A program made the translations under genes and the position numbers. Positions 1 through 64,000 of a stretch of DNA of 64,000 nucleotides are shown here, one piece after another. A model generated the notes under the pieces. The model had not been told where the DNA came from, ran no database searches, and was given only the letters and a program-made list of their open reading frames with translations. Every line of letters starts with the position of its first letter. The first letter of the stretch is position 1. The stretch is from Chryseolinea soli (GTDB lineage Bacteria > Bacteroidota > Bacteroidia > Cytophagales > Cyclobacteriaceae): the NCBI RefSeq assembly GCF_003589925.1, contig NZ_CP032382.1, positions 6,138,001-6,202,000 on the forward strand. The letters run 5' to 3'.

Positions 1-45
1 AGAAGCCGTCGTGTTATTCATCAAGTGTTGATATTCTCCTTAACT

Positions 46-2334
46 ATGAAAAAAGAAATATTGCTGGCCGTTGCCCTTGTTGCCACCGGAGTGCTCCTCA
101 CCATGTGTAGCCCATCCAAAAAAGAAGCCGAAGTCATTGCGGAAGAACCCGGATTCGATTCACCGCGCATAGTGAACAGCGATCCAAAACCAGGCTATAT
201 GACACCTGAAGAAAGCCGGAAAGCTTTCCGCTTGCCAAAAGGCTATCACATGGAGCTGGTTGCCGACGAATCCATGCTGAGCGAACCCGTGGCCATCTCG
301 TGGGATGCCAATGGCCGGATGTTTGTCACGCAAATGGAAACCTACATGCAGACCGTTGACACCACGGGCGAGCATCAAAAAGGCAGTCGCGTGCTGTTGC
401 TGGAAGACACCGACGACGATGGCAAGATGGACAAGCGCTCTGTCTTTATCGACAAGCTGATGTTGCCGCGCATGATCCTGGCCGTGGGCAACGAACTGTT
501 GGTGAACGAAACGGATACGTATGACATGTATGCGTACAAAGACACCAACAACGACGGTGTCGCCGATGAGAAAAGACAAGTGTATCACACCGACAAAAAG
601 GCTTTTGGAAACCTGGAGCACCAACGCAGCGGCTTGGATTGGAACCTCGACAACTGGATCTACATCACCGTCGACCCGGTGCGTTTCCAATACAAGGGAG
701 GCATGATCCACGCCGACTCGCTCATCAGCGGCTCGAACGGCCAGTGGGGATTGACCCACGACAACTATGGCAGACTTTTCTTTAGCCGGGCCGGCGCAGA
801 AAATGCAGGCTCCGGATTTCATATCAACCCTTCGTATGGCGCCCTCGATTTTGCGGACGCCTACAACGACTCCACGTTTGGCGCCGTGTGGCCGATCATC
901 AAAACGCCGGACATCCAGGGTGGTTTGAAGCGGATTCGCGAAGACACTACACTCAATCACTTCACGGCGGCCAACGGCCAATCCATTTTCCGGGGCGATC
1001 GTCTTCCTAAGACATTGGTGGGCGACTATCTGATCGGCGAGCCGGTGGCCCGCATCATCCGAAGAGCAAAGGTCATCAACACCGATGGAAAAAGAACGCT
1101 TCAGAATGCATACGACAAAGAAGAATTTATCTCGTCGCTGGACATGAATTTCAGACCCGTTAATACGTATACCGGTCCCGATGGCTGTTTGTATATCGTG
1201 GACATGAACCGCGGGATCATCCAGGAAGGCACATGGACCGGCGAAGGCAGTTACCTGCGCAAACAAATTCTGCGGCTTGGCTTGCAAAAGAATATTCAGC
1301 ATGGAAGAATCTGGAGACTCGTGCACGACGGCATGACCCGCGGCCCCAAACCCCACATGCTGGACGAAACACCCGCCCAACTGGTGGCCTATCTGGATCA
1401 CCCCAATGGCTGGTGGCGCGACAATGCACAAAAAGAACTTGTTCTGCGTGGCGACAAGTCGGTGGTGGAAGATCTGAAGAAGATCGCTGCCGGCAAAAAA
1501 GGACCATTGGCCGAAGAGCCTTCCGCTGTGGGGCGCATCCACGCGTTGTGGACCTTGTCGGGCTTGGATGCGATGGACAAAGACGTGTTGTCGGAGGCGT
1601 TGGAGGATGATGACGCGCAGGTGAGAAAGACAGCCGTTTGGATCAGCGAGCCGTATTTGAAAAATGGCGATGAGGACGTGATCGAAGCACTGGAACCGCT
1701 GAAAGACGACGCTGACTATGACGTGCGCATACAACTTGTCCTTTCTCTCTCTAGAAGTAAATCCCCAAAAGCCAAGGCCATAGCCGACGATATGCTGTCC
1801 AAAAACCAGGGCAATCAAATGATCGCCAGTGCAGAGAAGGCCTTGATCAAAACAGAGGACATCAAAAAGCTTGGCGCGAAGATGGGATCGTTGAATCCTG
1901 AAAGCCGGAAGCTGGTGGCGGATGGCGCGGCGATCTTCAATTCGTTGTGCGCGACCTGTCACGGTGCCGAAGGCAAAGGTGTGCCCACAAAACTGGCGCC
2001 GCCACTGGCGGGTAATTTTCAACGCTATTCCCGGAAAAAAGACGCCATGGTCCGCATCCTGCTGCATGGTTTAACGGGGCCCGTCGATGGCAAAACCTAT
2101 TCGGAGAACATGGTCGCCATGGGCGCAAACAACGATGCGTGGATTGCTTCCGTGCTCAGCTATTTGCGTTATGATATCGGGCTTTCGGAGAGGCGATTCC
2201 CGGGCAGTATCGGCGAAGAGTTTGCGAACCGGATCTTAGTGAAACCGGAAGAGGTCAAGAAGATCCGCGAGGAATCCAATGGCCGGAAGGCACCGTGGAC
2301 GTGGGAGGAGCTGGATAAGGCTGCTGAGAAATAA
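46..2334 (+). CDS. PVC-type membrane-bound dehydrogenase/haem-binding lipoprotein
   Basis: Predicted exported c-type haem protein. The ATG at 46 is preferred over the upstream GTG at 25 because it gives a lipoprotein signal (MKKEIL..., hydrophobic core, LLTMC lipobox with Cys21). The N-terminal ~400 residues look like the beta-propeller-type dehydrogenase domain common in PVC and Bacteroidota CxxCH proteins, with Asp-rich loops such as DTDDDGKMD. A HEAT-like helical stretch follows (~430-600), then a cytochrome c domain with the haem-binding motif CATCH at residues 635-639. The substrate cannot be told; such proteins are usually linked to periplasmic sugar oxidation. The length of 762 residues fits the family. 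The gene converges on the HNH operon with only four bases between the two stop codons and no visible terminator. Confidence 0.85.
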   Translation: MKKEILLAVALVATGVLLTMCSPSKKEAEVIAEEPGFDSPRIVNSDPKPGYMTPEESRKAFRLPKGYHMELVADESMLSEPVAISWDANGRMFVTQMETYMQTVDTTGEHQKGSRVLLLEDTDDDGKMDKRSVFIDKLMLPRMILAVGNELLVNETDTYDMYAYKDTNNDGVADEKRQVYHTDKKAFGNLEHQRSGLDWNLDNWIYITVDPVRFQYKGGMIHADSLISGSNGQWGLTHDNYGRLFFSRAGAENAGSGFHINPSYGALDFADAYNDSTFGAVWPIIKTPDIQGGLKRIREDTTLNHFTAANGQSIFRGDRLPKTLVGDYLIGEPVARIIRRAKVINTDGKRTLQNAYDKEEFISSLDMNFRPVNTYTGPDGCLYIVDMNRGIIQEGTWTGEGSYLRKQILRLGLQKNIQHGRIWRLVHDGMTRGPKPHMLDETPAQLVAYLDHPNGWWRDNAQKELVLRGDKSVVEDLKKIAAGKKGPLAEEPSAVGRIHALWTLSGLDAMDKDVLSEALEDDDAQVRKTAVWISEPYLKNGDEDVIEALEPLKDDADYDVRIQLVLSLSRSKSPKAKAIADDMLSKNQGNQMIASAEKALIKTEDIKKLGAKMGSLNPESRKLVADGAAIFNSLCATCHGAEGKGVPTKLAPPLAGNFQRYSRKKDAMVRILLHGLTGPVDGKTYSENMVAMGANNDAWIASVLSYLRYDIGLSERRFPGSIGEEFANRILVKPEEVKKIREESNGRKAPWTWEELDKAAEK

Positions 2335-2338
2335 AAAA

Positions 2339-3163
2339 TTAGATGGTACCCAAATCATTTTCTTTCAGGAATTGCCTTATAAAAAAGCGACACATTCCTG
2401 AATAGAGTGACGTGGCACTGCCATAGTTTATAAGATTTTTAAACTCACGGAGAAAAATTTCTTTTTGGGTTTCGGAATTGTCGTTTTGCGATTTGACCAA
2501 CGCTTCCTTTACCCGCCAAATTTGTTCGAATAAAAGGATCAACATTTTCTTTCTTTCTTGTACGAGGAGGGGCCTTTGAAGTGCGTAAACTTTTATCGAC
2601 GCCTCCCCCATGGCGGTCTTGGCCCGGACGACGCCTTCTGTCGGCTCGTATTCCAGGTGATCCTCGGGGAGGTCGATACACGGATTGAGTAACAACCGGG
2701 CGGCTTCCTCCTTTGGGATGTCAGGAATATCACCGGCTCTTTTTGCTTCATCTTGTAACGGAAACTGGTCCAACTTTCCATAGCCTTCTAACTTCGTAGT
2801 TCCATAAAGTATATGCTGTCGCCGTTGGTTGCAATGCTGACAAGCCAACAGCAAATTGTCCCAGTCGTTTGCAAGCCAATAGTAGCCTGGGGTTTGGGGT
2901 TTCTTTTCGTTTACACGTCCTTTCGGCCGGAAATGTTCAACATCGCCATCGTATACCGCGCCATAGCTGGTTTCGCAATAGGCGCATTTGACGAAGATCT
3001 TCTTTAGTTCATTTTTTAAATTTACATCGTTATACATTTGAAAATCGTATGCTTCTGTTGCACCGCTCTTATAGTGCGCAATGGCCTTCTTGGTTTCTTC
3101 GCACCATTTTCCATTGGGATCGACGAGCCACTCGGGCGCTTTTGGTTTTTTTATGTGAATCAT
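2339..3163 (-). CDS. HNH endonuclease, PtuB/TIGR02646-like, third gene of candidate defence operon
   Basis: Predicted HNH nuclease of 274 residues. The zinc-finger cysteines are CAYC (60-63) and CQHC (108-111). The HNH core is complete: VEHFRPK with the general-base His77, WDNLLLAC supplying the Asn, and CN at 111-112. This arrangement matches PtuB-like and retron-associated HNH proteins. The ATG at 3163 overlaps the stop of the preceding ATPase gene as TAATG, so the two are probably translationally coupled; a GTG six bases upstream is the alternative start. The C-terminal half is helical with no recognised domain. Being downstream of an AAA ATPase with its own HNH domain suggests that the two proteins form a nuclease complex. 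Defence is inferred from the family only. Confidence 0.85.
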   Translation of the reverse strand: MIHIKKPKAPEWLVDPNGKWCEETKKAIAHYKSGATEAYDFQMYNDVNLKNELKKIFVKCAYCETSYGAVYDGDVEHFRPKGRVNEKKPQTPGYYWLANDWDNLLLACQHCNQRRQHILYGTTKLEGYGKLDQFPLQDEAKRAGDIPDIPKEEAARLLLNPCIDLPEDHLEYEPTEGVVRAKTAMGEASIKVYALQRPLLVQERKKMLILLFEQIWRVKEALVKSQNDNSETQKEIFLREFKNLINYGSATSLYSGMCRFFIRQFLKENDLGTI

Positions 3164-5316
3164 TACCACTCTACGGTTTTCAGGTATTCCTTAGCTGCTG
3201 CAACGCTATCTTCTTTTAGCTTCAGATGCGTGCTAAATCCTTCCTCTCTTATTTTTTGAGCGAAATTTTCGTTGATGGTTTGAAAAAGCGCCTGCATCAA
3301 AGGCGAACTGCCCAGTAGCTCTTTTTCCGACAGCCTTTTTGAGAAATCGGAGATCTGTTTCTTTTCTTCCTCGGTTCGATCGGATTCGCGTTTACTCAAT
3401 AGTTTGTAGTAGTCCGCATACATTTTCTCGGTGGCGTCGTCCAGGACGTTGATCAATCCGAACAAATCGGACGTTAGCAATTGATCGATGCGCAACAGGT
3501 TGTGATCCGGCAGAACCTTGCGGTCTAACGCAACAATTTTGTTTAATGGGTCCCGTGCCAGAACGACCACTTCGCCATGCGATAGGCCTCTGAGGCAAAG
3601 CGGCTCATGGGTGGTCACAATGAATTGAAGTTTTGGAAAGGCCTTGCGGAGGGCGCTTACGATTTGCATTCGCCACCGGGGATGTAGATGGTTTCCCAGT
3701 TCATCTATTAAGACGATGCCGTAGGAGTTGTGATAATTGGCGCTTTCCACGGAAAGGGTTTGCATCATGTCGGCGGCAATGGCAACAACATTTTTATAGC
3801 CATCGCTGTTGCTCTCCAGTTCCTGATCGTCCCCAAATTGACGGATACACACCTCGTCGCCATCGATCCAGACTTCATCATCGCCGCGTAAAGCAAGCAG
3901 GTCAAAAAGCGCGGGGGCTACGCGATCGGCAAACTCTACCGGGTTGGTTTGATTAATGGTTCTTAACCATTGTCGCGCGTCGTTCAAGGCCGTGCTGTAG
4001 TCGAAAAGGTTACGTACGTTTAGGTAGGGCTCTTTTTGCCGGTCAGGTTGAATGTTGCCCTTGGGCAACAGCCGGGTAGAGCCATAGGCCAGAACAAAGC
4101 TCAAAGCTTCTTCCAAGTCCGTTCTAAACCCGTTGGCGTCGAAATGAAGTTCCACGGGCTTGTCATGTTCGTAACTTTGTATGATCACTTTTCCACTGCC
4201 CGTTCCCTTTTTTAGAAAATCGTGTACGTCGAGCTGAAGTTTTGCCAGTTGTTTTTTTCCGGCCAACGTCATCGCCACGGCTTGAAGAACGGAGCTTTTT
4301 CCAATGCCATTGTCGCCCAGTAGTAAGAGCCATGATTCACGGCTTTCCTGATCATTGACCGGCAATACGTCTAATACCAAATTGTCGATCGAGCGAAAAT
4401 TCTCAATCGTGATGGATTTGATTGAAAAACGCTTGATCGCCGACAACTGCTGGCTTACTTCCTGCATGTTTTCCTGGTAACTTTCCGTCAGGGGTTTCTT
4501 TGATTGCTGGTGCTTTTTTGATGGATCGTTGTGGATGGATTTTACGTTCTCCCAAAGAGAAGCATTATTTTCATACCAGGCATCGAAAACGGTTCGCTGC
4601 ACCGCTACAAATTCCTGTGAGGGTTGGTCGGAGAACAATTCCCGAACAAAGGCGACCAACTCAGCCGACCGTTGATTGGTGAGATCCTTTGAATCGATCA
4701 AGGTTTCGAGCCTATTCAGGAGGTTGCTCCCGGATTGCCTTCGGCGCGCTACCAAGTCCTCCCGATTAAGTCCCAGGATATCAATGGTCACTTTACCTTT
4801 GGTGCTGATCGACCTGATCAAACCGGTCTCTTCGAATTCCAGGTGGCTTTCGATGACATCGGAGGCCGGGTCTATGAGTAATGGATTTTCCTTTGCCAGT
4901 TCCGTTCCCAGGGCTCCCACCGGCGCCCGGGCGCTCTCATTCTCCAGCGGGAAATAATCTCGTTTATATTTGTGACTACACATTTCGCAAGCGAGCAATA
5001 GATTGTCCCATTCGTATGCAAGCCACCAATAATGCAAAGGAGCATAGGATTGGGTCAATCCTCTCGCTCCCGATTTCGGTCTGAAATTATCCACGTTCCC
5101 CGGGCCTACGGATTCGATACGGGACTCACAATACACACATTTCCCCTTGCACAGTTTATCGAGGTCCGATTTCAGTTCGCCCAACAACGAAAAATCGAAT
5201 TTCAATCTTTCCTGTCTGGTGGTCTTTTCATAGCTGCTTCGCAAGGCTTCTTTTGCGGCCTGCACGCGGTCGCTCGTGAGAAAAGATGGAGGAGATTGTC
5301 GCTTGATCGGTATCAT
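3163..5316 (-). CDS. HNH-domain/AAA-ATPase fusion, PtuA-like, second gene of candidate defence operon
   Basis: A 717-residue fusion. Residues ~1-200 are an HNH domain of the same type as the downstream protein: CVYC at 60-63, LLLAC/EMC at 106-113, and YKRDYFPL. The usual general-base His is replaced by Asn77 (VDNFRPK), so this copy may be inactive as a nuclease. After a linker (~200-295), residues ~298-717 form an ABC/OLD-like ATPase: entry motif IENFRSI, Walker A GDNGIGKSS at 334-342, signature-like SDGYKN near 504-509, Walker B IVLIDELGNHLHP at 534-546, and a switch His in VTTHEP near 567-572. This is the PtuA/AAA_15 class of SMC-like ATPases. The gene starts 23 bases after the stop of the amidohydrolase gene and overlaps the next gene, so one transcript is likely. 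Confidence 0.87.
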   Translation of the reverse strand: MIPIKRQSPPSFLTSDRVQAAKEALRSSYEKTTRQERLKFDFSLLGELKSDLDKLCKGKCVYCESRIESVGPGNVDNFRPKSGARGLTQSYAPLHYWWLAYEWDNLLLACEMCSHKYKRDYFPLENESARAPVGALGTELAKENPLLIDPASDVIESHLEFEETGLIRSISTKGKVTIDILGLNREDLVARRRQSGSNLLNRLETLIDSKDLTNQRSAELVAFVRELFSDQPSQEFVAVQRTVFDAWYENNASLWENVKSIHNDPSKKHQQSKKPLTESYQENMQEVSQQLSAIKRFSIKSITIENFRSIDNLVLDVLPVNDQESRESWLLLLGDNGIGKSSVLQAVAMTLAGKKQLAKLQLDVHDFLKKGTGSGKVIIQSYEHDKPVELHFDANGFRTDLEEALSFVLAYGSTRLLPKGNIQPDRQKEPYLNVRNLFDYSTALNDARQWLRTINQTNPVEFADRVAPALFDLLALRGDDEVWIDGDEVCIRQFGDDQELESNSDGYKNVVAIAADMMQTLSVESANYHNSYGIVLIDELGNHLHPRWRMQIVSALRKAFPKLQFIVTTHEPLCLRGLSHGEVVVLARDPLNKIVALDRKVLPDHNLLRIDQLLTSDLFGLINVLDDATEKMYADYYKLLSKRESDRTEEEKKQISDFSKRLSEKELLGSSPLMQALFQTINENFAQKIREEGFSTHLKLKEDSVAAAKEYLKTVEW

Positions 5317-5339
5317 GAGATGGAATGGATGTTGAGATG

Positions 5340-7160
5340 TTAAATCGCGACCGCTCCGTGAAGCTTATTCCAAAGGAACTCCCGCGGATTGCTTTTTGCA
5401 ATTTGATCAAATTCATTTTGCGTAAGATTGTCAAGCATTCCAGCCAGCAGGCTTTTTTCCGAGTTATGATTTCGTACCACATAGAAGTCTGTGCCGAACA
5501 ATGTTCTTTTCATCAATTTCGGATTCGCCAGGGTTTGCTTCAACAGCGGCTGGATACTGGCGTTGTACAAAATATAACTCAGGTCGGCGTATACGTTCGG
5601 ATATTGGAGGATCATGCTGCAGATGATGGAGTACCAGTCGGCATATTTCCAAACCTGCTCTAGTTTTCCGCGTTTGTCGTGGCCATTTTCATCTGTGAGA
5701 AAAGAGATCCCCAGGTCCGGATGCTTGACCAGTTGACTGGAAAAATTATCCCGGTCAAGTTCCATAAACCTGTCCCATTCGTCGTCACCTCCAAAATGTC
5801 CAAGGCACAATTTCAAATGGCGTAGATCATATTTTAAAGGATTGCTTTCATGCGTGAATCCAAAAAGTTCTTTTATCCTTTTGTCCTTGGCCATGGCAAC
5901 ACATTTCCGTAACAATTTCTCCTCTAACAAACACAGGTAGTTCAAGGGGTGTGTGAAATTGTTGATGAACTCGCTGTTCTTCCGCTCCGTCAGCACCATC
6001 GGTTCATACAATTCATGGCCGCAGGCTTGCTCAAATACGGGATGATAATCCCATTCCTTTTGCTTTAATCCCCTGTAATAGATCGTTCCCTTTATGCAAT
6101 GCGTGAGTATGGGAATGCTATGGTCGGCTGCATACTTCCAAATCGGAAGCAGCGCTTCGTCAAAAGGGTAATACCCCAAGGCAGGGTAGATTTTGAATCC
6201 GCTGAACCTGTGGCCCTCGATATATTCCCTTATAAAACAATCCTTCAGGGTCACGCTGCCATTGTCTACGGTGTAGTTTAGATGTTTTTCCCCTTCCCGT
6301 GCCAACCGGCGGGGATCGGCGAACACGAAGGGATAAATCAAATCCTTGTTCTCATGGTTTTGCTTTATAACCGAGAGTACTTTCATTTGCTCATGATAGC
6401 CCGCCCCCTTTTTCAATTTCCCGGCGCCCATGAATTCCATGTCCATCGGTAAAACAATAAAACCGGTTCCTGCCGGATATTGACTTTTTAGCCTTGCAAA
6501 TATTCTCGTTTGACTTTCATAAAATGCAAATCGGCCTATGTTGAGATATCGTTTCGCCAGGGCTCTGCTTTCCGGGCCCGGGAGTACACCGAGAAAGGAC
6601 CAGATCTTTTTCAAAATAAACCACAGGATGTTTCTCCCGGATTTAAAGAAAACGACAAACAGGAGTACGATCGCCATTTTTCCCACAAACGATGAAGGAA
6701 TAAAAAGAAGTCGATGCCCCCATAACCAGGATCTTGATGTATTAATTGCGTCTGAAGTCGAGGTGTCAGGTGCAGATACGGTACTAAGCCAATCAAAGGC
6801 GATATAAAATATCTGGATAGCGATGAGAAGGCCAATGATAAATATAGACAGATGCAAAATGCCGACGCGGGCAATAAATATCTCAACCTTATAGCGCAGT
6901 TCCCTGATGTTCCGGTACCAGGGTTTAAATCGCCAGGTATCCGGATGATTGAACCAAAACCGAAAAAGACGAACGACAAGGGATATCGGCAGTAAATAAT
7001 AAATGGGCCATGGCAAAAATGTTTTAGCCAGGAATGGAGGCACGTGATCACCCGTAAAGATGTGGGTGTGACAATTGATGATCGACATCGACGTTGCTTC
7101 TAACGTCTCTTCAACAACCGGCGATGTAGTTTGAGGGATGGGAGGACGGACGACATGCAT
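5340..7160 (-). CDS. Membrane-inserted amidohydrolase, first gene of candidate defence operon
   Basis: A 606-residue TIM-barrel metal-dependent hydrolase (Amidohydro_2-like) interrupted by membrane segments. The metal-binding HTH lies at 31-33, then hydrophobic stretches at ~52-68, ~99-124 and ~155-172 separate it from the rest of the barrel (from ~210). Later motifs fit the superfamily: FKIYPALG with Lys323, THC with His354, LGHFGG with His455, and FGTDF with Asp558. The split barrel implies a catalytic domain anchored at the membrane. Met25 (start 7088) directly before the HTH strand is an alternative start. No clear promoter is visible between the upstream terminator and the start. The substrate is unknown. 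Its place at the head of an operon with HNH and AAA-HNH genes is unusual. Confidence 0.82.
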   Translation of the reverse strand: MHVVRPPIPQTTSPVVEETLEATSMSIINCHTHIFTGDHVPPFLAKTFLPWPIYYLLPISLVVRLFRFWFNHPDTWRFKPWYRNIRELRYKVEIFIARVGILHLSIFIIGLLIAIQIFYIAFDWLSTVSAPDTSTSDAINTSRSWLWGHRLLFIPSSFVGKMAIVLLFVVFFKSGRNILWFILKKIWSFLGVLPGPESRALAKRYLNIGRFAFYESQTRIFARLKSQYPAGTGFIVLPMDMEFMGAGKLKKGAGYHEQMKVLSVIKQNHENKDLIYPFVFADPRRLAREGEKHLNYTVDNGSVTLKDCFIREYIEGHRFSGFKIYPALGYYPFDEALLPIWKYAADHSIPILTHCIKGTIYYRGLKQKEWDYHPVFEQACGHELYEPMVLTERKNSEFINNFTHPLNYLCLLEEKLLRKCVAMAKDKRIKELFGFTHESNPLKYDLRHLKLCLGHFGGDDEWDRFMELDRDNFSSQLVKHPDLGISFLTDENGHDKRGKLEQVWKYADWYSIICSMILQYPNVYADLSYILYNASIQPLLKQTLANPKLMKRTLFGTDFYVVRNHNSEKSLLAGMLDNLTQNEFDQIAKSNPREFLWNKLHGAVAI

Positions 7161-7184
7161 AGGCTTGGGGGGAATAAAGGATGT

Positions 7185-7240
7185 TCAAAAAAAGAACAAG
7201 CCCATCCACCTGATGTTTGAACATCATAGGCGGATGGGCT
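7185..7240 (-). terminator. Rho-independent terminator after the amidohydrolase lipoprotein gene
   Basis: Read on the minus strand, a long imperfect hairpin (arms beginning AGCCCATCC and ending GGATGGGCT, with GATGTT/AACATC near the loop) is followed by TGTTCTTTTTTTG. It would stop transcription from the 7.4-8.8 kb gene before the three-gene HNH operon, implying that the operon has its own promoter. Confidence 0.7.
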
Positions 7241-7433
7241 CTTTCCTTTTCTAAGATAGAGGATTACACATTGGAATCCATAAGAAAAATGGATTTCTTT
7301 TTTTGAGGCTCTTCTCCGTTAAAGTTTATTTCTATCCATACAACGTCGCGGAGAAAATCTCAGGTCGTTTTGACAATATGCGTTGCACCACACATTATTT
7401 TATGTCAATGAAAAAGCTGACATACTCCTGAGT

Positions 7434-8759
7434 TCAGTGCGTCTCATTGGTCGCGACCCAAGTGCCGTTTATCATTACTTTTTTCGCATCCCGCAGCACC
7501 CGAAGATCTTTCAACGGATCACCTTCCACAAATACAAGATCGGCCAGCTTTCCTTTCTCTAGGCTTCCCAATCTTTCGTCAACGCGAAAGTAGCGGGCAT
7601 TCTCCAGGGTGGCGGCGACAATAATTTCCATGTTGCTCAATCCTGCGGCCTGCAGCAATTCCATCTCCCGGTAAAAGGCATAGCCAAATTCGGCATGGGC
7701 CACAAAGGTATGCGAGCCCAGCACGATCGGAACGCCGCCTTTTTTTGCGAGACCGACAAAGGTCAACATGTTTTTGAACGCGTGCACTTCAATGCTGTCG
7801 CCGTGGTCGGTTTGTTTTTCGAAAGCGGCCAGTGTGGGGCTTAGAAATATTTTCTTTCGGGCCAGGAATCGGATGAGCGAATCGGCTACGGGATTGTTTT
7901 CGAATTGAAATGTATCCCATACCTCATACCGCCCCCGCTTTCGCGCGTCGTTGTCGGCCAGCACGCGTTGCTTGTATTGTTCGGCTTCGTAGGGAGGGAG
8001 CAGAACGGTTCCAAAAGAGGTGACGTGTTCGATGCCATCCAGCCCCGCGTTGATCGCATCAACCGCGTTGCTGATCTCGAGGTGGGCCATGACGGGAAGG
8101 CCGTGCGCATGGGCGGCCGTGCAGATGGCCTTGATGGTGCCGACGGGAAGGCCATAATATACTTTGATGGCGGTGGCGCCCTCGCGATACAACTTCTCTA
8201 CGGCGAGCCGGCCTTCTTCGGCATCCTGAACGATCATGGCATCTTCCGGGTAGGCCGGCGGGTAGGTGTTGAGGTGCGGGCCGGTGAGGAATAGTCTGGG
8301 CAGTGGCATGCCGGACGACCGCACGCCGGCATAACTTTCATTCCACTCGCCGGGATCTCTCACCGATGTGATGCCATGGCGGAGATAGACGGCGGGCAGC
8401 GTGGCACTGTTCTCGTTGTGATAGTGCGCGTCGAACATACCGGGAAGGATGGTGAGACCTTCTACTTTCTCGATCTGCGCGCCGTCGGGGATCTTTACTT
8501 CTCCTTGTTTACCGACGGCTTCGATCTTGTTGTCTCTCACGATCACGCACGAATTTTGAATGGGGTCCCCTCCCAGCCCATCGATCAACGTGGCCCCGAC
8601 AAAGGCGATAACCTTGTTTCCTTTCGGAATATCGTTTTCATTCAATTCATGGATGATCACGCGAGGTCCATCGCCGGCATTTTCAGCGTTGGATGGTTTC
8701 TCTACCTGACAAGAGGCAAGCAACACCACAACCATCGCATACCGGCAGATTCTTTTCAT
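7434..8759 (-). CDS. Amidohydrolase-family lipoprotein (imidazolonepropionase-like)
   Basis: A 441-residue exported metal-dependent hydrolase. The start at 8759 gives a lipoprotein signal (MKRICRY..., LLASC, Cys17); a start further upstream would add 13 residues of poor signal quality. Superfamily motifs are GMFDAHYHN (HxH), IKVYYG (Lys), MAHLEI and IEHVT (two His). The usual catalytic Asp near the C-terminus (normally GTD or GSD) is replaced here: the sequence reads LGSHTF, so the enzyme may be inactive or unusual. A typical C-terminal amidohydrolase strand (GSLEKGKLADLVF) follows. Prolidase-like or imidazolonepropionase-like are the nearest family names; the substrate is unknown. Confidence 0.83.
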   Translation of the reverse strand: MKRICRYAMVVVLLASCQVEKPSNAENAGDGPRVIIHELNENDIPKGNKVIAFVGATLIDGLGGDPIQNSCVIVRDNKIEAVGKQGEVKIPDGAQIEKVEGLTILPGMFDAHYHNENSATLPAVYLRHGITSVRDPGEWNESYAGVRSSGMPLPRLFLTGPHLNTYPPAYPEDAMIVQDAEEGRLAVEKLYREGATAIKVYYGLPVGTIKAICTAAHAHGLPVMAHLEISNAVDAINAGLDGIEHVTSFGTVLLPPYEAEQYKQRVLADNDARKRGRYEVWDTFQFENNPVADSLIRFLARKKIFLSPTLAAFEKQTDHGDSIEVHAFKNMLTFVGLAKKGGVPIVLGSHTFVAHAEFGYAFYREMELLQAAGLSNMEIIVAATLENARYFRVDERLGSLEKGKLADLVFVEGDPLKDLRVLRDAKKVMINGTWVATNETH

Positions 8760-8871
8760 GTTGAAGATCAAAAGCATATTCATATCCTGAAATAACATAA
8801 CTATCCGTTACCAAGAGCAGCACGACATCAAATTCTAATCGAAATGGAACAAAATTGTGCGATTTGTGATT

Positions 8872-8902
8872 TTGAGATTACTATTTGCCGGCGATACCTT
8901 TA
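8872..8902 (+). promoter_or_regulatory. Possible Bacteroidota-type promoter for the AraC gene
   Basis: TTG (8872-8874), 20 bases, then TACCTTTA (8895-8902), one mismatch from TAnnTTTG. It lies 25 bases before the start codon of the regulator. Confidence 0.4.
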
Positions 8903-8927
8903 CAATCTTTAGCAATCCTTCAGCGCG

Positions 8928-9755
8928 ATGAGCACCTTCACCCTTGGTCAGGAAAAGTTCAGGATCTATAAAATAAGTTCTAAGCGGCATGACTCGGTGT
9001 CCTATAAACGTCGTGACTATTTCAAGATTTCCTTGCTCACCGCGGGCACGGGAATGATGTATTTTTCCGGGACGCCGGTGCATGTAGGAAAAGCTACGCT
9101 CACGTTCTTCAACCCGCTGCTGGCCTATTCGTGGGAGCCGACTTCGAAAACGCATTCGGGCTACACCGTGTTGTTCACCGCAGATTTTTTACCGGGTCCT
9201 CTGCGCCGGCCACCGCTTTTTGCACCGGATCTCATTCCTTTGTATACGCTTGACAAGACGGCGGTCAAGGATCTTGTTTTTATCTTCGAAAAGATGATCG
9301 CCATCGATCAATCCGACTATGCGGGAAAACATGAGTTGCTGTCGCACTACATTCAGTTAATTGTACACGAAGGCCTTCGGTTGCAAAAGGCACCCAAGCC
9401 AGCGCTGCAAAACAATGCCGCCGAACGAATTACGCGCCAGTTTTTCGACTTGCTGTGGAAACAGTTTCCGGTGAAATCGCCCGGTGATGTGATTCAACTA
9501 AAAAATCCGTCGCACTATGCCGATGCGTTGAACGTGCACATCAACCACCTCAACCAATCCATCCACACCATCTCCGGAAAAAACACGACGTGGCACATCC
9601 AGCAAAAATTGACGGGCGAGGCAAAAATGCTGTTGATGCAAACCGATTGGCCGGTGGCCGACATTGCCTACAGCCTGGGGTTTGAATATCCATCCTACTT
9701 CAACCGGTTCTTCAAGAAGCAAACCGGGATGACGCCCCTCTCCTTCCGGAAATGA
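8928..9755 (+). CDS. AraC-family transcriptional regulator
   Basis: A 275-residue regulator. The N-terminal ~150 residues form a cupin-like sensor domain. The C-terminal ~100 residues hold two helix-turn-helix motifs of the AraC type; the second, most conserved part reads VADIAYSLGFEYPSYFNRFF, followed by GMTPLSFRK at the end. The start ATG is the first in frame after the likely promoter. It lies upstream of a co-directional short-chain dehydrogenase gene (95 bases between), which is a plausible target. The inducer is unknown. Confidence 0.9.
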   Translation: MSTFTLGQEKFRIYKISSKRHDSVSYKRRDYFKISLLTAGTGMMYFSGTPVHVGKATLTFFNPLLAYSWEPTSKTHSGYTVLFTADFLPGPLRRPPLFAPDLIPLYTLDKTAVKDLVFIFEKMIAIDQSDYAGKHELLSHYIQLIVHEGLRLQKAPKPALQNNAAERITRQFFDLLWKQFPVKSPGDVIQLKNPSHYADALNVHINHLNQSIHTISGKNTTWHIQQKLTGEAKMLLMQTDWPVADIAYSLGFEYPSYFNRFFKKQTGMTPLSFRK

Positions 9756-9850
9756 GAATACTTTGAAAAGTATAATTTTCCCTTGGCAAACTATTATCTC
9801 CCGCGAGCGCTTTCGCCAGACCTTTGTCCATCATTTTAAAGCAACAAATT

Positions 9851-10753
9851 ATGTGGACAAAAGCAAACATGGGCGACCAATCGGGAAAAACCTTCCTAGT
9901 GACGGGCGCCAATTCGGGCATTGGGTATGAGACGGCGCTGGGATTATATGAAGCCGGCGCGACGGTGATCGTGGCGTGCCGCAGTAAGGAAAAAGCAGAC
10001 GAGGCCATTTCGGAGATGAAGAAACAAGGTGGCAAAGGCAAACTCGAACCGGGCGTGCTCGATCTTTCGGACCTGGATTCGGTAAAAGATTTTGCCAACA
10101 ATTTCCTGAGAACGCATTCGAAGCTCGATGTGCTGGTGAACAACGCGGGCGTGATGGTGCCTCCCGCATCCAAAACTCGCCAGGGATATGAACTTCAATT
10201 CGGTGTGAACTTTTTAGGACACTTTGCGCTGACAGGCTATTTGTATCCCTTGCTCAAAAAGACACCTCACTCCAGAGTGGTGACCGTGAGCAGCATGGCC
10301 TATCTTCATGGCGCGATCGACTTCGAAAATCTTCGTTCCGAAAAAGACTACAACGACTTTCGTGAATATGCCCAGAGCAAACTGGCCGACCTGATGTTCG
10401 CCATTGAACTCCAGCGGAGAATATCTGCACATAGCCATGGCGTGACATCGATCGCCGCGCAACCCGGTGCAAATGAAACCAACCTGGCACGAACCATGAG
10501 CGAAGAAGCTTATCAAAGTGCCGTCCAGCGAATTGGTGCGCTCATGCCCATGGCACAAGGCGCGTTGTCCATCCTCTATCCTTCCGTTTCGCCCGATGCA
10601 ATAGGCGGCCGTTTATATGGACCGGATCGCGATAACGGATACAGAGGCTATCCTGCCGAAGCTGTGATGGCGCCCGTGGCAATGGATGAAGACACTGCTC
10701 GAAAACTTTGGGAGACAGCAGAAGCGATCACCGGCGTGCGTTTTCCTGGCTAG
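9851..10753 (+). CDS. Short-chain dehydrogenase/reductase (retinol dehydrogenase-like)
   Basis: A 300-residue NAD(P)-dependent oxidoreductase with a Rossmann fold. The cofactor motif TGANSGIG is at ~18-25, NNAG follows (VLVNNAGVMVPP), and the catalytic Ser and YxxxK are in VSSMAY and YAQSK. The ATG at 9851 is preferred over an upstream TTG. The substrate cannot be told; the overall shape resembles retinol-dehydrogenase/WWOX-like SDRs. The adjacent AraC gene is the likely regulator. Confidence 0.88.
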   Translation: MWTKANMGDQSGKTFLVTGANSGIGYETALGLYEAGATVIVACRSKEKADEAISEMKKQGGKGKLEPGVLDLSDLDSVKDFANNFLRTHSKLDVLVNNAGVMVPPASKTRQGYELQFGVNFLGHFALTGYLYPLLKKTPHSRVVTVSSMAYLHGAIDFENLRSEKDYNDFREYAQSKLADLMFAIELQRRISAHSHGVTSIAAQPGANETNLARTMSEEAYQSAVQRIGALMPMAQGALSILYPSVSPDAIGGRLYGPDRDNGYRGYPAEAVMAPVAMDEDTARKLWETAEAITGVRFPG

Positions 10754-10804
10754 CGCAATGCCGACGATAGCAAAGCGATCGTATTCGAATGGGATGACTT
10801 TCCG

Positions 10805-11761
10805 CTATACGTTGGCTTGGCCGGGCGTGTCGGTCAACACATCGATCTGAAACAACGCTGCCAATTTCGCCTTCTTGTTTTTATCCAGGTAGGCCAGGCC
10901 GTATTCCTGGCCGAAAGTATAATGCTTGAAGGCCGCCAGTCGCTTGGGAGTTTTTAGCCTTTCCAGTACAAGGTTCAGCGTTCTATAGAAGGGCTCTCCG
11001 TCGATGCCATCGCCGGTATTTCTCAGCACAAACAGGAAGGTGTCGTTGTCGACATGCCAATTGAATTTGAGAATGCCGGCGGCGTCTGAAATCAACTCCA
11101 GTTTGGAGTAACGCAGATCATGGTTGGTCAACGGAATAATGGTTCTATCGATAAAGGATTGATAGAATTCCAAGGTGGGCGTATGGCCGAACTCTGCATC
11201 TTCTATGATGTATTCATCCTTATCCAATAAATCGGTATAGGACATTGCCTTTTCCTTGCTCAATTTCTTTTTGGGAAGCTTGTAGTCGCCGGAAAAGACG
11301 GTGGCATTTTTAAATTCCTGAACGGCTTTATCCAGATCGAAGAAGATGTCGATGGATTCTCCAACGTAAACAATGTCTTCGGTCCAGTTCAGCGAATGAC
11401 AATAGATCCCCTTGTCCTTTCCGGCTTTATCATAAAGCTGGAACAGCATGCTATCTTTTTCTACGATCTGATTACACCAGGCAAAGACCTTCACCTCACC
11501 TACGTCGATCTGGTTGGACCAGTAGCTTTGGACCGAGTCCAGAACCCGGGCGTTTACTATGTTCAACAAGGGGCGTTCTCCTTCCAGCGAGGTCACATGG
11601 AGGTGCTCCTGATTCACGTCTTTCAAACGATGGCCATCGCGTAGGATGAAATAATCATAGTTCAAGAACCAATGCTTGACGGTTTTGCGCATATCCAGAA
11701 CGATGGTTTGGGGATAAGGTAGCCTGTTGGACAAGGTTTGCAGGGTGTCGATAGCTGACAT
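10805..11761 (-). CDS. Hypothetical protein, 318 aa
   Basis: Not recognised. A soluble, mixed alpha/beta protein without a signal peptide or membrane segments. The start at 11761 (MSAIDTLQ) is chosen; a start 30 bases upstream is possible. The middle is Lys-rich (LPKKKLSKEK) and the protein has many aromatic residues. It stands alone, converging on the SDR gene and following the FtsX-type permease gene in the same direction by about 110 bases. Smooth codon use over the whole length argues that it is a real gene. Confidence 0.7.
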   Translation of the reverse strand: MSAIDTLQTLSNRLPYPQTIVLDMRKTVKHWFLNYDYFILRDGHRLKDVNQEHLHVTSLEGERPLLNIVNARVLDSVQSYWSNQIDVGEVKVFAWCNQIVEKDSMLFQLYDKAGKDKGIYCHSLNWTEDIVYVGESIDIFFDLDKAVQEFKNATVFSGDYKLPKKKLSKEKAMSYTDLLDKDEYIIEDAEFGHTPTLEFYQSFIDRTIIPLTNHDLRYSKLELISDAAGILKFNWHVDNDTFLFVLRNTGDGIDGEPFYRTLNLVLERLKTPKRLAAFKHYTFGQEYGLAYLDKNKKAKLAALFQIDVLTDTPGQANV

Positions 11762-11873
11762 GCGCAGTTGATTTAAAGGACGGGTGCGCAAGATAGCTAC
11801 TTTCCTGTTTTCCTAAAAAATCAATGCACCGTGGATTTGATTTTGTCGCCATCACCGTTCGATCTTATCTTGA

Positions 11874-14300
11874 TCACTCCGACCGCAGCACCTTTGCCGG
11901 ATTGATCGCCGCGCCCCGGATCACCTGCAAGCTCACGGTCGACAGCGCCACCATCGCCAGGATCAACACCGGCACGACAAACAGATCCCACCCTAAACCA
12001 ATGCGGAACGCAAAACCCTGCAGCCACGAGTCGATCCCGAACCAGGCCATCGGCAACGAAATAGCCGCGGCAATAAGCACAAGACGGAGAAATTGTTTCG
12101 AGAGCAAATAGACCATGCTGGTGGTGGTGGCGCCCAACACTTTCCGTACGCCGATCTCCTTCAACTTTTGAGCCGTGGTGAACGCGGCCAGGCCCCACAA
12201 GCCCAGACACGAGATGGCGACTGCGAGGATAGCAAACAGCCCGAAGATCTTGCCGAATTGTTGATCGCTTCTGTATTGTCCGTTGAAGGATTCGTCGAGG
12301 AAATAATAGCTATAGGGATCGCCAGGGATCAGTTCTTTATAAAGTTTGCCAATAGCCTCTACGGTAGTATTCATGGAACCTTTGGCGAGCAGAACGGAGA
12401 CGGCTGTGGTGGAGATCGTATCGGCTTTGAAAAGAAAGGGAACATAGTCGGTTTTCAGTGAACTCCAATGGTAGTTCTTCAGCACGCCAAGGATGGCGAC
12501 AGTGTCATCGCCAAGGATCAATTGTTCTTTTAAAGCCTGTTCGGCTGTGCCGAGGCCGTATGCCTGGAGAGCCGTTTCATTGATGATAACAGATTCCATA
12601 TCGGAACGGATGGCGGGATTGAAGTTTTTGCCGGCGGCAAATTTGATGTCGTAGGCGTCGATGAAATCGGGATCGATCCACACCACACTGCCGTCGCGCG
12701 AGTCGCTTCGCTGCGATCCGCTTTTACGCACGTCGGCGCCCCAGTTGTGGCCACCGCCGGGAATGGCCGCTGAGGTGGCTACGCGCGTGATGCCGGGGAG
12801 CTTTTTGAGTTCCTCTTTGAATAACGTAAGCTTTTGTTTCGACACGTTGTACGACAACGTGCTGGGGCCATTCACGACCAACATCTGTTCGGTTTGCAGA
12901 CCTTTATCCTGATGGCGCATGAACATGATCTGCCGATAAACCACAAACGTACCCACGATGAGGATCAGGGACGCAGAGAATTGAAAGACCACCAAAGCTT
13001 TTCGCAGTGAAAAGCCACTCGTCTCCGAACGGCCCTTCAGCACATCCGTGATGCGGAACGAGGACAACGCCAGCGAAGGATAAGCACCCGAAGCCAGCGA
13101 GCCGGTGACAAATAGGCCCAGCAAAATAAACCATAGCCTTGGGTCGGAGAAATTAAATGCCAAGGGTTTGCCGATGATCTCGCCCAACAAGGGCAGCAAC
13201 AAAACAGCAAATCCAACGGCCAACGCGATGCCCAGCAAGTTGATGAGCACCGACTCGAAAAAGAACTGCCACACCAATTGGCTCCGCTGTGCACCCACCG
13301 CCTTCTTGATGCCCACCTCCCGGGCGCGTTCCATAGCGCGTGCAGTGGAAAGGTTGATATAGTTGATCCAGGCAATGAAAAGGATGAAGGTGGCGATCAG
13401 ACCAAAAAAATAGATCATGCCATAGGTAGTGGTGTCGCCATCGTGCAGGAGACCGGGACTGAGGTGTATGTCGCGGAGGGGCTGCAGTCCCAGTACGGTT
13501 TTTGTATTGGATCCAGATAGCCGCTCATCGAAGTGATGTTGTGCAAAGCCGGGGAGTTTCGCGTTCACCGCTGCGGCGTTCGTATGGTCGTTCAATTCAA
13601 CATAGGTGGTGAAGTTGTTCCACTTCCATCCGTCGTCTTCTTTGTACTGCTGATTTTGGAAGAGGTTGTGAGAAGGCACAAGGGCGTTGAACCAGTAATG
13701 CGAATTCGGGGGAACATCCTCCAGCACCGCCGTCACCGTGTAGTCGCCGTTGCACCAGCCTGTGCCGGTGAGCCGGATCGTTTTGCCTACCGGCGATTCT
13801 TTGCCAAAATATTTTTCAGACAAGGACTCTGTGATCACGATCGCGTTGGGGTCATCCAACGCCGTGGCTGGATTGCCTTCGATGGCGTGGAACGTAAACG
13901 CCCGGAGAAAAGTGGAGTCCACGATGTTGATGGCATATTCATGAAACGCCAGCGCTTCACCCGTAGGCGGCTGGTAGATCATCACGGCGCCGCCATACAT
14001 GGGATGGGTGCGAATGTAACGCTTCACCTCCGGAAACTCCGTCGCTAACGCAGGACCGAGTCCGTAGGTAGACGTGATGGTGGCAATGCGCTTCTCGTTG
14101 TTTTGATAGACCGTCCGCGTGATACGATACAGGTTTTTTCCATTGACATGAAAATCATCATAGCTCGTCTCAAAATCGATGTATTTCAGAATGACCATGC
14201 AAGCTGAAACCCCGAGGGCCAAACCGAAAATGTTGATGAACGAGAACAACTTCCGCTTGAAGAGGTTCCGCAGCGCGAGCGTAAAGAAGTTTTTTAGCAT
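11874..14300 (-). CDS. ABC transporter permease, FtsX/MacB type
   Basis: An 808-residue double-FtsX permease of the MacB-like type common in Bacteroidota. It opens with an N-terminal transmembrane helix (FINIFGLALGVSACMVILKY) and a MacB_PCD-like periplasmic domain. A first FtsX domain (~285-425; WINYINLSTARAMERAREVG) is followed by a second periplasmic domain and a second FtsX domain (~680-800) with LKEIGVRKVLGAT. No ATP-binding subunit gene is adjacent, so it must use one encoded elsewhere or act alone. The substrate (lipoprotein, peptide or drug) is unknown. Confidence 0.9.
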   Translation of the reverse strand: MLKNFFTLALRNLFKRKLFSFINIFGLALGVSACMVILKYIDFETSYDDFHVNGKNLYRITRTVYQNNEKRIATITSTYGLGPALATEFPEVKRYIRTHPMYGGAVMIYQPPTGEALAFHEYAINIVDSTFLRAFTFHAIEGNPATALDDPNAIVITESLSEKYFGKESPVGKTIRLTGTGWCNGDYTVTAVLEDVPPNSHYWFNALVPSHNLFQNQQYKEDDGWKWNNFTTYVELNDHTNAAAVNAKLPGFAQHHFDERLSGSNTKTVLGLQPLRDIHLSPGLLHDGDTTTYGMIYFFGLIATFILFIAWINYINLSTARAMERAREVGIKKAVGAQRSQLVWQFFFESVLINLLGIALAVGFAVLLLPLLGEIIGKPLAFNFSDPRLWFILLGLFVTGSLASGAYPSLALSSFRITDVLKGRSETSGFSLRKALVVFQFSASLILIVGTFVVYRQIMFMRHQDKGLQTEQMLVVNGPSTLSYNVSKQKLTLFKEELKKLPGITRVATSAAIPGGGHNWGADVRKSGSQRSDSRDGSVVWIDPDFIDAYDIKFAAGKNFNPAIRSDMESVIINETALQAYGLGTAEQALKEQLILGDDTVAILGVLKNYHWSSLKTDYVPFLFKADTISTTAVSVLLAKGSMNTTVEAIGKLYKELIPGDPYSYYFLDESFNGQYRSDQQFGKIFGLFAILAVAISCLGLWGLAAFTTAQKLKEIGVRKVLGATTTSMVYLLSKQFLRLVLIAAAISLPMAWFGIDSWLQGFAFRIGLGWDLFVVPVLILAMVALSTVSLQVIRGAAINPAKVLRSE

Positions 14301-14473
14301 AGTCGTTACAGGCTTATTCCCAGGGATAACTTCGGGAAAGCAACGACGTTACGGATCTCAGCAAAAAAATATCCCACCACAAAAATCGAATGCCGTTTTA
14401 CACCTCCATTTTGTCGCAACCACCACCCCGCTCCCCTTCGGGGTTTTGTAGTTTTGAAGTGATCTCTTTGCCT

Positions 14474-15988
14474 ATGGAACCACCGCTCACAATAGCACCC
14501 CCAGCCCGCGCCGGCCGCCGCGAATGGATTGGGTTGGCCGTGCTGATCTTTCCCACCTTACTGGTGTCGATGGACTCCACCGTCACCTACCTGGCCTTAC
14601 CAGCGATAAGCGCCGAACTGAAACCAACCGGCTCACAACTCTTGTGGATCACCGACATCTATACCTTCCTGGAAGGTGGTTTCCTCATCATTATGGGCGC
14701 CCTGGGCGACCGGGTGGGCCGCAAGCGCCTGCTGATGATCGGCTTCATCTTGTTTGCAGCCGCCAGTATCATGGCCGCCTTTGCCGGCAGTCCTCCATGG
14801 CTCATCGCTGCCCGCGCGTTGCTGGGCATGACGGGCGCCATCATCCTGCCCTGCACGCTTTCCCTGATCCGCAGCCTCTTCCACGACGATCGCCAGCGCA
14901 CCGCAGCGTTTGGATTATATACGGCAGGCTATTCCGGAGGCACAATGCTGGGCCCATTGATCGGCGGTGTGTTGCTCACGCATTTCTGGTGGGGGTCGGT
15001 GTTCCTGATCAGCGTGCCCCTCATGCTCCTCTTCTTCTGTGCTTCGCCGCTATTACCCGAATACCGCGACCCCGATGCCAAACAATTCAGTCTCATGAAC
15101 GCCCTGCTGTTGCTCACCGGCACGCTGTCGGTCATCTTTGGTGTGAAGCGGATCGCCGAGTCGGGCGGGATGGATTGGGTCGCGCTAACGACGTTGTTAG
15201 GAGGCCTGGGGGTCTCGGGTGTCTTTGTGTATTCGCAAACCATCGTGCGAAATCCCCTGCTGAACCTGAGCTTATTCCGGATCCCGGCGTTTAGCGTGAC
15301 GTTGTCCACGCTTTTCCTGGGGCTGTTCTGTTGGGCGGGTCTTTACTTGTTCCTGACACAATACATGCAACTGGTGTTGGGTTACGACCCGCTCAAGGCC
15401 GGCTTGCTCACGTTGTTGCCCGTGGGCATTACGGTGGCCGGATGCATCCTGGCACCCCAGACGTTGCGTTGGGTGAGCCGGTCGGTAACGATCCTGTTGG
15501 GGAACGTGCTCATGCTGGGTTCTATCGTGTTGCTGGCACAGCTTTCCACGGAGACCAACCTAATCCTGCTCATCACAGGCTTCGCCGGGTTCAACCTGGG
15601 TTGTGGCATCGTGGTGACGATGGGCATCGATATGGTCGTGTCCGTTGCTCCCCATGAGCAAGCCGGCGCGGCGTCGGGCATTTCGGAGAGCAGCACCACA
15701 TTCGGGCAGGCTTTTGGTGTGGCCTTATTGGGAAGCGTGGGCACAGCCGTGTATCGCTCAAAGATGTTCGCGTTCGCGGACACAGCATTGTCCGAAGAAG
15801 CCCGAGGCACGTTGGGCGGCGCCCTGGAAGCTTCCAAACAACTCCCCGTCGAAGCGGGTCTGGCGCTTGCAAACAACGCGCGCCAGGCTTTTGTAGATTC
15901 CTTTCACATGGCCTCCCTCCTGGCTGCAATGGCCATCCTGATTATGATCGGGGTTTTCGTGGCCGTTATGAAGCGCAATCCGAAGTAA
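14474..15988 (+). CDS. MFS transporter, DHA2 family (14-TM drug exporter)
   Basis: A 504-residue inner-membrane proton antiporter. The start at 14474 (MEPPLTIAPP) skips a non-conserved 28-residue upstream extension. It has 14 predicted membrane segments. The family motif A region reads GALGDRVGRKRLL, and MDSTVTYLALPAI near the N-terminus is typical of QacA/EmrB-type exporters. It is divergent from the FtsX permease with about 170 bases between. The likely substrates are cationic drugs or dyes; specificity cannot be read. Confidence 0.9.
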   Translation: MEPPLTIAPPARAGRREWIGLAVLIFPTLLVSMDSTVTYLALPAISAELKPTGSQLLWITDIYTFLEGGFLIIMGALGDRVGRKRLLMIGFILFAAASIMAAFAGSPPWLIAARALLGMTGAIILPCTLSLIRSLFHDDRQRTAAFGLYTAGYSGGTMLGPLIGGVLLTHFWWGSVFLISVPLMLLFFCASPLLPEYRDPDAKQFSLMNALLLLTGTLSVIFGVKRIAESGGMDWVALTTLLGGLGVSGVFVYSQTIVRNPLLNLSLFRIPAFSVTLSTLFLGLFCWAGLYLFLTQYMQLVLGYDPLKAGLLTLLPVGITVAGCILAPQTLRWVSRSVTILLGNVLMLGSIVLLAQLSTETNLILLITGFAGFNLGCGIVVTMGIDMVVSVAPHEQAGAASGISESSTTFGQAFGVALLGSVGTAVYRSKMFAFADTALSEEARGTLGGALEASKQLPVEAGLALANNARQAFVDSFHMASLLAAMAILIMIGVFVAVMKRNPK

Positions 15989-16015
15989 CGGGTTCACGTC
16001 TCGGCGCTTACCCTG

Positions 16016-16048
16016 ATTACCCGAAGCTTCAGCGAAGGAGACCGCCAC
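16016..16048. repeat. Interspersed palindromic-like sequence (CGAAGCTTCAGCGAAGG)
   Basis: Intergenic sequence containing CGAAGCTTCAGCGAAGG. Related words occur at 18.3 kb and 28.7 kb, always between genes, suggesting a small dispersed repeat family. Confidence 0.35.
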
Positions 16049-16160
16049 CTATCAAACCTAATTCCCCACCAAACAAATCGGTGTCTCCTATTGTGTGATC
16101 CTGTTTACAGAACCCGTCTAATTTCTGTATCATTGTTAAGACACTAAAAGACTAAACCAC

Positions 16161-17279
16161 ATGAACTCTCGCAGGAACTTCCTCCAAAAAATGGCCGGTT
16201 CGGCACTGGCCCTTCCCGTGCTATCGTCCATCACCACTAAAGCACATGCTGCCAAACCAGAGACACCCTATCAGGGTCCCGTGCTGCGCGTGGCCATCCT
16301 GGGTCTGGGCAGCTACGGCGAACGCGTGGCCGACGCCATGAAGGATTGTCAGCGCGCCAAGTTGGTAGGTGTGATTAGCGGCACGCCGGCCAAAATAAAA
16401 ACGTGGCAAAGCAAATACGGCATCCCCGAAAAGAACTGCTATAATTACGAGACCCTCGACCAGATCAAAAACAACCCCGACATCGACGCGGTCTATGTCA
16501 TCACCCCCAACGGCCTGCACAAAGATTTCAGTGTGCGTGTAGCCAAAGCGGGTAAACACGTGATCTGCGAAAAACCCATGGCCAACGACGCCAAGGAAGC
16601 ACAACAAATGGTAGACGCCTGCAAAGCCGCCAAGGTAAAATTACTCATCGGCTACCGCATGCACTTCGAACCTATCACACTCGACATCGTGCACAAACGC
16701 AAAGCCGGCGACTTTGGCAAGGTGTTGTTCTTCCAGGGCCTTTCCGGTTTCATCATCGGCGATCCTACACAGTGGCGTCTTAACAAAAAGCTCGCCGGCG
16801 GCGGTGCTATGATGGACATCGGCATCTACTCCATCAACGGGTCGCGCTACATGATCGGCGAAGATCCTATCTGGGTAACGGCCCAGGAGGTAAAAACCAA
16901 CCCTGAAAAATTCAAGGAAGGCGTCGACGAAACCATCACGTTCCAGCTCGGGTTTCCCGGCGGCGCGGTAGCTTCATGTTTATCTACGTATAGCCTGAAC
17001 AACCTCGATCGCTTCTTCCTCGATGGTGACAAAGGATATGCTGAAATGGGTCCGAGTACCGGTTATGGCCCGATAAAGGGACGTACCAACAAAGGTGAAG
17101 TCACTTATCCGCACGTGACGCATCAAACGGTGCAGATGGATGAGATGTCGGATATTATTTTGAAAGGGAAACAGCCGGAGATCCCGGTGGATGGTGAAGA
17201 GGGTTTGAAGGATATGAAGATTGTCGACGCTATCTTTCAAGCGGTGAAAACGGGTGGCAAGGTGATGATTAAATATTAG
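16161..17279 (+). CDS. Gfo/Idh/MocA-family oxidoreductase with TAT signal
   Basis: A 372-residue NAD(P)-dependent oxidoreductase of the glucose-fructose oxidoreductase type. The TAT signal (MNSRRNFLQKMAGSALALP) implies export folded with cofactor. Rossmann motif AILGLGSYGERV lies near 50, EKPMANDAKEA gives the family EKP motif, and the C-terminal half is the alpha/beta substrate domain. It is followed by a hairpin terminator, so it is probably monocistronic. It is related to the two Gfo/Idh proteins at 26-29 kb. Confidence 0.9.
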   Translation: MNSRRNFLQKMAGSALALPVLSSITTKAHAAKPETPYQGPVLRVAILGLGSYGERVADAMKDCQRAKLVGVISGTPAKIKTWQSKYGIPEKNCYNYETLDQIKNNPDIDAVYVITPNGLHKDFSVRVAKAGKHVICEKPMANDAKEAQQMVDACKAAKVKLLIGYRMHFEPITLDIVHKRKAGDFGKVLFFQGLSGFIIGDPTQWRLNKKLAGGGAMMDIGIYSINGSRYMIGEDPIWVTAQEVKTNPEKFKEGVDETITFQLGFPGGAVASCLSTYSLNNLDRFFLDGDKGYAEMGPSTGYGPIKGRTNKGEVTYPHVTHQTVQMDEMSDIILKGKQPEIPVDGEEGLKDMKIVDAIFQAVKTGGKVMIKY

Positions 17280-17303
17280 GAGGTATAAGACTTCTACATG
17301 AAG

Positions 17304-17336
17304 AGCAGGATCGTGCATGCGGTCTTGCTTTTTTTT
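17304..17336 (+). terminator. Rho-independent terminator after the Gfo/Idh gene
   Basis: Nine-base-pair stem (AGCAGGATC with GGTCTTGCT, two G-U pairs), loop GTGCATGC, followed by a run of eight or more T. Confidence 0.75.
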
Positions 17337-17402
17337 GTCCATCACAGAATCCTTTGGTTTTTTTTTTGGTGCGAAACAAAGCTGCCGCGGGCACCGTTGC
17401 CA

Positions 17403-17434
17403 TTTGGTTGGAGGGCGGAATGCCTTTATCTTTA
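17403..17434 (+). promoter_or_regulatory. Possible promoter for the DUF4239-like gene
   Basis: TTTG (17403-17406), 20 bases, TATCTTTA (17427-17434), one mismatch from the Bacteroidota -7 element, 45 bases before the ATG. Confidence 0.35.
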
Positions 17435-17479
17435 TACGATTGAAGTTGGAAAATCCACGCCCCTTACCCCTTTCATGTT

Positions 17480-18247
17480 ATGCAATTGTTTTTTGAGTCC
17501 GGTTGGTTCACGATCGTTTATTCCCTTCTGCTGCTGTTGTCGATCGCGGGTGGCTACATACTCGCCAGAAGTCAATATCTTAAGAAACAAAAAGCATGGA
17601 AGCCCAGCGGCACGGAAAATGCTATCATCGGATTCTATAGTCTCTTGTTATCGTTCGCATTGCTTTCCTCGGGCAACGCCAACAAAGAGAGAACCAACCT
17701 GATTCATCAACACGCCGATGCGTTAGGTGCCATTTACCGCGAGAGCACATTATCCACCGATTCGGTCACCGAAGTTGTCCGCGAAAGACTGGTGGCCATC
17801 CTGACCACAAAATTGGAATCGATCAATCAGAAGGTAAAAGACGAAGACATTGTTTCCGATACCAAAACGGATTCGCTTTACGGCAAACTTCATGCGGACA
17901 TTAAACAGATGGCGAGACGAAAGGTGATCACCCCAGACGAAAACAGATTCTATATCGACAAATTAAATACCGCCATCGCCCTGGACTATCGCATCCAATA
18001 CAGCGAATTGGAGCGGACGCCGATCACGATCATGATCCTCTTGATTGGGGGCTCTTTCCTCATCGGCATTCTTATCGGATTTACGAATGGCTTTAATGAA
18101 GAGCATCACTTCCTGATCCCCTTTATCTTTTTTGTGCTGACGAGCCTTACGGTTATTTCTATTCGGGATCTGGATAATCCTACCGTGGGATGGATTCGTC
18201 CTTCGTATAAAAATTATGAGAATATGTTGATGGATATTAAGAATTAG
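17480..18247 (+). CDS. DUF4239/bestrophin-like membrane protein
   Basis: A 255-residue integral membrane protein. Hydrophobic segments are at ~9-29, ~47-64, ~183-205 and ~209-226, with a ~115-residue soluble middle part that is charged and helical. The arrangement (two N-terminal helices, cytoplasmic helical domain, two C-terminal helices) fits the DUF4239 bestrophin-like family. The function is unknown; channel activity is only an analogy. The ATG at 17480 follows a possible promoter. Confidence 0.7.
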   Translation: MQLFFESGWFTIVYSLLLLLSIAGGYILARSQYLKKQKAWKPSGTENAIIGFYSLLLSFALLSSGNANKERTNLIHQHADALGAIYRESTLSTDSVTEVVRERLVAILTTKLESINQKVKDEDIVSDTKTDSLYGKLHADIKQMARRKVITPDENRFYIDKLNTAIALDYRIQYSELERTPITIMILLIGGSFLIGILIGFTNGFNEEHHFLIPFIFFVLTSLTVISIRDLDNPTVGWIRPSYKNYENMLMDIKN

Positions 18248-18308
18248 AAAAGAGCCGTTGCAAAATTCATCCGAACAAATCTCAAACGACTCTTCGCGTC
18301 AATTTTGC

Positions 18309-18354
18309 CCGCTAGCCCGCCGAAGTTTTAGCGAAGGAGGGCCGAAGCTTTAGC
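18309..18354. repeat. Interspersed repeat with two CGAAGNTTTAGC words
   Basis: Intergenic, between convergent genes. It contains CCCGCCGAAGTTTTAGCGAAGG and then CCGAAGCTTTAGC, related to the sequences at 16.0 and 28.7 kb. Confidence 0.4.
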
Positions 18355-18391
18355 AAATGTGAGACGATAACATGAATTTCGATTAACGCTA

Positions 18392-19255
18392 TTATGGAAG
18401 CCTGAAATATATCGGCAAAACGAACCTACACTTCGTCACCTGGCCCAACTTCTCGCCGGGAATCCATGGTTTCATGGAAGCAATCGCAGCAAACGCCACC
18501 GCATCCAATGCAGGATCAACTCCCTTCACAACCTCGACGTCGGTCACGTTACCTTTTTTGTCAATGACAAATGAAACGAATACCGAGCCGGACACACGTT
18601 TTCGCCGAGCCTCCTTGGGATACGTCAAACGCCCCTCAATGTGACGGTTCATCGCCTTGATCCCGCCTTTATATTCCGCTGGTTTCTCCAACGCAATGGA
18701 GGTCGTGTCGCCGGTGACCCGCGATACCTTGTAGGCGAACACCGCTACAGAATCCCTCACTTCTTCATACAGATCAAACCCCGGTTCAGGGGTTTCGACC
18801 TGGATCACACCTTTTCCATTAGACAACAGCTCGCGGCCATCTTTTGAAAAGCAATGAATAAAAACTTCCTCAGCACCCAATGCGGCGGTTCTGCTTTCCT
18901 TTTGCAGCGACCCGTTCTCGTAGTAGGTCTTTTGCGTCCCTACATGTTCTCCATGGTCCCATCTTTCTTCTCCTTTCAGGGCTCCGCTCTCATAGTACGT
19001 CAGCATTTTTCCATGAGGCTTCGTGAGCGCCTCATCTAAATACTCAGCGTATCGCTGTTTCTTTCCCGAGATGGAATAGTGACGAACCAGGTAAATGCTG
19101 TCCGTTTGCTCAACCGTTTTGTAAAATGCAGCGGTTTTCGGATCGGTAACTGCTTCCCACTGGTCGTTAAAATATCCGGTGATTTGTTCGGCGGATTGGG
19201 CTGTCACACGCGATGCGGCCAGCAAAGCGATCGTCAAAAAGAAACAAAATTTCAT
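18392..19255 (-). CDS. TonB-family energy-transducer-like protein with YwqK/MORN-type repeats
   Basis: A 287-residue exported protein. It has an N-terminal signal peptide (MKFCFFLTIALLAASRVTAQ), a middle with repeated YYE(S/N)G(A/S)L motifs of the YwqK/MORN_2 kind (~85-130), and a C-terminal TonB domain (~205-285) with YPKEARRKRVSGSVFVSFV. Unlike true TonB it lacks an N-terminal membrane anchor with a Pro-rich spacer. A paralogue with the same architecture is encoded at 23.6-24.5 kb. Confidence 0.82.
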   Translation of the reverse strand: MKFCFFLTIALLAASRVTAQSAEQITGYFNDQWEAVTDPKTAAFYKTVEQTDSIYLVRHYSISGKKQRYAEYLDEALTKPHGKMLTYYESGALKGEERWDHGEHVGTQKTYYENGSLQKESRTAALGAEEVFIHCFSKDGRELLSNGKGVIQVETPEPGFDLYEEVRDSVAVFAYKVSRVTGDTTSIALEKPAEYKGGIKAMNRHIEGRLTYPKEARRKRVSGSVFVSFVIDKKGNVTDVEVVKGVDPALDAVAFAAIASMKPWIPGEKLGQVTKCRFVLPIYFRLP

Positions 19256-19410
19256 AGGGAGTTTAACGCGGGGGATATGCAGATTTCAGGGAACGGAGCA
19301 ACTGGGTGCAAGCTAACAAAAAGGCATAGAAATCGCAACCTCCCCGGCGACGCAACATTCCCGCGAGCAAGTGAAACAACAAGGCTACAAACGAAGTTTA
19401 TTAACATACC

Positions 19411-20259
19411 ATGGAAGCCGACATCCACACCCTCTACACCTCCGGATTCTACCGCGTCATCGACTTCAAATGCCGGTGCACCGACTGCCGCACGTCCAAA
19501 CCAGAATATAGCGAATCGTTCAGCATCAGTTACGTACGCAAAGGAAATTTTCTCTTCAACGTCTTTCGCCACGCGCTGGACTCTTACAGCGGCTGTGTGC
19601 TGGTGACCAAGCCCGGCTACGAACGCACCGTGACCCACACCCACGAAGTGCCCGACGAGTGCACCATCTTCGATTTCAGAAACGATTTTCATGCCGCCCT
19701 GGTGGACCAATACGGCAACCTCCCCTTCTTCCGGAACCCCGATCTCCACTCCACCCTGATCCGCACCACTCCCGAAATGGAGTTTCTACACCATCACATC
19801 CTCCGCCTCATCCTAACCCAAGCCGGAAGCAAATTGGAGATCGACAACCTGGTGCTCGAGGTGATCGAAAAAACGCTGGCGCGCATCGGCGACTACACGC
19901 CCGACCATCGCATCAACCTGAGGCTGAAAAAGAATCACCTCATCACCATCGAAACCGCCAAGGCCTACATCACCGAAAATTTCTGCAACGACATCTCCCT
20001 GCTGGAGATCGCCCGGCATTGCTGCGTGAGCCCTTTCCATTTCAGCCGCATATTCAAGACGTTCACCGGCGAGCCGCCCCACCGGTTCTTGCTTTCGGTG
20101 CGTCTGAAAAATGCAGAGTTGTTACTAAAGAACAGCAACCTGCCCGTAGCCGACGCGGCGTTCTCTTCGGGGTTTAACAGCATCGAATATTTCACTTCGG
20201 CCTTCCGCCAGCGCTATCATTGTCCGCCCGCCGCCTATCGCAAAAGCATCCCGGCCTGA
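19411..20259 (+). CDS. AraC-family transcriptional regulator
   Basis: A 282-residue regulator with an N-terminal cupin-like sensor (~15-130) containing CRCTDCR near residues 22-28, a possible metal-binding site. The C-terminal AraC helix-turn-helix pair includes ISLLEIARHCCVSPFHFSRI and VADAAFSSGFNSIEYFTSAF. It lies just before a DinB-family gene, in the same direction (149 bases between), which may be its target. The inducer is unknown. Confidence 0.9.
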   Translation: MEADIHTLYTSGFYRVIDFKCRCTDCRTSKPEYSESFSISYVRKGNFLFNVFRHALDSYSGCVLVTKPGYERTVTHTHEVPDECTIFDFRNDFHAALVDQYGNLPFFRNPDLHSTLIRTTPEMEFLHHHILRLILTQAGSKLEIDNLVLEVIEKTLARIGDYTPDHRINLRLKKNHLITIETAKAYITENFCNDISLLEIARHCCVSPFHFSRIFKTFTGEPPHRFLLSVRLKNAELLLKNSNLPVADAAFSSGFNSIEYFTSAFRQRYHCPPAAYRKSIPA

Positions 20260-20408
20260 TTCCCCAAAAAAGAGCAAGATTTCTAAAGTCCCCCTCCCCA
20301 CCTCCGGCTAAGTTTGCTATTGCTAAAGGGTTATCAAAAAATCGTTCGTCCGGACGTTTCGTTTGCGCATGCCCTGCAGCGAATGTTAAATCATAAAAAT
20401 CATATATC

Positions 20409-20810
20409 ATGAAAGAGCTGTTAAAGACATTGGAAAATTCAAAGACCTACACCCTCAGCGTAGCCGAGGCCATGCCCGACAAAGGCTACACGTTCAAACC
20501 CGCTGACGGTGTATGGAACTTTGGTGAACTGCTACACCACATTGCCTATGGCATTCAGTGGTGGGAGGATAACTATATAAAAGGCAACAAGGTGGATTGG
20601 AATCCTCCGGTGGCGCACACCGGGAAGAAAGACGTCTCGGCGTATTTAAACAAGGCCTACGACGGCCTGAAAAAAACACTCGGTCACGCGCTGACCGATG
20701 ATCAGGTAAAGGGTTTTTATGCAACACTGGATCATATCACGCATCATCGTGGACAAGCCGTAACGTATCTGCGGGCACACGGCGTTGCGCCCCCTGAATA
20801 CATGTATTGA
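20409..20810 (+). CDS. DinB-family protein
   Basis: A 133-residue four-helix-bundle metalloprotein of the DinB/YfiT family. Metal-ligand His residues are visible in LLHHIAYG and in the C-terminal DHITHHRGQAVTYLR. The length is slightly short but complete. Such proteins are often thiol-dependent S-transferases (bacillithiol), which fits the bacillithiol-type deacetylase gene at 49 kb; the link is inferred. Confidence 0.85.
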   Translation: MKELLKTLENSKTYTLSVAEAMPDKGYTFKPADGVWNFGELLHHIAYGIQWWEDNYIKGNKVDWNPPVAHTGKKDVSAYLNKAYDGLKKTLGHALTDDQVKGFYATLDHITHHRGQAVTYLRAHGVAPPEYMY

Positions 20811-20860
20811 CTCCTACTTCGGGAGGCCTAAAAATTTGAGAAAATTTGAATGAAAGAAAA

Positions 20861-20900
20861 GAAGCCGTCTCAAAAGTAAAGAGGCGGCTTTTTCGTTTTT
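20861..20900 (+). terminator. Terminator after dinB-like gene
   Basis: Hairpin AAGCCGTCTC / GAGGCGGCTT with one G-U pair, loop AAAAGTAAA, followed by TTTTTCGTTTTTTG. The sequence GTCTCAAAAG inside it recurs in inverted orientation in the hairpin at 23.55 kb. Confidence 0.65.
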
Positions 20901-20958
20901 TGATGGCTATAAGGGGATTTTTAAAAGAGATTGGTAAGAAAAAATTCTTGGGGAAGAA

Positions 20959-22344
20959 TCAGGCTGCCAGTTTAGCCAGGTTGTGCGCTATAGCCAGCAA
21001 ACCAGTCTCAATTTCTACTTTATTAAGCCCTTTAAGCATAAATCGTTTAAAGTTTTTGTTGTGTTTGATATTGGCGAAGACCGGTTCAATATCGGCTGGG
21101 CGCTTTTTGCGATAATGGACGCCAAGCTCGGAGGTTAACCTGGCATTTGCCTGATCCTTGAGTTTTCTTAGCCGATGGTTAATGCCCACGATTCTATTGC
21201 CTTTCTGGCTATGACATACATCTCTAATTGGGCATCCATTGCATTTGGAAGCCTGATACGTTGTTAATTCTTGAGTAAACCCATTGGCTGTTTTGCGTGT
21301 AGACATACCGATGCGTTTCATCGGTTCACCAATCGGGCAATATACAATGTCTTTCTTTTTATCGTATTCCAGGTTTTCGTTCTTAAACCAGTCGGTTTGT
21401 TTGCCGTGTTGTTCCCGGTCGAACTGGTTATGTTTTACATAGGCTTGAATTTTGCGTTTTGCCAGCAGTAAATAATTCTCCTCCGATCCATACCCGGCAT
21501 CGGCTGTCAATACTACAGGGTTTTGCTTATATAAGCCATAAAAACTTTCAAGATGCTTTTTTAAAGTAGTTGTATCAGTTGGGTTTTGATGGAGGCTGTA
21601 ATTGACGATGTATTGATTATTGCTGGAAAATTGAACATTGTAAGCTGGTTTTAACTGTCCATTCTTCATGTGGTCTTCTTTCATGCGCATGAAGGTGGCA
21701 TCCGGATCTGTTTTCGAATAACTGTTGCGCTTGCCTAAGATTTTCTCCTGCTGGGTATAGCGTTCTACATTACGTGGCCAGGTCTTTTTCGCATAGTTGA
21801 GTTGCTGACGTTTTTTCTTAGATATTTCCTTGCCCTCCAAAGCTTGGTCGATCCGATCAATGGTGCTTTTTACTTGTTCTGCACTCACAGGGGCGAAGCT
21901 TTCAGGAGTTTCATCTTTCAACTCTTCGGCTGCAATACCTTCGGCATAGGCCCACAACTCCTTCAGCTGCTCCTCCATGCGGGCTTTACTGGTTTTTATC
22001 GCATTGCCCCATACAAATGTATAGCGGTTGGTCTGCGCTTCCAGTTTGGTCCCATCTGTATAGATCTCTTTGAGACTTAAATGACCGGCTTCAACTAGTA
22101 ACTCCACCACTTGCCCAAATACAGTCTTTAATACATCCTTCAGCCGTTCACTACGAAAACGATTAATGGTATTGTGATCTGGCTTGTTCATGCCTGCCAA
22201 CCACATAAAGTGAATGTTCTCTTTCAAAGCTGATTCCATCCTACGAGAGGAGTAAGTATTATTCAGATAGCCATACACCAACACCTTCAGAAGCATTCGC
22301 GGATGGTAACTAGAGCTACCTCCACCCTTGAATTTTTTCAGCAA
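20959..22344 (-). CDS. IS1182-family transposase (main frame; 5' end frameshifted)
   Basis: A DDE transposase. Family hallmarks are KFKGGGSSSYHPRMLLKVL, the N-terminal domain ending FRSERLK, ADAGYGSEENY around the second catalytic Asp, a cysteine cluster CNGCPIRDVC, and C-terminal FMLKGLNKVEIETGLLAIAHN. The 461 residues counted start at a weak TTG. The same frame continues upstream with conserved sequence (EDLIDKNHPVRIV) but has no start codon; the true N-terminus is in another frame (see the next entry). The copy is therefore either inactive or depends on frameshifting. Confidence 0.85.
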   Translation of the reverse strand: MLKKFKGGGSSSYHPRMLLKVLVYGYLNNTYSSRRMESALKENIHFMWLAGMNKPDHNTINRFRSERLKDVLKTVFGQVVELLVEAGHLSLKEIYTDGTKLEAQTNRYTFVWGNAIKTSKARMEEQLKELWAYAEGIAAEELKDETPESFAPVSAEQVKSTIDRIDQALEGKEISKKKRQQLNYAKKTWPRNVERYTQQEKILGKRNSYSKTDPDATFMRMKEDHMKNGQLKPAYNVQFSSNNQYIVNYSLHQNPTDTTTLKKHLESFYGLYKQNPVVLTADAGYGSEENYLLLAKRKIQAYVKHNQFDREQHGKQTDWFKNENLEYDKKKDIVYCPIGEPMKRIGMSTRKTANGFTQELTTYQASKCNGCPIRDVCHSQKGNRIVGINHRLRKLKDQANARLTSELGVHYRKKRPADIEPVFANIKHNKNFKRFMLKGLNKVEIETGLLAIAHNLAKLAA

Positions 22345-22376
22345 AGGATCAATGTCTATCCTGTCAATTACCTGAT

Positions 22377-22484
22377 TTACAATACGAACCGGATGGTTCT
22401 TGTCGATGAGATCTTCCTTGGCGGAAGTATCATCACCTGGTTGGGAGTGTAGTTTTTGAAAACTACTTTTGTTTTAGTTAGCAC
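22377..22484 (-). pseudogene. Displaced N-terminus of the IS1182 transposase
   Basis: From a GTG at 22484 this frame encodes MLTKTKVVFKNYTPNQVMIL, typical of the first residues of IS1182 transposases. It then leaves the conserved frame around 22413-22426 (minus-strand CCGCCAAGGAAG) and stops at 22377. One missing base there would explain the split. Confidence 0.65.
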
Positions 22485-22589
22485 AAAAGCAAGATAAAGC
22501 CTTGCATCAAGAAGGGAACTACGGTTCTCTTCTTTTTTATGGCCCTGCCATTAACTTATTAAATTCACAAACGATCTAAATTTGATGCT

Positions 22590-23435
22590 ATGAAAGAGAA
22601 CATTCCACCCTCGAAAGCAGTGAACGAGATGACACTTCGTGTGACGTCCGCCGACGGTACGAGGATCGCCTACGACCGGAAAGGCACTGGCCCGGCGGTG
22701 ATCCTCGTCGGCGGCACCCTAGACGACGGCACTGAGAACGCGCCGCTGGCCCGGCTCCTTGCCAACCATTTCACGGTCTACAATTACGCACGACGCGGCC
22801 GGGCCGCCAGCGGCAATACACCGCCGTACGCCGTGGCGCGGGAGGTGGAAGACCTCGACGCGCTGATTGCGACAGCCGGCGGCTCAGCTCACGTGTACGG
22901 CGCCTCATCTGGCGGCGCCCTCGCGCTGGAGGCAGCAGCGGCAGGTTCGGCTATCGACAAGATCGCGGTGTGGGATGTGCCGTACGTGATCGGAGACGAC
23001 CTGTGGCCGAGGTTCAACCAGTACATCGCGGACACCCACGAGGCATACAAAGCCGGCCGGGACGAGGAGCTCCTGGAACTGTTCATGAGACTTACCGGCG
23101 GACCCGACGCGGACATCGCGGCTGGCAAACAGCACCCGCTCTGGGCCTCGTCCGTCGCGCTCGCCCACACGCTCGTCAAGGACGCCATGGTCCTCAATGG
23201 CTACAAGATCCCCACGAACCGACTTGCCCGCATCACTCAGTCGGTCCTGGTGACCATCGAGGGTCCGATCACCGAGCCCCAGATGGCAGCCCTCCCGACC
23301 GACTTCTTCGACCGCGCCGCGAAAGCGATAACCGCTGCCATCCCCCAGACCGAACGACACACGCTCGACGGGCAGGGACACGTCGTCGCCCCCGAAGTCA
23401 TGGCCCGTGTACTGAAGACGTTCTTCAACGAGTAA
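22590..23435 (+). CDS. Alpha/beta-hydrolase, probably horizontally acquired
   Basis: A 281-residue alpha/beta hydrolase. The nucleophile elbow is GASSG (in VYGASSGGALALE), the oxyanion region is VGGTLDDG, and the C-terminal catalytic His is probably in DGQGHVVAPEV. Codon use is strikingly rich in G/C at third positions compared with all neighbours, with an Ala-, Asp- and Arg-rich product, as in actinobacterial genes. It lies directly beside the IS1182 transposase, so it was probably brought in by transfer. A perfect TAAATTTG sits just before the ATG. The substrate is unknown. Confidence 0.88.
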   Translation: MKENIPPSKAVNEMTLRVTSADGTRIAYDRKGTGPAVILVGGTLDDGTENAPLARLLANHFTVYNYARRGRAASGNTPPYAVAREVEDLDALIATAGGSAHVYGASSGGALALEAAAAGSAIDKIAVWDVPYVIGDDLWPRFNQYIADTHEAYKAGRDEELLELFMRLTGGPDADIAAGKQHPLWASSVALAHTLVKDAMVLNGYKIPTNRLARITQSVLVTIEGPITEPQMAALPTDFFDRAAKAITAAIPQTERHTLDGQGHVVAPEVMARVLKTFFNE

Positions 23436-23545
23436 GGGGAATATGTACTTCACAAACCCGGTCTGATATGATCGGAGCATGTTCGACCCGCCCAAATAGG
23501 CCGCACCGTTCTTGGCGGCAATCTTTAACGGCGAAGGCTTCAGCA

Positions 23546-23576
23546 AAAGAGGCTGCCCTTTTGAGACAGCCTCTTT
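23546..23576. terminator. Bidirectional terminator between hydrolase and TonB-domain gene
   Basis: Perfect 10-bp stem AAAGAGGCTG / CAGCCTCTTT, loop CCCTTTTGAGA, between two convergent genes. Its inner sequence (CTTTTGAGAC) is the inverse of GTCTCAAAAG in the hairpin at 20.87 kb, so it could also mark an element end. Confidence 0.65.
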
Positions 23577-23586
23577 ATCATTTGGC

Positions 23587-24471
23587 TTATCGCTTCTTTT
23601 TTCTCCCTCCTGCCAATTTGTATTTGATGGGCTGGACAAACATCGACTTCACAGCTTTGCCCCGGGTCTGGCCGGGAATCCAGTTGGGCATGGCGGCAAC
23701 GGTGCGCTGAGCTTCCGCGTCGCAGTCGGGCGAGATGCCTTTGATGACTTTGGCGTTCGTCACGGCGCCGTTCTTGTCGACGATAAAGCTAACGAACACG
23801 GAACCTTCGACGCCCATTCTCCTGGCCGACGCGGGATAACGCAACGTGGACGAAACAAAACGCCCCAGTGCGCTCAGCCCTCCCTTGAATTCCGCAGGTC
23901 GTTCAATACGTAAATAAATGGTATCGCCTGTACTCACATGCACGTTGTAGGTCGACAAGGAAACCGAGTCCTGAACATCTTCAAATTGATTGAATTCATC
24001 GGTGCTCTTTACTTTGAGAATGCCATTGCCCTCTGGCGACAATTCGTCTTGCCCCGTGGGGGAATAGCTGTGAATGATGATTTCCTTTTTAGCGCGGTAG
24101 CGTGTTTCTCTTTTCAGCTTGCCGTCTTCGTAGTAAGTTTTATAATCCCCGGCCACCTCATTGTCGACGTAGTATCGTTCAGATTCCACATTGCCGTTTT
24201 CGTAGTAGTTGGTGCGTTTTCCTTCATATCGGATAGCGGGCGAAATGCTGCTGCACGCGGCAACCATTTGCAGTTTTCCTGAAATGAAATAATCGCGCAC
24301 AATAAATTTGCTCCGCCCCCCCTCTTCGACGGTGCGGTAATATTTGGCAATGGATTGGTCGCCGGTGGGCATCCAGTTGCTATCAAAATAGAGGGTGATC
24401 TTTTCTTTGTTTTGAGCGGTTGCCGACAGGGCCAGTGCGAATGCACTGAAAAGAAAAATGATTGGTTTCAT
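23587..24471 (-). CDS. TonB-family protein with YwqK/MORN-type repeats (paralogue of 18.4 kb gene)
   Basis: A 294-residue exported protein with the same order of parts as the 18.4-19.3 kb protein: signal peptide (MKPIIFLFSAFALALSATAQ), YYENGN and YYEDGKL repeats (~90-125), then a C-terminal TonB domain (LRYPASARRMGVEGSVFVSF). The C-terminus carries a basic tail (GGRKKKR). The start at 24471 is preferred because it begins the signal peptide. Monocistronic, ending at the 23.55 kb hairpin. Confidence 0.82.
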   Translation of the reverse strand: MKPIIFLFSAFALALSATAQNKEKITLYFDSNWMPTGDQSIAKYYRTVEEGGRSKFIVRDYFISGKLQMVAACSSISPAIRYEGKRTNYYENGNVESERYYVDNEVAGDYKTYYEDGKLKRETRYRAKKEIIIHSYSPTGQDELSPEGNGILKVKSTDEFNQFEDVQDSVSLSTYNVHVSTGDTIYLRIERPAEFKGGLSALGRFVSSTLRYPASARRMGVEGSVFVSFIVDKNGAVTNAKVIKGISPDCDAEAQRTVAAMPNWIPGQTRGKAVKSMFVQPIKYKLAGGRKKKR

Positions 24472-24573
24472 GGCGTACAAAAAGGTTTAGGCTAATGCGT
24501 CGAAAGACGGTCGCCCAAAACTATAAAAAATCCGATGCCGAAACAGCATCGTTTGATTTTTTTAAAATCAACC

Positions 24574-25323
24574 TCACTCCCCCGCCCACAAAATCGCATT
24601 CCTTACCAGCATCCCGTAATTCGCATCGCTGCACAACGAAGCATCATGACCTATCGCAATATAAACCACCCGATGATAATGCTCATTCGTCCAGATAATG
24701 GGATGATCGCCCATAGGCTTATTTTGCTTATAGGTCGACTCATCTGCGGTCGCCAAAACGTGCACGTTCGACCGCGGGCTTTTATTGAATTCATACCACT
24801 CGTCGGGAACCTCGAATCGCTCGGGCAAATTTCGCGTCACCGGATGTTTGCGATCTTCCACGACCACCGTTCCTTTTTGGAAAGCGGGATGGGGTGAGTA
24901 GATCACGCCGCCCATAAGGTCTTCGAACCATTGCCAATAGCGCGCGCCAGGCTTCAGAAAATCTTTCCCCGTCAATCCTGCGGCGTGCAAGCCCACCCAA
25001 CCCTTGCCCTGGCGGATGAATCTTTCCATGGCGTCCTGTTGGTCGCGCGTCATGTCGAAGGGTGCCAGCTGCACCTGTACGATCACCTGGTATTGTGCCA
25101 GATTGGCGTCATTGAGCAGGCTGGTGTCGGCCGTAATATCAATAGCAAAATTATTCTTGGCCGCCAACGCTTCAAGAAAGGGTTTGGCGGCAGTCATCAT
25201 CTTGTTGTGGTCGGGATGACCCGACAGCATGGCGAGCACGCGGAAGGCAGGCTTTGCAGCAGCGCTGACGACGAGGCCCATGACAAAGCAGGATAACACG
25301 AGGTGTTTCAACGCAGCGTTCAT
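24574..25323 (-). CDS. ThuA-like domain protein (second of a tandem pair)
   Basis: A 249-residue exported protein of the ThuA (trehalose-utilisation-like, glutamine-amidotransferase-fold) family. It has a signal peptide from the ATG at 25323, then FRVLAMLSGHPDHNKMM, GKGWVGLHAAGLTG and MGDHPIIWTNEH. It starts 11 bases after its tandem homologue, so the pair is an operon. The two proteins share HPV, SPR(S/P)NVHVLA and GDHPI(I/V)WTN. The fold is known in sugar metabolism; the reaction is not established. Confidence 0.85.
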   Translation of the reverse strand: MNAALKHLVLSCFVMGLVVSAAAKPAFRVLAMLSGHPDHNKMMTAAKPFLEALAAKNNFAIDITADTSLLNDANLAQYQVIVQVQLAPFDMTRDQQDAMERFIRQGKGWVGLHAAGLTGKDFLKPGARYWQWFEDLMGGVIYSPHPAFQKGTVVVEDRKHPVTRNLPERFEVPDEWYEFNKSPRSNVHVLATADESTYKQNKPMGDHPIIWTNEHYHRVVYIAIGHDASLCSDANYGMLVRNAILWAGE

Positions 25324-25334
25324 GTGGGATGAGG

Positions 25335-26108
25335 TTATTTTTGCGAAGCCCATGCGATGGCGTTGCTAAACAGGGTCTTATAGTCTTTGCTGTTGAACAA
25401 TACCGGGTCGTGTCCCATAAAAATGTAAACATTCCGGGCTTTCACTTTGGTATTGGTCCACACAATGGGATGGTCGCCCATCTTCACGTCGCTGTTGGGC
25501 GCGTAGGTAGACTCGTCCACGCTGGCCAGCACGTGCACGTTGGGGCGTGGACTGGCATCGTAGGTGTAGAACTCTTCTTTTTCGATAAAGAATTTTGCGG
25601 GGATGTTTTTCATCACCGGATGCTTTTTATCTTCCACATTGGCCGTTGCCGATACGAAGGTGGCGATGTAGTTCTTAAAGCGGATGCTCCCCATGAACTG
25701 GTGGAACCAAGGCCACATGGCATAGCCGTCGAACTCCCCCAGCAATGTGGCATGATGAAACCCGATCCATCCCCCTCGCCCTTCGTTGATGTAGCGTTCG
25801 AACGACGCCTTCGCCGAATCGCTCCACATGTAAGGCGGATAGTTCAACTGGATAAACAATTGGTATTGTGACAAGAATGCATCATTTATCTTTTCCGCAT
25901 TCTCGATGTGGTCGACGGTAAAGTTCTTTGTTTTGGCCTCGCCTTCCAGCCAGGCCAAAGCCGCATCTACATAGGGACGATGACGATCGCCCATTTCGGC
26001 CATCACAATAACTTTGAACTTTGGCGATTTATTCTTTTGAGCCCATGCCCGCGACAGGCTCATCATTAAAAACACACTGCACACACAAAGGAGATAGATT
26101 TTTTTCAT
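25335..26108 (-). CDS. ThuA-like domain protein (first of a tandem pair)
   Basis: A 257-residue exported protein with signal peptide MKKIYLLCVCSVFLMMSLS and a ThuA-like body (FKVIVMAEMGDRHRPYVDAA, GGWIGFHHATLLG, MGDHPIVWTNT). It is the first gene of a two-gene operon with its homologue and is divergent from a Gfo/Idh oxidoreductase gene, an arrangement that suggests a common sugar-degradation or sugar-modification role. Confidence 0.85.
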   Translation of the reverse strand: MKKIYLLCVCSVFLMMSLSRAWAQKNKSPKFKVIVMAEMGDRHRPYVDAALAWLEGEAKTKNFTVDHIENAEKINDAFLSQYQLFIQLNYPPYMWSDSAKASFERYINEGRGGWIGFHHATLLGEFDGYAMWPWFHQFMGSIRFKNYIATFVSATANVEDKKHPVMKNIPAKFFIEKEEFYTYDASPRPNVHVLASVDESTYAPNSDVKMGDHPIVWTNTKVKARNVYIFMGHDPVLFNSKDYKTLFSNAIAWASQK

Positions 26109-26372
26109 AGGTCGGAAGTTGGACGTCTATTGCTATTTACAATAAAGTATAAACTTTTGCAGCAGTTTCTTTTGCGTGGTTTATTCTTGATGTGCCTACG
26201 TCAATTGCGATATGCTAGCGGCGAAGACGAGATGGCGACATCACGTGTTAGGTAAAAAGACATGCAGGGACAGACGTTAGCGTTTGGCATGACCTCGTGA
26301 TGGTGACAGGAATGTTGTTGCAGTTCTGTGTCAGAACTGCTAAACTTGTCACACACCACAACCCAAGCCATT
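26109..26372. other. Divergent intergenic region
   Basis: 264 bases between the ThuA pair (minus) and the Gfo/Idh gene (plus); promoters for both must lie here. I see no clear TAnnTTTG element and no other gene. Confidence 0.4.
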
Positions 26373-27470
26373 ATGTTTCGTCTCGCTTCCCTGCTCATAC
26401 TGATCTTTTTCGCCGCGACTGCTTCCGCCCAAACCGCCAGCAAGCCCTTTCGCATCGGGGTGGCTGGCCTCAACCACGGTCACGCCGGTGTGATCCTGAG
26501 CCGCGCCCACGACGGCGACATCGAAATTGTCGGCATCGCCGAACCCGATCGTGCCCTGGCCGAGCAATACCTGAAAAAATTCAACCTTCCCATCACGCTC
26601 TGGTACCCCACGCTTGCCGAGATGTTGGACAAGGCCAAACCCGAGGCCGTCACCGGCTTTAACAGTACATTCGATCACCTGGAAGTAGTGAAGGCCTGCG
26701 CGCCGCGAAAGATTCACGTCATGGTGGAAAAGCCGCTAGCCGTGAACAACGATCATGCGCGCCAGATCGCCGCACTGGCCGAACAACATAAGATCCATGT
26801 ACTCGTCAACTACGAGACGACGTGGTATGGCAGCAACACCGACGTTAGCAGCCGGTTCATCACGGACCACCCCTTTGGTAAGATCCGGAAGGCAGTGGTG
26901 CACGATGGCCATCAGGGACCGAAAGAAATCCATTGTGGCCCCGAATTTTTGGCGTGGCTGACGGACCCCGTCAAAAACGGTGGTGGTGCCTTGATGGACT
27001 TTGGTTGCTATGGCGCCAACCTGCTCACCTGGCTGCACCAGGGCGCGCGTCCATTGGCTGTCGTGGCGGTGACCCAACAACTGAAACCCAATATCTATCC
27101 GAAAGTAGACGATGAGGCAACCATCGTGCTCACCTACCCCGACGGACAAGCCATCATTCAAGCCTCGTGGAACTGGCCTTTCGGCCGAAAGGACATGGAG
27201 ATCTATGGCGAAACGGGCTATGTGCTGGCCGACAAGCAAGGCTCCCGCATACGCTCCGCCCAGGACAAGCCCGAAGAATATGTGAAAAGCCCGGAGCTGA
27301 AAAAGCCCTATAACGACCCGTTCGTTTACCTGGGTGCCGTGGTACGCGGTGAGATCACGGTAGGACCATCCGATCTGTCGTCGTTACAGAACAACCTGAT
27401 CGTGGTGGAGATCCTGCAGGCCGCAAAGGAATCGGCGCAGCAGGGCAAAACCATCTATCTGAAGAAATAG
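26373..27470 (+). CDS. Gfo/Idh/MocA-family oxidoreductase (Sec-exported)
   Basis: A 365-residue NAD(P)-dependent oxidoreductase. The ATG at 26373 gives a Sec signal peptide (MFRLASLLILIFFAATASAQ). Rossmann motif GVAGLNHGHAGVI, family motif MVEKPLAVNNDHA, and a C-terminal substrate domain with GGGALMDFGCYGANL. It is followed after 101 bases by a second Gfo/Idh gene in the same direction. Probably oxidises or reduces a sugar derivative outside the cytoplasm. Confidence 0.88.
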   Translation: MFRLASLLILIFFAATASAQTASKPFRIGVAGLNHGHAGVILSRAHDGDIEIVGIAEPDRALAEQYLKKFNLPITLWYPTLAEMLDKAKPEAVTGFNSTFDHLEVVKACAPRKIHVMVEKPLAVNNDHARQIAALAEQHKIHVLVNYETTWYGSNTDVSSRFITDHPFGKIRKAVVHDGHQGPKEIHCGPEFLAWLTDPVKNGGGALMDFGCYGANLLTWLHQGARPLAVVAVTQQLKPNIYPKVDDEATIVLTYPDGQAIIQASWNWPFGRKDMEIYGETGYVLADKQGSRIRSAQDKPEEYVKSPELKKPYNDPFVYLGAVVRGEITVGPSDLSSLQNNLIVVEILQAAKESAQQGKTIYLKK

Positions 27471-27492
27471 ATCGCCGTTGCTTTCTTTGGCG

Positions 27493-27523
27493 TTGCACGC
27501 TGCAAAGGGGAATCGTATATTCG
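27493..27523 (+). promoter_or_regulatory. Possible promoter for the second Gfo/Idh gene
   Basis: TTG, 20 bases, TATATTCG (one mismatch from TAnnTTTG), about 50 bases before the ATG. Confidence 0.3.
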
Positions 27524-27571
27524 GTTCGGCCGTACGCGAAAGCGAAAAGCTCTAACCAAAAAAAGAATACC

Positions 27572-28660
27572 ATGATCTCCCGACGATCGTTTATGCAACG
27601 CGCTGCCGCCGGCATGGCAGGCCTGTCGTTTGCCGAAAGCGCCTTCTCCAACATTCTGGTGCCCCAGAAAAAAGAACGCCTGGGCGTGGCCCTGGTGGGC
27701 CTGGGATATTATAGCACCGATCTCCTGGCTCCCGCCCTCCAACTGACCCAGCATTGCTACCTGGCCGGGATCGTGACGGGCACGCCCTCCAAAGCCGAGG
27801 AATGGAAAAAGCAACACAACCTTCCCGACAAGAACATCTACTCCTACGACAACTTCGACACCGTGGCCAACAACCCCGACATCGATGTGATCTATGTGGT
27901 GCTGCCTCCGTCCATGCATGCCGAGTATAGCATTCGCGCCGCCAAGGCAGGCAAGCACGTGTGGTGTGAAAAACCAATGGCGGTTTCTGTCGCCGAATGT
28001 CAAAGCATGATCGATGCGTGTAACAAAAACAAAGTAAAGCTCGCCATCGGCTATCGCCTGCACCACGAGCCTAACACACAACAGATCATGAAATTTGCCA
28101 AGGAACAGACCTATGGCAAGGTGACAAAGGTGGAAGCGAAAGCGGGTTACTTCGATCCGCGGACCGATCATTGGAAGCAGAAGAAAAGCATGGGGGGTGG
28201 CGTCATGGGCGACATGGGCGTGTATCCCCTCAACGCCGCGCGCTACAGCACTGGGTTGGAGCCCATCGCTGTAACCGCGCAAGCCTCCACCACGCGACCG
28301 GAGATCTACAAGGAGGTGGAAGAGACGATGAACTTCCTGCTGGAATTTCCCGGCGGGGCCACGGCACAGTGCGAGGCCAGCTTTGGCAAAAGCATGAACG
28401 ACTTGATGGTGACGTGTTCGAAAGGTTGGTATAAGCTATCGCCCTTCCAGGCGTATAGCGGTGTGAATGGAGTTACCAGTGATGGAAAGAAATTGAATGC
28501 CGTCATTCCCAACGAGCAAGCCAGGCAAATGGATGATGATGCGTTGGCGATTATGAATAACACTAAACTGTTGGCGCCGGGTGAGGAAGGGTTGAGAGAT
28601 ATTCGGGTGGTCGAGGCGGTGTATAGGTCGGTGGCGCAGAAGAAGCGTGTGATGATTTAA
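27572..28660 (+). CDS. Gfo/Idh/MocA-family oxidoreductase with TAT signal (glucose-fructose oxidoreductase-like)
   Basis: A 362-residue oxidoreductase with a twin-arginine signal (MISRRSFMQRAAAGMAGLSF), Rossmann motif ALVGLGYYSTDLLAPAL, WCEKPMAVSVAE, and a GFOR-type C-terminal domain. TAT export means it folds with its cofactor before export, as glucose-fructose oxidoreductase does. It resembles the 16.2 kb protein in architecture. Its neighbours (ThuA pair, deacetylase) suggest extracytoplasmic sugar metabolism. Confidence 0.9.
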   Translation: MISRRSFMQRAAAGMAGLSFAESAFSNILVPQKKERLGVALVGLGYYSTDLLAPALQLTQHCYLAGIVTGTPSKAEEWKKQHNLPDKNIYSYDNFDTVANNPDIDVIYVVLPPSMHAEYSIRAAKAGKHVWCEKPMAVSVAECQSMIDACNKNKVKLAIGYRLHHEPNTQQIMKFAKEQTYGKVTKVEAKAGYFDPRTDHWKQKKSMGGGVMGDMGVYPLNAARYSTGLEPIAVTAQASTTRPEIYKEVEETMNFLLEFPGGATAQCEASFGKSMNDLMVTCSKGWYKLSPFQAYSGVNGVTSDGKKLNAVIPNEQARQMDDDALAIMNNTKLLAPGEEGLRDIRVVEAVYRSVAQKKRVMI

Positions 28661-28662
28661 CT

Positions 28663-28715
28663 CATCTTCGCTGACGCTCCCGCCTACGCTGAAGCTGCGG
28701 CGGGCAAGTCGGCGG
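28663..28715. repeat. Interspersed GC-rich repeat-like sequence
   Basis: Between convergent genes, containing CGCCTACGCTGAAGCTGCGG and GGCGGGC repeated; akin to the CGAAGCTTTAGCG words at 16.0 and 18.3 kb. Confidence 0.3.
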
Positions 28716-28728
28716 GCAAGCAGAGAAA

Positions 28729-29670
28729 TCAAAGGCCGAGGTGATCCATCTCGGCTTTTTCGTAGTCGCCGTCTTCGGCGGGATAGCGGAGTATGGTTTC
28801 GAATTTGCCGCTTTGTTTGGCGAGGGCCCAGATGAGGCTTTCGCCGGCAGGGATCTTCGTGGGTTGCGATTGGAAGATGGGATCTTCGAACGCTTTTTCG
28901 GCATCGATAATGTTCCAGCCTTTTTCTTTGAACATCTTGACCAGGTCGCCCAGGAACAAGGCGTTCACCAGGTTATGGTGAAGCAGCAGCGTGTGATGAA
29001 TATGCCGGCCGGTGAGTTGAAAAGCGAGCTGTTCGTAGTACTGCGCCCGTGCGTATAAATGCTTTAGATAGAATTGACGAAAGCCCTCGAGGTTGGCCTT
29101 AGGGTCGGTTCTGAGCCGTTTTAACAAACGGCTATCGATATACCAATCCGAAGCATCGATGGTGACGCTCCCATTTCTGTACTGGTGTGCTCGCAGCAGA
29201 TCGCGAAAGGCTTCGACTTTGGGCGCGGTGTCGCCTTCTTTCAGATAGGGAAACCGGAACATCCGGATGTACTGGCTGTAGCGTTGAATGATGGAATCGG
29301 TGCGCAAGAATTCGAGTTTGAATTTCTCGAAGGAAACGGACTTGCTGCCGTAGTTGAGGTGTGAGTAGGTATGATTTCCGATGCGATGACCGGCGTCGTT
29401 CCATTGGGTGAGCAAGTACGTTCCTTTTGCATCGGATTTGTTAAATCCCGTAACAAAGAACACCGTCTTTATCCCGGCATCGTTCAAATGTTTTAGCAAC
29501 AAACCATTCCATTGTTCAAAAGGATATCCAGGCATGTCGTTGGTCACGCCATCGTCGAATGTGAAGCTGATGGTAGGTTGTGCATAGCTGGTGATGGCCA
29601 GAAACAGGAAGCAAAGCGTCGCGACGTGCTTGCCGATGCGGATACCTTTCAAGGATTCAAAATGGTTCAT
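28729..29670 (-). CDS. Polysaccharide deacetylase family protein
   Basis: A 313-residue exported NodB-type deacetylase. It has a signal peptide from the ATG at 29670 and NodB motif 1 ISFTFDDG with its two Asp residues. Motif 2, GNHTYSHLN, gives the HxxxH zinc ligands, and FRFPYLKEGD supplies motif 3. The C-terminal part (~200-313) lacks another known domain. Likely removes N- or O-acetyl groups from a polysaccharide or peptidoglycan in the periplasm or outside. Confidence 0.87.
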   Translation of the reverse strand: MNHFESLKGIRIGKHVATLCFLFLAITSYAQPTISFTFDDGVTNDMPGYPFEQWNGLLLKHLNDAGIKTVFFVTGFNKSDAKGTYLLTQWNDAGHRIGNHTYSHLNYGSKSVSFEKFKLEFLRTDSIIQRYSQYIRMFRFPYLKEGDTAPKVEAFRDLLRAHQYRNGSVTIDASDWYIDSRLLKRLRTDPKANLEGFRQFYLKHLYARAQYYEQLAFQLTGRHIHHTLLLHHNLVNALFLGDLVKMFKEKGWNIIDAEKAFEDPIFQSQPTKIPAGESLIWALAKQSGKFETILRYPAEDGDYEKAEMDHLGL

Positions 29671-29706
29671 CAACAATGTTACGGATTACGACGAGACGTT
29701 ACAAAT

Positions 29707-29738
29707 AAAAGAAGCTGTCCTTTCGGGACAGCTTCTTT
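29707..29738 (-). terminator. Terminator after the small membrane-protein pair
   Basis: Perfect 13-bp stem AAAGAAGCTGTCC / GGACAGCTTCTTT with a CGAAA-type loop; on the minus strand it is followed by TATTTGT. Confidence 0.75.
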
Positions 29739-29755
29739 CGGGATGGTCGTATTCG

Positions 29756-30139
29756 CTAAACAGCAGGACGAATTTCAGCGGGGGCATTTGCTTTAGAGGC
29801 TTTCCGCCCACGGAAGAAAAGATAGAGGTTGAAAAATAACATCACGCCCAGGTAGATAGAGAACCCTCCGATCTTCTTGCTAAGGATCTCAACGACCTGT
29901 TGACTGGATGCCACTTCGGCATAGATCTCCAGTATCCACAAGGCAAATCCCACATTCAACAGATAGAATCCCACTTCAAAAAGCTTGTTGGTGGCCATGG
30001 CGATCTCTGTTTTTCCGCGGAAGATATCCAACATGAAAACGCGGCTGTTTTTGAAAAGCGTGTGCGCGACATACCACGTTAATAAGAGGGTCACGGGCAG
30101 ATAGATCAGGTAAGCGGTGAGGACATAAGACGTGTTCAT
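29756..30139 (-). CDS. Small membrane protein (second of a pair)
   Basis: A 127-residue membrane protein, not recognised by name. Three to four hydrophobic segments (YVLTAYLIYLPVTLLLTWYV; FEVGFYLLNVGFALWILEIY; IYLGVMLFFNLYLFF) and a basic C-terminus. Residues such as ATNKLFEVGFYLLNVGFA align with NRLLLTGYYLVNLGYV of the upstream gene, so the two are paralogues. It starts four bases after that gene's stop, indicating an operon. Confidence 0.75.
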   Translation of the reverse strand: MNTSYVLTAYLIYLPVTLLLTWYVAHTLFKNSRVFMLDIFRGKTEIAMATNKLFEVGFYLLNVGFALWILEIYAEVASSQQVVEILSKKIGGFSIYLGVMLFFNLYLFFRGRKASKANAPAEIRPAV

Positions 30140-30143
30140 AAGA

Positions 30144-30491
30144 TCAGGATTTATGTGAAGGATGGAATTTGTTCCAGAGTACGACGGCGGTGATGTTGAA
30201 ATAATGCATGACACTGAGCACGATCATGATCCGGCCCACGGAAATCGAAAGGGACACGATCAGATCACTCACCGTTTCGACGGGCGATCGCAGGGTGAGT
30301 ACGGCGAAGACGTAACCGAGATTGACGAGATAGTAGCCGGTGAGGAGTAATCGATTCACCGAATCGGTAATGGCCGCTTCTCCCAGCATCGTCAACAAGA
30401 ACGGTCGCCCGTTTCGGAATAAGACCCTGCCTACGTACACCGTGATGTACCCGGCGATCAATAGATGGAGGAAAAGAACCAGGGTTTTCAT
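30144..30491 (-). CDS. Small membrane protein (first of a pair)
   Basis: A 115-residue membrane protein with segments at ~3-23, ~46-64 and ~78-105. A loop motif FRNGRPFLLTMLGEAAI resembles FKNSRVFMLDIFRGKTEI in its neighbour. No family recognised. The pair could form a heteromeric membrane complex; that is inference from sequence similarity and tight spacing. Confidence 0.75.
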   Translation of the reverse strand: MKTLVLFLHLLIAGYITVYVGRVLFRNGRPFLLTMLGEAAITDSVNRLLLTGYYLVNLGYVFAVLTLRSPVETVSDLIVSLSISVGRIMIVLSVMHYFNITAVVLWNKFHPSHKS

Positions 30492-30587
30492 TGTTATGTA
30501 ACTTTCAGTAATTTCTGAAAGTACTATATTTAACGACTACCCCGCGAAAAGGTTGACAAGGCCTTTGCATTTTTTCTATAAAATAAA

Positions 30588-30615
30588 AAAGCCGTCTCAA
30601 TCCTGAGACGGCTTT
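30588..30615 (-). terminator. Terminator after the beta-barrel-like gene
   Basis: Perfect 11-bp stem AAAGCCGTCTC / GAGACGGCTTT followed on the minus strand by TTTATTTTATAG. Confidence 0.8.
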
Positions 30616-30637
30616 CTTTCCGGATGGATTTCCAGAT

Positions 30638-31471
30638 CTAAATGGTCGGCCTGAGCTTATATCCTTTCGTAGGGATATTGAACCCTGCCGACAAAATGTA
30701 TTGCGCGGAGAAGAAGCTGTGTTGGGCTCTTCCATATCCGTAGAGCTTGGCGTCGGTATAGTTGGCCCACGATCCCTTCACACCAAACTGCAGGAAAAGA
30801 TAGCGGAAGACATCATAGCGCAGGGCAGCACCTACACCGATCACGTAGCCCGACAACCGGAAAGGTCCGTCGTTGTGCATGCCCATGATGTAGGAGTCGG
30901 TCTTGGGAACAAGCCCGCCGCCACCCAGGCGGAAGTTGGCGCTCAGCACGTGGTTCTCATCGCGGGAGTGCACGATCTGCATGCGCTTCAGCAAACTGAT
31001 CATGAGATAGTTGTTGCCGTTGGTGTGTTCGAAGTGAACAAAGTTGGGCGTCACTAGCGTATCCTGATCAAAATGTCTTTCGTTGATCTCGCCCGTGAGG
31101 TGCATGGTCTGGTTGTCGTTCACCACATACTTGAGGTGATTCCAGCAGATCTCTATGCCCAAATCATGTTTGTCGTTGAAGAAGTAGCCGCCGCTGAGCA
31201 CGTATTGAGGCACCGTGAGCGGGGTGTGGAAGAAGTGATCCCAATCGGGCTTGTCGCTTGCCTTGGCGTTGTGCAAGGTAAAGTCGTAGTCGCCTGTCTT
31301 GTGATCTTCGAAGTGGATGGTGCTTCTGGAATAAGAATCGCGGTGGTAGCCCCACTCAAAGAAGAACTCGCCTTTCAGCTTTTTCTTTTTTTCACCGGAT
31401 CCATCATTTTGAGCCTGTAGCGATTGCGTAGCCAAAACGCCCAGGAGAGAAAGGAAGTAAACAAGCCGCAT
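30638..31471 (-). CDS. Putative outer-membrane beta-barrel protein
   Basis: A 277-residue exported protein. Signal peptide MRLVYFLSLLGVLATQSLQAQ is followed by a Lys-rich linker (GEKKKKLKG). The rest alternates polar and hydrophobic residues in short strands with aromatic girdles, typical of 8-12-stranded barrels, for example YVLSGGYFFNDKHDLGIEIC and FLQFGVKGSWANY. The function is not readable. Single gene with its own terminator. Confidence 0.7.
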   Translation of the reverse strand: MRLVYFLSLLGVLATQSLQAQNDGSGEKKKKLKGEFFFEWGYHRDSYSRSTIHFEDHKTGDYDFTLHNAKASDKPDWDHFFHTPLTVPQYVLSGGYFFNDKHDLGIEICWNHLKYVVNDNQTMHLTGEINERHFDQDTLVTPNFVHFEHTNGNNYLMISLLKRMQIVHSRDENHVLSANFRLGGGGLVPKTDSYIMGMHNDGPFRLSGYVIGVGAALRYDVFRYLFLQFGVKGSWANYTDAKLYGYGRAQHSFFSAQYILSAGFNIPTKGYKLRPTI

Positions 31472-31810
31472 AGATAAAAATTTATTTCAACTAATGCGGT
31501 GCGAAATAATGGAATAAAACGATCAGAACTGTGGGTTACATGATTTTTATTTCGCCGCTAACCTGACCTCTATCTTACGTTGGCGCGAATTACCCGTTTT
31601 CGGCTTAAACAATCGGTTGAAATGCAACGGTGGTGCAATCGGTTCGTTTGCGTGTAGCCTTAAAAATACCTTAAAGGTATACCGTTGCATTTTGGTGAAA
31701 AGATCACCTGAAAACATTTTTGATTTTCCACCAGATGTTCCGTGGTGACTATCTTCTCGTGATGACCAACCATGACACTCCAGAAATTCATCGGTCTAAC
31801 CGGTACGTGT
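31472..31810. other. Intergenic region with a palindrome
   Basis: 339 bases without a convincing gene. A near-perfect palindrome ATACCTTAAAGGTAT lies at 31666-31680 and could be an operator; no promoter element was recognised. Confidence 0.3.
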
Positions 31811-32824
31811 TCAAAGCTTGCGAACGCGAATAGCGAAAGCTCTTGCCGGATTGGCCACAAAGATCTTATCGATCTCCGCCACGGTAAAGCCATTCGCTTT
31901 TAAAGCGGGAATAAATTGCGTGAAGATGCAATTGTAATCTTTATAGTTGCCACCATTCGGCTCACCCACATTATACCACCCCGAGTCCTGCGACACAAGG
32001 ACCTGGTCCAACAGCTTATGCGCTTTCATGACTTGCAAATTCTCCACGTTAGCCTTTACCGTATCGGGATTGACGCCGTCAAAGGCAACCCAGCTTTTGC
32101 TTCGGGCTGCCTCCAGGTGATAGGCCTTATCGGGCTCGTTTTGTGAATGGACCCAAATCCTGGCCTGCGGAGAAACACCCCGAGCTTTCAGAATGGCCAA
32201 TTCTTCCTTAGCCGCCTCTCCGTTGCCCGTATGGATGGCGATGGTGAGCCCGGTGGCGAGGTGCGTCAGCGCGGCGCTGTCGACTACCTTACGTTGCGCT
32301 TCGGTTAGGGGCGCGTTGTCAACGCTGGTTTTGATGAACCCGGGCTTAATACCGGTGCCCTCAATGCCGTTCTTGAATTCGTCAATCCATCGCGCAGCAA
32401 TCTGCTCACTGGTTTCGGTGTAGACCTGGGGTGGCAGGAACTTCTCTCCTACTGCACCATAGTAGCCTGTGTTCGTGATGAAGTTCAACCCCGTTGCCTC
32501 TGCCAGCCGCTTGAACAAAAGCACATCGCGTCCCAAATAAGCCGGTGAACAATCGATGAACGTGACACAGCCGCGTTGCTTCACATCTTTCAGAAACGGC
32601 AACGCGCGGGCAAACACTTCGTCGGCGTTGTAGCGATCGCGGCTGTATCCTTTGGCTCCAATGAAGTCGGCCAGCACGTGTTCGTGTTCCAGGGTAAACT
32701 TCATGTCGGCGGGGCGGATCGGGCCGGTCACGGTCATGACGATGTCGTCGGCGAGCAGCGAAGGGAACAGGAATATTCCCGCAGCGGCAGTTGTTTTTTG
32801 GAGAAAGGTTTTTCGGTTCATCAT
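31811..32824 (-). CDS. Phosphotriesterase-family hydrolase
   Basis: A 337-residue binuclear-metal hydrolase of the PTE/PLL family. The start is one of two adjacent ATG codons (32824/32821), giving a signal that resembles TAT type (NRKTFLQKTTAAAGIF). Metal ligands: HEH in TLEHEHVL, the carbamylated Lys in FIKTSVD, His in IAIHTGNG and WVHSQNE, and Asp in VSQDSGWY. All key residues are present, so it should be active. Family members include lactonases and phosphotriesterases; the physiological substrate is unknown. Confidence 0.9.
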   Translation of the reverse strand: MMNRKTFLQKTTAAAGIFLFPSLLADDIVMTVTGPIRPADMKFTLEHEHVLADFIGAKGYSRDRYNADEVFARALPFLKDVKQRGCVTFIDCSPAYLGRDVLLFKRLAEATGLNFITNTGYYGAVGEKFLPPQVYTETSEQIAARWIDEFKNGIEGTGIKPGFIKTSVDNAPLTEAQRKVVDSAALTHLATGLTIAIHTGNGEAAKEELAILKARGVSPQARIWVHSQNEPDKAYHLEAARSKSWVAFDGVNPDTVKANVENLQVMKAHKLLDQVLVSQDSGWYNVGEPNGGNYKDYNCIFTQFIPALKANGFTVAEIDKIFVANPARAFAIRVRKL

Positions 32825-33105
32825 TTTAAAGCCAAGGACGAACAATAAAGTGGCTCGTCACAGATCATAGTTTTTTTCACCACGATCGCACGCGCTCTTG
32901 TCCGTAAAGGGTTGGCTGCGTTGTTTATGAGTTCAAGAAAATCCAATCCAAGGACTAATTCAAACCCTTTAGACAAAAGGCGCAGTTTGCCGGACAGATA
33001 CCCGGGTGGAGTTCCTTATTGGCGGCTAGACGCAATTCCGTTACTTTTGTCAGGTGCGGCAATTTCATACGCATCCCGTAGGCAACAAAGAAATATTCGA
33101 CTGAT

Positions 33106-33729
33106 ATGGACCTGGGAATTTTTAATGAATTTTGGGATGGCGTGCACCCTCACCATTTGCCTTTACTAAATCTTATTGACTCGGGAGCGTCCAACCAATG
33201 GAATTTGACGATCAGCCTCCAAAGACTTAATGCTATCGTAGAGAAGAATCCCGAACAATCGGTGCAGGAAGGAGTCATCGCCTTACTGGCATATCACGAT
33301 TGGCGATCACACTTGGTTGCTTGCCTTGTGATCTTAAGACTACCCTCATCGGCAAGATCTATATTGCTCGACCATTTTTGGAAACGGCTCTCGCTCGGTT
33401 CCTGGGTATGTCCGCAAATACTGGTTGCACTCTCGCTTGTAGATCGAAATTTTGAAATGAAAGCGGAGAAAATTCTTCATGATGGATTAGCGATGTACGC
33501 GCAAAGTCTTTCAGTCACGGATGAACAAAAATCACAAGGCAGCAGCAGGGCCTCCACTCCTTCTGAAAGAAAAACCAAAGCCGCCATCGAATTCCTGCTA
33601 AAAAATACCCTCAACGACACTCCTGACAGTGATTCGGGGGGATTAATTGCCAGCCGTTGGAAAAAAAGGTTATTAAAACTGATGGAGTTGAAGAGCGTTG
33701 CCTTTTACGAGATCTTTATCTCTTGGTAA
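33106..33729 (+). CDS. Hypothetical protein, 207 aa
   Basis: Not recognised. A soluble helical protein with many Leu/Ala pairs suggestive of helical repeats (VQEGVIALLAYHDWRSHLVA; ILVALSLVDRNFEMKAEKIL), possibly HEAT-like. No signal peptide. Base composition is more A/T-rich than the flanks. It stands alone on the plus strand between two minus-strand genes. Confidence 0.6.
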   Translation: MDLGIFNEFWDGVHPHHLPLLNLIDSGASNQWNLTISLQRLNAIVEKNPEQSVQEGVIALLAYHDWRSHLVACLVILRLPSSARSILLDHFWKRLSLGSWVCPQILVALSLVDRNFEMKAEKILHDGLAMYAQSLSVTDEQKSQGSSRASTPSERKTKAAIEFLLKNTLNDTPDSDSGGLIASRWKKRLLKLMELKSVAFYEIFISW

Positions 33730-33759
33730 GAAATGCTTAAACATCGCTCCTGAAACCCC

Positions 33760-34209
33760 TTAGTTCGTCACAGCCTCTACTTTGAAATACGGACGCGTCT
33801 TATAATCACCTTTCACCAAGTTCACGTCGCAAAAGTAGATAACACCCTTGTCCAGGATAAACGGCTGCCCCTTTTCACCCGTCATTCTATAGTGTGCACC
33901 GTCAATAAAAAAGTGGTGATAAGGCACTTTGGAATCGTCCATCCATCCGGTGCTGGGGATACTGTTTTTCGCATACGTGAAGGCTACCGAAGGGTCGGTC
34001 GAAAAATACAGGTCGTTGTTCGCCGTGGCCACGCTGTCAATGCTGTTGTCGATAAAGGATTGCACCTCCTTGGGCAGGGCCTCGTACGTGGTGGTTTGAG
34101 TGCTCTTCTTGTCCAGGTCGACTACTTTTTCGCCGCAGGCGACCAATGTTATGGAGAGCGCGAAAAATAAATAGCCTGCCAGAGGGTGACGATGTTTGCT
34201 TGTGCTCAT
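33760..34209 (-). CDS. Hypothetical lipoprotein, 149 aa
   Basis: The start at 34209 gives a lipoprotein signal ending TLVACGEK. The mature part is short and mixed, ending in an alpha/beta segment with YHHFFIDGAHYRM. No family recognised. Probably outer-membrane anchored. Confidence 0.7.
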   Translation of the reverse strand: MSTSKHRHPLAGYLFFALSITLVACGEKVVDLDKKSTQTTTYEALPKEVQSFIDNSIDSVATANNDLYFSTDPSVAFTYAKNSIPSTGWMDDSKVPYHHFFIDGAHYRMTGEKGQPFILDKGVIYFCDVNLVKGDYKTRPYFKVEAVTN

Positions 34210-34777
34210 ATTTTTTTGTGGTTTATCTGCGCATCCGCCAAAAAAGATCGAGGCGGTACGCCATAACACAAGATAATACCTTCTGGGCTATGGTCAAACT
34301 AATTCTCAGTGACGTCCTGCTTCCCGACAAAGTTGAGTCCACTGCCACCCAGTGATGCGTTAGCGATCCTGAACTGAATGTATTTGCCTATAAACCAATT
34401 AGTTACTGGCAATTATAACGGATTGAGAAATCGATTTTTTGACAGGTCAACTAGACGGCTGAAGCCGTTGTCCTTGTTAGAGGTGCTGGACAGCCTTTCT
34501 GAATCAGTCCAATCATGAGACGTTTCCCTTCCATAAACTCATGTCAACCGTTTAGTTTCGGCCGCGTCGTCCATCTAATTTTTGCGATCTTATACCCATG
34601 TTGGATTTCGTGTGATTTTCAAAAAATCCAGGCTCCAACCATCGTTATCAGCTTGATTTAGCATATTCTCGTCTGCCGACTGAATATAATTTCAAGTGCC
34701 TCCAGCAAGGTTTATGGGACTTTCGTTGCCGCGAGCGGATTATTACATATCCTCAACGTTTGGCTTACGCGCAGGTC
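34210..34777. other. Long intergenic region
   Basis: About 570 bases between divergent genes. I see no gene. It contains a small inverted repeat (GACGGCTGAAGCCGT) near 34452. Confidence 0.35.
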
Positions 34778-34808
34778 TTCGTCTGTGATTCAAATCAAGC
34801 TATACTTG
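34778..34808 (+). promoter_or_regulatory. Possible promoter for the 430-aa lipoprotein gene
   Basis: TTCG, 19 bases, TATACTTG; each element has one mismatch from the Bacteroidota consensus. It ends 19 bases before the ATG. Confidence 0.35.
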
Positions 34809-34827
34809 TAAATAAAACATTCCAAAA

Positions 34828-36120
34828 ATGAACAAAACATTGCTAAAGTTTGGTGCTTTGATCGTGGCAGCCTCGGTATTCGTGGGCTGTAGCAAAGATG
34901 ATGATGAAGTTAAAACGACCGAACCTGAATTCCCCACGGACTACAGCGAACTCTCGGTAGAACAAAACAAAACAAAACTGGAAGACAACGGCGTGTCGCT
35001 CGTAAATGCGGTGACGACGTTGAAAAATGCCAGCGGCATTCAAACGTCGATCGCATTCAGCAAGTATCTCGACGGCAGCACGCTCCCCGACAACATCGGC
35101 GGCCGTGTGGGCGACAACGGCGGCGTTCGCCTGCTTCAATTGTTGTCTTCGTTTGGCAATGGCCACTCGTCGGCTGCCAAAACATTGTCAGGTCTGCGCG
35201 TGGCAACCGATGGTTTCCAGTCGTTCCAAGCGGAATATGCTGACGTAGTAGGTGTGTATACCTACAGCAAAGCCAACGATACCTGGACATATGAAAAAAC
35301 AGGTGATAAAATTGTCTTCAAGTTCCCTTCAACGGAAACCGGAACAACAAACAACGCTGAATACTCCGTTTACGGCCTCGAGACCGTGACCATCACAAGC
35401 GACCTGGGCGGCGATAATTACACCGGCGACTACCCGACGGCATTAAAGGCTGATCTGACCATCGACGGCGCGAAACACATGGGTTATAGCTTCTCGGCCA
35501 GCTACAATAGCAAGGGAGATCCCTCGGCTGTAGCCATCGCGTTGAGCATCGACAACTATACACTGGCCTACGAGGTGTCTAACAGCACTACCGATGCCAA
35601 ATTCGATTACTCGCTGAAAGACGGCGACAAGCTGCTCTTCGGATATGGTGTGCGCGCATCGGGTAACTTCTCTTCTACGGCTGTTGAAGGAAGCCAGAAT
35701 GCCGGCGACGTGGTGACCAGCGCTACCGCTTACTTCCAGATCATGAACATCAAGTTCTCGGGCGAAGTGAACGCCAACACACTGGCCGACGCCCTGGAAG
35801 CTGCCACTACCATCGAACAGCGACTGGCGGCATGGAACGCCAACTACAAACTGATCGTGTTCTACGACGATTCGAAACAGAAGATCGCCGAGAGCGAGTT
35901 CTACATTGCCGACGAAGAGTATACCGAAACGGAATGGTCCTACAATCCGAATACGGACCAGTGGGAAGCCACAGAAGTTAAGAAGACCAAAAAGGCTCTC
36001 GAAGTACGTCTGGTATTTGCCGACGGCACCAAGTCTGACCTGGCCACTTACACCGACACCGGCTTCGACGACATCAAGGATTCTTGGGATAAGTTTGTCG
36101 AAGATATCGGCAATGACTAA
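34828..36120 (+). CDS. Hypothetical surface lipoprotein, 430 aa
   Basis: Lipoprotein signal MNKTLLKFGALIVAASVFVG followed by C21 SKDDDE, an Asp-rich start of the mature protein that fits the Bacteroidota lipoprotein surface-export signal. The body is Thr-, Ser- and Asp-rich with beta-strand character and no recognised domain. Codon use is highly biased (many GCC, AAG, ATC), suggesting good expression. It is followed by a strong terminator. Confidence 0.75.
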   Translation: MNKTLLKFGALIVAASVFVGCSKDDDEVKTTEPEFPTDYSELSVEQNKTKLEDNGVSLVNAVTTLKNASGIQTSIAFSKYLDGSTLPDNIGGRVGDNGGVRLLQLLSSFGNGHSSAAKTLSGLRVATDGFQSFQAEYADVVGVYTYSKANDTWTYEKTGDKIVFKFPSTETGTTNNAEYSVYGLETVTITSDLGGDNYTGDYPTALKADLTIDGAKHMGYSFSASYNSKGDPSAVAIALSIDNYTLAYEVSNSTTDAKFDYSLKDGDKLLFGYGVRASGNFSSTAVEGSQNAGDVVTSATAYFQIMNIKFSGEVNANTLADALEAATTIEQRLAAWNANYKLIVFYDDSKQKIAESEFYIADEEYTETEWSYNPNTDQWEATEVKKTKKALEVRLVFADGTKSDLATYTDTGFDDIKDSWDKFVEDIGND

Positions 36121-36146
36121 TTGACATAACGTAGTATCTAAAGCAA

Positions 36147-36180
36147 AAAGAGGTTGCCTTGCAGGCAGCCTCTTTTTTTT
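36147..36180 (+). terminator. Terminator after the 430-aa lipoprotein gene
   Basis: Stem AAAGAGGTTGCC / GGCAGCCTCTTT (one unpaired position) and a run of eight T. Confidence 0.8.
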
Positions 36181-36426
36181 GCGTTCATTTTTAGTCATTA
36201 GTGATGTGAAAGTATATCCGCCTCCAAATATGCTCGCTACTTAAGATGGTGCAATATTTTCGTGCCACTTGCAGCCGGCTAATGGCTTGTTAGCCATTCA
36301 CGAAACATTCGCGGTAAGCGCCTGGGCTTCCTTGAGAAAAACCACACAAGCTTTCAGGAATGGATGGTGAATGCGGGCAGTTGCCGCTACGAGGAGAGAT
36401 CGAAGAAGGGCCTCAATAAAAACTTT
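36181..36426. other. Intergenic region
   Basis: About 245 bases after the terminator without a recognisable gene or promoter. Confidence 0.3.
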
Positions 36427-37281
36427 CTACTTTATATTAATGGCGTAGAACGACACGCCATAGCCTCCCCACACACCCAACGCATCATCGCCGTCGATGT
36501 TTGAGATGATCTCATTACCGGAAGATGAAAACGGGTTGCCCACTACATAGAGTTCCCGTTCCACGGTGCGCCAGAAATCGAAGTGGGCTCTGTCCATCGA
36601 GCAAAGTTTGACCCGCACACTGTCGCCACGCTTGAAATAGAGGTCGTCGATGACGTTGGTGAAATTCTCAGGCCCGCGAAGGATCGTAAACGTGAACTGC
36701 TGGCCGTTGAAATATTGATCGCCCACGGCCGACAGGTAAACCGGGATAAACCGGTTGTCCTTGTTGAGGCGTTGCGTGAATACACGGTAATAGTTGGCTT
36801 CCTCGGCGTTGTCGGTAAGCTGGCCATACACATAGCCCAGTGAATCTTTACCCGGCGCCAGTTCGAACCAGAGTTTATCAAATTTGGCTGGCGGCGGAAT
36901 GGTGGTCGATGCGGTGTAACGCTTGCCTTTCACTTCCACAGTTAGAGAGTACGTCTTTCCGACCTCCCCCTTCAACGACGTACCCTGATAGACGTACGGA
37001 GGAAAGAAATCGTCGTCGCGTTTTAGGGTAAGAATTTCCTCGGTTTCGCCGTCGCTCACAGTGACCTTTGCGGTGGATACGATCAGGTCGCGGATGTTGG
37101 CGGAATCGATGTTCATGAAATAGGAAGCACTGTTGCTGAGCACCACACGGGGAAAGCCCCCGCTTTCGATGGAGCCGTCGATCACCAACTTGGGTTCGTA
37201 GGCGGTTTGGTCCAACGAGGGTTCCGGCACACAGGCCAGGAGCAGTACAGCGGGTATGATCAAAAGAACAAGTCTATCCAT
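36427..37281 (-). CDS. DUF4249 lipoprotein
   Basis: A 284-residue lipoprotein (signal ending VLLLAC, Cys17) of the DUF4249 family. N-terminal EPKLVIDGSIESGGFPRVVL is typical, with an immunoglobulin-like first part (VTVSDGETEEILTL). It starts three bases after the stop of a TonB-dependent receptor gene, the standard partner of DUF4249 proteins in Bacteroidota. It probably acts as a cell-surface accessory to the receptor. Confidence 0.88.
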   Translation of the reverse strand: MDRLVLLIIPAVLLLACVPEPSLDQTAYEPKLVIDGSIESGGFPRVVLSNSASYFMNIDSANIRDLIVSTAKVTVSDGETEEILTLKRDDDFFPPYVYQGTSLKGEVGKTYSLTVEVKGKRYTASTTIPPPAKFDKLWFELAPGKDSLGYVYGQLTDNAEEANYYRVFTQRLNKDNRFIPVYLSAVGDQYFNGQQFTFTILRGPENFTNVIDDLYFKRGDSVRVKLCSMDRAHFDFWRTVERELYVVGNPFSSSGNEIISNIDGDDALGVWGGYGVSFYAINIK

Positions 37282-37284
37282 GGC

Positions 37285-39642
37285 TCAGAACTTTACGCGG
37301 TAAGTGAAGGCTGGAATGATGGGGAAAAGCGATACCTGCTTGATGCTGGTGTGCAGTTCGAGGTTTTCCAGGTTGCCCTCGGTTTCGAAATAGATATAAT
37401 AGGGATTCTTGCGACTGTACACATTGTAGATGGAAAAGATCCAGTACGATTCCCAGCGCGCGCTCTTGTGCGCCGCATAGGTCACGGCCAGGTCGAGCCG
37501 GTGATAGGCCGGCATACGAAACGAGTTCCGTGCACCATACTCGTTGATCACATTTCCCTGGATCACATACCGGGCCACCGGCAGGTTCAAAGCATTCCCT
37601 GTTCCATAGACAAACACACACGAGAAGGTCCACCGGGGAGAATATTCATAGTTGCCCAGCACGGAAAGATCGTGCAGCCGGTCGTACTTGGCAGCAAAGG
37701 GCTTGCCGTTGTTCAGTGCTTCGAATTGGCGCGTTGTCCGCGAAAGTGTATACGACACCTGGCCGTTCAGGCGCCCCTTCGGCTTTTTGATGGAGAACTC
37801 GCTGCCATACGAGGTGCCGCGGCCGAACACAAAGTTGTCGTCGAAGTTGTAGCCCTTGCTGTAGCCGATCACCACGCCTTCGCGGTATTCGATCTGCCGT
37901 TGCATGGCTTTGTAATAAAGCACCACCGAGGTCTCGATCCGGTTGTCACTGAAATTGCGGAAGTAGCCGGCCGAAAATTGATGGGCTGTCTGCGGCTTGA
38001 TCACGGCAGAGCTGGGCACCCAAATATCCAACGGCAGCGACACCGACGACAGCGGTGCCATGTGCATGTACTGGACCGTCTTATCATACGAAACTTTGAC
38101 CGACGACGCCGGCGTCAGACTATACCGCAAGGACGCACGCGGCTCGATGTTGCCGTAGTTCTGGATGCGTTTGTGCTTGCTGTACGTGATCGTGTCCAGG
38201 ATCTGAAAGTTGTCGTCTTCGATGTAGCGCGTGAACGGACCAAGCTGACTGTAGCCCGAAAACCGGATGCCCACGCTTAGTTCGGCACGCTCGCTTAGCG
38301 TGATCTTGTCATTGAAGTACAGCGCCGCCTCGTCGGCCTTGAGTTTCAGGGGCGGGCCCACATTGAGCGAGACATCATCACTCGAAGCGCTCACGTTGTT
38401 GGGCCTCAGGGCGTGGCGGGTATAGGTGAGTCCCCACGCCAGGTCGTGTTTGTTCTTTTGGAGACCGAACTGATACGTAAAGCCGACGTCGCTGATGTCG
38501 GAAACAATATCGAACGTATACGAACTGATGTCGGCGCCAAAGCCCATATCATAGCCGGAAGCTTGCACAGACAACTCCGTAAAAAGACGTTCCCCGGTAT
38601 GTTGCCACGCCACGGACGCAGTTTTGTTTTTCCAGGTGATCGCATTCGAAAAACTGGAACTCGTGTTGTAGTTAAAATCGTCGGCACCATAGTAGGTTCG
38701 TATGCTGAGGCGGTCTCGCGGCGAAAGGCGGTAGTCGAAGTTTACGTTGAGGTCGTAAAAATAATAATCGATATTCCGTTTCAGCAGCCCGAGTTCGTGC
38801 AGGCCACGGGCAAAGAGATCGACATAGGTGCGGCGGGCGGCGACAAGAAACGACCCTTTGTTTTTCTTCACCGGCCCTTCCACCAAAGCCGTTGCCGCCA
38901 CCAGACCGATGCTCCCCTCACCTTTCAATTCCTGGTCGTTACCGCTTCGCGTCGACACTCTGGTGATGCACGATAACCGGCCGCCGTAATACGAAGGTAT
39001 ACCCCCCTTGTACATATCCAACCCCTGAACGGCAGTGCCGTTAAAGATGGAGAAGAATCCAAACAGGTGGCTGGGGTTGTATACGGTGGAATGATCCAGC
39101 AACATCAGGTTCTGATCTACTGCGCCACCGCGTACATAAAAACCCGTGCTCCCCTCACCCGAGGTTTGCACCCCCGGCATCAGTTGCAGGATTCGGATGG
39201 GATCTACCTCGCCCAACAAATAGGGCAATTTTTCAATGTCTTTTCGCTGCAGGGAGATGAGGCCTGTTTCGGTTTGGGTCACGGCTTCATCGGCAGCCTT
39301 TTCCGCCACGATCACTTCGGAGAGGGTCGTGCTCTCGGAGGTTAGTTTTATGCTGAGCGTTTGGGAGGTCTGTGCATTTACAACAACGGTGTCGCGTTTA
39401 TACCCAACAAATGAAAACACCACCTGGTAACGTCCTGGAGGAACAGCAAGCTGGAAAAATCCGGTCGTATCGGTGGCCGCTCCTTTGTTCAGGGTTGGAA
39501 TGAAGAGTGTACATCCCGGAAGGGGCGAGCCCGTGGTGGCGTCGTGAACGTAGCCGGAAAGCATATTGTCTTGCGCCCGGGCCAATATGGCCAGCGACAA
39601 TAGCACCAAGGTGAACGCTACTTTTCGAGAGGGAGAACGCAC
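37285..39642 (-). CDS. TonB-dependent receptor (CarboxypepD-regulatory-like/plug/barrel)
   Basis: A 785-residue outer-membrane receptor. I chose the GTG at 39642 because it opens a signal peptide (MRSPSRKVAFTLVLLSLAIL); there is no ATG nearby. Domains in order: carboxypeptidase-D-like beta-sandwich (~26-105; LSGYVHDATTGSPLPG), plug (~125-235; YVRGGAVDQNLMLLD), and a beta-barrel ending in Phe (YRVKF). It transports an unknown nutrient with TonB energy. It is translated just before a DUF4249 lipoprotein, forming a two-gene operon. Confidence 0.9.
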   Translation of the reverse strand: MRSPSRKVAFTLVLLSLAILARAQDNMLSGYVHDATTGSPLPGCTLFIPTLNKGAATDTTGFFQLAVPPGRYQVVFSFVGYKRDTVVVNAQTSQTLSIKLTSESTTLSEVIVAEKAADEAVTQTETGLISLQRKDIEKLPYLLGEVDPIRILQLMPGVQTSGEGSTGFYVRGGAVDQNLMLLDHSTVYNPSHLFGFFSIFNGTAVQGLDMYKGGIPSYYGGRLSCITRVSTRSGNDQELKGEGSIGLVAATALVEGPVKKNKGSFLVAARRTYVDLFARGLHELGLLKRNIDYYFYDLNVNFDYRLSPRDRLSIRTYYGADDFNYNTSSSFSNAITWKNKTASVAWQHTGERLFTELSVQASGYDMGFGADISSYTFDIVSDISDVGFTYQFGLQKNKHDLAWGLTYTRHALRPNNVSASSDDVSLNVGPPLKLKADEAALYFNDKITLSERAELSVGIRFSGYSQLGPFTRYIEDDNFQILDTITYSKHKRIQNYGNIEPRASLRYSLTPASSVKVSYDKTVQYMHMAPLSSVSLPLDIWVPSSAVIKPQTAHQFSAGYFRNFSDNRIETSVVLYYKAMQRQIEYREGVVIGYSKGYNFDDNFVFGRGTSYGSEFSIKKPKGRLNGQVSYTLSRTTRQFEALNNGKPFAAKYDRLHDLSVLGNYEYSPRWTFSCVFVYGTGNALNLPVARYVIQGNVINEYGARNSFRMPAYHRLDLAVTYAAHKSARWESYWIFSIYNVYSRKNPYYIYFETEGNLENLELHTSIKQVSLFPIIPAFTYRVKF

Positions 39643-39919
39643 TTTTTTGAGAACCGGGTCTAAAACAAGATTCAAATATACTGGCAAGACCTCACCCGCA
39701 GGCTCCAATTTCAGCCACAATATTACATCTGTCCAACTAATCCGGCAGGCGCCAGCCTGGGAGCAAACAAATGCCCCACTTGTTGAGCCTAATAGCGGAA
39801 TGCCGTTACTGCGGGAACCAATTAACGGGATTGAAGGTGTCTCGTTACAAGGAAGAACTCACTTGTCAAAACGCGAATAAAGGTTTATCAGAAATGGACA
39901 TTACCACAACAGCTAATCG
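39643..39919. other. Intergenic region
   Basis: About 277 bases between two minus-strand genes; no gene or clear promoter is seen. Confidence 0.3.
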
Positions 39920-40729
39920 TTACGTTGTTTTAACGTCGTGTAAAACCAATAGTGGCAAATGTGTATGCGAAGCCATCTCCCGGGTGTAGTGCTTTTGGAT
40001 GAGGTGCCCCGAATCGCGTGCGATCATCGCGATCAATCCGGTGTCCCTGTGCTCGTTGAGATAAAAATTGATCCCCGCCATCACATCCCGGCTGAAGACC
40101 GTAGCGCGATCGCTTTCAATCTCGGGGTTGAAAATGGAAAGCAGGGCGCTGCGCTCCATTCTTTTCAAATAGTCGAGGTCAGTATTCTTTGGCCGGACAC
40201 TCACCACCCTCACTTTTGGCTCGATGATTAACAAGGCTATTTCCTTAAGAATGAGGAGCGAATCTTCGTCTTCCAAGGCGTCGAGATCAGTGGCCAAAAC
40301 AATCCTGTTCTTCCCTTTCATCATAAAATTCTCAAATCTCGCTACTTCCGGAATGACGAGCACCGGCAGCTTCGTTTTTGCGATTACGTTCACGGTGTTG
40401 CTGCCGATTAAAATTCTTTTTAGTCCGCTTGCCCCTTTCGTGCCCATGACAATCACATCGGGTTGCTGGACATCTGTGATTTCCTGAAGGGCGTCGACAA
40501 GACTCCCCTGCCCCACCGACGATCCGCAATGTAAGCTGGAGCCGAAAGACTTTTGCAACCCGAGCGCTACTGCCTCAAGTTTGCTCTTCGCTTCCGCCTC
40601 ATCCTCATCTTGCGCAATCACATGAACCATTTGGAGATGCGCGGATGCTCTTTTGGCCATTTCAGCTGCGAATGCCAAAGCGTTCGTTGATACATCAGAG
40701 AAATCGACGGGGGCGACAATAGTTTTCAT
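39920..40729 (-). CDS. Universal stress protein, two Usp domains
   Basis: A 269-residue tandem UspA protein. Domain 1 (~1-140) has the opening TIVAPVDFSDVSTNALAFAA and the ATP-loop-like GTKGASGLKRILIGSNT. Domain 2 (~145-268) is degenerate, with a less clear nucleotide motif. Cytoplasmic; Usp proteins are commonly induced under starvation or oxidative stress. Nearby 2Fe-2S and ferritin genes lie in the same direction but are separated by gaps. Confidence 0.87.
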   Translation of the reverse strand: MKTIVAPVDFSDVSTNALAFAAEMAKRASAHLQMVHVIAQDEDEAEAKSKLEAVALGLQKSFGSSLHCGSSVGQGSLVDALQEITDVQQPDVIVMGTKGASGLKRILIGSNTVNVIAKTKLPVLVIPEVARFENFMMKGKNRIVLATDLDALEDEDSLLILKEIALLIIEPKVRVVSVRPKNTDLDYLKRMERSALLSIFNPEIESDRATVFSRDVMAGINFYLNEHRDTGLIAMIARDSGHLIQKHYTREMASHTHLPLLVLHDVKTT

Positions 40730-41034
40730 ATCATTTCGATTTCATTAACAAGGTGGATCCAAAATGACCCGGTATACTTTTACGGGTAGTAAGAAAGAGA
40801 CTATTTCAATTCGTCACCCACACCGCATTGAAGCATCAATAGTCTGGAGATTATAACCTGTTCGTTAATCGGGTTGGGCGCCGGCATGTGTTTGGCTAAT
40901 TCTAAGCTACGAAGAAAACCGCGCCGGGCAATGCAATTATGACTTTGTCCAACGGATAAGAAGATTCGGAGTAGGTGAACCACGGTATTCCGTGAGGCAA
41001 GCTTCACCTCCGGGTAACCGGTGATCTTGTGGAT
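40730..41034. other. Intergenic region, possible small frame
   Basis: 305 bases. A 68-codon minus-strand frame starting at a GTG (40801-41007) is present, but nothing recognisable is encoded, so I do not call it a gene. Confidence 0.3.
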
Positions 41035-41316
41035 TTATGCTTTCTGATGACGGGGAGAACATTCATTGATCAAACCCACTGCCATTTCCTCACTGACTTG
41101 TAAATGCCACTCATTTTTGGGCATCACAGCGATTACAGGCCCCATTTTGCATCGGTCAGTGCAGCCGGTTTTGATCACCTGGACCTGTCGTTTAAGGTGA
41201 CGGTGCTTCACCTCGCCCTTCAGCTGCTTATACAATTGCTTTCCGCCCGACTTTTTACATTTGCTTCCACAGCAAACATAAAACACGCATTCAGGTGAGC
41301 GGGAGAAATGCTTCAT
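41035..41316 (-). CDS. Thioredoxin-like [2Fe-2S] ferredoxin domain protein
   Basis: A 93-residue (2Fe-2S) ferredoxin-like protein. Cluster ligands are visible as CCGSKC (near 15-20) and TGCTDRCKMGP (near 51-61), the pattern of thioredoxin-like ferredoxins (NuoE-like small forms). Electron carrier; the partner is unknown. It lies upstream of ferritin in the same iron/redox neighbourhood. Confidence 0.85.
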   Translation of the reverse strand: MKHFSRSPECVFYVCCGSKCKKSGGKQLYKQLKGEVKHRHLKRQVQVIKTGCTDRCKMGPVIAVMPKNEWHLQVSEEMAVGLINECSPRHQKA

Positions 41317-41422
41317 CGTTTTTGATTTAAAAACGCAAGGTAGCGATTTAACCTTACTTCGATCCGGGAGCAGGTGGTTTGGTTTTAAAAGGAATGGATG
41401 GTGGAAACCGGACTAAAAATAA

Positions 41423-41453
41423 AAAAGGCTGTCATCGAACATGAACAGCCTTT
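41423..41453 (-). terminator. Terminator after ferritin
   Basis: Stem AAAGGCTGT / ACAGCCTTT followed on the minus strand by TTTATTTTTAG. Confidence 0.75.
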
Positions 41454-41474
41454 CTCAATATTCCGTTATGGAGA

Positions 41475-42002
41475 TCAGTCTTTTTTCTTGAGATCGTGGA
41501 TCTCGCGGTCAATGTCGAATATGGCATCCTTCGCATTCATCTGATCGAAAATCTCGATGCAGCGGCGTGCCTGTCTCTCCTCTTCAAATTGTTCGTCGAG
41601 GTACCACTGTACGAACCGCGCCGTCTGGTAGTCGCGCGCTTTCTGGCAATGCTCAGTGATCTTGTTGAAGTTCTCGGTGATCTGGATCTCCTGGTCCAGC
41701 GCCATCACCAGGGCCGAGCGGAGGTCGGTAAAGTTGCGCTCGATATTGCTCACTTCCGGCGAGATGGCCAACGCGCCGGCATGCGTGATGTAATGAAAGA
41801 TCTTCATCATATGTTCGCGCTCTTCATCGGCCTGTTTTCTAAAAAACTCACCGCATCCGCGGAGACTTTGGGCATAACACCAGGCCGACATGGAGAGGTA
41901 CAGGGCTGACGAATGGGCTTCGACGGCCATCTGTTGATTGAGCATCTCCAGGACACTCTCCTGAAGGGATGTTTTCTGACGAAGTATAGATGTTGTACTC
42001 AT
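41475..42002 (-). CDS. ftnA: Ferritin
   Basis: A 175-residue non-haem ferritin that stores iron as a ferric mineral in a 24-mer. Ferroxidase-site residues are visible in MAVEAHSSALYLSM, ADEEREHM, and the helix DEQFEEERQA. The length fits the FtnA type. It has its own strong promoter and a terminator, so it is monocistronic. The symbol is by family, not by synteny. Confidence 0.9.
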   Translation of the reverse strand: MSTTSILRQKTSLQESVLEMLNQQMAVEAHSSALYLSMSAWCYAQSLRGCGEFFRKQADEEREHMMKIFHYITHAGALAISPEVSNIERNFTDLRSALVMALDQEIQITENFNKITEHCQKARDYQTARFVQWYLDEQFEEERQARRCIEIFDQMNAKDAIFDIDREIHDLKKKD

Positions 42003-42046
42003 GTTTCAGGTTTGATTTGTTGAATAGAAAAGGGTCTACTACCTGA

Positions 42047-42078
42047 CAAAGATATTTTGCTGGGGCGCAACCTTCCAA
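42047..42078 (-). promoter_or_regulatory. Promoter of the ferritin gene
   Basis: On the minus strand: TTG (42078-42076), 21 bases, TATCTTTG (42054-42047), a perfect TAnnTTTG. It lies 44 bases before the start codon. Confidence 0.6.
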
Positions 42079-42114
42079 CTAAACGGGGATCAACCTTGGT
42101 AATTTAGAAGAAGT

Positions 42115-42465
42115 CTAGTTCAACTCAGATAACGTGAGCGTAGACTGGGGAAAGATGGAGCTCCGGATCAGGAGGTCCTGCAACTTCAATTCGTACATCA
42201 TTTGGCCGTATAAAGTTCTCAGCCTGGCAAAGTCACGGAGGCTAAGGACAACAGCGTTACCCTTGCCCGAAAGCGGTACATTCACCTTGTCGCTAGCATT
42301 GGAAAGGTCCTTGAGGTAAGCTTCGATGTCGGTTCCGACCATGGACGAATACGTGAGCAGAAATTCACAGGTTGACTGCTGAATGGCCTGATCGCCAATC
42401 ACCAGCGTGAAAGAATTTCCGGAGTGGTTAAGCGAAAGCGGAAGAACTTGTGTAAGGAGCTCCAA
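42115..42465 (-). CDS. Hypothetical protein, 116 aa
   Basis: Not recognised. A 116-residue soluble protein, probably started at TTG (42465), directly downstream of a near-perfect promoter, which supports it being a real gene. Compact mixed composition with a likely C-terminal helix pair (LRTLYGQMMYELKLQDLLIR). The gene upstream of ferritin on the same strand; a role in iron handling is only a guess from position. Confidence 0.6.
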   Translation of the reverse strand: MELLTQVLPLSLNHSGNSFTLVIGDQAIQQSTCEFLLTYSSMVGTDIEAYLKDLSNASDKVNVPLSGKGNAVVLSLRDFARLRTLYGQMMYELKLQDLLIRSSIFPQSTLTLSELN

Positions 42466-42484
42466 CTGGTCGAATTTTGATGCA

Positions 42485-42515
42485 CAAAAATACGTCGGGA
42501 TCGCTGGATATCAAA
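42485..42515 (-). promoter_or_regulatory. Promoter of the 116-aa hypothetical gene
   Basis: On the minus strand: TTTG (42515-42512), exactly 19 bases, TATTTTTG (42492-42485). This matches the full Bacteroidota consensus. Confidence 0.65.
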
Positions 42516-42973
42516 GGTTAATTAGAAAAATTCTAAATAATGTAAACGAAGAAAAATTATGGCAGCCCCAGACTCCTCAAAAACCGCCTAATTTCCTATA
42601 AAAACGCAGTTTTTCGTCCCTTTCTGAATTTAATGTGACGCGAAAGTGATACAGATTTCGCCCAAGCCCGTGATCCCAATCATTTCGCACCTGGCGACAA
42701 GAAGCTCTCCGGAGTACAAGGATTTCAGCGGGGCCCCTCAAGATGGGGTTCGGAATGGCGATAGACGCAAAGGGCTGATCTACGAATCAAAAATCGAAAC
42801 GGCGCGTACGTCGCCAGGAAAATCGCACAACTTCATACCTACACGCTAGCTTCCGTCAATGGAATAACATTTTAATCTTCTCTTGTCGCAAAAACCCCTT
42901 CTAATGTCGTCTCCTCCCCCGGTAATGTGGCTTTTTGCTAGTGACATTTATGTCGTCCTAACACTGATGTACA
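42516..42973. other. Intergenic region
   Basis: About 460 bases between divergent genes; apart from the small frame at its right end, I see nothing that I can support. Confidence 0.3.
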
Positions 42974-43072
42974 ATGGGAAAAATTATCGTCATCTCAGAC
43001 ATTACACTCGACTGCTACTGTGGTGGTTTGAAAGACCAGGAGCGGCAAAATTTTAACGCATCCTACACATGA
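42974..43072 (+). pseudogene. Small frame, possible remnant of a RibD/DHFR-like gene
   Basis: A 32-residue frame starting MGKIIVISDITLDCY, which resembles the first strand of RibD C-terminal/dihydrofolate-reductase-like proteins. It stops at once by a TGA that overlaps the next ATG (ATGA). It could be a truncated gene or a short leader that couples translation. Low certainty. Confidence 0.3.
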
Positions 43073-43560
43073 GGTCTAAAATCAAAACTATTCTGCAGGC
43101 AGTTTTAGTTCTATTATTTTTTGAATCATGTACACCACAAAACTCAAACATGAAAGAGACGCCATCATTTCTCTCTGTGCTTCATGCACACCTCAAAGCG
43201 ATAGAGGAAAAGGACCTTGAAAAATTTGAACCAACGGTTGCCGAAAATGTGAGCACTATCGACCCTAACGGAATAAAAACGGATGGAAAAAAAGCGTTTC
43301 TGGATTTTCATAAAAACTGGTTTGCTCAATCCAATTGGGAACGCAAAGACACGATTTTGACAACATCAGTAACGGATTCCATAGGCTATTCCGTCATTCA
43401 GTATCAATACATTCAAAAGGATGAATCGGGCAACATCCTGATTCAAGTCCATGCATACCAGATTTTAATATTTGAAAATTTAGATGCTGGCTGGCAGCTC
43501 GTATACGATCAAAACACGGGGATTCAGGAATTCAACAAAGGAATCGACACTCAGCGTTAA
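43069..43560 (+). CDS. SnoaL/NTF2-like lipoprotein (DUF4440-type)
   Basis: A 163-residue NTF2-fold protein with a lipoprotein signal (VLLFFESCTPQ). The body has the opening helix HAHLKAIEEKDLEKFEPTVA and later strands ending WQLVYDQNTGIQEF, as in SnoaL-like/DUF4440 proteins. Its start overlaps the stop of the preceding mini-frame. The function is unknown. Confidence 0.75.
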   Translation: MRSKIKTILQAVLVLLFFESCTPQNSNMKETPSFLSVLHAHLKAIEEKDLEKFEPTVAENVSTIDPNGIKTDGKKAFLDFHKNWFAQSNWERKDTILTTSVTDSIGYSVIQYQYIQKDESGNILIQVHAYQILIFENLDAGWQLVYDQNTGIQEFNKGIDTQR

Positions 43561-43610
43561 GATGGTAGCACAACTTCTGTGAACCTTTCTAACGCATTAC
43601 ATAACCGAAA

Positions 43611-43679
43611 AAAAGAAAAAGGCAGCTGCATTCGATGTAACTGCCTGATTATCTGATCCCCCTGTCGGAATCGAACCAA
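43611..43679 (-). repeat. Direct repeat: tRNA-Thr 3' end plus terminator (distal copy)
   Basis: Nearly identical to 45433-45500. It holds a terminator hairpin (43621-43645, followed on the minus strand by TTTTTCTTTT) and then the last bases of the tRNA-Thr gene (T-arm and acceptor, CCCCCTGTCGGAATCGAACC on the plus strand). The two copies bracket about 1.8 kb, as attachment-site repeats do when an element enters the 3' end of a tRNA gene. Confidence 0.7.
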
Positions 43680-43766
43680 TGCCACTAACCCCTTTAAAAA
43701 ACGTCCCAAAGCCATTTTTATGATTTTAAACTCAGCAATACACATTATTGCTGAGTTTGGAGTTTT

Positions 43767-44870
43767 TCAACATCCTTTATTTGGTATGAGATAGATCACG
43801 TTGCCCGAAACAGATAAATTGAAGCCATAATTTTCTGTAGTAGGAAGTAATAGTTGTTGCCATGTTTTGCCCATGTCGGATGACCGGAATATACCATCTG
43901 AGCGACCACATAGTAAATATTTACCCATTTGTTTGATTGATGAAATCTCCGGTGAAGATTGAAGTAACCCTATTTTTTTCATGAATAAACTACTCCAGGA
44001 AGGCTGAAGATCTTCACCTATGGCTTTCCAGGTTTTTCCATTATCCATTGAAATGTGTAGGCTGTTTGTTTGGGTTACTATGTTGTTTACTATAGCAGCA
44101 AATCCTCCATCAATACGTTCCACAGCGATGCCAACACCCCCTTCATTGATCACAAGATCCCAGTTTTGACCATCGTCGGTGGATCTTAATATTCCCTCTT
44201 TGGAGGCAGCCAACAGTACACCGTTTGACTCTACCAATTTCATTCCCCAGCCCCCAACATGCACTTGCTTCCAGGTTTCCCCATTGTTCGTCGATCTAAA
44301 AAGGCTGTTGCTGGAAACGATGAAAACTGTGCCTCCGGCAGTTTCGAAAATGGTGCGTACAAATTTTTCTTTATAATGCGTGTACATCCAATCTATCGTT
44401 CCGTTTAGGCGTACGGCTTGCTCTTGAAAATTCTTGTACACGGGCGACCAGTTACTCGTTCCGTTTACTTTTTGTAAAAATTGGCCCCTGAAATTATAGG
44501 CAAATATCCCATTCTTGCCAGGGGCAATGTTCGCCTGTTTACCAGGGAAGATCTCTTTTGTCCAAAAAGAAGTTGTGGAATTTGGTTCACTGTGATAAAC
44601 CCCATTTCCAGCACGTAAATAGAGCCCACGGTCATTTGCAAAGAACCCATCTCTCCGTACACCTTCTCTCTGCAAATTTTCAGGCAGCCCTTTGCTAATA
44701 TCCTGCCAGGTTTGTCCGCCATCAGTAGATTTGAAAATGATGTTGCCAATCCCCGATGACTTGCCCTCTTTTATTGGTTTCTTTCTTGCTTCCTTTTCTT
44801 TTAGCACAAAAGAATTTAGTAGAAATAATACCAGGAGGATAGCCGGAGTAAACACAAATACTTTTTTCAT
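43767..44870 (-). CDS. Exported Asp-box/YCF48-like repeat protein
   Basis: A 367-residue protein predicted to form a beta-propeller of the sialidase/YCF48 type. The ATG at 44870 gives a signal anchor (MKKVFVFTPAILLVLFLLNS). Five Asp-box motifs are visible: STDGGQTW, STNNGETW, STDDGQNW, SMDNGKTW and SSDMGKTW. Such propellers usually bind ligands or assist assembly; no catalytic residues are evident. It is the main gene inside the 1.8-kb segment bounded by the tRNA-Thr repeats, and it is A/T-richer than the neighbouring genes, in agreement with acquisition. Confidence 0.8.
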   Translation of the reverse strand: MKKVFVFTPAILLVLFLLNSFVLKEKEARKKPIKEGKSSGIGNIIFKSTDGGQTWQDISKGLPENLQREGVRRDGFFANDRGLYLRAGNGVYHSEPNSTTSFWTKEIFPGKQANIAPGKNGIFAYNFRGQFLQKVNGTSNWSPVYKNFQEQAVRLNGTIDWMYTHYKEKFVRTIFETAGGTVFIVSSNSLFRSTNNGETWKQVHVGGWGMKLVESNGVLLAASKEGILRSTDDGQNWDLVINEGGVGIAVERIDGGFAAIVNNIVTQTNSLHISMDNGKTWKAIGEDLQPSWSSLFMKKIGLLQSSPEISSIKQMGKYLLCGRSDGIFRSSDMGKTWQQLLLPTTENYGFNLSVSGNVIYLIPNKGC

Positions 44871-45099
44871 TTTTTTAATCTTTTTATCTTCCAACAAACC
44901 TACAAGTCTTTGTGCTCGGCTTTGTAAAGCGCTTGTAAAAAGATGTAAACGAGATGTAAAAGTTACTTGGATAGCAAAATGTGAATGCTGAATACTGAAT
45001 CTTTGCCAGTAATGATTGTTCACATAGACCTATGTGCCATTAGAGAGAATAGCGCGACATTATAAATAACAGGACCCTATATCAAGGCTTGTTGATGAT

Positions 45100-45360
45100 G
45101 TGGCCAAGCTCCGGCAAAAGATTCAGGAGCATATTAATACAACGACTAGTGTGGATAAGTATAAAACGTTGTTTGACATTAGTAATCGACTCGCTCAGGA
45201 AATTAATATCGATGGAGTGGATGATAACAAAGATGATGAGGCAGAATGGCGTCGAAGAAAACTTAAATCCGACTTCGCAAAGCTTTTCGACGAGCGTGAT
45301 AAATGGTCTCCTTTCAAACGCAAAGGAAGAGATGCCCTGCATCCTGATGAGTATTCATGA
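45100..45360 (+). pseudogene. Truncated coding remnant within the tRNA-Thr-bounded segment
   Basis: An open frame of 86 codons from a GTG (open upstream to 45070) with coherent composition (VAKLRQKIQEHINTTTSVDK; later KWSPFKRKGRDALHP) but no ATG and no recognised domain. It looks like the 3' end of a larger gene whose front was lost; it could also be a small gene of its own. Confidence 0.4.
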
Positions 45361-45432
45361 TTATTTGAATCGGTAGCGCGCTGCGTTTGCGAAATTATCA
45401 ACTGACCATTGTTGCGACCCACGAACGGAGCC

Positions 45433-45467
45433 AAAAGAAAAAGGCAGTCACATCGATGTAACTGCCT
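45433..45467 (-). terminator. Terminator of tRNA-Thr
   Basis: Almost perfect palindrome GGCAGT(T/C)ACATCGATGT..ACTGCC followed on the minus strand by TTTTTCTTTT. It is part of the direct repeat that recurs at 43.6 kb. Confidence 0.75.
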
Positions 45468-45476
45468 GATTATCTG

Positions 45477-45549
<73 letters not shown>

Positions 45550-45565
45550 TTTTTTCTTTTGCTCT

Positions 45566-45615
45566 CTACTGATTACAAATCAGTTTCCGCCTGCTGGCGG
45601 ATGAGCTAAGGAGCC
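45566..45615 (-). pseudogene. 5' partial tRNA-Thr copy with palindromic insert in the D-arm
   Basis: On the minus strand: GGCTCCTTAGCTCA, then a palindromic TCCGCCAGCAGGCGGA in place of the D-loop, then the anticodon arm CTGATTTGTAATCAG. The T-arm and 3' acceptor are missing. It lies 17 bases upstream of the intact tRNA gene. Confidence 0.7.
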
Positions 45616-45723
45616 AAAATGGAGGTGCAAAAATAGAGTAAGAATGCGTTTTCGCAAATACTTGTCCCAAATTACTTCAACATTTTTCGGGTTTTTTAAA
45701 GGCTCCAAGGCCCTTTTGAGGCG

Positions 45724-47583
45724 TTAGACGGTTTTGAGGAGTTTTAACTGCTCTTTCAGTTGCTTCAGATGGTCAGAAGCCTCGCGGATCTTGTCGTTGA
45801 ATTCATCCTTGAATTTGTCGGCGTTTTTGGAGCGGCCGAAGAATTCAAGGTTGTTTTTCCAGAGCGCGATGTCGTTTTCCACTTTGCTGATCTTCTTACG
45901 GATGACCTGTTCTTTTTGGAAGATCTTGCGTTCGGCCATGGGGTCGCTGCGCAGCTCGTTCAGTTGATTTTCGAGCGTGATCTTTCCTTTCTCGTCTTCG
46001 GTGATGCCGGGGATGGAATTGATGAAACGCTCCACCGCTTCATGATAGCGCGTGCGGATGGCATTGATGTCTTTCTTGGGCACGAAGCCGATCGAATTGA
46101 ACTTGGCTTGCAGTTCCAACAAGATGTCTTCCGTGCCGGTGTGGGCTGAAGCATGGGCCTCCAGGTCGGAGCACACATCTTCTTTGAGACGCAGGTTTTC
46201 GGCTTGTTCGCTCTCCACTTTACCGTGTTGCGTGCGGCGTTGTTCGAAGAAGTGGTCGCAGGCATCTTTGAATTCCTTGAACACCTTTTCGCGGAATTTC
46301 TCGGGGACGGGTCCCACGTCTTTCCATTTTTGCTGAAGGTTCTTCAACTCATTCGACGTGCGTTCCCAGTCGTTGCTTTCTTTCAGCTCGATCGCTTTCT
46401 TCACCAGGTCGTTCTTGAGCTGCAGATTTTGTTCGCGCTCTTCGTCCAGTTTTTTGAAGAATACATTTTTGTTATTGAAAAAGGTCTTGAAGGCCGACCA
46501 GAATTTCTTGTTCACTTCCTTCGCCTTTGCCCGCGGAAGCCCGCCGATGACCTCCCAGCGTTTTTGCAGCTCCAGGATCTCTTTCGTTTTTTGATTCCAT
46601 TCCTTGATGCGGTCGGAATTAAAGTCGATGAATTGCTGCACTTCGTCACTCAACGAAGCTTTGCCTCCCAGGTTCACTTGCAGCTCTTGCTGGAGGTTCT
46701 GCAGGTAGGCATCCCGTTTGGCGTATACGGCATCGGACGCGGCTTTGAAGCGTTGCCACACGGCTTCCTTATCTTCTTTGGGCACGGGGCCCAGGTGTTT
46801 AAACTCATGGTGCAATTCGTTGAGTTCGCGGATGGCATCCTTGATGATCTCGACGTCGGCCAGCTTTTCGGCGCGCACGCACAATTCGATCTTGGCCTCG
46901 AGGTTTTTACGGCGATCGAGTTCTTTCAGCTCGAAGTAGATGCTTTGGTTGTCATAGAAACGATCCAGCAGCGCGTGATAGTTGGCCCAAAGCGTTTTGG
47001 CTTGTGGTCCGGGCACGGCGCCGATCGCCTTCCACTCCCGTTGCAACGTCTTGAAGCTGTCGAACTGGTCGGAGGTATCTTGTGAGTCGGAAAGCACGCG
47101 GAGCTTTTCGAGGATCTCCTGTTTCTTTTGGAGATTGTCGAGCTTCTGTTCTTCCTGTTGTTTGAAGTATTGAGCGCGCCGGTCGCGGATCAACTTGAAG
47201 TTGGCGTCGAACACATTGTCACTCTCGTCGCCTTTGTAGTCGAAGTCTTCTTCCGTCCCACCCCCTGCGGTAAATTTCAACAGGGCTTCAGCTCTTTCCT
47301 TGTCGCGGATCTCGTCATAGAGCGGTTTGATCTCGCGCAGGATGTTGTCTACCTTTTTAAAGTTGGCGTCTTTGGCCAGGTCTTTAATGAGGTCGGCAAA
47401 TTGCTGCTTGGTATAGTGACTATAGTCCACATGTTCGTGGACTTCATCTTCGTGGTGTTCGTCATGATGCTCGTCGCGGTCGGAAAGATCAATTTCAGAC
47501 TGTAAGGTGTGACCATGGTTTGTCACCACTTCCGTGGGATGCCCCTGCTCTTGCTCTTCGGTTTTTTCTCTTTCCATTTCCAT
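45724..47583 (-). CDS. DUF349 domain-containing protein
   Basis: A 619-residue highly charged helical protein. The N-terminal ~60 residues are low complexity with many Glu, His and Asp. The rest holds about five DUF349 repeats, marked by WKAIGAVP, FKHLGPVPKED, WEVIGGLPRAKAKE, WKDVGPVPEKF and FNSIGFVPKKD. The function of DUF349 is not established. Cytoplasmic, likely a long helical rod. Downstream of and in the same direction as the yqgE-like gene. Confidence 0.88.
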   Translation of the reverse strand: MEMEREKTEEQEQGHPTEVVTNHGHTLQSEIDLSDRDEHHDEHHEDEVHEHVDYSHYTKQQFADLIKDLAKDANFKKVDNILREIKPLYDEIRDKERAEALLKFTAGGGTEEDFDYKGDESDNVFDANFKLIRDRRAQYFKQQEEQKLDNLQKKQEILEKLRVLSDSQDTSDQFDSFKTLQREWKAIGAVPGPQAKTLWANYHALLDRFYDNQSIYFELKELDRRKNLEAKIELCVRAEKLADVEIIKDAIRELNELHHEFKHLGPVPKEDKEAVWQRFKAASDAVYAKRDAYLQNLQQELQVNLGGKASLSDEVQQFIDFNSDRIKEWNQKTKEILELQKRWEVIGGLPRAKAKEVNKKFWSAFKTFFNNKNVFFKKLDEEREQNLQLKNDLVKKAIELKESNDWERTSNELKNLQQKWKDVGPVPEKFREKVFKEFKDACDHFFEQRRTQHGKVESEQAENLRLKEDVCSDLEAHASAHTGTEDILLELQAKFNSIGFVPKKDINAIRTRYHEAVERFINSIPGITEDEKGKITLENQLNELRSDPMAERKIFQKEQVIRKKISKVENDIALWKNNLEFFGRSKNADKFKDEFNDKIREASDHLKQLKEQLKLLKTV

Positions 47584-47631
47584 AGTCGGTTCGGTGTGCT
47601 ACTACGCTTTACGTAAATTTACTAAAATTGC

Positions 47632-48207
47632 TCAATTCAATCGCGGATCTACCGGATAGTTCGAATATACGGAGAAACGTCCGCCCATATTGTCTAACGC
47701 TTTTTTCCAGATAACGGTTGGATCGGTGTCGAACAGCAACGTATCATCCACGAAGTCGCAAACGATCCAGGAATCTTCCTGCAGTTCCGATTCGAGTTGT
47801 CCCTGCCCCCACCCGCTGTATCCGAGATAGAAACGAATGTCCGACGGTTTTATGACGGATGTATTCAACTGTGTCATCAAACTTTGAAAATCGCCACCCC
47901 AATAGATGTCATCCTGTATCTTAACAGCATTCGTTATAGATGTGTTTCGGTGCAGGAAATGGAGTGTATCCTGTTGCACGGGACCACCCACGAAGACGAT
48001 GTCATCGAGGTTGCTGGCTTCTTCCATCACTTCGGCGATCTTGAGAATGGAGGGCTTGTTAATGACAAAACCAAACGACCCTTCTTCGTTGTGTTCGCAT
48101 AACAAGACCACGGTCCGCTCAAAATTCGGGTCGGGCAGAAAAGGTTCCGAGATCAGCAACCTTCCTTTTTCCGGCTTCAGCTTGTTTCGATATTTAAAAA
48201 ACTCCAT
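47632..48207 (-). CDS. YqgE/AlgH family protein
   Basis: A 191-residue YqgE (DUF179) protein. Typical motifs are LKPEKGRLLISEPFLPDPNF, VVLLCEHNEEGSFGFVINKP and YLGYSGWGQGQLE. It is a cytoplasmic protein of unknown biochemical role; AlgH in Pseudomonas affects gene expression. The gene is divergent from pdxH, with about 125 bases between, and precedes the DUF349 gene on the same strand. Confidence 0.92.
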   Translation of the reverse strand: MEFFKYRNKLKPEKGRLLISEPFLPDPNFERTVVLLCEHNEEGSFGFVINKPSILKIAEVMEEASNLDDIVFVGGPVQQDTLHFLHRNTSITNAVKIQDDIYWGGDFQSLMTQLNTSVIKPSDIRFYLGYSGWGQGQLESELQEDSWIVCDFVDDTLLFDTDPTVIWKKALDNMGGRFSVYSNYPVDPRLN

Positions 48208-48331
48208 ACCACACGTTAAGGTTGTTGAATTTTGGCCCCATTTGTCCGTCTTTCAATACCTGAATAAAATACTTCGTACGCACCTGTGCAAATTTTATTT
48301 CTTCCTAAACTTGCAGCATCAAAATCGTCCT

Positions 48332-48973
48332 ATGCAACACCTCGCCGATATACGAAAAGAATATTCCAAAGCCGCCCTGGACATCCTCAGCATGTCGACC
48401 AACCCAATTCAGCAATTTGAGAGTTGGTTTCAAGAAGCGTTGCATGCTCAAGTGCTGGAACCGAATGCGATGTGCCTGGCCACCGTCAATGCAGACAATC
48501 GTCCGTCTGCACGCATCGTGCTCCTAAAGGGCATCGAGAATGGAGCCTTTCTTTTCTACACCAATTTTCAGAGCGATAAAGGAAAAGAACTTGAAAATAA
48601 CCCTGCTTGTGCGGCAACATTCTTCTGGCCCGAGTTGGAACGCCAGGTGCGCATTGAAGGAACTGCGACGCGCGTGAGCGATAAAACAGCGGAAGCCTAC
48701 TTTCAAAGCCGGCCGCGCGGATCGCAAATCGGGGCATGGTCGTCACCCCAAAGCTCGGTATTGGAGAACCGCGAGATCCTGGAGGAACGCGTGCGGCAAA
48801 TGGAACAAAAATTCGAAGGAAAACAAGTACTTCCCAAGCCCCACCAATGGGGTGGCTTTCAAATCGATCCGCTGCTCATCGAATTCTGGCAAGGACGGCC
48901 CAGCCGCCTACACGACCGCATCGAATACACCAAGGTCGAAGGCACCTGGAAAGCGCATCGCCTGGCGCCTTAA
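48332..48973 (+). CDS. pdxH: Pyridoxamine 5'-phosphate oxidase
   Basis: A 213-residue FMN enzyme that oxidises PNP/PMP to pyridoxal 5'-phosphate in vitamin B6 salvage. The ATG at 48332 fits the family's usual length (~215); a longer frame upstream is not conserved. Motifs: RPSARIVLLKG, FYTNFQSDKGKEL (FMN/phosphate), SRPRGSQIGAWSSPQS, and the C-terminal WQGRPSRLHDRI. Its stop codon overlaps the convergent bshB1 stop by four bases. Confidence 0.95.
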   Translation: MQHLADIRKEYSKAALDILSMSTNPIQQFESWFQEALHAQVLEPNAMCLATVNADNRPSARIVLLKGIENGAFLFYTNFQSDKGKELENNPACAATFFWPELERQVRIEGTATRVSDKTAEAYFQSRPRGSQIGAWSSPQSSVLENREILEERVRQMEQKFEGKQVLPKPHQWGGFQIDPLLIEFWQGRPSRLHDRIEYTKVEGTWKAHRLAP

Positions 48974-49689
48974 CGCAGGTCGAACAACGAATTCACACCG
49001 GGATAGCGACGCACGGTATAGCCCTCTCCATGGGTGGTCCCAATGGCGTGACCAAATTCAACGGCCCGGGCTTCGATCATTTTCAGAAATGTTGGATTGG
49101 AAATATAGGTCTCCGGTTCGGTACTGCTGGGATCGTAGAACTGCGTCTTAAAGGCCCGGAGGGCGGCCATCTTTGTCTCCCAGAAGCCGGATATATCTAC
49201 GATAAAGTCGGGTTCAATGAACAGGCTCTGGATGGAATGGTAGAAGGCTTCCGGACGCCAGGGAGCCTGCGCATGGCCGTGATCGTCCTGGGTTGTGATT
49301 TTGACCAGTCCCGACAGGAAAGATGCGTCATAGGCCAGGGAAGCGCCTTTGCCGTGGTCGATGTGCCGGTCGTAGACGGCGTTGGCCAGGATCACGCGGG
49401 GCTGGAACTTGCGGATGGCCCGGACCACCGCCATTTGGTGATCGGGGTCGTTTTGAAAAAAGCCGTCTTTCAACCCCAGGTTCTCACGCACGGCGATACC
49501 CTGGATACGGGCTGCCTCGGCGGCTTCCTCCTTGCGGGTCTGGGGGGTGCCCCTCGTTCCTAACTCCCCTTTTGTAAAGTCAACAATACCCACCTTATAT
49601 CCCAGCGACACGTGCTTGGCAATGGTGCCCCCGCAACTGATTTCGGCATCGTCGGGGTGGGCGGAAAGAACGAGAATATCGAGTTTCAA
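48970..49689 (-). CDS. bshB1: Bacillithiol biosynthesis deacetylase (BshB1-type)
   Basis: A 239-residue zinc-dependent LmbE/PIG-L deacetylase that removes the acetyl group from GlcNAc-malate in bacillithiol synthesis. I chose the TTG at 49689 (MKLDILVLSAHPDDAEISCG), which gives the exact family start and length. Zinc ligands AHPDDAE and the later His (DRHIDHGKG) are present. The frame is open far upstream, but that part overlaps trxB and is not conserved. It lies 45 bases downstream of trxB, linking low-molecular-weight thiol and thioredoxin metabolism. Confidence 0.92.
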   Translation of the reverse strand: MKLDILVLSAHPDDAEISCGGTIAKHVSLGYKVGIVDFTKGELGTRGTPQTRKEEAAEAARIQGIAVRENLGLKDGFFQNDPDHQMAVVRAIRKFQPRVILANAVYDRHIDHGKGASLAYDASFLSGLVKITTQDDHGHAQAPWRPEAFYHSIQSLFIEPDFIVDISGFWETKMAALRAFKTQFYDPSSTEPETYISNPTFLKMIEARAVEFGHAIGTTHGEGYTVRRYPGVNSLFDLR

Positions 49690-49733
49690 ATTCGGATGCG
49701 GTATTTGGTGGATACTGTTTTGTGGGAGCCGGC

Positions 49734-50684
49734 TTAGTGCACGGCTTCCATTTCCTTGGCCACCAGGAACTTCTCGGCATCCAGGGCACCCATACAACCG
49801 GTGCCGGCGGCCGTGATGGCTTGGCGGTATACTTTGTCGGCGGCATCGCCTACGGCAAACACGCCTTCGATGTTGGTCTTGGTGGACCCGGGCTGCACCT
49901 GGATGTAGCCGGTGTCGTCCATGTCGATCCAACCCTTGAAAATATCGGTGTTCGGCTTGTGGCCGATGGCCAGGAAGAATCCCTGAATGTCCAGCACCTT
50001 CTTGGCGCCGGTCTTATTGTCTACGAGACGCACGCCCGTAACCCCGGTCTCGTTCCCCAGGATCTCTTCCGTTTCGGAGTTCCAATGGATCTCGATGTTG
50101 GGCGTGTTCTTCACGCGTTGTTGCATGATCTTGGAGGCCCGCATTTCATCGCGGCGCACAATGAGGTGCACCTTGGTCACGAGGTTGGCCAGGTAGGTCG
50201 CTTCTTCGGCAGCCGAATCACCGGCACCGACAACGGCCACGTCCTTGCCCCTGTAAAAATAACCGTCGCACACTGCGCAGGCAGACACTCCGTTGTTATT
50301 GAATTTTGCTTCGGAAGGAATTCCCAAATACTTCGCGGTTGCGCCCGTGGAAATGATCACGCTATGGGCAATGATCTCATCCTTTTCGTCTACCACCACC
50401 TTGTGTGGGTAGCCTGAAAAATCCACTGACGTCACCACGCCGTAATGCACCTTGGTGCCAAAGCGTTCGGCTTGTTTCTGGAGATCCACCATCATCTGCG
50501 GGCCGTTGACCCCGTCGGGATAGCCGGGGAAATTTTCAACATCGTTGGTGATCGTCAATTGTCCTCCCGGCTGGGCGCCGGTGTATAATACGGGTTTCAA
50601 GCCGGCGCGGGCCGCGTAAATGGCGGCGGTATAGCCGGCGGGACCTGAACCGATGATGAGGACTTTTACTTCTTCTTTTGCCAT
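49734..50684 (-). CDS. trxB: Thioredoxin-disulfide reductase
   Basis: A 316-residue flavoprotein that reduces thioredoxin with NADPH. FAD motif IGSGPAGYTAAIYAARAGL, redox centre CAVC (in SACAVCDGYFYRGKD), NADPH motif VVGAGDSAAEEATYLA, and C-terminal GVFAVGDAADKVYRQA. The length is standard. Together with the next gene, bshB1, it forms a probable redox operon. A bacillithiol-disulfide reductase role is possible but less likely given the CxxC in the TrxB position. Confidence 0.93.
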   Translation of the reverse strand: MAKEEVKVLIIGSGPAGYTAAIYAARAGLKPVLYTGAQPGGQLTITNDVENFPGYPDGVNGPQMMVDLQKQAERFGTKVHYGVVTSVDFSGYPHKVVVDEKDEIIAHSVIISTGATAKYLGIPSEAKFNNNGVSACAVCDGYFYRGKDVAVVGAGDSAAEEATYLANLVTKVHLIVRRDEMRASKIMQQRVKNTPNIEIHWNSETEEILGNETGVTGVRLVDNKTGAKKVLDIQGFFLAIGHKPNTDIFKGWIDMDDTGYIQVQPGSTKTNIEGVFAVGDAADKVYRQAITAAGTGCMGALDAEKFLVAKEMEAVH

Positions 50685-50720
50685 GTCTGTTAGCGTCTTA
50701 TAAATTCCGGGTAAAATAAA

Positions 50721-50739
50721 AGGTCTCGGAATGCGAGAC
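50721..50739 (-). terminator. Terminator after rpoD
   Basis: Stem GGTCTCG / CGAGACC with a short loop, followed on the minus strand by TTTTATTTTACC. Confidence 0.7.
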
Positions 50740-50766
50740 CCTTCAATATTCTAAAATCGTACTTTC

Positions 50767-51630
50767 TTAACCGAGGTAAGGCTTTAAAGCTTTGCTTCTG
50801 CTGGTGTGACGTAACCGTCTGATAGCCTTTTCTTTGATCTGACGAACGCGTTCGCGGGTCAAATTGAACTTCTCTCCGATCTCTTCCAAGGTCATCGAGT
50901 GTTCGCCATTCAGTCCAAAGTATAAAGTGATCACATCGGCTTCGCGTTGGGTCAGGGTCGACAGTGCGCGTTGCACTTCGCGGCGCAGCGAGTCGTTCAT
51001 CAGACCGGAGTCCGGTGTTTCTTCGCTGTCGTTTTCCAACACGTCGAGCAGGCTGTTTTCTTCTCCTTGCACGAACGGAGCATCCATGGACACGTGGCGT
51101 CCGGAGATCTTCATGGTATCCACTACCTCGGCCGTTGTCACGTCCAGCACTTCAGCAAGCTCTTCCGGGGAAGGCTCGCGCTCGTACTTCTGTTCCAATT
51201 CCGAAAACGTTTTGGAGATCTTATTCAGGGAACCCACGCGGTTCAAAGGCAAGCGAACAATACGGGATTGTTCGGCCAGCGCCTGAAGGATGGATTGACG
51301 GATCCACCATACGGCATAAGAGATAAATTTAAAACCACGCGTCTCATCGAAACGTTGTGCGGCTTTGATCAAACCCAGGTTTCCTTCGTTGATCAAATCA
51401 CCTAAGGAAAGTCCCTGATTTTGGTATTGTTTTGCCACCGACACCACAAAGCGGAGGTTGGCCTTCGTAAGTTTCTCTAATGCTATTTGATCTCCCTCCT
51501 TGATACGCTTTGCCAACTCTACTTCCTCGTCCGGCGTAAGCAGGTCAACCTTGCCAATTTCCTGGAGGTACTTATCCAGTGACTGGCTTTCGCGGTTGGT
51601 AATTTGTTTACTGATCTTTAGCTGTCTCAT
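50767..51630 (-). CDS. rpoD: Primary sigma factor RpoD (sigma-70), short Bacteroidota form
   Basis: A 287-residue housekeeping sigma factor. Region 1.2 ([19 protein letters not shown]), region 2 ([35 protein letters not shown]), region 3, and region 4 with the helix-turn-helix [18 protein letters not shown]. Region 1.1 is absent, as is usual in Bacteroidota. This sigma recognises TTG-N19-21-TAnnTTTG promoters, which appear upstream of several genes in this window. Confidence 0.95.
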
Positions 51631-51706
51631 TCTCTAAATATACAATTCGTTTGTTTAACAATATACTGTCAAAATATAGTTCCTGTCAATCCAGTTCTTA
51701 ACGGAT

Positions 51707-53851
51707 TTAGGCCGGAGTAGTTTCCGGACGTGGAGGTCTGGGCAACAGGACTTTTCTAGAGAGACGGTATTTGCCGGTTTTTTTGTCTACTTCGATCAGT
51801 TTTACTTTCACTTCTTCCCCTACTTCCAGCACGCCATCCATGTTTTCGAGGCGTTCCCACTTGATTTCGGAGATGTGGAGCAAACCGTCTTTGCCGGGCA
51901 TAAACTCAACGAATGCGCCGAAAGGCATGATGGACTTCACTTTACCATCATATACTTCGCCTACTTCGGGAATGGCCACGATGCCTTTGATGCGTCGCAG
52001 GGCCGCTTCCATCACATCTTTGTTGCTGGCAAACACGTTCACCACGCCTTTGTTGCCAACTTCTTCGATCACCACGGTTGCGCCGGTGGTGTTCTGGATG
52101 TCTTGTACCACTTTTCCGCCTGGGCCGATTACGGCGCCGATCATGTCTTTCTCGATGATCACGGTTTCGGCACGTGGCGTTTGAGGCTTCAAATCCGGTC
52201 TGGGTTGGCTGATGGTCTTCTTCATCTCGTTGAGGATGTGAAGTCTGCCTTCTTTCGCCTGGAGCAATGCTTCACGCATGGTCTCATAGGTCAAGCCGTC
52301 TACTTTCAAGTCCATCTGGCAGGCGGTGATGCCTTTCTCCGTTCCGGTCACTTTGAAGTCCATGTCGCCCAGGTGATCTTCGTCACCGAGGATGTCGGAA
52401 AGGATGGCGTATTTGCCCGTAGCAGAATCGGAGATCATACCCATGGCAATGCCGGATACGGAGCTCTTTACGGGAACACCGGCGTCCATAAGGGCCAGTG
52501 AGCCTGCACATACGGTGGCCATCGAAGACGAGCCGTTAGACTCGAGAATATCGGAAACAATACGGATGGTATAGGGGTTCTTTTCTTCCGGGGGAAGCAC
52601 TTGCTTCAGGGCACGGAACGCCAGGTTGCCGTGGCCCACTTCGCGACGTCCGGGGCCGCGGTTGGGTTTCACTTCGCCGGTAGAGAAGCCGGGGAAGTTG
52701 TAATGCAAAATGAACTTGCTGGAGCCTTCGATCATGGCACCGTCGATCATCTGCTCGTCCAGTTTGGTTCCGAGCGTCACGGTGGTCAGCGACTGGGTTT
52801 CACCACGGGTGAAAACCGCAGAGCCGTGGGGCGACGGCAAGTAGTCGACCTCGCTCCATATCTCTCTGATTTCCTTGGTCTTACGGCCATCCAAGCGAAC
52901 GCCTTCGTTAAGAACGAGGTCGCGGGCGGCTTTCTTTTGGATCTCTTTATAGTATTGCTTTACGAGCAGTTTGTTGATGGTCGTGTCTTCGGGAAGGGCG
53001 TCCAGGTATTCGTCCAGAATGCTGGAGAAGGCTTCGGAGCGCTCGCTTTTGTTGGTGATGAGCTTGCGGGCGGCGGCGTAGGCCTTGTCGTACATGAGTT
53101 TCCACAATTCCTGGCGCAGGTTCTCGTCGCTGTCTTCGTGGCTGTAGGTACGCTTCACGGTCTTGCCTACGGCTTCGGTCAATTCGATCTGGAGACGGCA
53201 CTGATCCTTGATGGCTTCATGTGCCACCTTCAGTGCTTCCAGCATATCGTCTTCGCTCACTTCTTTCATTTCGCCTTCCACCATCAGGATGTTCTCGATC
53301 GATGCACCTACCATCAAATCGATGTCGGCGATCTTCTTTTGTTCCATGGTCGGGTTAACGACGAATTTGCCTTCCACGCGGGCCACCCGTACTTCGGAGA
53401 TGGGACCTTGGAAAGGGATATCGGAAACCGACAAAGCAGCCGAAGCGGCAAAGGCGGCAAGGGCATCGGGCAATGCATTTTCATCGCCGGAGAGGAGATA
53501 TAACATCACCTGGGTGTCGGCGTGATAGTCGCTGGGGAACAGCGGACGGATACAGCGGTCAACCAGGCGGCTGATGAGTACTTCGTAGTCGGAGAGTTTG
53601 CTTTCGCGTTTCAGGAAGCCGCCGGGGATCTTACCCGTAGAAGCGAACTTTTCTTGGTAATCAACCGAAAGGGGGAGGAAATCGGTGCCTTCTTTGGCTT
53701 CTTGAGCGGATACCACGGTGGCGAGCAACATGGTGTTGCCCATTTTGAGCACGACCGAACCGTCGGCCTGGCGTGCAAGTTTACCGGTTTCAATTGTTAT
53801 TTCGCGTCCATCGGGCAGCTTGCAGGTTTTGGTGATTGCAGTAGGTTTCAT
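51707..53851 (-). CDS. pnp: Polyribonucleotide nucleotidyltransferase
   Basis: A 714-residue 3'-5' phosphorolytic exoribonuclease. Two RNase PH domains (~12-145 and ~320-460), a KH domain (~560-615; [16 protein letters not shown]) and an S1 domain (~625-695; [19 protein letters not shown]). Complete. It follows rpsO in the same direction, the widespread rpsO-pnp order. A GTGTTGT..ACAACAC inverted repeat lies just before its start and might be a leader structure. Confidence 0.97.
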
Positions 53852-53989
53852 GTGTTGTTTTTTTTACGTCTGACAGCGACAACACCTAAAACAGCCCTGC
53901 GACCGGCCTTGTTGCCAGGGGGTTCGCGCGGCTATTTCAGGATGCGTCAATGTGGTCCGAAGACGGACTTAACTTATTTTAAATGCAAA

Positions 53990-54015
53990 AAGGGAACCTT
54001 TGGTTGGGTTCCCTT
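53990..54015 (-). terminator. Terminator after rpsO
   Basis: Stem AAGGGAACC / GGTTCCCTT with a short loop, then TTTGCATTTAAA on the minus strand. It lies between rpsO and pnp, so pnp expression may depend on read-through or its own promoter. Confidence 0.65.
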
Positions 54016-54032
54016 CGGGGAATGTCTTGTAA

Positions 54033-54308
54033 TTACTTTCTCAGATCAAGATCTGCCAGCACTGCGCGGTATCTCTCGATGTTCGTATTTTGGAGGTAAT
54101 TCAGGAGCTTCTTGCGCTTACCTACCAGTTTCATGAGGCCTTGCTGGGTGGAAAAGTCTTTTTTGTTTTCCTTTAAGTGGGCCGTGAGGTGGTTGATTCT
54201 ATGCGTAAAGAGGGCAATCTGTGATTCGGCAGAACCAGTTTCTTCTTTTTTCTTCGCAAAGCCGTGTTTCGCGAACAGGTCTTGTTTAATTGCTGTAGTC
54301 AGATACAT
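54033..54308 (-). CDS. rpsO: 30S ribosomal protein S15
   Basis: A 91-residue S15 that binds the 16S rRNA central domain. Typical sequence: GSAESQIALFTHRINHLTAH, DFSTQQGLMKLVGKRKKLL and YRAVLADLDLRK. It is followed by pnp. A strong promoter lies just upstream. Confidence 0.97.
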   Translation of the reverse strand: MYLTTAIKQDLFAKHGFAKKKEETGSAESQIALFTHRINHLTAHLKENKKDFSTQQGLMKLVGKRKKLLNYLQNTNIERYRAVLADLDLRK

Positions 54309-54343
54309 TTCAAAAAATGTTTTTTTTCCTTTATTTCAGGGGG

Positions 54344-54375
54344 CAAAGGTAAGCCAAAACGGCCCAATTTTGCAA
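54344..54375 (-). promoter_or_regulatory. Promoter of rpsO
   Basis: On the minus strand: TTG (54375-54373), 21 bases, TACCTTTG (54351-54344), a perfect TAnnTTTG, about 35 bases before the start codon. Confidence 0.6.
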
Positions 54376-54403
54376 CATTTTGTTGAAATATTCGACTTCT
54401 CCC

Positions 54404-56128
54404 CTACGCCTGCTGCGCACGCAGTTGCCGTCTGCGGGCAAACCATCGCTTCATCTTGTCGATAGCAACTAGATAAAAATCAGCCTCAAACAGCCTGGCA
54501 TCCGCCCTGGCTTGCCGCAGGAACAGGGCCCCCACGGCCAGCAGCACAAAATCCGACAGCCAAACGCCCATGGCGACGCTCACCGTCCCCTGCTTGGCCA
54601 GTTTCTCGCCTTGCATGCTCAGAACATAGAATACGATAAAGAAGAAGATCGACACCAGGAACGGCACCCCCAACCCCCCGCGCTTGATGATGGCCCCCAA
54701 AGGCGCCCCAATGAGGAACATCGCGATGCAGGCAAACGAGCTCGCCGGTATCTTATTCCACTGGATATTGAATTCTTTCAGGTCCTTTTCATAGTTGTCG
54801 ACACTACTGTTGGAGTTCATGATCTGACTTTTTACCTGGCGGGCCATGTTGGTGGCGCCCTGCATGACGTCGCGGCCAATGGGCATGTTGAACACGCTGT
54901 CGATACGGGCCAGGGAAGCCGAGTCGTAATTTACAGTGACCTTCTTCACCGTTCGTACCGGTGCCGGCGCGGGTTTTTCGTTGAATTTTTTCTTACGGGC
55001 CGCCAGCAGCGCCCTTCGTTTTTCATTCTTGATCTTCAGGCGCTCCTCCCGTTCTTTTTCGGCGTTCACCGAATCGCTGCCGGTCTTCTTCACACTATCA
55101 GGCGTCGTGGCCACGGGGCTGATCTTGCTCAGGTAAGGGATTCGGTTGATGGAGTCGCGGTACGTTTTATAGGCCTGTATGTCCGGAGGCATGATCAGGG
55201 AATCGTGCTTGTGATAATAGGTGAAAAAGGATGGCTTGTTTTGGTAGTAATTCAATTGCTGGTTGAGCACTTCGATATTGATGGAGTCGATGTCCGACGT
55301 CAGCTCCGACATGTTGCGCATGATGCGGTTGCCCTGGAACCACTTCTTGTCGGTGGATTGCAACGCGAACGATGACAGGTCGAAGACCACCTGTGATTTG
55401 GCAAACTTGCTGCGGCTCAGGGCCTGGGGATTGGCGTTGCGTTGGCCCGTCATTTCGCGCTCGTTGCTGGTGCCTTCCGTGTAGCGATAGCCATTGAACA
55501 GCTCGAACTTTAAATAGCGTTCACCCAGGATGGTGTACATGCGGCCGCTGTCGGCGATCATCACTTCTTTGTTGCCGTCGTTCTTCCGGTGATCATAGAC
55601 AATCACTTCTTTAAGTGCCTTGTCGTCTTTGGGGAACTTGTGGTTTACCTTGATGCTGATGTTATCGATGCCGTGATAGAACACGCCTTCGCGCAACTCG
55701 AGGGCCGGTTTCTTTTGCTTGATATCATAGAGCAGGCTGTACGCTTCCAAGGCCGCCTTTGGCACAAGGTTGTTGTTGATATAGAAGGCCAGTACGGTGA
55801 GCAAGAGCACAAAGAAAAAGATCGGCCGCAACGCTCTCACCAGGGAAATGCCCGCGCTCTTGATGGCCGACAGCTCGAAATGTTCCCCCAGGTTTCCAAA
55901 GGCAATGAGCGACGACAACAAAACGGCCAACGGCATGGCGGTGGGCACGGTGAACACGGCGAAGTAGAAAAACAACTGTCCCAGCACGAGGCCGTCGAGG
56001 CCCTTGCCGATGATGTCGTCGAAATATTTCAGCATGTTGATGTTCAGCAGGATAAAAACGACAACGAGGAAAGTGATGAGGAACGGTCCCAGGAAGGCAT
56101 CTAAAACGAGTTTGTCTATTTTTTTCAT
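54404..56128 (-). CDS. LptF/LptG family permease (YjgP/YjgQ)
   Basis: A 574-residue inner-membrane permease of the lipopolysaccharide export complex. N-terminal segments: FLITFLVVVFILLNINMLKY and VPTAMPLAVLLSSLIAFGNL. A long periplasmic jellyroll follows, with a Lys/Glu-rich insertion (~355-415; EKEREERLKIKNEKRRALLA) that the proteobacterial proteins lack. Three C-terminal membrane segments end the core. In this phylum one fused-size protein often stands for the LptF/LptG pair. It is upstream of rpsO on the same strand. Possible -7 element TATTTTTG at 56158-56165. Confidence 0.88.
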   Translation of the reverse strand: MKKIDKLVLDAFLGPFLITFLVVVFILLNINMLKYFDDIIGKGLDGLVLGQLFFYFAVFTVPTAMPLAVLLSSLIAFGNLGEHFELSAIKSAGISLVRALRPIFFFVLLLTVLAFYINNNLVPKAALEAYSLLYDIKQKKPALELREGVFYHGIDNISIKVNHKFPKDDKALKEVIVYDHRKNDGNKEVMIADSGRMYTILGERYLKFELFNGYRYTEGTSNEREMTGQRNANPQALSRSKFAKSQVVFDLSSFALQSTDKKWFQGNRIMRNMSELTSDIDSINIEVLNQQLNYYQNKPSFFTYYHKHDSLIMPPDIQAYKTYRDSINRIPYLSKISPVATTPDSVKKTGSDSVNAEKEREERLKIKNEKRRALLAARKKKFNEKPAPAPVRTVKKVTVNYDSASLARIDSVFNMPIGRDVMQGATNMARQVKSQIMNSNSSVDNYEKDLKEFNIQWNKIPASSFACIAMFLIGAPLGAIIKRGGLGVPFLVSIFFFIVFYVLSMQGEKLAKQGTVSVAMGVWLSDFVLLAVGALFLRQARADARLFEADFYLVAIDKMKRWFARRRQLRAQQA

Positions 56129-56157
56129 GGGGTATGGCTTGCGCGCAAAACAAAGGT

Positions 56158-56165
56158 CAAAAATA
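56158..56165 (-). promoter_or_regulatory. Possible -7 element for the LptF/G-like gene
   Basis: A perfect TATTTTTG on the minus strand, about 30 bases before the ATG, but no TTG at the usual distance upstream. Confidence 0.35.
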
Positions 56166-56217
56166 AGGCCAACCTGTTAACCCATCATTATAAAACAAAA
56201 ATAATTACATCCCTCCT

Positions 56218-56634
56218 TTAACCGCCCACGGTTTTCCGGAGGGTTTCCACCAACCCATGCCAGAGGTCGTTGAGCTCTTTCTGATCGTCGAAGTCGGAGT
56301 AGTCGAAGATCTTGATGTAGACGGATTGGGTGAGGTCGTTGAATTCGAGGCGCAACTCGAAGTAGGAAGGATCTTTCTCATCGTCTTTGTTTTCGGGGAG
56401 AAATTCGAAGCGGGCGAAGTGGTTGGTACGAAAGGCAGCGAGCTTGGCTTTGTGTGCTTCGTTGTCCCAGAAGAAGGTAAAAGATTTGTCTTCGTTGTTG
56501 ATGGTCACGTCATCGGCAAACCATTCTGACAGACCGCTTGCCGTTTGAATGTAGGGATACAGCATCTTGATCGAGGCGTGGATTTCGTAATCCGCCGTGA
56601 ACAACTTTTTATTGGACATGCTGAGGGTCGCCAT
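56218..56634 (-). CDS. START-like domain protein (AHSA1/SRPBCC type)
   Basis: A 138-residue START/SRPBCC-fold protein. It opens with the typical FTADYEIHASIKMLYPYIQT and SGLSEWFADDV and ends in a C-terminal helix (LNDLWHGLVETLRKTVGG). It probably binds a hydrophobic ligand; the function is unknown. It is downstream of the tRNA-Met array. Confidence 0.85.
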   Translation of the reverse strand: MATLSMSNKKLFTADYEIHASIKMLYPYIQTASGLSEWFADDVTINNEDKSFTFFWDNEAHKAKLAAFRTNHFARFEFLPENKDDEKDPSYFELRLEFNDLTQSVYIKIFDYSDFDDQKELNDLWHGLVETLRKTVGG

Positions 56635-56807
56635 TGTAATTCTTTCGTGCGATTGAATTTAGGCCAATTTATTTAGTATGGCAAACATGATTTTGACCCA
56701 AATAAGGAACTATTGACGCAAATGACCTGTGGTGAGGGATCTGAAGGGGTATAAAAAGAGTTGGCGTTTTTCTTGTGGGGAGGTGAGCCCCGTCGCCCGG
56801 AAAAGTA

Positions 56808-56836
56808 AAGCGCTTGCATTTCTGCAAGCTCCTTGC
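56808..56836 (-). terminator. Terminator after the outermost tRNA-Met 3' half copy
   Basis: Hairpin GCTTGC / GCAAGC with loop AGAAAT, then TTTACTTTTCC on the minus strand; a diverged form of the hairpin that follows the other copies. Confidence 0.5.
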
Positions 56837-56837
56837 T

Positions 56838-56942
56838 TGTAGCGCGGGGGAGATTTGAACCCCGTCCGGCTAGGCGGATATGAATCCTGTGCTCCCAGGT
56901 AATGTCATAAAAAAAGCCCGCCATTTCTGCGAGCTCTTCTTT
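56838..56942 (-). repeat. tRNA-Met 3' half unit 1 (with palindrome and terminator)
   Basis: About 105 bp. It contains the tRNA-Met acceptor 3' strand, T-arm and anticodon loop, but the 3' anticodon stem and variable loop are replaced by a palindrome (TCCGCCTAGCCGGA on the minus strand, one mismatch from perfect). The D-arm and 5' acceptor are missing; the terminator hairpin of the next unit follows. Confidence 0.75.
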
Positions 56943-57050
56943 TGTAGCGCGGGGGAGATTTGAACCCCTGTCCGCCTAGGCGGATATGAGTCCTGTGCTC
57001 TAACAGGTAATGTCATAAAAAAAGCCCGTCATTTCTGCGAGCTCTTCTTT
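56943..57050 (-). repeat. tRNA-Met 3' half unit 2
   Basis: About 108 bp with the same organisation. The palindrome is perfect (TCCGCCTAGGCGGA); the anticodon part carries one substitution (TGAGTCC instead of TGAATCC). Confidence 0.75.
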
Positions 57051-57154
57051 TGTAGCGCGGGGGAGATTTGAACCCCCGTCCGCCTAGGCGGATATGAATC
57101 CTGTGCTCCCAGGTAATCATAAAAAAAGCCCGCCATTTCTGCGAGCTCTTCTTT
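57051..57154 (-). repeat. tRNA-Met 3' half unit 3
   Basis: About 104 bp with the same organisation and perfect palindrome, directly downstream of the intact tRNA-Met gene's terminator. Confidence 0.75.
57119..57147 (-). terminator. Terminator of tRNA-Met
   Basis: Stem AGCTCGC / GCGGGCT (one G-U pair), loop AGAAATG, followed by TTTTTTTATGA on the minus strand. The same hairpin follows the other units. Confidence 0.75.
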
Positions 57155-57156
57155 TG

Positions 57157-57230
57157 TAGCGCGGGGGAGATTTGAACCCCCGACCTCAGGGTTATGAATC
57201 CTGTGCTCTAACCAACTGAGCTACCGCGCC
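57157..57230 (-). tRNA. tRNA-Met (elongator, anticodon CAT)
   Basis: A complete 74-nt cloverleaf: acceptor GGCGCGG with CCGCGCT, D-arm TAGCTCAGTTGGTTAGAGC, anticodon arm CAGGA-TTCATAA-CCCTG, T-arm GGGGG-TTCAAAT-CTCCC, discriminator A. The anticodon stem has an A-C mismatch at 31-39. The only intact copy in a field of partial copies. Confidence 0.93.
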
Positions 57231-57286
57231 ATTTTGTTTTCAAATTCACTACCGACTTATACCTAACATGTCCTTAAATCTCTGTC

Positions 57287-57348
57287 TGAACCCCCGTCCG
57301 CCTAGGCGGATATGAATCCTGTGCTCTAACCAACTGAGCTACCGCGCC
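57287..57348 (-). repeat. tRNA-Met 5' partial copy (upstream copy 1)
   Basis: It has the full 5' acceptor, D-arm and anticodon loop of tRNA-Met, then TCCGCCTAGGCGGA in place of the 3' anticodon stem and variable loop, then CGGGGGTTC of the T-arm where similarity ends. Confidence 0.72.
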
Positions 57349-57370
57349 ATCTATTGTCGATTTACATTTT

Positions 57371-57432
57371 TGAACCCCCGTCCGCCTAGACGGATATGGA
57401 TCCTGCGCTCTAACCAACTGAGTTACCGCGCT
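57371..57432 (-). repeat. tRNA-Met 5' partial copy (upstream copy 2)
   Basis: As copy 1 but diverged: several substitutions in the acceptor and D-arm (AGCGCGGTAACTC) and in the palindrome (TCCGTCTAGGCGGA). Confidence 0.68.
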
Positions 57433-57516
57433 ATGTCTCGATTCCCAAAAAATTTGGGAGCGCAAACTTACAAGTTGTATTGAATTTTCCCAACTAAGAT
57501 GCGAAATTCTATTATT

Positions 57517-57966
57517 TCAGAGCTTCCGGTTTTGGTAGGCGGTGAAATCGGGGCGGGTTCGTTCGTAGTCGCTGAAGAGCAAGGGTGATGCGAACAGGAA
57601 GTCGGCAGTGGCGCGGTTGCAGGCGACGGGGATGTTCCAGACCACGGCGAGCCGGAGCAGGGCTTTAATGTCCTGATCGTGAGGCAATGGCTCGAGGGGA
57701 TCCCAAAAAAAGATTAACATGTCGATGCGGCCTTCGGCGATGAGGGCGCCGATCTGTTGGTCGCCGCCGAGCGGCCCGCTTTGGAGTGAAGTGACTTCGA
57801 GGCCGACGTCTGATTTTAATAATTTTCCTGTTGTGCCTGTGGCAAACACCTTGCACTTTTGCATGCTTGCTTTGTTCAATTCCGCCCACTCGACGAGTTC
57901 TCGCTTCCGGTTATCATGCGCGATGAGGGCGACGGTTTTTGTACTCATATCTAATTTAAACTTCAT
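57517..57966 (-). CDS. mgsA: Methylglyoxal synthase
   Basis: A 149-residue enzyme converting dihydroxyacetone phosphate to methylglyoxal and phosphate. Motifs: ALIAHDNRKRELVEWAELNK, ATGTTGKLL (phosphate loop), SGPLGGDQQIGALIAEGRID, FFWDPLEPLPHDQDIKALLR. The ATG at 57948 (MSTKTVAL) is an alternative start. Divergent from tex; the glycolysis genes pgi, pfkA and a sugar kinase lie further along. Confidence 0.94.
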   Translation of the reverse strand: MKFKLDMSTKTVALIAHDNRKRELVEWAELNKASMQKCKVFATGTTGKLLKSDVGLEVTSLQSGPLGGDQQIGALIAEGRIDMLIFFWDPLEPLPHDQDIKALLRLAVVWNIPVACNRATADFLFASPLLFSDYERTRPDFTAYQNRKL

Positions 57967-57981
57967 TCTAAAAATACGGTA

Positions 57982-58011
57982 TTGCAGGTTCTAAACCTTA
58001 TTCTATTTTTG
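57982..58011 (+). promoter_or_regulatory. Promoter of tex
   Basis: TTG (57982-57984), 19 bases, TATTTTTG (58004-58011): a perfect Bacteroidota-type promoter 19 bases before the ATG. Confidence 0.65.
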
Positions 58012-58030
58012 CCACCCTGTCATTAAAAAT

Positions 58031-60355
58031 ATGGACCAAGAAAATATCGCCCGTTGGGTAGAACAAATTGCCAAGGAGTTCTCCCTGCAAATCAAAAATG
58101 TGAAAGCCGTTGCCACACTGCTGCAGGAAGGATCGACCATCCCTTTCATTGCCCGCTACCGGAAGGAATTGACCGATAGTATGGATGAAGTGATGATCGC
58201 CAATGTCCGCGACCGTCTGGAGCAACTGGATGAACTCGACAAACGCCGCGAAGCCATCATCAGCTCGGTCGAGAAACAAGGTAAACTCACCGTTGAATTG
58301 ATGCAGTCCATCGTGGCGGCCGTGACCTTGGCCGAGCTCGAAGACATTTATTTGCCGTTCAAACCAAAGCGAAAAACACGCGCCAGTGTCGCCAAAGAAA
58401 AAGGACTCGAGCCGTTGGCACAAAAGATACTGGAACAAGAGAAGTTCGATCCCGAAGAATTTGCCAAGTCGTTCATTGATAGCGAAAAGGGCGTCGCCAA
58501 TTTACAGGAAGCTTTAGAAGGCGCCCGCGACATCATTGCCGAGTGGGTCAGCGAAAATCCCGAGACACGCAAACGTGTACGCGAATTGTTCTGGAGCGAA
58601 GGCACACTGGATGCTAAAGTGCTGAAAGGCAAAGAAGGTGAAGGCCAGAAATACAAGGATTACTTTGAGTGGAAAGAGCCTATCGCGCAAACACCATCGC
58701 ACCGGCTACTGGCCATGCGGCGCGGCGAAAAAGAAGGCATTCTCGCCCTCGATATTTTTCCGCCCGAAGAAATGGCCATCGGTTCCATCGAGCGTCAATT
58801 TGTGAAGAACGAGAATGCTGCCGGTGAACAGATGAAGCTGGCCATCAAAGACAGCTATAAACGACTGCTTCGCCCGTCGCTGGAAACGGAGATCCGCATG
58901 GAGTCGAAAATGAAGGCCGACGAAGAGGCCATCAAAGTTTTTGCCGACAACCTGAAAGAGCTGTTGCTGGCCGCGCCGCTGGGTCAAAAAAACGTGCTGG
59001 CACTCGATCCGGGTTTCCGCACGGGCTGTAAAGTGGTGTGCCTGGACCGCCAGGGAAAACTTTTGCATCACGATGTGATCTACCCGCACGAACCCCAACG
59101 CGAAACCGCAAGAAGCGCAGCCCTTATAAAATCGCTTTGTGACAAATATGAGATCGAAGCCGTCTCCATCGGCAACGGTACGGCCGGCCGGGAAACAGAA
59201 GCGTTTGTTAAAGGCATCGGCCTTAACAACAAGATCATCATCGTGATGGTCAACGAAAGCGGAGCCTCCGTGTATTCCGCTTCGGATGTGGCCCGTGAAG
59301 AATTCCCCGACAAGGATGTGACCGTTCGCGGCGCAGTGTCTATCGGCCGGCGTCTAATGGATCCGTTGGCCGAGTTGGTGAAGATCGACGCTAAATCGAT
59401 CGGCGTAGGTCAATACCAGCACGACGTGGACCAGACCAAACTGAAACATGGATTGGATGACACCGTGATGAGTTGCGTGAACTCCGTGGGCGTGGAAGTG
59501 AACACGGCCAGCAAAGAGCTCCTCTCCTATGTGTCGGGCCTGAGCCCTGCCCTGGCTAAGAATATCGTGGAATATCGCAACCAGAACGGGCCGTTCAAAG
59601 ACCGCGAGTCGTTGATGAAAGTGGCGCGTTTGGGTGAAAAAGCCTATGAGCAGGCTGCCGGTTTCTTACGCATCCAACAAGCCGAAAACCCCCTCGACGC
59701 CAGCTCGGTGCACCCCGAACGCTATGCCTTGGTGCAGCAAATGGCCACCGATCTGGGCTGCGGCGTGAAAGACCTCATGACCAGCGCTGCCCTGCGCAAA
59801 CAACTGGACCTCCAGAAGTATGTGTCTGAAAAAGTGGGACTTCCCACTCTGAACGACATTATAAAAGAGCTTGAAAAGCCCGGACGCGACCCGCGGAAGG
59901 AATTTGAAGTATTCAGCTTCACCGACGGCGTCAATTCCATTGGAGATCTGAAACTTGGCATGCGCCTGCCCGGCATTGTAACGAACGTAACCGCTTTCGG
60001 CGCGTTTGTCGACGTGGGCGTTCACCAGGACGGCCTGGTACACATCAGCCACCTGGCCGACAAGTTTGTGAAAGACCCCAAAGAAGTAGTCACCGTCCAG
60101 CAAAAAGTAATGGTCACCGTAGTGGAAGTGGACGTGCCCCGCAAGCGCATCGGCTTGTCCATGAAGAGCGACCCGTTCGGCCAACCGGAACCTGCTCCAA
60201 AAGCCGCGTCGCCGAAAGGCAATTCCCCGAAAGGGAAGAAATCGGGTCCTGGCCCGGACCGTGGCGGCAATGGTGGATCCCGTCCCAAGGAAAAGGAGAA
60301 AGAGCTGAGCATGGAGGAGAAGCTGGCCATGCTGGTGAGCAAGTTCAAGAAGTAA
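58031..60355 (+). CDS. tex: Tex-family S1 RNA-binding transcription accessory protein
   Basis: A 774-residue Tex protein. N-terminal Tex_N helical region (LLQEGSTIPFIARYRKELTD), a YqgF-like RNase H fold (~325-455; VLALDPGFRTGCKVVCLD), helix-hairpin-helix repeats (~490-560; VGVEVNTASKELLSYVSGLS), and an S1 domain (~645-715; GIVTNVTAFGAFVDVGVHQD). A Lys/Pro/Gly-rich tail (~718-760) precedes a final helix. Binds nucleic acids; role in transcription or RNA turnover. Confidence 0.95.
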   Translation: MDQENIARWVEQIAKEFSLQIKNVKAVATLLQEGSTIPFIARYRKELTDSMDEVMIANVRDRLEQLDELDKRREAIISSVEKQGKLTVELMQSIVAAVTLAELEDIYLPFKPKRKTRASVAKEKGLEPLAQKILEQEKFDPEEFAKSFIDSEKGVANLQEALEGARDIIAEWVSENPETRKRVRELFWSEGTLDAKVLKGKEGEGQKYKDYFEWKEPIAQTPSHRLLAMRRGEKEGILALDIFPPEEMAIGSIERQFVKNENAAGEQMKLAIKDSYKRLLRPSLETEIRMESKMKADEEAIKVFADNLKELLLAAPLGQKNVLALDPGFRTGCKVVCLDRQGKLLHHDVIYPHEPQRETARSAALIKSLCDKYEIEAVSIGNGTAGRETEAFVKGIGLNNKIIIVMVNESGASVYSASDVAREEFPDKDVTVRGAVSIGRRLMDPLAELVKIDAKSIGVGQYQHDVDQTKLKHGLDDTVMSCVNSVGVEVNTASKELLSYVSGLSPALAKNIVEYRNQNGPFKDRESLMKVARLGEKAYEQAAGFLRIQQAENPLDASSVHPERYALVQQMATDLGCGVKDLMTSAALRKQLDLQKYVSEKVGLPTLNDIIKELEKPGRDPRKEFEVFSFTDGVNSIGDLKLGMRLPGIVTNVTAFGAFVDVGVHQDGLVHISHLADKFVKDPKEVVTVQQKVMVTVVEVDVPRKRIGLSMKSDPFGQPEPAPKAASPKGNSPKGKKSGPGPDRGGNGGSRPKEKEKELSMEEKLAMLVSKFKK

Positions 60356-60404
60356 GCTCAAAAATCCTTTTAACTTCGCATACTTTATAAGAAAACCCTA
60401 GCCT

Positions 60405-62057
60405 ATGCTACCCAAACATAACCCGACTACCACTGAAGCCTGGCAAAAACTGGAGATCCAGTTCCTGACCCTGCAAGCGTCGCACATGCGCGAATTGTTT
60501 GCAGAAGACCCTCACCGGTTCGAATCCCTTCACGCCCGCTTTGAAGACATCCTCGTGGACTACTCAAAGAACCTCGTGATTGGCGAGACCCTGAAGGATC
60601 TGGTCGCGTTGGCCGACGAGGTGGAGTTGAAAGACGCCATCAACGCCATGTTCCGGGGCGAGAAGATCAATCAGACCGAAGGCCGCTCCGTGTTGCACAT
60701 TGCCCTGCGCAACCGCTCCAATAGCCCCATCGTGGTGGACGGCGAAGATGTGATGCCGGAGGTGAACCGCGTGTTGCAACAAATGAAAACCTTCTCCGGC
60801 AAGATCCTCGACGGCTCGTGGAAAGGCTATTCCGGGAAAGCCATCACCGACATTGTGAACATCGGGATCGGCGGATCGGATTTGGGGCCCTATATGGTGA
60901 CGGAAGCCTTGCGTCCGTATTGGAAAAACATCACGCCTCATTTTGTATCCAACGTAGACGGTACACACATCGCGGAAACGGTAAAAAAATTAAATCCGGA
61001 AACCACGCTTTTCATCATTGCTTCGAAAACATTTACCACCCAGGAGACCATGACCAATGCCGAATCGGCTCGTGCATGGTTCCTTGAAAAGACCGGTGGT
61101 AAAGGCGAGGTGGCCAAACACTTTGTGGCCGTGTCCACCAATGAAAAAGAGGTGACCAAGTTTGGCATTGCGCCGGAGAACATGTTTGTGTTCTGGGACT
61201 GGGTTGGTGGCCGCTATTCTTTGTGGTCGTCGATCGGGTTGTCTATTATTTGTACGATCGGTTTCGAAAACTTCGAGCAGCTTTTGGATGGCGCGCATGC
61301 CATGGACAACCACTTCAAGGACGAAGCCTTTGAAAAGAATATCCCCGTGATCCTGGCTTTGCTGGGGATCTGGCACAACAACTTCTTTGGGGCGGCTTCA
61401 GAGGCCATCCTCCCCTACGATCAATACCTGCACCGGTTTGCCGCCTATTTCCAACAAGGCAACATGGAAAGTAACGGCAAGTCGACCGACCGCGGGGGCA
61501 AGCCGGTAACGTACCAGACCGGTCCCATCATTTGGGGCGAGCCGGGTACGAACGGGCAGCATGCTTTCTACCAGCTGATCCACCAGGGCACGAAGATCAT
61601 TCCTTGTGACTTCATCGCGCCGGCCATCAGTCACAATCCGATTGGCGATCATCACGACAAACTATTGTCCAACTTCTTTGCGCAGACCGAGGCGCTCATG
61701 ATGGGCAAGACCCTCGAAGAAGTTCAGAAAGAATTGGCCGCCAATGGCATGAATAAGGAGGAAATTGCCCTCCAGGCACCGTTCCGGGTGTTTGAAGGTA
61801 ATCGTCCAACCAATTCCATCCTGTTCCGGGAGCTTACGCCGCGGACGCTGGGAAGCCTCATTGCCATGTATGAGCACAAGATCTTTTCACAAGGTGTTAT
61901 CTGGAATGTGTTCAGCTTCGACCAGTGGGGTGTGGAGCTGGGCAAGGTGTTAGCCAAGAAAATCCTTCCCGAGCTCACATCGAAAGAAGAAATCACTTCG
62001 CACGACTCTTCTACGAATGGCCTAATTAACGAATTCAAACGATTGAAGTCTGTTTGA
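60405..62057 (+). CDS. pgi: Glucose-6-phosphate isomerase
   Basis: A 550-residue enzyme interconverting glucose 6-phosphate and fructose 6-phosphate. Motifs: [52 protein letters not shown], and the C-terminal [16 protein letters not shown] (signature 2). Catalytic Glu in [17 protein letters not shown]. The length is standard. First of three consecutive glycolytic genes. Confidence 0.97.
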
Positions 62058-62069
62058 GTAAATTCTTGA

Positions 62070-62099
62070 TTGCAAACTAAACTATGTCCATTATTTTTG
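62070..62099 (+). promoter_or_regulatory. Promoter of pfkA
   Basis: TTG (62070-62072), exactly 19 bases, TATTTTTG (62092-62099), ending 17 bases before the ATG. pfkA (and the downstream kinase) can thus be transcribed separately from pgi. Confidence 0.65.
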
Positions 62100-62116
62100 T
62101 TGGATTTTGAATCTGA

Positions 62117-63100
62117 ATGGAGAATAAAATTTCGAAAATTGGAGTGTTCACGTCGGGTGGCGATGCTCCTGGGATGAATGCAGCCATCCGTGCCGTCGTT
62201 CGGGCATGCACGTATTATGACAAGACCAGTCTCGGCATCATGCGAGGCTATGAGGGGATGATTGAAGGGGATGTGATCAAATTGGACGCACGCTCGGTCG
62301 GCAATATTCTTCAGCGCGGTGGCACGGTCCTGAAATCGGCCCGCAGCAAGGAATTCAGAACTCCGGAAGGGAGAAAGAAAGCATACGACAATATTAAGAA
62401 GCAAGGCATCGACGCTTTGATCGCCATTGGTGGCGACGGAACGTTTACGGGGCTTCATAAATTTTATGAAGAATTTGGAGTGCCCTCGATTTGTATCCCG
62501 GGCACCATCGATAACGACCTTGCCGGTACCGACTATACCATCGGCTATGACACGGCCACCAACACAGCGGTAGAGGCCATCGATCGTATTCGCGATACCG
62601 CCCTCTCCCACAACCGATTGTTCTTTATTGAAGTGATGGGTCGTCATTCCGGCTACATCGCCATCAACAGCGGTATTGCCGGTGGTGCTGCGGCGGTGAT
62701 CATCCCCGAAGAAGCCACTTCGTTTGACGAGCTTTGGGAGCTTCTGGAAGAAGGAGGTAAAACGAATAAAAAATCAAATCTTGTTGTTGTAGCAGAGGGA
62801 TCGAAAATTGGAGATGCCCACGCTTTGGCAAGACAGGTAAAAGAACGTTCGTCGTATTTTGATATAAAGGTCACTGTGCTGGGACACCTTCAGCGCGGGG
62901 GTGCGCCTACTTACTTCGACCGCGTGCTGGCGTCTCACATGGGCGTTGGTGCAGTCGAAGGCTTGCTCCAAGGCAAGAGCGATGTGATGGTGGGCGTACG
63001 CGACCGGAAGATCGTTTACAACAAATTTGACGATATCATGTCGAAGATCCACGAGATCGACGCTGAGTCGCTTCGCATCGCTAAAATTCTTTCTATATAA
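62117..63100 (+). CDS. pfkA: 6-phosphofructokinase (ATP-dependent)
   Basis: A 327-residue glycolytic enzyme making fructose 1,6-bisphosphate. Motifs: TSGGDAPGMNAAIRAVVR, GGDGTFTG (Gly rather than Asp after GGD, as in ATP-using forms), PGTIDNDLAGTDYTIGYDTA with the catalytic Asp, EVMGRHSGYIA, and LGHLQRGGAPTYFDR. Has its own promoter. 24 bases before the ROK kinase. Confidence 0.97.
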   Translation: MENKISKIGVFTSGGDAPGMNAAIRAVVRACTYYDKTSLGIMRGYEGMIEGDVIKLDARSVGNILQRGGTVLKSARSKEFRTPEGRKKAYDNIKKQGIDALIAIGGDGTFTGLHKFYEEFGVPSICIPGTIDNDLAGTDYTIGYDTATNTAVEAIDRIRDTALSHNRLFFIEVMGRHSGYIAINSGIAGGAAAVIIPEEATSFDELWELLEEGGKTNKKSNLVVVAEGSKIGDAHALARQVKERSSYFDIKVTVLGHLQRGGAPTYFDRVLASHMGVGAVEGLLQGKSDVMVGVRDRKIVYNKFDDIMSKIHEIDAESLRIAKILSI

Positions 63101-63124
63101 TTCATCACGTTTAAATCCGGCATT

Positions 63125-64000
63125 ATGAGAGAGCTAACCATCGGCATCGATATCGGGGGGACCAACACCAAGTATGGCATTGTAGACAGAGCAGGAAATG
63201 TGATTTCCCATGGCAGTATTTCCACTACGGGATACCAGGAGTTCAAAGATTATTTCAAAGGGCTTTCCGAAGCCCTTCGCAAAGAGATCGCGGCGATCCC
63301 GGGCGAACATAAAGTATTGGGTGTGGGTGTTGGTGCAGCGAATGGTAACTACTACAAGGGTACGATCGAACGTGCTACCAACCTGCCGTGGAAAGGCATT
63401 ATTCCCTTGGCCGACATGTTCCGTGAAGAATTCGATCTTCCTGCCATCATCACCAACGACGCCAACGCTGCGGCTGTGGGCGAAATGGTCTATGGTGCCG
63501 CCAAAGGCATGCGCGATTTCGTGGTGATCACCTTGGGAACCGGATTAGGCAGCGGCTTTGTAGCCAATGGCCAACTGCTGAATGGAAAACACGGCATTGC
63601 CGGGGAAGTGGGCCACACCTCTGTGAACCCCGCCGGCCGTTTCTGCAACTGCGGTAAACGCGGATGCCTGGAAACTTACGTATCGGCCACCGGCATCAAG
63701 CGCACGGTCTATAAACTCCTTGCCGATCACCTGGAGCCCAGCGAACTGCGCGGCATCAGTTTTGATAACCTGACCACGAAGATGATCACCGAGGCTGCTG
63801 TGCGCGGCGATGTGGTTGCCTTGGCGGCTTATGAATACACCGGTCGGATCCTCGGTATGAAACTGGCCGAGACTGTTGTGCACACCGATCCGGAAGCGAT
63901 CTTCTTGTTTGGCGGTTTGTCCCTGGCGGGCGATCTTATCTTCAAGCCCACCATCAAGCACATGGAGGCCAACCTGATGCCTTTGTTCAGAGGAAAAGTA
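63125..64000 (+). CDS. ROK-family sugar kinase (glucokinase-like), cut by window end
   Basis: At least 292 residues, continuing past the window. N-terminal ATP site GIDIGGTNTKYGIV, second phosphate motif TLGTGLGSGF, catalytic region TNDANAAAVGE, and the zinc-binding ROK signature EVGHTSVNP followed by CNCGKRGCLE. Likely phosphorylates glucose, feeding Pgi and PfkA, whose genes directly precede it. It starts at the ATG at 63125, 24 bases after pfkA. Confidence 0.93.
   Translation, partial: MRELTIGIDIGGTNTKYGIVDRAGNVISHGSISTTGYQEFKDYFKGLSEALRKEIAAIPGEHKVLGVGVGAANGNYYKGTIERATNLPWKGIIPLADMFREEFDLPAIITNDANAAAVGEMVYGAAKGMRDFVVITLGTGLGSGFVANGQLLNGKHGIAGEVGHTSVNPAGRFCNCGKRGCLETYVSATGIKRTVYKLLADHLEPSELRGISFDNLTTKMITEAAVRGDVVALAAYEYTGRILGMKLAETVVHTDPEAIFLFGGLSLAGDLIFKPTIKHMEANLMPLFRGKV

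Follow-up and report, generated by a model that had tools for sequence, protein, structure and literature searches.

Introduction

The described systems closest to the locus studied here are Septu and Canu. In type I Septu, an OLD/ABC-type ATPase, PtuA, adjoins an HNH nuclease, PtuB, with intact motifs and no reverse transcriptase, while in type II Septu, or retron I-A (Ec78, Eco7), related PtuA and PtuB proteins are the effectors. Anti-phage activity by way of the PtuAB nuclease has been published for other PtuAB pairs, and in E. coli Septu immunity is abolished by mutation of either the His or the Asn of the PtuB H-N-H motif (PMC13096335, consulted sections). In Canu (CanABC), an MBL pro-nuclease is activated by a caspase complex (PMC12799240, consulted sections). 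As far as the consulted sections of these two papers tell, the published PtuAB and CanABC cases provide defence without the membrane amidohydrolase described below, hereafter AMD, and the word 'amidohydrolase' has no occurrence in the main text of PMC12799240. The consulted part of the PADLOC paper names a reverse transcriptase and Hma as accessory genes beside Septu, and no amidohydrolase is mentioned there (PMC8565338). Exchange of effectors between immune cassettes is an established phenomenon, a recent example being a protease-nuclease pair (PMC12799240, same sections). Within the titles and abstract openings of the open-licence literature, we found no description of a link between AMD and Septu, Canu-like or other protease-MBL cassettes.

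The stretch of Chryseolinea soli DNA analysed here (64,000 nucleotides, bases 6138001-6202000 of the genome, the window) contains a three-gene operon in which AMD precedes a PtuA and a PtuB gene. With moderate confidence, we read it as a Septu-type anti-phage operon to which a recurrently recruited membrane enzyme would have been added as an accessory.

Organization of the operon

All three genes lie on the minus strand. AMD (gene 1, 5340..7160, 606 codons), a predicted membrane-hairpin amidohydrolase of the Amidohydro_2 family, heads the operon; it is followed, after 23 bases, by a PtuA-type ATPase with an N-terminal HNH-like domain (gene 2, 3163..5316, 717 amino acids) and then by a PtuB-type HNH nuclease (gene 3, 2339..3163, 274 amino acids). 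Genes 2 and 3 are joined by a TAATG, the stop TAA occupying 3165-3163 and the ATG being read from 3163. The initial annotation of this DNA had described just such a layout, with the same strand, gap and overlap, and the coordinates of the reading frames agree with it on every point. The three genes are presumably co-transcribed.

Because reading frames were taken from the longest possible start, small overlaps between them may be unreal. The longest frame of gene 3 begins at a GTG at 3169 and has 276 codons. The start of AMD is ambiguous, at 7160 or at an internal ATG at 7088 (residue 25): taken from 7160, the protein has 27 extra residues before its INCH motif, which exceeds most of 20 aligned relatives.

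A strong terminator-like hairpin with a T-run is found between the upstream gene and AMD (7185..7254, minus strand), and bases 7180-7330 of the window fold at -51.6 kcal/mol. The idea of a leader RNA common to AMD operons was discarded: the window leader folds at -54.1 kcal/mol and 11 others at -16.0 to -35.3 kcal/mol, and by eye none of these 11 (8 from AMD-PtuAB loci, 3 from other loci) has a comparable hairpin. Bases 7040-7440 were scanned upstream of AMD for the -33/-7 motif that we take to be that of Bacteroidota promoters, and none was found. The 7 genes neighbouring the operon gave no PADLOC match, and a defence island is not evident in the window.

The PtuA and PtuB genes

Judged by profile matches, genes 2 and 3 are Septu genes. 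The PADLOC PtuA model PDLC00292 matches residues 1-714 of the 717 of gene 2 (655.7 bits), and the PtuB model PDLC00319 matches gene 3 (266.3 bits). Both proteins are matched along their length, and the PtuA/PtuB logic first proposed from the letters is thereby confirmed. The ATPase part of gene 2 also matches the solved PtuA chains 9n69, 9kjx and 8ee4 (E 3e-18 to 2e-14). Its Walker A motif, GDNGIGKSS, is at residues 334-342 (4291..4317, minus strand), and alignment to the solved chains places the Walker B motif, IVLIDE, at residues 534-539 (3700..3717, minus strand). In PtuB, the catalytic set of the HNH core is intact (CAYC, EHFRPK and DNLLLACQHC, 2831..2986, minus strand), the catalytic residues H79 and N105 being present in the numbering of the 276-codon frame, where H79 corresponds to H77 counted from the ATG.

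The reported absence of a reverse transcriptase holds genome-wide, as no match to PF00078 was obtained at E ≤ 0.001 in the whole 8.24-Mb single-contig genome, and on this ground a retron identity was rejected. Within bases 1-14000 of the window, no family of Rfam, which need not contain every retron RNA, reached its gathering cut-off. Having no detected reverse transcriptase, the operon differs from type II Septu and retron I-A, although its PtuA and PtuB are related to the effectors of those systems (NCBIfam NF041760 and NF041761, both below cut-off). It resembles type I Septu, and almost the whole length of the fused PtuA is spanned by a PADLOC PtuA model; the differences are that PtuA here has an HNH-like domain minus the catalytic His, and that AMD is added at the head of the operon. 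A second pair made of a fused PtuA and a PtuB, with no adjoining AMD, is present in the same genome (G000:C1 3315876-3319135).

The HNH-like domain of PtuA

The initial annotation had the ATPase carrying its own HNH domain, and set it apart by this from Septu and retron Eco7-type effectors. The first claim holds in part. A domain of HNH fold is indeed present: gene 3 finds the N-terminal part of gene 2, which is PtuB-like, at 37% identity, and residues 60-113 of PtuA (4978..5139, minus strand) keep the four Cys and the Asn, but the catalytic His is replaced by Asn. The second does not hold, as the HNH-ATPase fusion is not new: PADLOC PtuA models already include the HNH-like N-terminus.

We aligned residues 1-285 of 132 fused PtuA (a few being the same protein found twice) with 21 free PtuB proteins. 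All 21 free PtuB have the His (H79 in the window) and the Asn (N105). In the fused domains the Asn is kept throughout (132/132), the counts for the four Cys are 132, 132, 131 and 132 of 132, and the His is found in 55/132, with 43 Asn, 10 Ser and others at that position. Among the closest relatives of the window PtuA, Asn or Ser is mostly found. As far as its residues tell, the HNH-like domain of the window PtuA is a pseudo-nuclease. The conservation of the Cys and Asn of the fold, each missing from no more than one of the 132 fused proteins, together with the His kept by the 55, would also suit a scheme with two active HNH domains, where the ATPase too would cut nucleic acid; yet the Asn of the window PtuA, the Asn or Ser of its closest relatives and the constancy of the His in free PtuB argue against it, and we give this scheme a very slight chance.

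Loss of the His is untied to AMD, since it is kept in 9 of 25 AMD-linked fused PtuA and in 7 of the 10 known without adjacent AMD. In two solved PtuB chains, 22bv and 22bu, an Ala stands for the His at the aligned place (weak alignments, E 0.013 and 0.32), as would be expected of a catalytic mutant. A pseudo-HNH next to an intact PtuB would offer a testable clue to the architecture of the PtuAB complex.

The predicted membrane amidohydrolase

AMD matches PF04909 (Amidohydro_2) with an E value of 1e-7 and 32.5 bits, for a cut-off of 26.4, and no PADLOC or NCBIfam model at E 0.1. Homologues numbered 989 among 8000 scored candidates. With Amidohydro_2 enzymes, a family of hydrolases and decarboxylases, it shares a HxH...H...H...D metal-site pattern, which we take to be ACMSD-like. 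Across 201 aligned AMDs, the HxH motif (7062..7070) has H31 in 200 and H33 in 198; H354, a predicted metal ligand (6099..6101), is His in 199; H455, the predicted catalytic His (5796..5798), and D558, a predicted metal-binding or catalytic Asp (5487..5489), are found in all 201 (all on the minus strand). The whole set is intact in 198/201, the 3 exceptions being a truncated sequence and an own-genome paralogue that was entered in two rows.

AMD differs from the ACMSD-like enzymes by an insertion, past the first metal motif, that comprises two predicted transmembrane helices, at residues 104-122 (6795..6851, minus strand, mean hydropathy 2.57) and 152-170 (6651..6707, minus strand, mean hydropathy 2.20), each of 19 residues; a weaker hydrophobic segment is seen at residues 48-66. 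The hydrophobic segments sit between this motif and the remaining protein, as in the earlier description of an amidohydrolase interrupted by membrane segments. They are flanked by Lys/Arg-rich segments, which suggests that the predicted barrel is cytosolic, if fold and membrane topology are as we infer them. A search by sequence for a PDB relative returned chance-level matches only.

Searches with AMD of 72,556 plasmid records and 50,697 phage records gave no match, and viral contigs yielded no confirmed one. As far as record names tell, 80/80 of the loci kept (the best 80 of 114 relatives) belong to Bacteroidota. One candidate fusion of AMD to an extra domain, in L032, was set aside, as its additional 300 residues, inspected by eye, resemble a spurious frame before the normal start.

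Neighbourhoods of AMD in relatives

In the neighbourhoods of these best 80 of 114 relatives, a conflict-type partner was present within five genes of AMD in 39 loci, and none of the listed partners in the other 41. PtuA/PtuB accounted for 9 loci: 8 with a fused PtuA and directly adjacent, and L017, where an unfused PtuA/PtuB pair lies three to four genes from AMD. The 30 loci with non-Septu partners comprised a caspase, a middle gene and an MBL (10), an M4-like protease and an MBL (10), c16/c32/MBL (3), c16 alone (2), an MBL alone (2) and an AAA16-type ATPase (3). At L063, which is near a contig end, the protease alone was seen.

The caspase gene, examined in one representative, matches Pfam Peptidase_C14 and the PADLOC caspase model (60 bits). 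In representative L054, the short MBL resembles LmuA/Avs1a/RTasMBL (272 bits to LmuA), and in representative L069 the long MBL is weakly LmuA-like (52 bits). The label 'M4-like' is based on a conserved HExxH...E pattern, presumably the M4 protease motif; a Pfam search with the protein gave no match. The loci where AMD adjoins a caspase gene, a middle gene and an LmuA-type MBL gene resemble Canu in layout, whereas the window operon has neither a CanA caspase nor a CanC MBL among its 3 proteins and 7 neighbours tested.

Full-length AMD was found in 5 of 395 genomes of the class, which were not chosen by similarity rank, at 7 places. The partners there were PtuAB (window), the M4-like protease and MBL (G407), an AAA16 ATPase (G285) and a DUF4365 gene (L122), and at L123, G319 and G423 no partner was evident.

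Two Aquimarina loci, L033 and L074, retain AMD at a site where close relatives have the caspase-MBL cassette, which these two lack. As AMD stays there without the cassette, and as 41/80 loci have no partner, AMD probably has some independent role.

The frequency of solitary AMDs matters for the idea that AMD is a second, parallel effector which, once the system fires, would damage the membrane or deplete a metabolite in parallel with nucleic-acid cleavage by PtuB. AMD is predicted to be membrane-anchored with an intact active site, the predicted nucleases linked to it are not all of one fold (HNH, MBL), and at the divergent AMD locus L145 a patatin-like phospholipase is encoded two genes beyond AMD. 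For a toxic effector, however, it would be odd that AMDs with an intact site so often have no such partner, and two metal ligands are lost in an own-genome paralogue that neighbours a candidate defence gene. We judge this role unlikely.

Association of AMD with its partners

The nearest partner was directly adjacent to AMD in 35 of the 39 loci, against 6.0 expected and a maximum of 14 in 5000 trials in which the same partner block was placed at random within the same loci; this test is conditional, because partner families other than PtuA and PtuB, the only ones fixed beforehand, were found from AMD neighbours. Spacing in directly adjacent pairs was at most 56 bases, overlaps included, in 36/38. 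Full-length fused PtuA was present in at least 3 of the 395 class genomes (7/395 with partial matches), a lower bound as two candidates were scored per genome, and was beside AMD in 8/80 loci. Given this rarity, a chance adjacency of AMD and PtuA is very unlikely.

A tree was made of 85 AMDs, with 8 rows added beyond the 80 loci and the short L039, L072 and L091 left out. On it, 5 changes were required for the PtuAB label (11 rows, L017 included), at least 4 of them forced, 5 for the caspase label and 9 for the M4 label. PtuAB and caspase labels were more clustered than in any of 500 shuffles, and the M4-MBL label barely more than shuffled (36/500 as low). A single clade of the 10 PtuAB-adjacent AMDs was rejected (p-AU 2.8e-47, cost of 467 log units, on a quick tree where L145 is distant). 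The PtuAB-linked AMDs not forming one clade, the coupling of AMD with PtuAB appears to have recurred. The own-genome AMD copy L122, which overlaps the DUF4365 gene, was counted as 'none' in these labels.

Distances between AMDs and between their PtuA were correlated, with r 0.90 over 24 pairs and r 0.71 over the window clade of 17 (both p 0.0001), which speaks for co-inheritance, not for function; 16 AMD-PtuA pairs, 14 of them in this test, were joined by contigs of equal length, taken as a proxy for a shared contig (best 120 of each list). In the window and nine fused-PtuA loci, AMD came first in 8, after PtuB in L145 and convergent in L028. A tree of 34 fused PtuA, including 24 AMD-linked ones chosen for that, needed 3 changes of the AMD label; its starred branches are compatible with one origin of the AMD link, L145 and others being on long branches.

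AMD could also be a plain metabolic enzyme of the membrane, next to which defence cassettes land by chance with no functional link. Such an enzyme would account for the 41/80 loci without partner and for the own-genome paralogue L123, which has no evident one either. It would not explain why the linkage is repeated in distinct AMD lineages, on either side and in either order, why adjacent genes are so closely spaced, or why AMD and PtuA distances co-vary, and we hold it to be distinctly unlikely. We conclude that the recurrent adjacency of AMD to PtuAB and to other nuclease-type cassettes gives indirect support to a candidate role in defence.

Fused PtuA without AMD

Of 12 sampled places with a fused PtuA, 10 had no AMD adjoining it. 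Six of the 10 follow a methylase-HerA-NurA-like trio and four are plain PtuA-PtuB. The domains of the trio were checked in L119, whose genes match an N6/N4 methylase, HerA and, just below cut-off, NurA; the other trios are alike by eye. The PADLOC name Hma was not retained for this cassette, as Hma includes an m5c methylase.

In the other direction, AMD was without PtuA/PtuB in 71/80 loci, within the flanks retrieved. The proposal of a new three-gene system was therefore too strong. Amidohydrolase homologues occurring regularly without the HNH genes had been named in advance as evidence against it, and this is literally what was found, but 30 of these 71 loci lie near other conflict-type partners.

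These counts also weigh on a role in which AMD would restrain the nuclease core, antitoxin-like, either by keeping a signal or substrate low or by binding the core at the membrane. Such a role would fit the Aquimarina AMD left alone where the caspase-MBL cassette is missing from the same site (L033 versus L036), as solitary antidotes are. With PtuB accompanying the fused PtuA in the 10 places that have no adjacent AMD, restraint nevertheless seems to us quite improbable.

Proposed mechanism

The PtuA fusion and PtuB are already known, and the new part of the operon is gene 1, AMD, which by its neighbourhoods is not specific to Septu. The operon would act in phage defence as follows. PtuA would sense infection or infection damage and control PtuB, as is known for other PtuAB; by analogy with studied pairs, infection would lead to the release of PtuB, which would cleave a nucleic acid that the cell needs (tRNA-Tyr in the studied E. 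coli case), and growth would stop. The pseudo-HNH on PtuA would most likely dock or position the active PtuB. AMD, for its part, would be a metal-dependent hydrolase whose TIM barrel sits on the cytosolic side of the inner membrane, anchored by the two-helix hairpin inserted after the first metal motif. As an accessory repeatedly picked up by nuclease-based cassettes, it would act on a small molecule or lipid, and this reaction would most likely help to trigger or license the nuclease core. Supposing that AMD is functionally coupled to the core, triggering or licensing is our tentative first choice, action as a second effector a possibility that we place only just after it, and restraint the doubtful third.

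A broader reading is possible, and we put it forward with reserve. AMD may be a general-purpose immune enzyme of Bacteroidota which, at the inner membrane, produces or breaks down a signal, either a small molecule or a lipid, and which became coupled on several separate occasions to unrelated nuclease effectors (the HNH of PtuAB, Canu-like caspase-MBL, M4-like protease-MBL, perhaps the DUF4365 protein). If so, a single membrane reaction would control many kinds of abortive defence. More generally, a membrane enzyme recruited by several unrelated nuclease cassettes would constitute a shared control or effector layer, and would offer a handle on infection sensing at the membrane.

Two further AMD loci may be mentioned. 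At L092, AMD is accompanied by the MBL and by a protein that another LmuA model matches at the N-terminus, and Chryseolinea serpens (G002) carries the AMD region L043.

Gene neighbourhoods of the membrane-hairpin amidohydrolase and of the fused PtuA

At sampled locus L145, the genes for PtuA, PtuB, the membrane-hairpin amidohydrolase (AMD), a 147-aa protein and a patatin-like phospholipase lie in a single row (1161-8321). This locus is a predicted AMD-Septu system with a different gene order, and the phospholipase is a possible membrane effector.

One other protein cluster recurs near AMD (L028, 14748-16382; L075, 3903-5423; L048, 8279-9856; L020, 5768-7354). The L075 member, the sole one tested, matched Peptidase_M19, and the L028 member adjoins PtuA. 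At L035, the gene lying 22 bases beyond AMD (7013-8488) resembles by eye a contractile tail sheath protein.

In the window, a terminator-like hairpin of very high stability that includes a T-run (7185-7254) stands immediately ahead of AMD; scanning bases 7040-7440 for the Bacteroidota -33/-7 motif revealed no promoter near it. The next upstream gene (7434-8798), 273 bases from AMD and on the same strand, encodes an amidohydrolase of a different family, Amidohydro_1, and its presence there is probably a coincidence.

The same genome carries an AMD paralogue (L122, 8731-11414; about 6479731-6482414 of the contig), in which the HHHHD set reads HQDHD, two metal ligands being gone. It overlaps by 1 base the gene of a DUF4365 protein that matches the PADLOC candidate family PDC-M02A.

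Finally, 6 of the 12 sampled fused-PtuA genes (L119, L120, L141, L146, L147 and L148) are preceded by a three-gene set, closely packed with PtuA and PtuB. In L119, the one locus whose domains were checked, the set comprises an N6/N4 DNA methylase, a HerA-like ATPase and a gene that matches NurA weakly; the other five look similar by eye.
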